21,947 nt of DNA from positions 1-21,947 of the IMG/VR virus record IMGVR_UViG_3300014913_000088; one strand, 5' to 3'. Below the pieces are notes generated by a model. The model was not told where the DNA came from. It worked only from the letters and a program-made list of their open reading frames with translations, and made no database searches. The position numbers were made by a program, and so were the translations under genes. Source of the stretch: a virus. Positions within the stretch are counted from its first letter, which is position 1. Each line of letters opens with the position of its first letter. Shown one piece after another: positions 1-21,947 of the stretch.

Positions 1-301
1 CTAATAATCTTAAAATGGCAGCCCCTTTATCCCCAAGCATAAATAAAAAAGCTCCAATTGTTCCATATACGATAATTTTTATAATTAGATTTCGCTTGAT
101 TTTTTTATATTCGCGCAAATCTGAACAAAAATCTTTCAACGTTTGTGAATCTTCTTTTGAAAGTATCGCTTCTTTTTCAAGCCCAAGCGGACATTCAAAA
201 TTTTGTGTTTCATCAATTTTTCTTTTTTCTTCTTCTTGTTGTAATTCAAAAAGTTCAACTGCTATTTTTTTCGCGTCAATTTCTTTTTGTGTAAATGCCA
301 T
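1..301 (-). CDS. Partial membrane protein with charged N-terminal region, holin-like (runs off left edge)
   Basis: Minus-strand reading frame open from an ATG at 301 to the first base of the window, giving 100 residues with no stop, so the C terminus is missing. AAGGG lies seven bases before the ATG, and the start is one base after the stop of the 39-residue ORF upstream. Residues 1 to about 70 are rich in Lys, Glu and Gln and probably helical. A basic patch (KKIKR) then precedes a hydrophobic stretch at about 72-90, consistent with one membrane span. Small phage proteins with a charged helical region followed by one C-terminal span are often XhlA-like or holin accessory proteins, and the position after the tail genes fits a lysis role. 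The gene is clear; the holin label is inference from topology and position. Confidence 0.6.
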   Translation of the reverse strand, partial: MAFTQKEIDAKKIAVELFELQQEEEKRKIDETQNFECPLGLEKEAILSKEDSQTLKDFCSDLREYKKIKRNLIIKIIVYGTIGAFLFMLGDKGAAILRLL

Positions 302-302
302 T

Positions 303-422
303 TTATCCCTTCCGGCTCCCAAAATAAAAGCCTATTATTGTAAATAATACCATAACCGTCAAACTTGCCCGCACGGAGCCCGATGACAAGCCTAAAGGCT
401 CATTATGCTCTAGCAATTTCAT
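303..422 (-). CDS. 39-residue single-span membrane peptide
   Basis: Short reading frame whose ATG overlaps the stop of the metallopeptidase-like gene (TAATG, sharing one base) and whose TAA at 303-305 leaves one base before the next ATG. The start MKLLEHNEPLGLSSGSVRAS is followed by a hydrophobic stretch (about residues 20-35) and a basic end (GSRKG). The pattern PLGL..GSVRA followed by a membrane span is one I recall from small phage and bacterial membrane proteins, but I cannot name a family. GGAAAA, a weak ribosome binding site, lies in the end of the preceding gene. The close fit between neighbours argues for a real, translationally coupled gene. A small holin or holin regulator is possible by size and place. 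Confidence 0.6.
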   Translation of the reverse strand: MKLLEHNEPLGLSSGSVRASLTVMVLFTIIGFYFGSRKG

Positions 423-832
423 TATCCGTAATTTTCCTGATTGTGTTCTTCATTTCCGAGTATTGCGCGAATCCTTTCTTCTTCTGCTTTTGCTTCAGGC
501 TCTATTGTCCACCTTGCAATCAGTCTATTCTTTTTAAACATGTATCCAATGGGATTATCAATAAATTGTTTCATGTGGATAAGTTCATGGCCGATAGTCG
601 GCAATAAATCAATCATATCACTTACAAATTTCACACCTCTGAGACTCATTGATGTTTTATAATACCACAAAGGTAATTTAATTATATCAGGCCTATAAAA
701 AGAGCCAAGACAGCCCATCTTTAATTTAGCCCAGAAAAAATTAACAGGTGCAATCGGAATAGCAAATTGAAATTTATTATCTTCAAGATGTCTTAGTATA
801 ACATCTCTTTCTCTGTCATCAAGTCTTTTCAT
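422..832 (-). CDS. HExxH metallopeptidase-like protein
   Basis: A 136-residue protein with a zincin signature HELIH at residues 82-86, inside a hydrophobic helix-like context (LLPTIGHELIHMKQF). Acidic residues at 111-119 (EPEAKAEEE) could provide the third zinc ligand, as in gluzincin-type peptidases. There is no signal peptide or membrane span. It follows the 860-residue fibre gene by three bases, with a GGAG ribosome binding site formed by the end of that gene, and is coupled to a small membrane peptide gene. Possible roles are tail-tip or cell-wall peptidase, processing of the neighbouring fibre, or part of lysis; the sequence does not decide. The metal-binding motif is seen directly, peptidase activity is inferred and the substrate is unknown. 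Confidence 0.7.
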   Translation of the reverse strand: MKRLDDRERDVILRHLEDNKFQFAIPIAPVNFFWAKLKMGCLGSFYRPDIIKLPLWYYKTSMSLRGVKFVSDMIDLLPTIGHELIHMKQFIDNPIGYMFKKNRLIARWTIEPEAKAEEERIRAILGNEEHNQENYG

Positions 833-835
833 AAT

Positions 836-3418
836 TTACTCCACATACTGCCATTTATATTCTGTTTTCCAGTCAATATCAGTTGCAGCAACTCCCTGAA
901 CGTTTATATCAATTGTTTGATTGCCAGTGTCGGCTGAAAGAGTTGTTGCCCATGATGCATTTGATTCTATTGGAGTGATAATATCCTGCGTTGCTCCCTG
1001 CTGTGTAACATTCCCGGCCGTATTTCTGTAAAAACACCCGGCTATCTTATAAACGGCCCTATCGGTTCCGTCTGTTTTACGTCCTGTAATTTGAGCCTCA
1101 ACATAAACAACCCGCCCCTCGGGAACCGCAACATTTGCTATCTCTGTTAATGTTGCACCATCTGTGGATATCCCCGAAAGTAAACGAGCATTTTCGCTTT
1201 TCCTATAATCTTGCGTTACAACGCCTATCGGAAATGGTCCCTCTGGTGTAAAACCAGTCGTATAGCGTGCGGTGTTGGAGATTCGGACTTCATCTATATA
1301 TCCGGCATCATTTGCCCCACCCGCACCGTCAGACCTATTACCAACACAAAAAGTAGTGGAATAATCCTGCAACGTTATGTTTGCAGTAGTTGAATCCTTT
1401 TCCACGCCGTCGATAAACATTTTTGCGGTTGTCCCATTTGAACTAATTGCGACATGGTGCCACGTTGATGCTGTGATTACCGATGCGGGGGAAGTCAACA
1501 TAGAATTATTGTTCCCATATACAATATCAACGGCACCGGTTCCCGTAACGGCAATATACCATCCAGCATAAGGAGAACTCGTTTCGCTCCGTCCCATAAT
1601 ATTAAAAGGTGCTACAGTTGGCAGATAAATCCAACATTCCAGCGTGTATGTGTCGTCCAGGTCATCCCAATCACTTGAGTTTGGATATGTGACTCTATCT
1701 GAAGTTGATAACCCATCAATATAAACCGAACCAGCACCGAATTTTTTCGTGGTTGTGTTTATGCTTGCACCCGTGTTTGTAGGAGTTCTGTTGTAAGTTG
1801 TCGAATCTGAATAATCTGAATCCGCATGAACCAATATAAGAGTATTGGCGTCAATTGAACCAGTTGAGTGATAATAAGCTTGGACAAGCTTTCCGTTATC
1901 AGTTTCCCCTAATCCGCTTGTCTTGTCTGTAAATCTAACACCAACTTCTTTAAGGGCTTCTTCAGCTGCCCTTTGTGTCGGTGCCTGTTCTGTGCTAGTC
2001 CAGTTTGCCCCGGTCCACGTTGTATCAGATGCGGCTGAACCTCCTGCCCCTCCTACAAGTCTCCAGCTTGAACCATCATAAGCAAGGATAACTAATCCAT
2101 CATCCTTTATTAAAAAGTCCTGACCGTCTGCTGTAACTATATTACCGGTTCCATGTACCAGGGTAATATTACGCCCTGCGTTTTCTGGATATAAAACCAG
2201 GAAATTAACATTAGCCGTCCCGTTAATTGTGGCAAGGTCGTCATCCAAATCGCCTTCCCCGTCTACACTGTGATAGCTTTGTACGGCTGTTATTGCCCCA
2301 CTGGAGATGGTTAATTCCGAAGACGCATTTAATTGCATGCTTTTTAAATCTACAACCGAGCCATCTTTTAATTTAAGAGTATCAACATCAACCCCGTTGT
2401 TTCCTGTTATCTCGCTTATGGAATCGGCACTTAATGCGTTATTTGCAGGTCTGGTTGGTACATCCCCGCTATCATCACCTATATCTTGCTGGGACGTTGC
2501 CCCCCCTGTTATTTTTACTAATCCTGCATAAGCACTTACGTCAGCCTCTAAACCGCCTTTTTCGTGGCTTAATGTGGTAATTGTGGGTTCAGCCCCGACA
2601 TCAGTTGCCGCAAGGTCAACCCCGTTTATTTTATATTTTTCCCCGCTGGGTATGTTTACACTGCCATTATCATCAATTGTAACATTTGAGTTTTTAACTG
2701 CCTTGCCTGTAGTGCCATCAAAGCGGACTATTGCGTTTGCCGTTGAGCTGGCTGGCCCTATAACGTCGCCTGTTCCTGCTCCAGTTAAAACATATCCGAT
2801 AACTCTCCAGTTACTACCATCATAAACAAGTTGTATAATGGCATTGTCAGGGATTAAATAATTTGCCCCGTTTGGGGTTATAATATTCCCTGTACTATTA
2901 ACCAGGGTTATATTCCTGGCAGGGTCAGCAGGGCGTAAATATAGCACATCTTCAGCGGTGCCCCCGCTTATTGTCACCAAATCATCATCTAAATCACCTT
3001 CGCCGTCAACCGTATGTATTACCTGAGTAACTGTAACGGCGCCAGTTGAAATTGTTAATTCTGAAGCATCCTTAAGATTTAATTTATTCAAATCTACTGT
3101 AATGCCATCAGTCTTTTTAACTTGTTCATCATCAGTCACATTGCCGAGCCCCACTTGAGTTTTGGTGACAGCATGAGGGTTACCTGTAATATCTCCTCTG
3201 TGAGTATTATTCAATCCTATATCAGTCTGGTTTGTGTCGGTAAAAGCGTTTGATTTTGTTCCTTTTACCCTTACTTCGCCAGATGGGTTTAAATCTAAAT
3301 TTGCAGTGCTTGGAACAACTTCTCCCGTTGTTTCATCGTATTTTAAATCCTTTTTTGCGCCTGCAAATGTGTTTAATGAAAAAGCCAGTAAATAAATAAA
3401 AATTAATATTTTTTTCAT
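836..3418 (-). CDS. Tail fibre-like adhesin with N-terminal signal sequence and LamG-like domain
   Basis: An 860-residue protein built like a tail fibre. Residues 1-19 form a clear secretion signal (MKKI, a hydrophobic core, then NTFA before GAKK), which is odd for a virion protein. Residues 79-95 hold the NPHAVTKTQVGLGNV motif common in phage fibres. A module of about 105 residues occurs twice, at about 104-208 and 350-456. A linker at about 218-275 (GPASSTANAIVRFDGTTGK) is also typical of fibres. Residues about 525-725 resemble a LamG/concanavalin-like domain (FGAGSVYIDG, TLECWIYLP, WHHVAIS, YIDEVRISNTARY), suggesting carbohydrate binding. The last 95 residues resemble a beta-rich fibre C terminus. 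AGGAG lies four bases before the ATG, and no other in-frame Met is near, so the signal-containing start is preferred. Host receptor binding is inferred. Confidence 0.8.
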   Translation of the reverse strand: MKKILIFIYLLAFSLNTFAGAKKDLKYDETTGEVVPSTANLDLNPSGEVRVKGTKSNAFTDTNQTDIGLNNTHRGDITGNPHAVTKTQVGLGNVTDDEQVKKTDGITVDLNKLNLKDASELTISTGAVTVTQVIHTVDGEGDLDDDLVTISGGTAEDVLYLRPADPARNITLVNSTGNIITPNGANYLIPDNAIIQLVYDGSNWRVIGYVLTGAGTGDVIGPASSTANAIVRFDGTTGKAVKNSNVTIDDNGSVNIPSGEKYKINGVDLAATDVGAEPTITTLSHEKGGLEADVSAYAGLVKITGGATSQQDIGDDSGDVPTRPANNALSADSISEITGNNGVDVDTLKLKDGSVVDLKSMQLNASSELTISSGAITAVQSYHSVDGEGDLDDDLATINGTANVNFLVLYPENAGRNITLVHGTGNIVTADGQDFLIKDDGLVILAYDGSSWRLVGGAGGSAASDTTWTGANWTSTEQAPTQRAAEEALKEVGVRFTDKTSGLGETDNGKLVQAYYHSTGSIDANTLILVHADSDYSDSTTYNRTPTNTGASINTTTKKFGAGSVYIDGLSTSDRVTYPNSSDWDDLDDTYTLECWIYLPTVAPFNIMGRSETSSPYAGWYIAVTGTGAVDIVYGNNNSMLTSPASVITASTWHHVAISSNGTTAKMFIDGVEKDSTTANITLQDYSTTFCVGNRSDGAGGANDAGYIDEVRISNTARYTTGFTPEGPFPIGVVTQDYRKSENARLLSGISTDGATLTEIANVAVPEGRVVYVEAQITGRKTDGTDRAVYKIAGCFYRNTAGNVTQQGATQDIITPIESNASWATTLSADTGNQTIDINVQGVAATDIDWKTEYKWQYVE

Positions 3419-3425
3419 TTTACTC

Positions 3426-4808
3426 CTATGGGGTTATTTGTTCGGGTGTTATAAAATTATCATTTCCGTCATTTATTATACGCATTGAGCCGACACTGTT
3501 AAAGGAAGGGTTTGCAACCCCGTTAACCGTGCCCGTAATATTTACCGTATTGCTCGCATTGTTTTTTAATATTTCCAACTCTCCTGTCCAGCCTGTAACG
3601 CTGTGAAGTGTTATTGTCGCACTTCCTCCCGAAGTATCAACTCGCAATAATTTTAACCCGTTAAATGCAGTTAAAACCGTTGCTCCGCTGCCTGCATCCT
3701 GTACTTGTCTTTGTAAATAGGCATCAGGGTTAAAAGGCAACATTAATGTCGCATAGGTTGGTCCGCCAATTATTAGCAATGTTTCGTAACCTGTAAGGGT
3801 AACATCATTTCCATCGGGTGTCGCTACATCTCCTGCCGATGTGCCATGTTTTATTGTTATTGTATCCGTTACGGGGTTTTTAAGTTTTATTATACAGCAT
3901 TCACCATCCAAAAGCCCGCTTATTGCATCTAAGTCATCAGTTGTACCCGATTCAGGTATAATATTATGGACTGAATTATTTCGGGTAATAGCCCCGCCAG
4001 AAATAGTTATATCAATTGCATTTTTAAGGTTAAATTCATCCCTGCTTATGAATTTTGCATAACTTTGCGTTTCATTTAAGTAAATTGGGTCGCCAGGCGA
4101 AGGCATTGCGCTAAGGCTTTCAACTGTCCCGCCTGCCAGGAAACGGCTATTCCCTATCATTGAATATTCTGCACTACCTGCTTCAAGGACAAAAAACTGG
4201 ATTACTGCATTTTTTACTTGTGGCTTGCGAATACTTAACAGGTTCATAAATGTTTTAAATTTAGTTGTACGGGTGTTAAACCTGTAAGATACTTGTCCCA
4301 AGGCTTTATCAGCTGTTCCTCCTACTCCCCAATCCCCTGGCTGGTTTATTCCATCATTATTATAAACCCTTATCCATGTAACTGTCCCGTCTGTAGTGGT
4401 ATCCCCTAAATCATTATCCCATGTTGGTTCTGAAGCCCCTGTCGTGCCTGCAACCTGGCATAAAAACCAATTTCCGCCCGTGCTTAATACCCTATCGCCC
4501 ACCTTTGTAACTGTTAATCCAGCCCATGCGGGTGGATTACCTATAATTTCTTGAGCCAAAAACATAAGCTCATTGTCAACGTTAAAATCGTGGTCGCCTT
4601 TTACGGCAAATAAATCACTTGCTGAAAAAGCGTGCGGGGTTAGTGGGGTTGCAGAATTTATATCAACATCGTTATAAGTTGCGTTAATAAGCACTTCAAT
4701 GCCGTATTCAATGGGGGGCAAGTCGCTTATTTCAACGGGGAAACCCTCTTCGGTTATAATTGCTTTGGTTGCAATGTCAATTTTTACTGGTATTGCTGGT
4801 ATTGCCAT
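3426..4808 (-). CDS. Tail fibre or tail-tip protein sharing a module with the next gene
   Basis: A 460-residue, beta-rich protein with no signal sequence. Residues about 97-148 contain a motif I know from phage tail proteins (GTTGASEPTW, then DGTVTWIRV), of the kind linked to small carbohydrate-binding or collar domains. Residues about 258-358 repeat the module found twice in the downstream 860-residue fibre (IDITISGGAIT, HN, DDLDAISG, ITIKHGTS, TPDGNDVTL). The C-terminal 90 residues are Thr/Ser/Gly/Asn rich. The gene ends seven bases before the fibre start and has its own upstream promoter candidate. A structural component joining the tail tip to the fibre is the likeliest role, inferred from composition, shared module and position. 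Confidence 0.65.
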   Translation of the reverse strand: MAIPAIPVKIDIATKAIITEEGFPVEISDLPPIEYGIEVLINATYNDVDINSATPLTPHAFSASDLFAVKGDHDFNVDNELMFLAQEIIGNPPAWAGLTVTKVGDRVLSTGGNWFLCQVAGTTGASEPTWDNDLGDTTTDGTVTWIRVYNNDGINQPGDWGVGGTADKALGQVSYRFNTRTTKFKTFMNLLSIRKPQVKNAVIQFFVLEAGSAEYSMIGNSRFLAGGTVESLSAMPSPGDPIYLNETQSYAKFISRDEFNLKNAIDITISGGAITRNNSVHNIIPESGTTDDLDAISGLLDGECCIIKLKNPVTDTITIKHGTSAGDVATPDGNDVTLTGYETLLIIGGPTYATLMLPFNPDAYLQRQVQDAGSGATVLTAFNGLKLLRVDTSGGSATITLHSVTGWTGELEILKNNASNTVNITGTVNGVANPSFNSVGSMRIINDGNDNFITPEQITP

Positions 4809-4828
4809 TTTATTAACCCTTTTTTATT

Positions 4829-4856
4829 ATATTACCATTATTTTAAAATTTGTCAA
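4829..4856 (-). promoter_or_regulatory. Promoter candidate before the fibre genes
   Basis: In the 54-base gap before the 460-residue gene, the minus strand shows TTGACA (4851-4856), a 16-base spacer and TAATAT (4829-4834), with TGG just before the hexamer (extended -10). It shares the ATGn-TAATAT arrangement with the candidate before the major tail gene. Transcription would start near 4822 and drive the fibre genes. Confidence 0.5.
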
Positions 4857-4862
4857 GTTTTA

Positions 4863-6008
4863 TCATGCCACAAATTTGAATCCACCAGTTTTGTCAAATT
4901 TTTTAATCACTGAAATATTAAACCAACAAGCATAGGCTTTATTTGCTGTATCTTCAGGCTCAATTAAGCCTGAAGCTCTTGTCAACGCGTCTGCGCTTGG
5001 ATATATGTAACTAAATGTTGCAGGAACACTCGAATATTGCACCTGTCTTCTGATTACTTGGTCATAATCGCCGTGAACAGCTCTTGCTTCCCCAGCATAA
5101 CCACTAGCGCCTTCTTCGCACCTGTCATAAATATCCATACCATAATCAAAAATCCACGGGTTTTGGTATTGATAATATTTCCTGTACTGGACTATAGCAT
5201 AAGGGTCATTTTGTAACCACCCTTCTCCTGTCTGACCTTCAAAAACTCTTGATTCGTCGCCTCCTTCAAAATATCCCGCAACATCATGGTCTTCAAAGGG
5301 GGTGTTATGCCATGCAGGATAAGACGTTTTTATACTGTTAAGATATGAAATTACACCTGACCAAGACCAATCGCTCCATCCACTCTCTTCTTCATCACCT
5401 ATTTTTCCCCACGCCCTCCAGTCCTTTGAGTAACGTTCTCCCTCTTCATCCTCAAACGGGGAGTCGACATTTACAATGCCGTGAGAATCTATAGCGTGTG
5501 TGTAATACCATAGTAAAATATTTAAAATATCTCTTTTCTGCTTTAAATAATCCGCACAATGTTCAAGCAACCTACCTTGATTTATCTCTATCACGTTTTC
5601 ATCCCCTAGTTTCTCGGATAGGTTACTTATAACTATAAAATTATTTTTATCGGCCTTATTGAAAACAGACAAATCTTTTGTCTTATCAACAAAAACCCCG
5701 CCTATCATAGGATTCTCCACGTTTGTATATTTATAATCTTTTAAAAGCTTATTTTTAAAAACATTTTCAATTAATTCTTCCACGTGTTCTCTTGCTCCAA
5801 TATTAGCAAAATCTATATCCCAAAAAGGCTTTGCCAAATCGGGATGTACTCCACCTATTGAGCAATGAGGTCCATAAAAATATGGACCATGTAATCGCTC
5901 AATGATAGCTGTCCTTATGGCTTCCCAATATTTTGCTTCTAATGGATTTGGATTATCCCAATCCATCCCTTGGCCTTCCCATGATTTTAATTGTAAATCT
6001 AAAGCCAT
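4863..6008 (-). CDS. Unrecognised tail-tip region protein, 381 residues
   Basis: I do not recognise this protein. It is 381 residues, acidic and aromatic-rich, without a signal peptide or obvious membrane span. Residues about 200-225 are dense in Trp and acidic residues (DWRAWGKIGDEEESGWSDW), and 265-300 are dense in Tyr and Gln. The N-terminal third contains GPYFYGPHCSIGGVHPDL. It overlaps the preceding gene by ten bases, so the two are translationally coupled, and is followed by a 54-base promoter-bearing gap. Its place after the tape measure and before the fibres is where distal-tail and baseplate proteins are normally encoded, so a virion tail-tip role is likely, but nothing in the sequence shows which. 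Confidence 0.55.
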   Translation of the reverse strand: MALDLQLKSWEGQGMDWDNPNPLEAKYWEAIRTAIIERLHGPYFYGPHCSIGGVHPDLAKPFWDIDFANIGAREHVEELIENVFKNKLLKDYKYTNVENPMIGGVFVDKTKDLSVFNKADKNNFIVISNLSEKLGDENVIEINQGRLLEHCADYLKQKRDILNILLWYYTHAIDSHGIVNVDSPFEDEEGERYSKDWRAWGKIGDEEESGWSDWSWSGVISYLNSIKTSYPAWHNTPFEDHDVAGYFEGGDESRVFEGQTGEGWLQNDPYAIVQYRKYYQYQNPWIFDYGMDIYDRCEEGASGYAGEARAVHGDYDQVIRRQVQYSSVPATFSYIYPSADALTRASGLIEPEDTANKAYACWFNISVIKKFDKTGGFKFVA

Positions 6009-6871
6009 ACTGCTACTTGTCCTATATATTCTTCGGATCTTTGATTATTTTCGACATAATCCTCCCATGTCAATGTGTAGCTTGCAGGGGTTGGGTTCGG
6101 AGGGTCACCTGTGTAAACCAAAGTATAAACTGTTGTGGTTGCGCTTGGTGTCGGTGGTGCACCACCCTGCCAATATCCTGCCGCCGAATCTTTCGTTCCT
6201 GCTATATTGCTGATAATCCAGTTTGCACCATCATACCATAATTTTTTGTCACCATCATAAACTTTTTCTCCATTTAATTCTTTTATTGTTGCAATTAAAT
6301 CTCCAAGTCCATTATTGCCTGTTACTTTTTTCCAGCCCACATATTTTGTCCCTGATTGTCCGCCGCCTGCTATTGGCGAATATTCGCCGAAAAAAGTAGA
6401 AGACTCCCATCCTTCAAGGGTTTTTGTAGTTACTGTTTTTGGTGTTCCTTCAAAACCTCCAAAAGTTTCACCTCTAATCGAACCCCTTGCTTGATATGTT
6501 CCATCAATCCCGCCTTCTTTTACCCAAAAATAATTCCCTTGATATCTTGGTGGGTTCATTTGCGTTGCCCACCATTCCATCCATCCAGACCCTGGAAATT
6601 GTGTAAGCGTCCAACCTAAATCGCCTTTCCACAAAAACTGAGTTTGTGCTGTATTTACAAAAAAGTTTGTGTTATTTATTGTCTGATGATTTCTCGTAAA
6701 TAAAACCCCATCCACAAGTATGTCTGTTCCTAGAGTTGGTGCCATAAACCATTTACTTCCGCCTACTGGTTTAAACAACCATAGATTTTGCTCGTCATTG
6801 CGATAAATGTTATTATAAACAGTTCCGCTTACTTTGGTTAATTTTAATTCTAAAAATGTTCTTTTCCACAT
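5999..6871 (-). CDS. Unrecognised Trp/Gly-rich tail-tip region protein, 290 residues
   Basis: A 290-residue protein rich in Trp, Gly, Thr and Asn, consistent with a beta-structured virion protein. Notable stretches are GSGWMEWWATQ near residue 94, a Gly/Thr-rich middle, DGANWIISNIAGTKDSA near 215 and a Pro/Thr-rich segment near 238-258. No signal, membrane or enzymatic motif is visible. It begins three bases after the previous gene and overlaps the next by ten bases. I cannot assign a family. By position it would be part of the tail tip or baseplate. Confidence 0.55.
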   Translation of the reverse strand: MWKRTFLELKLTKVSGTVYNNIYRNDEQNLWLFKPVGGSKWFMAPTLGTDILVDGVLFTRNHQTINNTNFFVNTAQTQFLWKGDLGWTLTQFPGSGWMEWWATQMNPPRYQGNYFWVKEGGIDGTYQARGSIRGETFGGFEGTPKTVTTKTLEGWESSTFFGEYSPIAGGGQSGTKYVGWKKVTGNNGLGDLIATIKELNGEKVYDGDKKLWYDGANWIISNIAGTKDSAAGYWQGGAPPTPSATTTVYTLVYTGDPPNPTPASYTLTWEDYVENNQRSEEYIGQVAVWL

Positions 6872-6873
6872 TT

Positions 6874-7245
6874 TTATTCCTCGTCATTATAATTTACTAA
6901 ACTTGTATCAAATCCCATCATCTTTGTTCCAATAGGTATGTCGCTTGATATATGTAATTGCATGACATATAAATCTCCTGTCCCTGTTTTTGGCTGATCA
7001 AGTCCATTTTTATATACGTCAACCGGCACTTTACCACCCGAATACGCACCTGTAGTTATGCAGGGATAAGAACCTGTTCCCCCAGCGCCTCCCCCAGCAT
7101 TGCTTCTATCAACTTCAAACAAATAACCGTTTGTTTTTTTTGTTATAAGCATGCCAGCACCCTGCAACGGCGTCAGCCCTATAAATTTATTATAAACCCA
7201 TTGAGTGTACTTAGAAATGTCTTTTAATGTCAGATTACGGGGCAT
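6874..7245 (-). CDS. Unrecognised small tail-tip region protein, 123 residues
   Basis: A 123-residue protein whose ATG overlaps the stop of the upstream 238-residue gene (TAATG). The first 35 residues look helical (LKDISKYTQWVYNKFIGL). A Gly-rich linker at about 71-80 (NAGGGAGGTGS) separates them from a C-terminal part with mixed beta character. It has no catalytic motif. Tight coupling to the flanking unknown tail genes suggests a small structural part of the tail tip. Function unknown. Confidence 0.5.
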   Translation of the reverse strand: MPRNLTLKDISKYTQWVYNKFIGLTPLQGAGMLITKKTNGYLFEVDRSNAGGGAGGTGSYPCITTGAYSGGKVPVDVYKNGLDQPKTGTGDLYVMQLHISSDIPIGTKMMGFDTSLVNYNDEE

Positions 7246-7961
7246 TATTTAATACCTTTCCAGTTTGGATTCCATGTAAAACCATCAGGCGCAACTTCCA
7301 CAAAAATTTCCCATTCTGTATATTTTTCGCCTTCCTCTCCTTCAATTTCAACCATTGTTTGTCTTGCAACGCGCCCCTTAAGATTTTTTATTTTTATTAG
7401 ACCTTTCGTTGCAGCGCGCCGACCACTATTGCTTAAAGGTGTGCCACTTACCCATCTTTTAAAACGATGTACATCAAGCGGATGATTTACGTTAATATCA
7501 GCAATGCTTAAAGTCGTTGTAAACGGGTTGTCAGTGTTTTCTGTATAGCTGGTGTCTATTATATAGCCGTTTGTGGCAGGGTCTAGTTTATAGCCTGCCA
7601 TTTTTGCCGTAACTGTAAATTCACCGCCCTGTATTTCAGATTCCGTTTTATTTAAAATATCTTCCACGTTTTGCGGATTGTAATTCATTCCAGAATTATC
7701 TTTCCAGTTGCGGGCAACCAGCATAACTTTATACTCAAATCTATTAATGGCATCGGCACGCACGGAATGTATATGGTACTCGGCGCCAGCCCATCTTACT
7801 CCGTCAGCTTCATATGTGAAATCAGCTGGGTCGTATTTTATTGGCATCCATGCTTCAACCTCTGCTTGACTGCCTATAAAATGTATCGTCCTAGTTTTTT
7901 CAGTGCCTTTTTCCCCTGGGTTTATACTTGTTTCGTCTAAAAAGTAATATTCATAAGCCAT
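7245..7961 (-). CDS. Unrecognised protein directly after the tape measure, possible distal tail component
   Basis: A 238-residue protein encoded 11 bases after the tape measure gene, with GGAG upstream of its ATG. This is the usual position of the distal tail protein (Dit) in siphoviruses. The sequence shows mixed alpha/beta composition (TRTIHFIGSQAEVEAWMP, WAGAEYHIHSVRADAINRF) but no motif that I can match to a Dit family. It has no signal peptide or span. A Dit-like role is inference from gene order alone. Confidence 0.5.
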   Translation of the reverse strand: MAYEYYFLDETSINPGEKGTEKTRTIHFIGSQAEVEAWMPIKYDPADFTYEADGVRWAGAEYHIHSVRADAINRFEYKVMLVARNWKDNSGMNYNPQNVEDILNKTESEIQGGEFTVTAKMAGYKLDPATNGYIIDTSYTENTDNPFTTTLSIADINVNHPLDVHRFKRWVSGTPLSNSGRRAATKGLIKIKNLKGRVARQTMVEIEGEEGEKYTEWEIFVEVAPDGFTWNPNWKGIK

Positions 7962-7972
7962 TTTTTACTCCG

Positions 7973-10717
7973 TTAATCTGTTAATAGTATAGCACCTTCG
8001 CCACTTACAATTTTATTGCCTATTTTTTCTAATAATACTAACTGTTTTTCTTGTGTTGAGTTGCTTAACTTGTTCTGGTCCCTTAATTCCACACTAAGCG
8101 CCCGTAATGCCTCGCGGCTGGCTTCTGCCTGCCCCATTCCGCGCCCTTTTGCAACCTCGAACAGCTCGGCCCCTCTTTTTCTCTGTTCTGGCGTAAGTGT
8201 ACGCATAAAGGCCCGCCCCTCTCTTGCTGTTACTTTGTCATCTTTGAATATGCTTTCGCGTAGCTCTTGAACCCCACCGGCCGCCCTTAACTGTTCTTGC
8301 AGTTTTTTTAAAGGGCTGTTTTTTGCTACTTCATCCTGCAGCCCTTTTATCTGGTCTGTGGTACTCTTATACCCCTCTAACTCTTCCTTAAGCGCTTCTA
8401 AAACGGCTTCTTTTTCTTTTTCCGTACCGTTTTTCATTATCTGGAATTGTTGCTCTCGCAATGCTTTAATATTTAAAATATGGGTAGCCTGTCGCTCTTC
8501 CAGTGCGTCTATAGACTGTTCCCGGGCTTGCTCTTCTGTAAGCTCGCCTGTAGCCTTACCGGCTAATATTTGCTGTTGCCTTATCTGAAAACTCAATATA
8601 TCGTTTTCCATTAAATCGAGCTGCTTTTTAAAATTGTGGCGGGCGTCTTCGCTTGCTAATACCGCGCCTATGTCTGGCAATTCGGTAATAAGCTTTCTTA
8701 TAAAACTATCCCGGCCGGCTAACTGACCCAAGTTCCCCTCTCCTAGCATAAATTCAGCGTGTCGCTTGAATTTATCCGCTTGCTCGTCTGTAAATTGCTC
8801 TAGGGCTGAAACAAGGGCCGGGTCTTTTATTTTAAACCGTACAAGGTCGGTTAATGGTATTTCCTGGGGAGTTGCCTGTTCTACCAATGTTTTGCCAAAC
8901 TTAGAAACTTCCTGCCCTAACTGATGGACTCCCTTAAGATCCCCAGTCTGTATATTTTGTAATTTTTTCCTAAATTCATCTATCGCGGTGCCTGACTTTG
9001 GAAATTGCTGCTGTAAATCTATTAAATCTTGTTTTAAATCTGCTACCCTTAACCCAAAAGCCTGCCCCTCTTTTTCTTGGCCTGCGGCTAAAAGTTTATC
9101 GCGGTTTGTAAATAAAGTCCCGTACATATCAGTTAAAGCCTTGTCTAAGCCTGTCACGTCTGCAATCCAGCGCCCGAATTTCCATGAAGCCATTGCAACA
9201 GGTATGGCTATCATAGCGCCTTGCAATATTCCCATAGTTCCACCCATTCCTTTTATAGCTGTAGCAAATCGGCCCGCGCTTCGTGTATTCGACTCAAACC
9301 CGGCCTTTATCTGCTTATCTAATGTCATGCGTAAGGCCGCTCGACGTTGTGTATTTATTATTTCTTGCTGCATTAAAAAGGAGCGTTGCCCTGCCGCATT
9401 CATATTTGCAATTAGAGCCTGGGTGTTTAAATTAATTGAAGCTGTATAATTCGCATTTGCCACTGCTGCCGCCGTCGCCTTCCCTGCCGTCTGGGCTACT
9501 GCCGCCCCTGCTTGTGTTGTGGCTGTAGCATTTTGAGCTGCAGCCATACTAAAAGAGCGCATTTTCCCTATAATAAGACTGGCAGCAATAGCCCCTAGTC
9601 CTAATTGTACTTCCCAGCCTTCGAGAGCTTGCACGCCTTCGGAAACCTCGGTAATAATTGTACTTAAGTCTGTAACTATCGGTGCTATAGCGTCCCCGAA
9701 ATTGATTAAGGCTTTATTCATTTCAACCATTGAAGTGGTCCAGGTTGTTTTTGTATTATCTGTTTGCACCTCAAAAGCTTTTAAAGCGGAGCCCCCCTTG
9801 TCGCCGAACTCTTCTAAAACATCTTTAAAAGTTTTCGCCTGTTCACCAGCCAGGGAAGCAATAGCGCGAAATGCTCGGACATTACCAAACATTAAATTAA
9901 GAGCTTCGACGTTATCGCCTGCTTTTTCGTTAATTTGCTCTATCATGTTGGCAAATCCCTGAGACTGTAAAGCGGTAGCGCTTAACTCTGTGCCCAGACC
10001 TTCAGCCACTTCTTTAGCCTCTTTTGTAGGGTCTAAGAATGATGTAATAACCTGGTTAAGTGAAACTATAGCCCGGCTGGTCGGCATTGTGCGTGTCAAT
10101 ACAGCAATGGCAGCCCCTAGCTCGTTTAGTGGAATTTTTGCAACGGACGCGGTATTTGCAACCAATCCAATTGTCCCAGCAATTTCTTGCCCTGTGGTCG
10201 CCCCTAGTTTTACAATCTGAAATAGTGTATCTGAAACCTCGCCGGCGTCTTTTACTTCCAGTCCGTAACTATTCATTAACTTTGTAGCGGCTTCCATAGT
10301 CGCTACCTGGTCGGCCCTTATGGCTTTGCTTAACTTTGAAATTTCCGCTGTAAAGTTGGCTAATTCTGCAGCAGACCCGCGCGCACCGGCAGAATAAGCA
10401 CGATAAAAGCTTTCTGTTAATTCGGTACTGGTCCCTAATACAGAATTAAGGCCCGTAATTTCTTTTCTTACGTCCTGTATATTAAGCTCGTCGGCAATAG
10501 AAACAACATTACTTAAGGCCTCTCCGAAGTCCATACTCGCGGTGGTTGCGTCTTTAAATACTTTTATGACTCCAAGTGTGCCAAACACACGCAAAAAAGC
10601 ACCTTGCATACCGGTTAAAACGGTAGCGGTGCGGCTTTGCATTTGATTAATACCGTTTAAAAATGGCCGGTTATCTAGTTTAACCGCCGAACCTATTGTA
10701 CCTAAATCATAAGCCAT
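7973..10717 (-). CDS. Tail tape measure protein (TP901 type)
   Basis: A 914-residue protein, the longest here, sitting directly after the tail chaperones. Residues about 60-340 match what I know of the TP901-family tape measure core (EALSNVVSIADELNIQ, STELTESFYRAYSAGARG, KLGATTGQEIAGTIG, LNELGAAIAVLTRTMPTSRA). An Ala/Gly-rich hydrophobic stretch at about 485-515 (GGTMGILQGAMIAIPVAMAS) may interact with the host membrane, as tape measures often do. The rest is helical and rich in Gln, Glu and Lys, including coiled-coil-like segments near 690-830. At roughly 0.15 nm per residue the tail would be about 140 nm, a general rule rather than a measurement. The start overlaps the T-frame stop (TAATG). 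No peptidase or muramidase domain is evident. Confidence 0.93.
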   Translation of the reverse strand: MAYDLGTIGSAVKLDNRPFLNGINQMQSRTATVLTGMQGAFLRVFGTLGVIKVFKDATTASMDFGEALSNVVSIADELNIQDVRKEITGLNSVLGTSTELTESFYRAYSAGARGSAAELANFTAEISKLSKAIRADQVATMEAATKLMNSYGLEVKDAGEVSDTLFQIVKLGATTGQEIAGTIGLVANTASVAKIPLNELGAAIAVLTRTMPTSRAIVSLNQVITSFLDPTKEAKEVAEGLGTELSATALQSQGFANMIEQINEKAGDNVEALNLMFGNVRAFRAIASLAGEQAKTFKDVLEEFGDKGGSALKAFEVQTDNTKTTWTTSMVEMNKALINFGDAIAPIVTDLSTIITEVSEGVQALEGWEVQLGLGAIAASLIIGKMRSFSMAAAQNATATTQAGAAVAQTAGKATAAAVANANYTASINLNTQALIANMNAAGQRSFLMQQEIINTQRRAALRMTLDKQIKAGFESNTRSAGRFATAIKGMGGTMGILQGAMIAIPVAMASWKFGRWIADVTGLDKALTDMYGTLFTNRDKLLAAGQEKEGQAFGLRVADLKQDLIDLQQQFPKSGTAIDEFRKKLQNIQTGDLKGVHQLGQEVSKFGKTLVEQATPQEIPLTDLVRFKIKDPALVSALEQFTDEQADKFKRHAEFMLGEGNLGQLAGRDSFIRKLITELPDIGAVLASEDARHNFKKQLDLMENDILSFQIRQQQILAGKATGELTEEQAREQSIDALEERQATHILNIKALREQQFQIMKNGTEKEKEAVLEALKEELEGYKSTTDQIKGLQDEVAKNSPLKKLQEQLRAAGGVQELRESIFKDDKVTAREGRAFMRTLTPEQRKRGAELFEVAKGRGMGQAEASREALRALSVELRDQNKLSNSTQEKQLVLLEKIGNKIVSGEGAILLTD

Positions 10718-11055
10718 TATTCAATCTTTTTTTCTAGTTTTATTTCGCCTTTCTGGCGTTCCTGCTGTATAGCGTGCATGGCTCTATAGCCATTTGAGCG
10801 GTCCCTCTCTTTTTCGGCTTCGGTTTCAAATTCTGGCTTTATCTCGTAAACGCTTTGGGTCTTCTTTTTAAATTGTGCTATTTTGCCGCTTAATACTGCG
10901 CTTATTGCTGGTATTTCAGTCTCTAAGGCTATATCTGCAGCTACCGGCTCAATCATTCTATAAAGACTTAGAAATACAGAAAAAGGTAATTTTCTGGCTT
11001 CGTGCATAGCATGCCAAGTGTAGCCGCTGTAAAAATGTAAAAATTTGGCCTCCAT
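10717..11055 (-). CDS. Tail assembly chaperone, T-frame part of a frameshifted G-T fusion
   Basis: The separate ORF from the first ATG is 112 residues, but its frame stays open upstream through the A-rich slippery site at 11094-11109. A -1 shift in gene G would therefore give a fused product of about 279 residues. The ATG at 11055 has no Shine-Dalgarno sequence within 15 bases (CCCCAAGTTC precedes it), so frameshifting is the better explanation of its expression. The protein is helical and basic, with aromatic residues near its start (FLHFYSGYTWHAMHEAR). It ends in a one-base overlap with the tape measure start. In lambda and related phages, gpG and gpGT bind the tape measure during tail assembly and are absent from virions; that role is inferred here from order and arrangement. 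Confidence 0.8.
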   Translation of the reverse strand: MEAKFLHFYSGYTWHAMHEARKLPFSVFLSLYRMIEPVAADIALETEIPAISAVLSGKIAQFKKKTQSVYEIKPEFETEAEKERDRSNGYRAMHAIQQERQKGEIKLEKKIE

Positions 11056-11061
11056 GAACTT

Positions 11062-11109
11062 GGGGTCTACATTACACTTAACCCCGCCTATTTCTTTTTT
11101 TTCTTTTTT
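11062..11109 (-). promoter_or_regulatory. Programmed -1 ribosomal frameshift site
   Basis: On the minus strand two AAAAAAG heptamers lie in the gene G frame (A AAA AAG at 11103-11109 and 11094-11100), just before the TAG stop at 11088-11090. A -1 shift at either one enters the T frame, which has no stop until 10717. Downstream, GGGGT (11081-11085) can pair with ACCCC (11062-11066) around a 14-base loop, a modest stimulatory stem. A AAA AAG is the slippery heptamer of E. coli dnaX and of several phage tail genes. Confidence 0.82.
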
Positions 11110-11555
11110 TTTAAGCCTTTTTTATGCTTATAGTCTTCCTGCACTTTCTCTAATTCCTGCATAATTTCCGAGAGGCTTTTAATTTCCTCGTTACCGGTTG
11201 CCAGGTAATAAAACAGGTTTACTAATTCCTCGTAAATCATATACCGCAAGCGGTGCCTATGCCCTTCTGGGAAATAATCGGCCAGAATAGATATTATGAA
11301 TTCGTGTTCCTTTTCCTTTAAGGCTTCTATGTTTTCAATTACTGTTTTTTGGCTGTCCTCTGGTAATTGAGTTACAATTTCGCCCATTAGTTCGGGGTTA
11401 AGGCGGGAAGATAACAAAGCGCAATGTTTTAAGGCTCGCATTACCGTCGGATAGTCCAGGCGGTCAACCTTAAAACAAAAAGGTTGCTTTGTGTCGGCGT
11501 CAATTCCTTTAATTTCAAGCTTAAAACTTGCTTGCTGTCCTAAATCAAAAGACAT
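11088..11555 (-). CDS. Tail assembly chaperone G (short product)
   Basis: A 155-residue protein between the major tail protein and the T frame, the standard place for tail chaperone G. It is helical and acidic in its middle (LPEDSQKTVIENIEALKEKEHEF) and ends in a run of seven Lys encoded by the A-rich frameshift site. Normal termination at TAG (11088-11090) gives this product, and a -1 shift gives the G-T fusion. AGAGG lies about ten bases before the ATG. The role is to hold and chaperone the tape measure while major tail subunits assemble, inferred from order, size and the frameshift arrangement. Confidence 0.82.
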   Translation of the reverse strand: MSFDLGQQASFKLEIKGIDADTKQPFCFKVDRLDYPTVMRALKHCALLSSRLNPELMGEIVTQLPEDSQKTVIENIEALKEKEHEFIISILADYFPEGHRHRLRYMIYEELVNLFYYLATGNEEIKSLSEIMQELEKVQEDYKHKKGLKKKKKKK

Positions 11556-11582
11556 ATTAAATACCTCTGTACAGTTTTATAA

Positions 11583-11601
11583 GGGGCTACACTGTAGCCC
11601 C
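11583..11601 (-). terminator. Hairpin between major tail gene and chaperone gene
   Basis: Perfect 8-bp stem GGGGCTAC/GTAGCCCC with a three-base loop, in the 70-base gap. On the transcribed strand it is followed by TTATAAAA rather than a solid T run, so it may be a weak terminator or an mRNA-stabilising 3' end that lowers chaperone expression relative to the major tail protein. Confidence 0.5.
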
Positions 11602-11625
11602 ATTTACTTTAACTTATTACACTAA

Positions 11626-12393
11626 TTATAGTGTATCGTAAGCCGCTTTTGTCCCGACGTAGTATACAAGTCCAGTTGCAAGGGTTGAATGTTCTTTCGA
11701 AGCATCCGGGTACCCTGTAAATGAAATATTCATAATACGTTCAGTTTCGTTGTCAAATTGGCTTTCAGGGTTAAAGTTAACTCCTGCCAGGGGTAAGATA
11801 TGGTAATTCGTGACATTTTCATCTTTAGGAATGAAAATCAATTCGCCTGCGATTGCCTTAAGGTTCAGGCCCGCGCTTGAATGGAATTTAACACCATTTA
11901 CAGCGTACAACTTAAACACACTTGGGGAAGCTACCGGAGCCTCGTTTCCGTCCATAAGTTTAATTTTCTTGTTTGCTATATCATACTGAGCAACAACTCC
12001 GAATACTGTACCGCTTGCGGCTTCATATTCTGCAATATCGCCCACTTTTATAGTGCTTGGTATTGCTAAGGCTGTGGTAACCTCACCAGCGGCGTAGCTT
12101 GTGCCTGGGTCGCTGAGATAGTCCGACGGGTCGCTTACTGCTTCGGCAGCGGGGACGATTGCAGCCAAAAGCCCGGGGTTTGTTTCAACCATTGGGACCT
12201 CGGCCATAGCTTTACCGCCTAGACCTGTTTCGGCTACAACTTCCTGGCCATTCTGGTCTATTAGTACTTCATGGGTAGTATTTTCAACTCCTACAGTCGG
12301 CCCGCCCTGAGTAGACCCAAGCGCGAGATTTTTATAGAAACACCAGCACGCGCCGGATTCAATAAGGTCAGTGTTATTTTTTGAGTAAGGCAT
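11626..12393 (-). CDS. Major tail protein
   Basis: A 255-residue protein directly upstream of the frameshifted chaperones and downstream of the neck genes, the conserved position of the tail tube subunit. Composition is Ala, Val, Thr and Gly rich, suggesting beta structure. Residues about 95-135 (SYAAGEVTTALAIPSTIKVGDIAEYEAASGTVFGVVAQYD) look like a small beta-barrel. There is no signal sequence or span. The gene has its own strong promoter candidate and the ribosome binding site AAGGAG seven bases before the ATG, fitting high expression. I do not recognise the exact family; the assignment rests on order, size and expression signals. Confidence 0.75.
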   Translation of the reverse strand: MPYSKNNTDLIESGACWCFYKNLALGSTQGGPTVGVENTTHEVLIDQNGQEVVAETGLGGKAMAEVPMVETNPGLLAAIVPAAEAVSDPSDYLSDPGTSYAAGEVTTALAIPSTIKVGDIAEYEAASGTVFGVVAQYDIANKKIKLMDGNEAPVASPSVFKLYAVNGVKFHSSAGLNLKAIAGELIFIPKDENVTNYHILPLAGVNFNPESQFDNETERIMNISFTGYPDASKEHSTLATGLVYYVGTKAAYDTL

Positions 12394-12402
12394 AGTTATG
12401 CT

Positions 12403-12414
12403 CCTTAATTAAGG
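12403..12414. repeat. 12-base palindrome over the major tail ribosome binding site
   Basis: CCTTAATTAAGG is a perfect palindrome. Its minus-strand 3' half provides AAGG of the Shine-Dalgarno sequence AAGGAG for the major tail gene. It could be a protein site or an mRNA element that masks the ribosome binding site, although with no loop bases a hairpin would be short. It may also be chance. Confidence 0.3.
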
Positions 12415-12472
12415 TTAATAAATAGACTTTTTCCCCTATGGGTGGTATAAGGCAAATAGCCATAATGATAAA

Positions 12473-12500
12473 ATATTAGCATAAAAAACGGCTTTGTCAA
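12473..12500 (-). promoter_or_regulatory. Strong promoter candidate for the major tail gene
   Basis: Minus-strand TTGACA (12495-12500), 16-base spacer, TAATAT (12473-12478), with TGC immediately before the hexamer (extended -10). The -35 overlaps the stop codon of the upstream neck gene. Transcription would start near 12466, giving a leader of about 70 bases. The 103-base gap is otherwise empty. It matches the candidate before the fibre genes in hexamers, spacer and ATGn. Confidence 0.6.
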
Positions 12501-12904
12501 GCTGGATTGAATTCCAATATTAAATTAAGTACAAAGTTCCATACATCTTTCCCCTCGTCCTTTGTTTCATAAAGGGCCTCGCCTCCGCGCTGCCGTATCT
12601 GGTGCAGTTTTACAATAGCGCTATCTACTGTTATCTCTTCGCTGTATTTTATAAGGTTATTTTTAATTAGGTCTATTTCAGCCCTGGCGGCGTCGCGGTC
12701 TTCGGTTTTACCGATATACCGGCCGTAAAACTTTTCAAGTCTGTCGGTGTCCTCTTGTGTAATTTCAGCGTCTACGATTACGGCAGTTGTTTCCAGCATA
12801 CCTTCAGGCACCGCACCTATAAAAATATTTTCGTTTGCAGTTCGAGAAGTCCAACCGGCAAAAAGTTTTTGTAAAGCCTCTTCATATTTTGCGGTATCGC
12901 TCAT
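12497..12904 (-). CDS. Candidate tail terminator / neck protein
   Basis: A 135-residue protein in the slot of the SPP1 gp17 / lambda gpU tail terminator, between the HK97 gp10-like gene and the major tail gene. It is alpha/beta, with an N-terminal helix (KYEEALQKLFAGWTSR), a central strand region (TAVIVDAEITQ) and C-terminal helices. Its start overlaps the previous stop by four bases (ATGA), so it is coupled to the neck operon. I see no diagnostic motif, so the name comes from gene order and size. Confidence 0.5.
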   Translation of the reverse strand: MSDTAKYEEALQKLFAGWTSRTANENIFIGAVPEGMLETTAVIVDAEITQEDTDRLEKFYGRYIGKTEDRDAARAEIDLIKNNLIKYSEEITVDSAIVKLHQIRQRGGEALYETKDEGKDVWNFVLNLILEFNPA

Positions 12905-13302
12905 AGTCTCATATCCTTTTTAATTATATCCTTAATCTCGGACGCGTTTTCATCTATGGCCCGACTTATATACTTTTGCCCGACTTTCACGTTTAACGTT
13001 GCTTCCTTTGCTGCTGACTTTTCACCCAAGTTATAGGGGTCTTCGTGCATTTTTATAGCATATTCACTACTCGGGGCATTAACGGGGACTCTTACGACTG
13101 CCACCCTGTCGGCTGGGTAGACTTCAGTTTCTATATCTTCAGTTAAAAACCCCTCGTCTATAGGCGCTCGGTCTTTTGCTTCACTTGCTACAAACTCGCC
13201 TATATCTTCCAGGGCTTTAACCGTCTTTCGCTCTATAATGCTTTTTAGTAGGTTAGAATTAACCATAAAACGCCTTGTATCTAATGTTAATACTTGTGCC
13301 AT
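12901..13302 (-). CDS. HK97 gp10-like neck/tail completion protein
   Basis: A 133-residue protein resembling the HK97 gp10-like family: a helix followed by SEAKDRAPIDEGFLTEDIETEV near residue 40, then strands (RVAVVRVPV) and the motif YAIKMHEDPYNLG near 81-93, where an H-E-coded loop is typical. A long C-terminal helix ends in basic residues. These proteins act at the head-tail interface or in tail completion. It overlaps the preceding gene by one base (TAATG) and the next by four, in a typical connector block. Confidence 0.72.
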   Translation of the reverse strand: MAQVLTLDTRRFMVNSNLLKSIIERKTVKALEDIGEFVASEAKDRAPIDEGFLTEDIETEVYPADRVAVVRVPVNAPSSEYAIKMHEDPYNLGEKSAAKEATLNVKVGQKYISRAIDENASEIKDIIKKDMRL

Positions 13303-13613
13303 TATACAAAAACCTTAAAGCCTTCGTGTTTGTCGTGAATATTTTTTAATGTTCTTATTTTGTCTATGTCGTATTTTTCGCCGTTATATTCAAGCTCGGA
13401 CCCTTTCGGCAGTGTATCCAGGCCTTTTATTAAATATGCGGTATCGTCAATAGTTAAATTAAAAACAGTGTATTCCTTTTCTGTAATGGGAATAGATTTT
13501 ATTTTTGCAGTGGTCCCGTTATCTAGCAGTGCTTTTCCGTGCTTGTCGCGTTTCTGCCCTACTGTTACCGGGCGCCTTATTGTGCAGGTTTCTTTAAATA
13601 ATCTGTCAAGCAT
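13302..13613 (-). CDS. Candidate head-tail stopper (head completion) protein
   Basis: A 103-residue, mostly beta-predicted protein (TCTIRRPVTVGQKRDKHGK, then TVFNLTIDDTAYLIKG, then YNGEKYDIDKIRTL). Size, beta content and placement just before the gp10-like gene fit the SPP1 gp16 type stopper, which closes the portal channel after packaging. The sequence KETCTIRRP near the N terminus resembles the opening strand of such head-tail joining proteins. It has no enzymatic motif. The start is preceded by AAAGGA and a gap containing two hairpins. Confidence 0.6.
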   Translation of the reverse strand: MLDRLFKETCTIRRPVTVGQKRDKHGKALLDNGTTAKIKSIPITEKEYTVFNLTIDDTAYLIKGLDTLPKGSELEYNGEKYDIDKIRTLKNIHDKHEGFKVFV

Positions 13614-13635
13614 AATATTTTATCCTTTTAAAAGT

Positions 13636-13664
13636 GCGCCCCTCGCCGGACAAACAAGGGGCGC
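13636..13664 (-). terminator. GC-rich hairpin before the stopper gene
   Basis: Stem GCGCCCCT/AGGGGCGC (8 bp, all Watson-Crick) with a 13-base loop, in the gap between the minor head gene and the stopper gene. On the transcribed strand it is followed by ACTTTTAAAA, so a partial intrinsic terminator or mRNA-processing element is possible. It lies about 20 bases before the stopper ATG. Confidence 0.45.
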
Positions 13665-13676
13665 GGAGGTAAAACC

Positions 13677-13700
13677 AGTACCCCAAAAAAATGGGGGACT
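13677..13700 (-). terminator. Second hairpin in the same gap
   Basis: CCCCA/TGGGG stem (13681-13685 with 13692-13696) around a six-base A/T loop, extended past one A-G mismatch by AGT/ACT. It lies about 16 bases after the stop of the minor head gene. With the hairpin at 13636-13664 it forms a tandem pair. The T run lies in the loop, not after the stem, so it is not a standard intrinsic terminator. Confidence 0.3.
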
Positions 13701-13716
13701 ATTTTAATTTACATTG

Positions 13717-14697
13717 TTAAGGTCTATTTTCAAGTGGTGTTCTTTTCCACTTACCTTTTACGCCTTCGTGATTTTTACGGTAGTCTCTCCATTTGTCTTT
13801 ACTTTGGTTATTTGTATTTCCGTAGCTGTTTAAGCCGTCTTTAGGTCGGCCGCTGCCGTCATCAAGATAGCGTTTTTCTCGCACTACAGGGGGTAAATAT
13901 ACTAAAGAGTGTACACAATTAGGGTGGAATAGTCCCCGGCTTACAGCTTTGTCTAAAGCGGGGTAATCTGGATTAGTGCCTGAAACGCTTACTATTCGAT
14001 TTTCCCATTCATTGCAGGCGGGGCAGCTATTACCACTAACAGTTATACGCGCAAGGTCTTTCCCCCTGGCTTGCATACTGTCTATATACATTTCGCGCCC
14101 CTGGTTATGTAAAACGGTACGGCCTAGCATTTTAAAATAGGCTTCAGTATTCCACTGCTTGCCGGCTTTATCAATAAATTTAAAACTTGGTAATTCCAAA
14201 GCCCGGCTTTCTAATTGTGCAGAAACGGCAGCCCTGGTCTGGCCTGTTAATGAAGCTTCCCTGAAGATATCGGCAGAAATACGGCGCAAGTGCCGTTTTT
14301 CCATAGTTGCCATAAATTTAGTATTTGCGGCTATTTCGTCGGTCCAGTTCCCCATAGCTAAAGCAATACGGCGTTCATTTAAACCACCTAAAACGCTGGC
14401 CTCTATTCCTAAATCATTAACAGCCATATTAAAATAGCTATTTATGGAATAGGGAATATTTCTGGCGCCCCACTCTTCCATATTGCCGCCCATTTTTCCA
14501 AAAACTTTATCGACTTCTTTTAATAGAAATAGCTTTTGTTTGGCTGCAAAATTAAAACCCTTTTCATTTACAAGGCGCTGAATGGTTCGAATAACTTGAA
14601 GTCGGGATTGTCTAAAAATATTATCTAATTCGGCAGACATGGACACGGTGGCATTGCGCGCTCCGGTCTGATTTGTAAAATATGCTCTGCGTCCCAT
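13717..14697 (-). CDS. Phage minor head protein (MuF / SPP1 gp7 / minor capsid 2 type)
   Basis: A 326-residue protein with the diagnostic C-terminal region of MuF-like minor head proteins: an N-terminal helical domain, then RTVLHNQGREMYIDS (about 193-207), ARITVSGNSCPACNEWENRI with CPAC at 225-228, and RGLFHPNCVHSLVYLPP (254-270) with His, Asn, Cys and His residues likely to form a metal-bound or disulphide core. A basic, Asn-rich tail of about 50 residues follows. These proteins bind the portal or the DNA inside the capsid. The gene is unusual in place: it lies between the adaptor and stopper genes, not right after the portal. Its ATG is seven bases after the adaptor stop. Confidence 0.85.
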   Translation of the reverse strand: MGRRAYFTNQTGARNATVSMSAELDNIFRQSRLQVIRTIQRLVNEKGFNFAAKQKLFLLKEVDKVFGKMGGNMEEWGARNIPYSINSYFNMAVNDLGIEASVLGGLNERRIALAMGNWTDEIAANTKFMATMEKRHLRRISADIFREASLTGQTRAAVSAQLESRALELPSFKFIDKAGKQWNTEAYFKMLGRTVLHNQGREMYIDSMQARGKDLARITVSGNSCPACNEWENRIVSVSGTNPDYPALDKAVSRGLFHPNCVHSLVYLPPVVREKRYLDDGSGRPKDGLNSYGNTNNQSKDKWRDYRKNHEGVKGKWKRTPLENRP

Positions 14698-14704
14698 AAC
14701 ATTT

Positions 14705-15103
14705 TTATCTTATAACCCTAAAAGGTCCCCGATAACGGCGTAAAAACATATTAGCGCGGGGGGCCAAAATTATACCGTTCAATTCCTTAACTTTGCCGCC
14801 TGTTCTATATCTTTCCTCACCTAAACCGTCTACGCTTTGACTGTCCAAGTTTCCTATCTGTGCTATTTGCATGGCATTAAGGCCGCTTAGGTTTTCCGCT
14901 AAAAATAAAGCCTGCTCGTAACAAGCGAATTGTATATTTTCGTTTGTATCGTCTAAATCCGCGTCGTCGTCGAACCCGAGGGCTGTCGCTATTTCAGTAA
15001 TTGCCATAGCTATGGCCTTATCTTGCTTTTTTATGTCCTTCCAGCGATTATTCGCAAGCTGAGTTTTAAAATAGTTGTCGGCTCCTGCCTGGTCAATAGC
15101 CAT
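14705..15103 (-). CDS. Head-tail adaptor (DnaT-like / gp6-gp15 type)
   Basis: A 132-residue, largely helical protein. The pattern ADNYFKTQLANNRWKDIKKQDKAIAMAITEIATAL near its start and the C-terminal GGKVKELNGIILAPRANMFLRRYRGPF resemble the phage proteins often named putative DnaT-like ssDNA-binding proteins, which sit in head-tail adaptor positions. It lies between the capsid genes and the neck genes, where SPP1 gp15 and HK97 gp6 are found. AAGGA about nine bases before the ATG overlaps the stop of the 49-residue ORF. The adaptor role is inferred from family resemblance and order. Confidence 0.65.
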   Translation of the reverse strand: MAIDQAGADNYFKTQLANNRWKDIKKQDKAIAMAITEIATALGFDDDADLDDTNENIQFACYEQALFLAENLSGLNAMQIAQIGNLDSQSVDGLGEERYRTGGKVKELNGIILAPRANMFLRRYRGPFRVIR

Positions 15104-15115
15104 TGTAAACCGTCC

Positions 15116-15265
15116 TTACTTTTTGCCACTTTCTGCCGCTATTACGCCCTTTTTAGGCTCTTTTGCGGACACAATCGCACTTCGTAGCATCCCATTTACT
15201 TTATAAGTGGCTTTTACTTTCCCTTTTTTCTTTGTCGGTGCAATATCTATAATCTTGATATTCAT
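15116..15265 (-). CDS. Small basic protein, 49 residues
   Basis: Short ORF with AAAGG about seven bases before the ATG and its stop 12 bases before the adaptor start. The protein begins MNIKIIDIAPTKKKGKVKAT and has about 13 Lys and Arg residues among its 49, with alternating hydrophobic residues suggesting a small beta structure (TYKVNGMLRSAIVSA). Nothing else fills this 240-base stretch, and it lies in line with its neighbours. Similar tiny basic ORFs are common in head gene clusters. Function unknown; it might bind DNA or the capsid. Confidence 0.6.
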   Translation of the reverse strand: MNIKIIDIAPTKKKGKVKATYKVNGMLRSAIVSAKEPKKGVIAAESGKK

Positions 15266-15303
15266 AATAAACCTTTATTTAAGTTAATAAAAAACAAGGA
15301 TAT

Positions 15304-15335
15304 GTAGTCAGTATAGATAAATTATAGCTGACTAC
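15304..15335 (-). terminator. Hairpin between HeH protein gene and 49-residue gene
   Basis: GTAGTCAG (15304-15311) pairs perfectly with CTGACTAC (15328-15335). Inner TATA/TATA pairing extends the stem past one unpaired base. On the transcribed strand a T-rich tract (TTGTTTTTTATT) begins about six bases after the stem, so partial termination is plausible. Confidence 0.45.
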
Positions 15336-15341
15336 TATTGC

Positions 15342-15779
15342 TTACTCTTCGCCGTCTTCCTGGGCGTCGATTGCTTCCTGAATCTTTTTAATAAGACTTT
15401 CCGTTTTCGTGTTGTGAGGGCTTTTAATCCCTAACTCTTTGGCCTGTTTGATAAGTTCGGCCCGGTCTGCTTTTTCACCTTCTGGGGCGTCAGCCTTAAC
15501 CGTATCAGAAGACTTTACCGCTTCGGGGGCAGGCTTAGGCTGTTCTATCTTGTCAGACTTTGAACCCTTTAGCATTTCGACTTTAATTTTACGGCCTTCG
15601 TAGTGCTGTTTACACCCGTTTTTATCATGCCCGCAAATAATGACTTTTCCAATTTCGAAAGGTTCGATTTGACCGTCAAACTTACCCAAACAGCGGATAA
15701 TATGGCCGTCCTCTTTTGCTTTTTTTATTGTTTTTGTGTCGCTATTGTCACAATAAACAAAAGTACATTTCTTTTTCAC
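15342..15779 (-). CDS. Capsid-cluster protein with C-terminal HeH/SAP-like domain
   Basis: A 145-residue protein in two parts. The first 75 residues contain Cys at 5, 9, 30, 49 and 56, with CDNSD, ICGHDKNGCKQHYEG and strands that may bind metal. A Lys/Pro/Glu-rich linker follows. The last 40 residues (RAELIKQAKELGIKSPHNTKTESLIKKI) look like a HeH, SAP or Rho N-terminal helix-extension-helix, often found in phage head proteins and in nucleic-acid-binding proteins. It is encoded between the major capsid gene and the adaptor. Possible roles are a decoration or head-DNA contact protein. The HeH part is fairly clear; the rest is unknown. Confidence 0.65.
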   Translation of the reverse strand: MKKKCTFVYCDNSDTKTIKKAKEDGHIIRCLGKFDGQIEPFEIGKVIICGHDKNGCKQHYEGRKIKVEMLKGSKSDKIEQPKPAPEAVKSSDTVKADAPEGEKADRAELIKQAKELGIKSPHNTKTESLIKKIQEAIDAQEDGEE

Positions 15780-15799
15780 TTTTTACCTCTAAGTTAAAG

Positions 15800-15850
15800 T
15801 TAAGCCCTTTAAATATTATAAAGGGTTTAAGCCACCCACTTAAACCCTTT
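15800..15850 (-). terminator. Mutually exclusive hairpins after the major capsid gene
   Basis: In the 92-base gap, the minus-strand transcript holds AAAGGGTTTAAG (from 15839-15850) and CTTAAACCCTTT (from 15820-15831), a perfect 12-bp stem with a seven-base loop. The same CTTAAACCCTTTA segment can instead pair with TAAAGGGCTTAA (from 15800-15811), 11 of 12 bases, loop TAATATT. The first stem is followed by ATAATATTT, a weak U-rich tract. This has the form of a terminator with an alternative structure, and would lower readthrough from the highly expressed capsid gene. Confidence 0.5.
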
Positions 15851-15871
15851 TATATTTATTTTAGGGTTGTT

Positions 15872-16849
15872 TTATTGGAAATTACCCATAGCACCAGCGC
15901 AATCTTTCACGCTTGTAACTACTTGGTCCCAATTACCCGCCGTAGCTATTGCCGCGTCTGTTGGGTTGCTTCCTCCGTTTGCGATATCCCATGCAAGGCC
16001 TTTAACTCCGATATTGTAGTTAAATTCACCCTGCATACGCATTACAATCTGTTCCAGTCCTGTAACAACGTCAAGTACCATGTTTCCATCGTCTTGGTCT
16101 TCGGCTATTGCAGCGCCGGCCTGAAGTCCGAGAATTGAATACTCGTCTGGGTCTGGTGTTACGTTAATGAGGTCCGGGCTGTCTGTTACAATAACGGGTT
16201 TTCCAAGTGTTGCCATTGTTCCCATGTTGATAATAACGCCTGCAACTTCAAAAACTTTATCAGTTATTGCCTTTTTCATCAGGTCGAAATAACTTTTTGA
16301 GTGCATAACCCATGCAACTATATCCTGGGAACGGTCACCCATTTTAGACATAATTTCTACAAGCCCGGTATGTGTTGGGGTTGAAGCTGTGCCGTCGTAT
16401 ACCAGGGGCAACCCGATATTAGTAAATCCAGCTACAAGCGCGGAAATAAGAGTATTGACCTGGTTTGCAACTTTAGCCTGTGCGAACTCCTGCCCGAGAA
16501 GAAAAGAGAATTCACTTTCTGCCTCTTTTCCCTGCATCCTGAAAGGCTCGTAAGTACTGTCAACAGGTCCGAATTTTTTGTTAAGTTTTACGTTAACTTT
16601 TTCATCCTGAACCATTTTGATAGCGGGAACTGCTGCAGTACTTGTCAAATCCCGGCGGGTAATAGTACTAGACAATTTCTTAAAGAAACTGCTTTTTTCG
16701 TATTCGCCACGTTTGCGGGTAGTTGCAAGCTGCAAAGAGCCTAAAGAGGCAGTATTGAACAAATCAATCATTTGTGCCTCTTTTTCGTACATTCCTGAGT
16801 TAAACTCTTCCTGGTAAATCTTAAAATCGCCTATAAGTGTAATAGCCAT
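15872..16849 (-). CDS. Major capsid protein
   Basis: A 325-residue protein directly after the scaffold gene, with AAGGA nine bases before the ATG. It contains a long N-terminal region (FNTASLGSLQLATTRKRGEY), a central part (FRMQGKEAESEFSFLLGQEFAQAKVANQVNTLISALVAGF) like the spine helix of HK97-fold capsid proteins, and strands such as AGVIINMGTMATLGKPVIVTDSP near 198-220, typical of a capsid A domain. No maturation protease gene lies upstream, so the full-length product is probably assembled on the separate scaffold. The fold is inferred from order, length and composition. Confidence 0.85.
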   Translation of the reverse strand: MAITLIGDFKIYQEEFNSGMYEKEAQMIDLFNTASLGSLQLATTRKRGEYEKSSFFKKLSSTITRRDLTSTAAVPAIKMVQDEKVNVKLNKKFGPVDSTYEPFRMQGKEAESEFSFLLGQEFAQAKVANQVNTLISALVAGFTNIGLPLVYDGTASTPTHTGLVEIMSKMGDRSQDIVAWVMHSKSYFDLMKKAITDKVFEVAGVIINMGTMATLGKPVIVTDSPDLINVTPDPDEYSILGLQAGAAIAEDQDDGNMVLDVVTGLEQIVMRMQGEFNYNIGVKGLAWDIANGGSNPTDAAIATAGNWDQVVTSVKDCAGAMGNFQ

Positions 16850-16861
16850 TTTTTTAATTCC

Positions 16862-17572
16862 TTAAGTTGTGGCCGGGGCTAGTCTGTTTTGTTCTATAGC
16901 CTCAACCTGTTTTGCACTTTCGGACTCGGCAAGTTTTACATACGCGTCCTGGCCGTGTTCCCGAACAAAGGCTGCTTTTTCCGCTACGGTCTTGGGCAGC
17001 TTTCCGATAGGTAATGAACCACCGCCGGCGGCTCCTGGGGACGTACCGCTACCGGGTTTTACATCTGCATTAAATAGAAACGGCCTGGCTGTTTTCTGGG
17101 TTTCAATAAACGCGCTTACCTGGGCTTCGTCTTCGAAATTCAGTTTTTCGCGTTCCGCATACAGTAAAAGGGTTTCGACGTCTTCGACTTTATTCGTTTT
17201 TGCTAAGTCTGTTACGCTACCTCTGAAACGTAGCTTTTCGGCCTCAGCTACTGCCTTCTGCTCTCTTTCCTCAATAGCTTTTATACGTCGCTCGGTCGCC
17301 TCGTCGCGTTCCTTGCGCTCTTTTTCTGCCTTTTCAGCGTCGCTCAGTTTTGAGTCTTCAAGCGTTTTTAAGCGCTGTTCTATCTCTTGACTTTGCTTTT
17401 CTGCTGCTTCGGCTCTAGCTTCCGCGTCCTTTTTGGCCTGTATTTCCCTGTCCAGCCGGTCTTTAGGAATACCGCCGGCCGCCGGCTCTTGATAAGATGC
17501 CGCGAACTCGCTTTCTTCCTGGGTTAATGTTTCACCGTTTGTAATCTTCCGCAAAATGTCCGTAATTTTCAT
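16862..17572 (-). CDS. Scaffold protein
   Basis: A 236-residue protein between portal and capsid genes. Residues about 40-120 are a long charged coiled coil (EARAEAAEKQSQEIEQRLKT and similar), preceded by the ribosome-like pattern GGIPKDRLDREI common in GP20/DUF4355-type phage scaffold proteins. A globular helical part (VTDLAKTNKVEDVETLLLYA) and a Gly/Pro linker near 175-190 follow, then a C-terminal helix that could contact the capsid protein. No protease motif is present. Scaffolds direct procapsid assembly around the portal and leave before DNA entry; this is inferred from composition and position. Confidence 0.83.
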   Translation of the reverse strand: MKITDILRKITNGETLTQEESEFAASYQEPAAGGIPKDRLDREIQAKKDAEARAEAAEKQSQEIEQRLKTLEDSKLSDAEKAEKERKERDEATERRIKAIEEREQKAVAEAEKLRFRGSVTDLAKTNKVEDVETLLLYAEREKLNFEDEAQVSAFIETQKTARPFLFNADVKPGSGTSPGAAGGGSLPIGKLPKTVAEKAAFVREHGQDAYVKLAESESAKQVEAIEQNRLAPATT

Positions 17573-17628
17573 TTCTTACCTACCTTTTTACACTTTTTAA
17601 CGTGTTGGTTCACGAATTTAGATATATA

Positions 17629-19107
17629 TTAATCCTCGCTACCGAGTGTAACGGGGCTACCTAACGTAAGGGCTTCTATTTCGCTTACTATCTCTTCTTT
17701 TTCCTGTAAGCTAATTTTTTCTATCTTATCCAGAATATTTAACGCTGTTTTCATAATGCGCTTTTGGAATTTGTCGCCTACTTCCAAACTCATTATTTCA
17801 GTAATAGCCATTAGATTAGTTTTAAAATCCTGAATATTATAATCCCGGTTGTAGCTTACTTTTGGTATAGCTATAGACTTATCCCAAAGATTAAAAAGCT
17901 CCCAGGCCTTAGTTTCTGCCTCTTCCATGCTGTCGGCTTCAGATTTTAAAAACGCGCTGGCTGCTTGATTGTCCCAGGCTTTAGCGTCGGCGCTTTCGCG
18001 TTGGGCTGTTTCTGTTCTTATAGCTAACCCTATAACGTCGAAAAGTTCTTTTTTAAGTCTTGCGCTATCCTTTTCTATGCCTTCGACAATATTCGCCGGG
18101 GGAGAAATATACCGCGTTATGCCTTTTTCGTCCTCTCCGTTTTCCGAAACAGCAAAAGAACGACTAAGAGCGCGCCCCCATGTTTCGCCTTTTTGTACGC
18201 TCGGGGTTCCGCTTTGGCTGTTTAAATCCTGCTGCTGCTCTTTAAAGCTTTCTGGTACTACCAGGAGCCCAAAAACCTGTTTTACTATGTTAATTTGACA
18301 TTCGGACTCATTATTTAAAATAGCATCTGAAATCCTTAAAACGTCGGCCATGAAATGAGTGGCTCCCATCCCTGTGGTGTCTACCTTAAGACGCATAACA
18401 AGGGGGACTCTCCCCAGTTCGTGGGGGACCTGTTCGCCTACTTCTATGGCTGTCGATACGTCGGAGCCTACTTTTTGCGTGTAAGTCTTCCAATATTCCC
18501 GAGTCCAAAGGGTGCGGGTCTTAACCTGTACTGGTTCCGTAAAAGGGCTTGCAGATTCAACGCTTTGACTTTCAATTATAGCCCACTCAAGTCCGCCATC
18601 TTGGCCAAAATCCCAATCGGGAACACAAAGCGGTTCCAGTGGTAGCCCGTAGGGGCGTAGTTTTTCGTTTTTCTTGTCTGCAATATTTTTTTTCAGTGGC
18701 ACCCCGTTTTCGTCGGTTTCTATGGCTGGGCTATCCACTAAGAGCCAAGACAACCCATAGAGCAAAGTTTTAATCTCCCATTGTCGCATAACATAATCTA
18801 CGCGATTGCCGAACCTGTCGAAATCCTCAACTATTTCTTTGGTGGCGTCTTTTCTGACTGGGGGGTCTGATAATATAAACTCAGTTATTCGGTTAGGAAC
18901 ACGGCGCACATAATTAAAATAATAGGCCCTTGTTTTTCGCTCGTCGAATTCAAGTTCAAGCTCTGACAAGTGGCGTATTAATGCCTCTTCTATGTATTCT
19001 TTTCCCCCTGAATATGCAAGCCTTAAGCGCTCCCATAGCTTTTTATTTTTATGATATTCGGGGTGTTCCCGTGTAAAGATTAAGGTTTCTTCGCTTGTCG
19101 TCGCCAT
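17629..19107 (-). CDS. Portal protein (DUF4055-like)
   Basis: A 492-residue protein at the portal position between large terminase and scaffold, the usual length for SPP1-type portals. The opening EHPEYHKNKKLWERLRLAY, then YYFNYVRRVPNRITEFILSDPP and TLLYGLSWLLVDSP, matches the DUF4055/portal pattern. The middle is rich in strands and helices, with DVLRISDAILNNESECQINIVKQ near 260. The last 100 residues are helical (QDFKTNLMAITEIMSLEVG). Twelve such subunits form the ring through which DNA is packaged. The gene has its own promoter candidate and GGAG upstream of its ATG. Confidence 0.85.
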   Translation of the reverse strand: MATTSEETLIFTREHPEYHKNKKLWERLRLAYSGGKEYIEEALIRHLSELELEFDERKTRAYYFNYVRRVPNRITEFILSDPPVRKDATKEIVEDFDRFGNRVDYVMRQWEIKTLLYGLSWLLVDSPAIETDENGVPLKKNIADKKNEKLRPYGLPLEPLCVPDWDFGQDGGLEWAIIESQSVESASPFTEPVQVKTRTLWTREYWKTYTQKVGSDVSTAIEVGEQVPHELGRVPLVMRLKVDTTGMGATHFMADVLRISDAILNNESECQINIVKQVFGLLVVPESFKEQQQDLNSQSGTPSVQKGETWGRALSRSFAVSENGEDEKGITRYISPPANIVEGIEKDSARLKKELFDVIGLAIRTETAQRESADAKAWDNQAASAFLKSEADSMEEAETKAWELFNLWDKSIAIPKVSYNRDYNIQDFKTNLMAITEIMSLEVGDKFQKRIMKTALNILDKIEKISLQEKEEIVSEIEALTLGSPVTLGSED

Positions 19108-19129
19108 GTGTTTTACTCCATTTTTCTAA

Positions 19130-19158
19130 AAAGTATCATGCTTTTATTGCTTTGTCAA
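19130..19158 (-). promoter_or_regulatory. Promoter candidate for the head operon
   Basis: In the 62-base gap before the portal gene the minus strand reads TTGACA (19153-19158), a 17-base spacer and TACTTT (19130-19135), with TGA immediately before (extended -10). The -10 is weaker than at the major tail and fibre promoters, but the ATGn and the TTGACAAAG -35 context are shared. Confidence 0.45.
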
Positions 19159-19169
19159 CCTTTAATTTA

Positions 19170-19298
19170 TTATTTTATATGATGCGGGCAGGCCATAACC
19201 AAGAGACCCCCTTTTTTAATATAAAGTGCCTTAGCTCTAGGGATTTCTTTTTTGCAAACTTCACATTTTACAGTGTCCTTTTTCCATCGTTTAGACAT
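19170..19298 (-). CDS. 42-residue CxxC protein after large terminase
   Basis: Short basic protein beginning MSKRWKKDTVKCEVCKK, with C12-x2-C15 and C37-x2-H40 (ACPHH), a likely zinc knuckle. GGAGG lies seven bases before this ATG, so it is preferred. A longer in-frame version starts at 19358, just two bases after the large terminase stop, with AGAGG about eight bases before it, and would add 20 residues. The gene is followed by the promoter-bearing gap before the portal. It might bind DNA or the terminase; function unknown. Confidence 0.6.
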   Translation of the reverse strand: MSKRWKKDTVKCEVCKKEIPRAKALYIKKGGLLVMACPHHIK

Positions 19299-19359
19299 TT
19301 CATTGCCTCCGTTATTTAATCCTATAAAATCTTCATAGCTGCCTTTGGGGTGCTGCATT

Positions 19360-20778
19360 TTAAGCCTCTGCCATTGCAAATTTATTACCGCCCAGGCGTT
19401 TTAACGCCAGTTTATAGCCGCCTGTTGTGGTATCTACTATGTCGTCGTGGTCGCCCGATGGAAATTCGTTATGTTGTTCAATCCATTGTGCATTCCAGGG
19501 GCCACGCAATAAATACACGTTGCCGGCTTCAAAAATTGGCTCTACGTCTGCAGCCCTAACAAGCTTATCCCCCGAAACCTTACATTTTTTTACTATTGCA
19601 ATACCGGTTAAAAGCTTTTTTAAAATTGTATAAGTGTCCTTATAGCCCGCTACAGATTCCACGCCCTGCCATACGCCGGGGCCGTCTGCCTTTGCCGTCT
19701 TTACTATTAAATCATTCCTGGCCGGCGCCTCTTCCTGGCACCACTTACAATCGCTTATGTAAATACTGTGCATCCCGTCGTTATCTTGTACGGCTATTTT
19801 TCCACCTGCTGTAAAATCTGGGTCGTCGGTTTTACGTTCCTTTTCTGTACTCGCCAAGTCCCAGAAACGAACAAACCTTAAGCCTGGGGGGAATTTATCG
19901 ACTATTTTTACATTATCAGTCTGAAACAAGTTACCGCCTTTTATAACAGGGTCACACTGCAAAAGGGCTTGACTGTTATATTTTCCTAACATAGAAAACA
20001 TTTTAGTATACCACTTACTATCGAAACGCTCAGGGAATAGCCAGCCAGTAGGGTATTTTTCATGCCTTGCCGGGAACTTCTTTATTTCAAACTGGGGGAA
20101 GTCTTCGGCGTCCGGGTCTGCCATTTCTTTTTCGATACGGCCTATAAGGTCGTCGGTATGCCACCGGGTCGCCAGGATAAAAACAATATGCACCGGTGCC
20201 AGGCGTGTAAAAAGGTCGTTTCTAAAGGCTTCCCATACGTTATTACGGATTAATTTAGACTCTGCAGCCTTGCGCCCCTTTAATGGGTCGTCAACTATTA
20301 AAAGGTTTGCACCCTTACCAGTTGCGCCTCCCTCTATACCTATGGGGGTAAATAGCCCCTTGTGGTTTGCTATCCCCCATTCAGTAACGCCGCTGTTCAG
20401 GGGGTCGATATCCACGCCGTAAAGAGCTTTTTGTGCAGGGCTTTTAAATATGGCCCTGGCGTCTTTGCTCATTCTATGGGATAAGTCGGCTCCGTAGGTC
20501 GCTAAAATAACCTCGTCGTCGGGGAACTCGCCCAGGAAACGCGGGGGCAACTGCCGGCTCACTATCTGGCTTTTACCATGCCTAAAACAAACAGTTAATA
20601 TTTTATAAGTGCTTATACCCTGGCGGTACTTTTCCAAACAGTCGTCTATTTCCGCGCATATCTCGCGGGTATGCTGGCCCACTATTAAAGGTGCGTTGGG
20701 TTTCTGCCAGGTATATTTCATATAACCCAGCATGGATTTTTTAGCTAGTGCCTTTTTTACTTTGTCGATTGCTTGCAT
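19360..20778 (-). CDS. terL: Terminase large subunit
   Basis: A 472-residue packaging motor. The ATPase half has a deviant Walker A (CFRHGKS, residues 64-70), Walker B (LLIVDDP, 159-165, with acidic pair D163-D164) and the coupling motif LATRWHTDDLIGRI at 202-215. The nuclease half shows the RNase H-like acidic residues: D307 in RFWDLAST, E374 in GVESVAG and the cluster at 443-449 (DHDDIVD). It cuts concatemeric DNA and pumps it into the procapsid through the portal. The ATG directly follows the stop of the 35-residue zinc ribbon. All catalytic residues look intact. Confidence 0.96.
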   Translation of the reverse strand: MQAIDKVKKALAKKSMLGYMKYTWQKPNAPLIVGQHTREICAEIDDCLEKYRQGISTYKILTVCFRHGKSQIVSRQLPPRFLGEFPDDEVILATYGADLSHRMSKDARAIFKSPAQKALYGVDIDPLNSGVTEWGIANHKGLFTPIGIEGGATGKGANLLIVDDPLKGRKAAESKLIRNNVWEAFRNDLFTRLAPVHIVFILATRWHTDDLIGRIEKEMADPDAEDFPQFEIKKFPARHEKYPTGWLFPERFDSKWYTKMFSMLGKYNSQALLQCDPVIKGGNLFQTDNVKIVDKFPPGLRFVRFWDLASTEKERKTDDPDFTAGGKIAVQDNDGMHSIYISDCKWCQEEAPARNDLIVKTAKADGPGVWQGVESVAGYKDTYTILKKLLTGIAIVKKCKVSGDKLVRAADVEPIFEAGNVYLLRGPWNAQWIEQHNEFPSGDHDDIVDTTTGGYKLALKRLGGNKFAMAEA

Positions 20779-20886
20779 TTATATTTCATCTTTTGGCCCC
20801 AACTCTCCGCCACACTCGGGGCATAGCCTATGCACACTTAAAAACTCATAACCACAGTGGGGACATTTTACGCGTTTAGGTTTCAT
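20779..20886 (-). CDS. 35-residue zinc ribbon protein
   Basis: Tiny ORF with two CPxC knuckles (CPHC at 8-11 and CPEC at 22-25, ten residues apart), a compact rubredoxin-type zinc ribbon beginning MKPKRVKCPHCGYEF. Its ATG overlaps the end of the 129-residue gene by 11 bases, and its stop abuts the large terminase ATG without a gap. That fit, plus the perfect Cys spacing, supports a real gene. A role in packaging, transcription or host takeover is possible; none is shown. Confidence 0.7.
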   Translation of the reverse strand: MKPKRVKCPHCGYEFLSVHRLCPECGGELGPKDEI

Positions 20887-21265
20887 CGCTTACCTCATGT
20901 ATGTTGCCTATAATTTCAGATTCTTTAATAGTTTCACATAGACGCTCACATCCATCTATCTCGAACCAATCGACAAACCAAGCCCCGCTGCAATCCCCCC
21001 AATAAATAACCCCTCCACCATATAAAGGATGTTTGATAAAGTCTTGCGAATAGCAGAGCTTTTTATTTTTATCTTTGAGTCCTGTACATTGTTCAAATCT
21101 ATCTTTTTTTATGATGTCAATGCAATATGAGCGACAATGTAAACAGGATTCGTCCCCCTCTTCTACAATCCTGAAAGAACTTTGAAGTTGACCATATCTA
21201 AAAGAAATCTTTCCGCACTTTCTGCATTTTACGGCTATTCTGAACTTAAACCTATCATTACTCAT
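20876..21265 (-). CDS. Cys-rich putative zinc-binding protein, 129 residues
   Basis: Cys-rich protein with CRKCG (14-18) and CLHCRSYC (about 41-48) as a possible zinc site, followed by further Cys residues and an aromatic, acidic C-terminal half (VIYWGDCSGAWFVDWFEID). Its ATG overlaps the small terminase stop (ATGA), so it is translationally coupled to it. It is not an HNH endonuclease: the required His and Asn pattern is missing. A DNA-binding packaging accessory is possible but not shown. Confidence 0.6.
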   Translation of the reverse strand: MSNDRFKFRIAVKCRKCGKISFRYGQLQSSFRIVEEGDESCLHCRSYCIDIIKKDRFEQCTGLKDKNKKLCYSQDFIKHPLYGGGVIYWGDCSGAWFVDWFEIDGCERLCETIKESEIIGNIHEVSDET

Positions 21266-21759
21266 AATTCACCCTCCATTTTTTCAAGTAAGGCAAGCAG
21301 TTCGTCCGCGCTCATGCTATCAAGTTTTTTCTCTAAGGCCTTTTCTAATGCCTCATCCTCGGGCGTTACTGTATGTTCGTGTTTCTCGGGTTCGTTATAA
21401 CCACGCATTTTTCCGAGCGCTTCAATGGCTTTAATCCTTACCGACTTTGTGCTGTCTGGCTCGATAGGTAAACAGAACTTGTCTTTTCTGGCTAATTCTG
21501 ATAATTCCTTAAGTGCTTCCCGCCTCCCCATTATGGCCGCGTCCCATGCTTCGGCCTGGGCTTTTTCGATTGCTTCCTTAATGTTAAGTTTTGTTAATAA
21601 CTGGCTGGCCTGCTCTTTTGCGGTCTTTTCGCTGTACCCTGCGCGTACCGCGGCGGCGCTACCGTTATGGTCCTTTATGTACTCCCTAATAAAAGCTAAC
21701 TGCTTCGGTGTTAACTTGTTAGTCTTATTTTTCTTTTTTGTTTTCTTCTTTTTTGCCAT
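21262..21759 (-). CDS. terS: Terminase small subunit
   Basis: A 165-residue protein with a very Lys-rich start, then LTPKQLAFIREYIKDHNGSA and AVRAGYSEKTAKEQASQLL (residues 16-54), the classic helix-turn-helix of the Terminase_2 small subunit family. A helical oligomerisation segment follows, and the acidic C terminus (DELLALLEKMEGEL) may contact the large subunit. It recognises the packaging site and recruits the large subunit. GAGGTGAG before the ATG is a strong ribosome binding site. The leader contains the tRNA-like inverted repeat. Confidence 0.92.
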   Translation of the reverse strand: MAKKKKTKKKNKTNKLTPKQLAFIREYIKDHNGSAAAVRAGYSEKTAKEQASQLLTKLNIKEAIEKAQAEAWDAAIMGRREALKELSELARKDKFCLPIEPDSTKSVRIKAIEALGKMRGYNEPEKHEHTVTPEDEALEKALEKKLDSMSADELLALLEKMEGEL

Positions 21760-21775
21760 AATCTCACCTCTTCAA

Positions 21776-21891
21776 TGGTGGAGCGTAACAAATAGACAAA
21801 TTGTTAGTATTGCACCTGCGCGCTCGGGAGTCGAACCACGCCTCATAACAATAACTAGCCATAGTTGTGGGTTGTCTAAATGCTACGCCCC
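21776..21891 (-). other. tRNA-like inverted-repeat element in the terminase leader
   Basis: A 116-base stretch on the transcribed strand begins GGGGCGT and ends ACGCTCC followed by A-CCA: a seven-pair acceptor-like stem (one G-T) with a tRNA-like 3' end. TAGACAA/TTGTCTA (7 bp, perfect) extends the pairing inward. GGTTCGACTCC, a perfect T-loop consensus, lies at 21827-21837 but is about 40 bases too far from the 3' stem, and no D or anticodon arm can be drawn. It is therefore not a normal tRNA. It might be a degenerate tRNA, a structured leader or part of the packaging site. Confidence 0.45.
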
Positions 21892-21900
21892 GTAAATATT

Positions 21901-21928
21901 AAAATACCATAAAAAACCTATTTTTCAA
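21901..21928 (-). promoter_or_regulatory. Promoter candidate for the packaging operon
   Basis: Minus-strand TTGAAA (21923-21928), 16-base spacer, TATTTT (21901-21906), with TGG just before the hexamer. Hexamers are weaker than at the other three candidates, but ATGn and the spacing agree. The start point would fall near 21894, almost at the first base of the tRNA-like element. Confidence 0.4.
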
Positions 21929-21947
21929 CCTTTGCCCGGTCGTAGGC
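21918..21947 (-). CDS. Possible C-terminal end of an upstream gene
   Basis: One minus-strand frame from the window edge reads AYDRAKVEK and stops at TAG (21918-21920). The composition is like a soluble protein C terminus, and the spacing to the promoter region is plausible. Only nine residues are visible and another frame is open for 15 codons, so this is a weak call. Confidence 0.3.
   Translation of the reverse strand, partial: AYDRAKVEK

Follow-up and report, generated by a model that had tools for sequence, protein, structure and literature searches.

The leader of the gene for the terminase small subunit (terS) in the virus fragment IMGVR_UViG_3300014913_000088 contains a 116-base element that is predicted to fold into a long hairpin rod. 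From its fold and position, we tentatively read this element as a hairpin at the 5′ terminus of the terS (late) mRNA leader, and its resemblance to tRNAs (an ACCA end and the letters of a T-loop) is probably incidental. An initial annotation had offered a tRNA remnant, a processed leader RNA, a tRNA mimic and a packaging signal as explanations; among these options, the fold and the position best support a structured leader RNA, which may be processed.

Genomic context and anatomy of the terS leader

The fragment, a linear IMG/VR virus record analysed at its full length of 21,947 nucleotides (hereafter the window), has its late genes on the minus strand, namely terS (PF03592), a YopX-like gene, terL, the genes for a portal protein, a scaffold-like protein and a major capsid protein (MCP; Gp13-like), and tail genes. 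The terS ATG lies at 21759, and the final 188 nt of the record, upstream of it, contain no gene on the terS strand. In minus orientation, this leader is composed of a candidate promoter, the segment GGGGCGTAGCA-TT-TAGACAA ... TTGTCTA-TT-TGTTACGCTCC-ACCA, 16 nt including the ribosome-binding site (RBS), and the ATG (Table 1).

Table 1. Features of the terS leader and the downstream gene in the window
Feature	Position	Strand	Basis or remark
Candidate promoter TTGAAA-16-TATTTT, TG before the second hexamer	21901..21928	−	9/12 match; chance expectation 0.5 for the stretch scanned
Whole element: rod of 11+7 pairs that closes about 110 nt, ACCA at end	21776..21891 (116 bases)	−	Sequence and predicted fold
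Outer 11-bp stem, 5′ arm GGGGCGTAGCA	21881..21891	−	Pair probabilities 0.97-1.0
Inner 7-bp stem, 5′ arm TAGACAA	21872..21878	−	Predicted fold
T-loop-like string GGTTCGACTCC	21827..21837	−	Sequence and fold; inside another predicted hairpin (21841-21818), outside any T-arm
Inner 7-bp stem, 3′ arm TTGTCTA	21793..21799	−	Predicted fold
Outer 11-bp stem, 3′ arm TGTTACGCTCC	21780..21790	−	Predicted fold
ACCA directly 3′ of the stem	21776..21779	−	Sequence
RBS region GAAGAGGTGAG	21763..21773	−	Sequence and extended fold; weakly structured
terS, terminase small subunit	21262..21759	−	Pfam PF03592, E 2.4e-23

The 11 pairs of the outer stem include two G-U pairs, and the inner stem is perfectly paired (7/7); the two are separated by a 2x2 mismatch (TT opposite TT). 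The letters, the two stems, the ACCA end, the T-loop string and their spacing, as given in the initial annotation, were all found in the sequence and fold of the minus strand. The TTCG of the T-loop-like string is paired with CGAG in the predicted fold. The sense strand folds far more stably than the antisense strand (−44.7 versus −29.2 kcal/mol), and in the sense RNA alone both imperfect pairs of the outer stem are G-U pairs; these findings point to a function at the RNA rather than the DNA level. An intrinsic terminator was ruled out because no T-run follows the stem, and none was found on either strand.

The only promoter match in the scanned stretch predicts a transcription start near 21893. 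The start had been placed at the first base of the element; a promoter match does adjoin the element, but the predicted start lies about 2 nt before the stem. If this candidate promoter is used, the 5′ end of the terS mRNA would fold into the rod, and the RBS just 3′ of it, which is nearly unpaired in the extended fold, would stay largely single-stranded. Such a rod may make the 5′ end inaccessible to decay enzymes and may also insulate the start site, and mRNA stabilization by 5′-terminal stem-loops is established for other bacterial mRNAs in works listed in PMC3997798. The arrangement resembles the ompA/papA-type 5′ UTR stem-loops in having a predicted stem within a few nucleotides of the predicted 5′ end and an unpaired RBS 3′ of the stem, but the rod is longer here and the start is a predicted one. 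Against this leader reading stand the weakness of the promoter match (chance expectation 0.5), the unstructured terS leader of the only close relative (see below) and the fact that comparable helices arise by chance at the scale of the whole window. If the element is simply a structured leader, it is a routine one.

Strength of the fold relative to chance

A chosen segment of 120 nt folds at −44.5 kcal/mol (z −4.5), and none of 200 shuffles was equally stable. When the whole 188-nt leader was used, so that the ends were not chosen, 25 of 4000 shuffles folded equally well. The duplex formed by the two arms of the element (−29.4 kcal/mol) was reached in two (nearly three) of six Markov windows of the same size, and a duplex of comparable strength occurs once in same-strand coding DNA of the window (9490-9605). 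In addition, many gene-internal segments fold with z below −4, some stretches being near −6. The combination of a helix of at least 10 bp with NCCA and GTTCRANYC, a pattern chosen after the fact, occurred in 0 of 300 Markov windows and twice per 929 kb of real terS loci, or roughly 0.05 per window. The element is thus unusual for a leader, yet within chance for a 22-kb scan with a post-hoc pattern, and the initial statement that its features are hard to explain by chance goes too far, even though the folding of the leader taken by itself is unusual.

The element could accordingly be a fortuitous, functionless inverted repeat in a non-coding leader that was selected after the fact. Pure chance is a serious alternative, only somewhat less likely than the leader reading: equally strong duplexes in Markov windows and coding DNA, the strong folding of many gene-internal segments, the stemless leader of a sister phage and the failure to find a further copy in IMG/VR (see below) all fit it, whereas the location of the element within a leader that few shuffles match, and its termination at functional-looking borders, do not.

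Structured terS leaders were also found in other phages, with z < −3 in 14 of 216 leaders versus 2 of 208 controls; those inspected mostly contain terminator-like hairpins, the shape of which is unlike that of the present element. The strongest predicted folding of the window itself (z about −6 on both strands) was located at 5791-5927, inside the coding sequence of the gene that spans 4863-6008.

Relationship to tRNAs

ARAGORN identified neither a tRNA nor a tmRNA in the element, and Rfam searches at the gathering threshold yielded no match to tRNA (RF00005) or tmRNA (RF00023). Even at E ≤ 10, the 248-nt stretch searched gave only chance matches to lncRNA and sRNA models, with tRNA and tmRNA absent, although irregular tRNAs were detected by this method in the sister phage (27.4 bits), in the terS locus L004 (29.9 bits) and, with a disrupted anticodon arm, in L287 (43.2 bits). 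The absence of a cloverleaf, as first noted, is therefore borne out by both programs. Of the kinds of check that had been recommended, folding gave a hairpin rod and the tRNA model searches gave no match.

An acceptor-like stem of 7 bp (GGGGCGT/ACGCTCC) followed by A-CCA is present and is the sole defining tRNA feature of the element. The T-loop string, about 55 nt from the 5′ end of the element, is flanked by only two of five T-stem pairs, and its distance from the 3′ end is 37 nt too great. At the proper place for a T-arm there is a small AACAA/TTGTT hairpin, but its 9-nt loop lacks the consensus and it competes with the rod. The exact string GTGGTTCGACTCCC was found in 118 stretches across IMG/VR and is not diagnostic, since many of these are apparently coding DNA or ordinary tRNA context.

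These features bear on the proposal that the element is what remains of a phage tRNA gene into which sequence was inserted between the T-loop and the 3′ strand of the acceptor. tRNA genes occur near the 5′ ends of late operons in phages L and Sf6 (PMC8022706), several terS loci carry them ahead of terS, and the present element likewise sits in a late leader with an acceptor-like stem, ACCA and T-loop letters. In contrast to those genes, it has no cloverleaf, no T-stem, no D-arm, no anticodon arm of normal size and no tRNA model score, and decay would create neither an extra perfect 7-bp stem nor an 18-pair rod. The remnant option is therefore poorly supported, and we regard it as very improbable.

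A tRNA mimic cut by the RNase P of the host is the most interesting rival, albeit one of low probability. By analogy, the helix, with about 11 pairs and ACCA at its 3′ end, would imitate the acceptor/T-arm half of a tRNA, and cleavage before G21891 would leave the terS mRNA with a 5′ monophosphate end that is base-paired. Hairpins that represent the acceptor and T-stem are cleaved by bacterial RNase P, which reads the RCCA at their 3′ end (PMC11143913; PMC12710915). The element shares its helix length and its ACCA with non-tRNA hairpin substrates of RNase P (model hairpins and pre-4.5S RNA) but differs from them in that its 5′ extension may be just 2 nt, the amount that the predicted start leaves for removal. 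Moreover, no T-arm with a consensus loop abuts the acceptor-like stem, ACCA after a stem is a short motif, and the terS leader of the sister phage is without the element.

Comparison with a sister phage and possible DNA-level functions

Searches with terS and MCP converged on one close relative, IMGVR_UViG_3300009149_000240 (L001/L286/L367; the sister phage), and TerL as a query retrieved no locus. The MCPs of the two phages are 76% identical, the terS products 51% identical in the best segment, and the sister is collinear with the window at about 67% nucleotide identity across much of the first 12 kb. The terS leader of the sister nonetheless shows no similarity to that of the window, being short, AT-rich and unstructured (z +0.33); upstream of its terS are a resolvase-like fragment (Pfam E 0.012, below the cutoff), a small ORF and a promoter match stronger than that of the window. 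Because this sole close relative has an unstructured leader, a hairpin of this kind does not appear to be generally needed. Homologous phages lacking the paired segments had been named as evidence against the element, and the sister terS leader does lack them, this being one relative only. A search of IMG/VR with a degenerate pattern that fits both arms yielded no further copy of the stem, the stem pairs as gapped or degenerate patterns gave zero matches, and blastn of the leader against phages and plasmids yielded nothing meaningful.

The same comparison weighs on DNA-level functions, in which the element would be a packaging signal (cos/pac), an attP core containing the T-loop sequence, or a small element with terminal inverted repeats of about 20 bp. 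Each of these, like the tRNA remnant, is less likely, and as a group we consider them improbable. The element adjoins terS, and its arms, viewed as inverted repeats, are identical at 16 of 20 positions (by eye); the attP of P22 contains GGTTCGACT inside a tRNA-like gene (PMC8022706), and the sister has its resolvase-like fragment upstream of terS; these points favour a DNA-level site. Like the cos/pac regions that lie next to terS in phages, the element is a non-coding stretch that immediately precedes terS and contains an inverted repeat. A packaging site, however, should be common to phages with homologous terminases, and the unrelated leader of the sister, whose terS is homologous, speaks against the packaging signal proposed initially (a comparison with one relative only). 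In addition, the stem was found nowhere else in IMG/VR, no clear target duplication and no integrase were seen in the window, and the G-U pairs favour the sense RNA. TerS-binding-like iterons were rejected, only short two-copy repeats being present.

The sister carries a tRNA-Met-like element (L367:8174-8244; 27.4 bits) within its late operon, the CCA of which ends 14 nt before the next start codon; this position relative to a late gene is consistent with a tRNA mimic. The homologous gap of the window contains no such element. In this gap (15288-15335, minus strand), GTAGTCAG and CTGACTAC form a perfect hairpin whose loop is 16 nt long, and a T-run lies a few bases downstream. Between terS and terL, the window has the YopX-like gene (20876-21265) and the sister three other ORFs (L367:1059-2773); these differing genes make the neighbourhood of terS look like a hot spot of exchange.

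tRNA-like elements upstream of terS in other phages

Coding-strand T-arm motifs (a T-stem with TTCRANY) were counted in 224 distinct terS loci, the counts ignoring relatedness between loci. Six were found in the 55 kb that lie at most 250 nt upstream of terS, compared with 16 in the next 339 kb upstream and six in 433 kb downstream. Some of the sites before terS are ordinary tRNAs and others are irregular. ARAGORN under-calls tRNAs on cropped pieces around T-loop matches, and such calls were excluded as evidence on these matches. The enrichment makes the tRNA-mimic reading of the present element thinkable at low probability and does not make the element one.

The element might also belong to an unrecognized recurrent class of tRNA-like hairpins without a usable anticodon arm, located directly before terS (L198/L287, L237 and L004), that would exploit the RNase P of the host, or other enzymes that handle tRNAs, so that late mRNAs are cut and stabilized; we consider such membership very doubtful. 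No described class of tRNA-like elements before terminase genes was found in the open-access literature. There is a small chance that such a class exists, and it would be better studied in the other terS loci than in this element. If the element is a tRNA mimic cut by RNase P, phages would be using tRNA-shaped signals as punctuation in their late messages, and there would be a functional explanation for why tRNAs and irregular tRNA-like elements recur before terS.

Several individual sites were observed in these loci. In gut phages, a tRNA-like element whose anticodon arm carries an insertion and is disrupted and enlarged (L198:2154-2239, the same as L287:1876-1961; 43.2 bits in L287) ends about 30-40 nt before terS, and a relative of it (L288:1891-1968) keeps the acceptor and T-stem pairs through base changes and differs in the anticodon arm. 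Prophage elements upstream of terS (L237:2777-2884; L243:2018-2116 and 2338-2420), called by neither ARAGORN nor Rfam, either combine two T-arm hairpins with one acceptor-like stem or have an anticodon arm that is broken. In L188 (2410-2454), about 550 nt before terS, lies a 45-nt mini tRNA-like element consisting of an acceptor stem, a T-arm and CCA, without an anticodon arm. An acceptor-like span of ~165 nt in L214, located about 2.4-2.5 kb before the terS match and not called by ARAGORN, contains two tandem T-arm motifs. Finally, L153, L155 and L164 have a common stretch, ATGGCTTATACCCTACACGGGATAACTTAACTGATATCCC, directly before terS, with variable sequence further upstream; this stretch is possibly a packaging or regulatory site.
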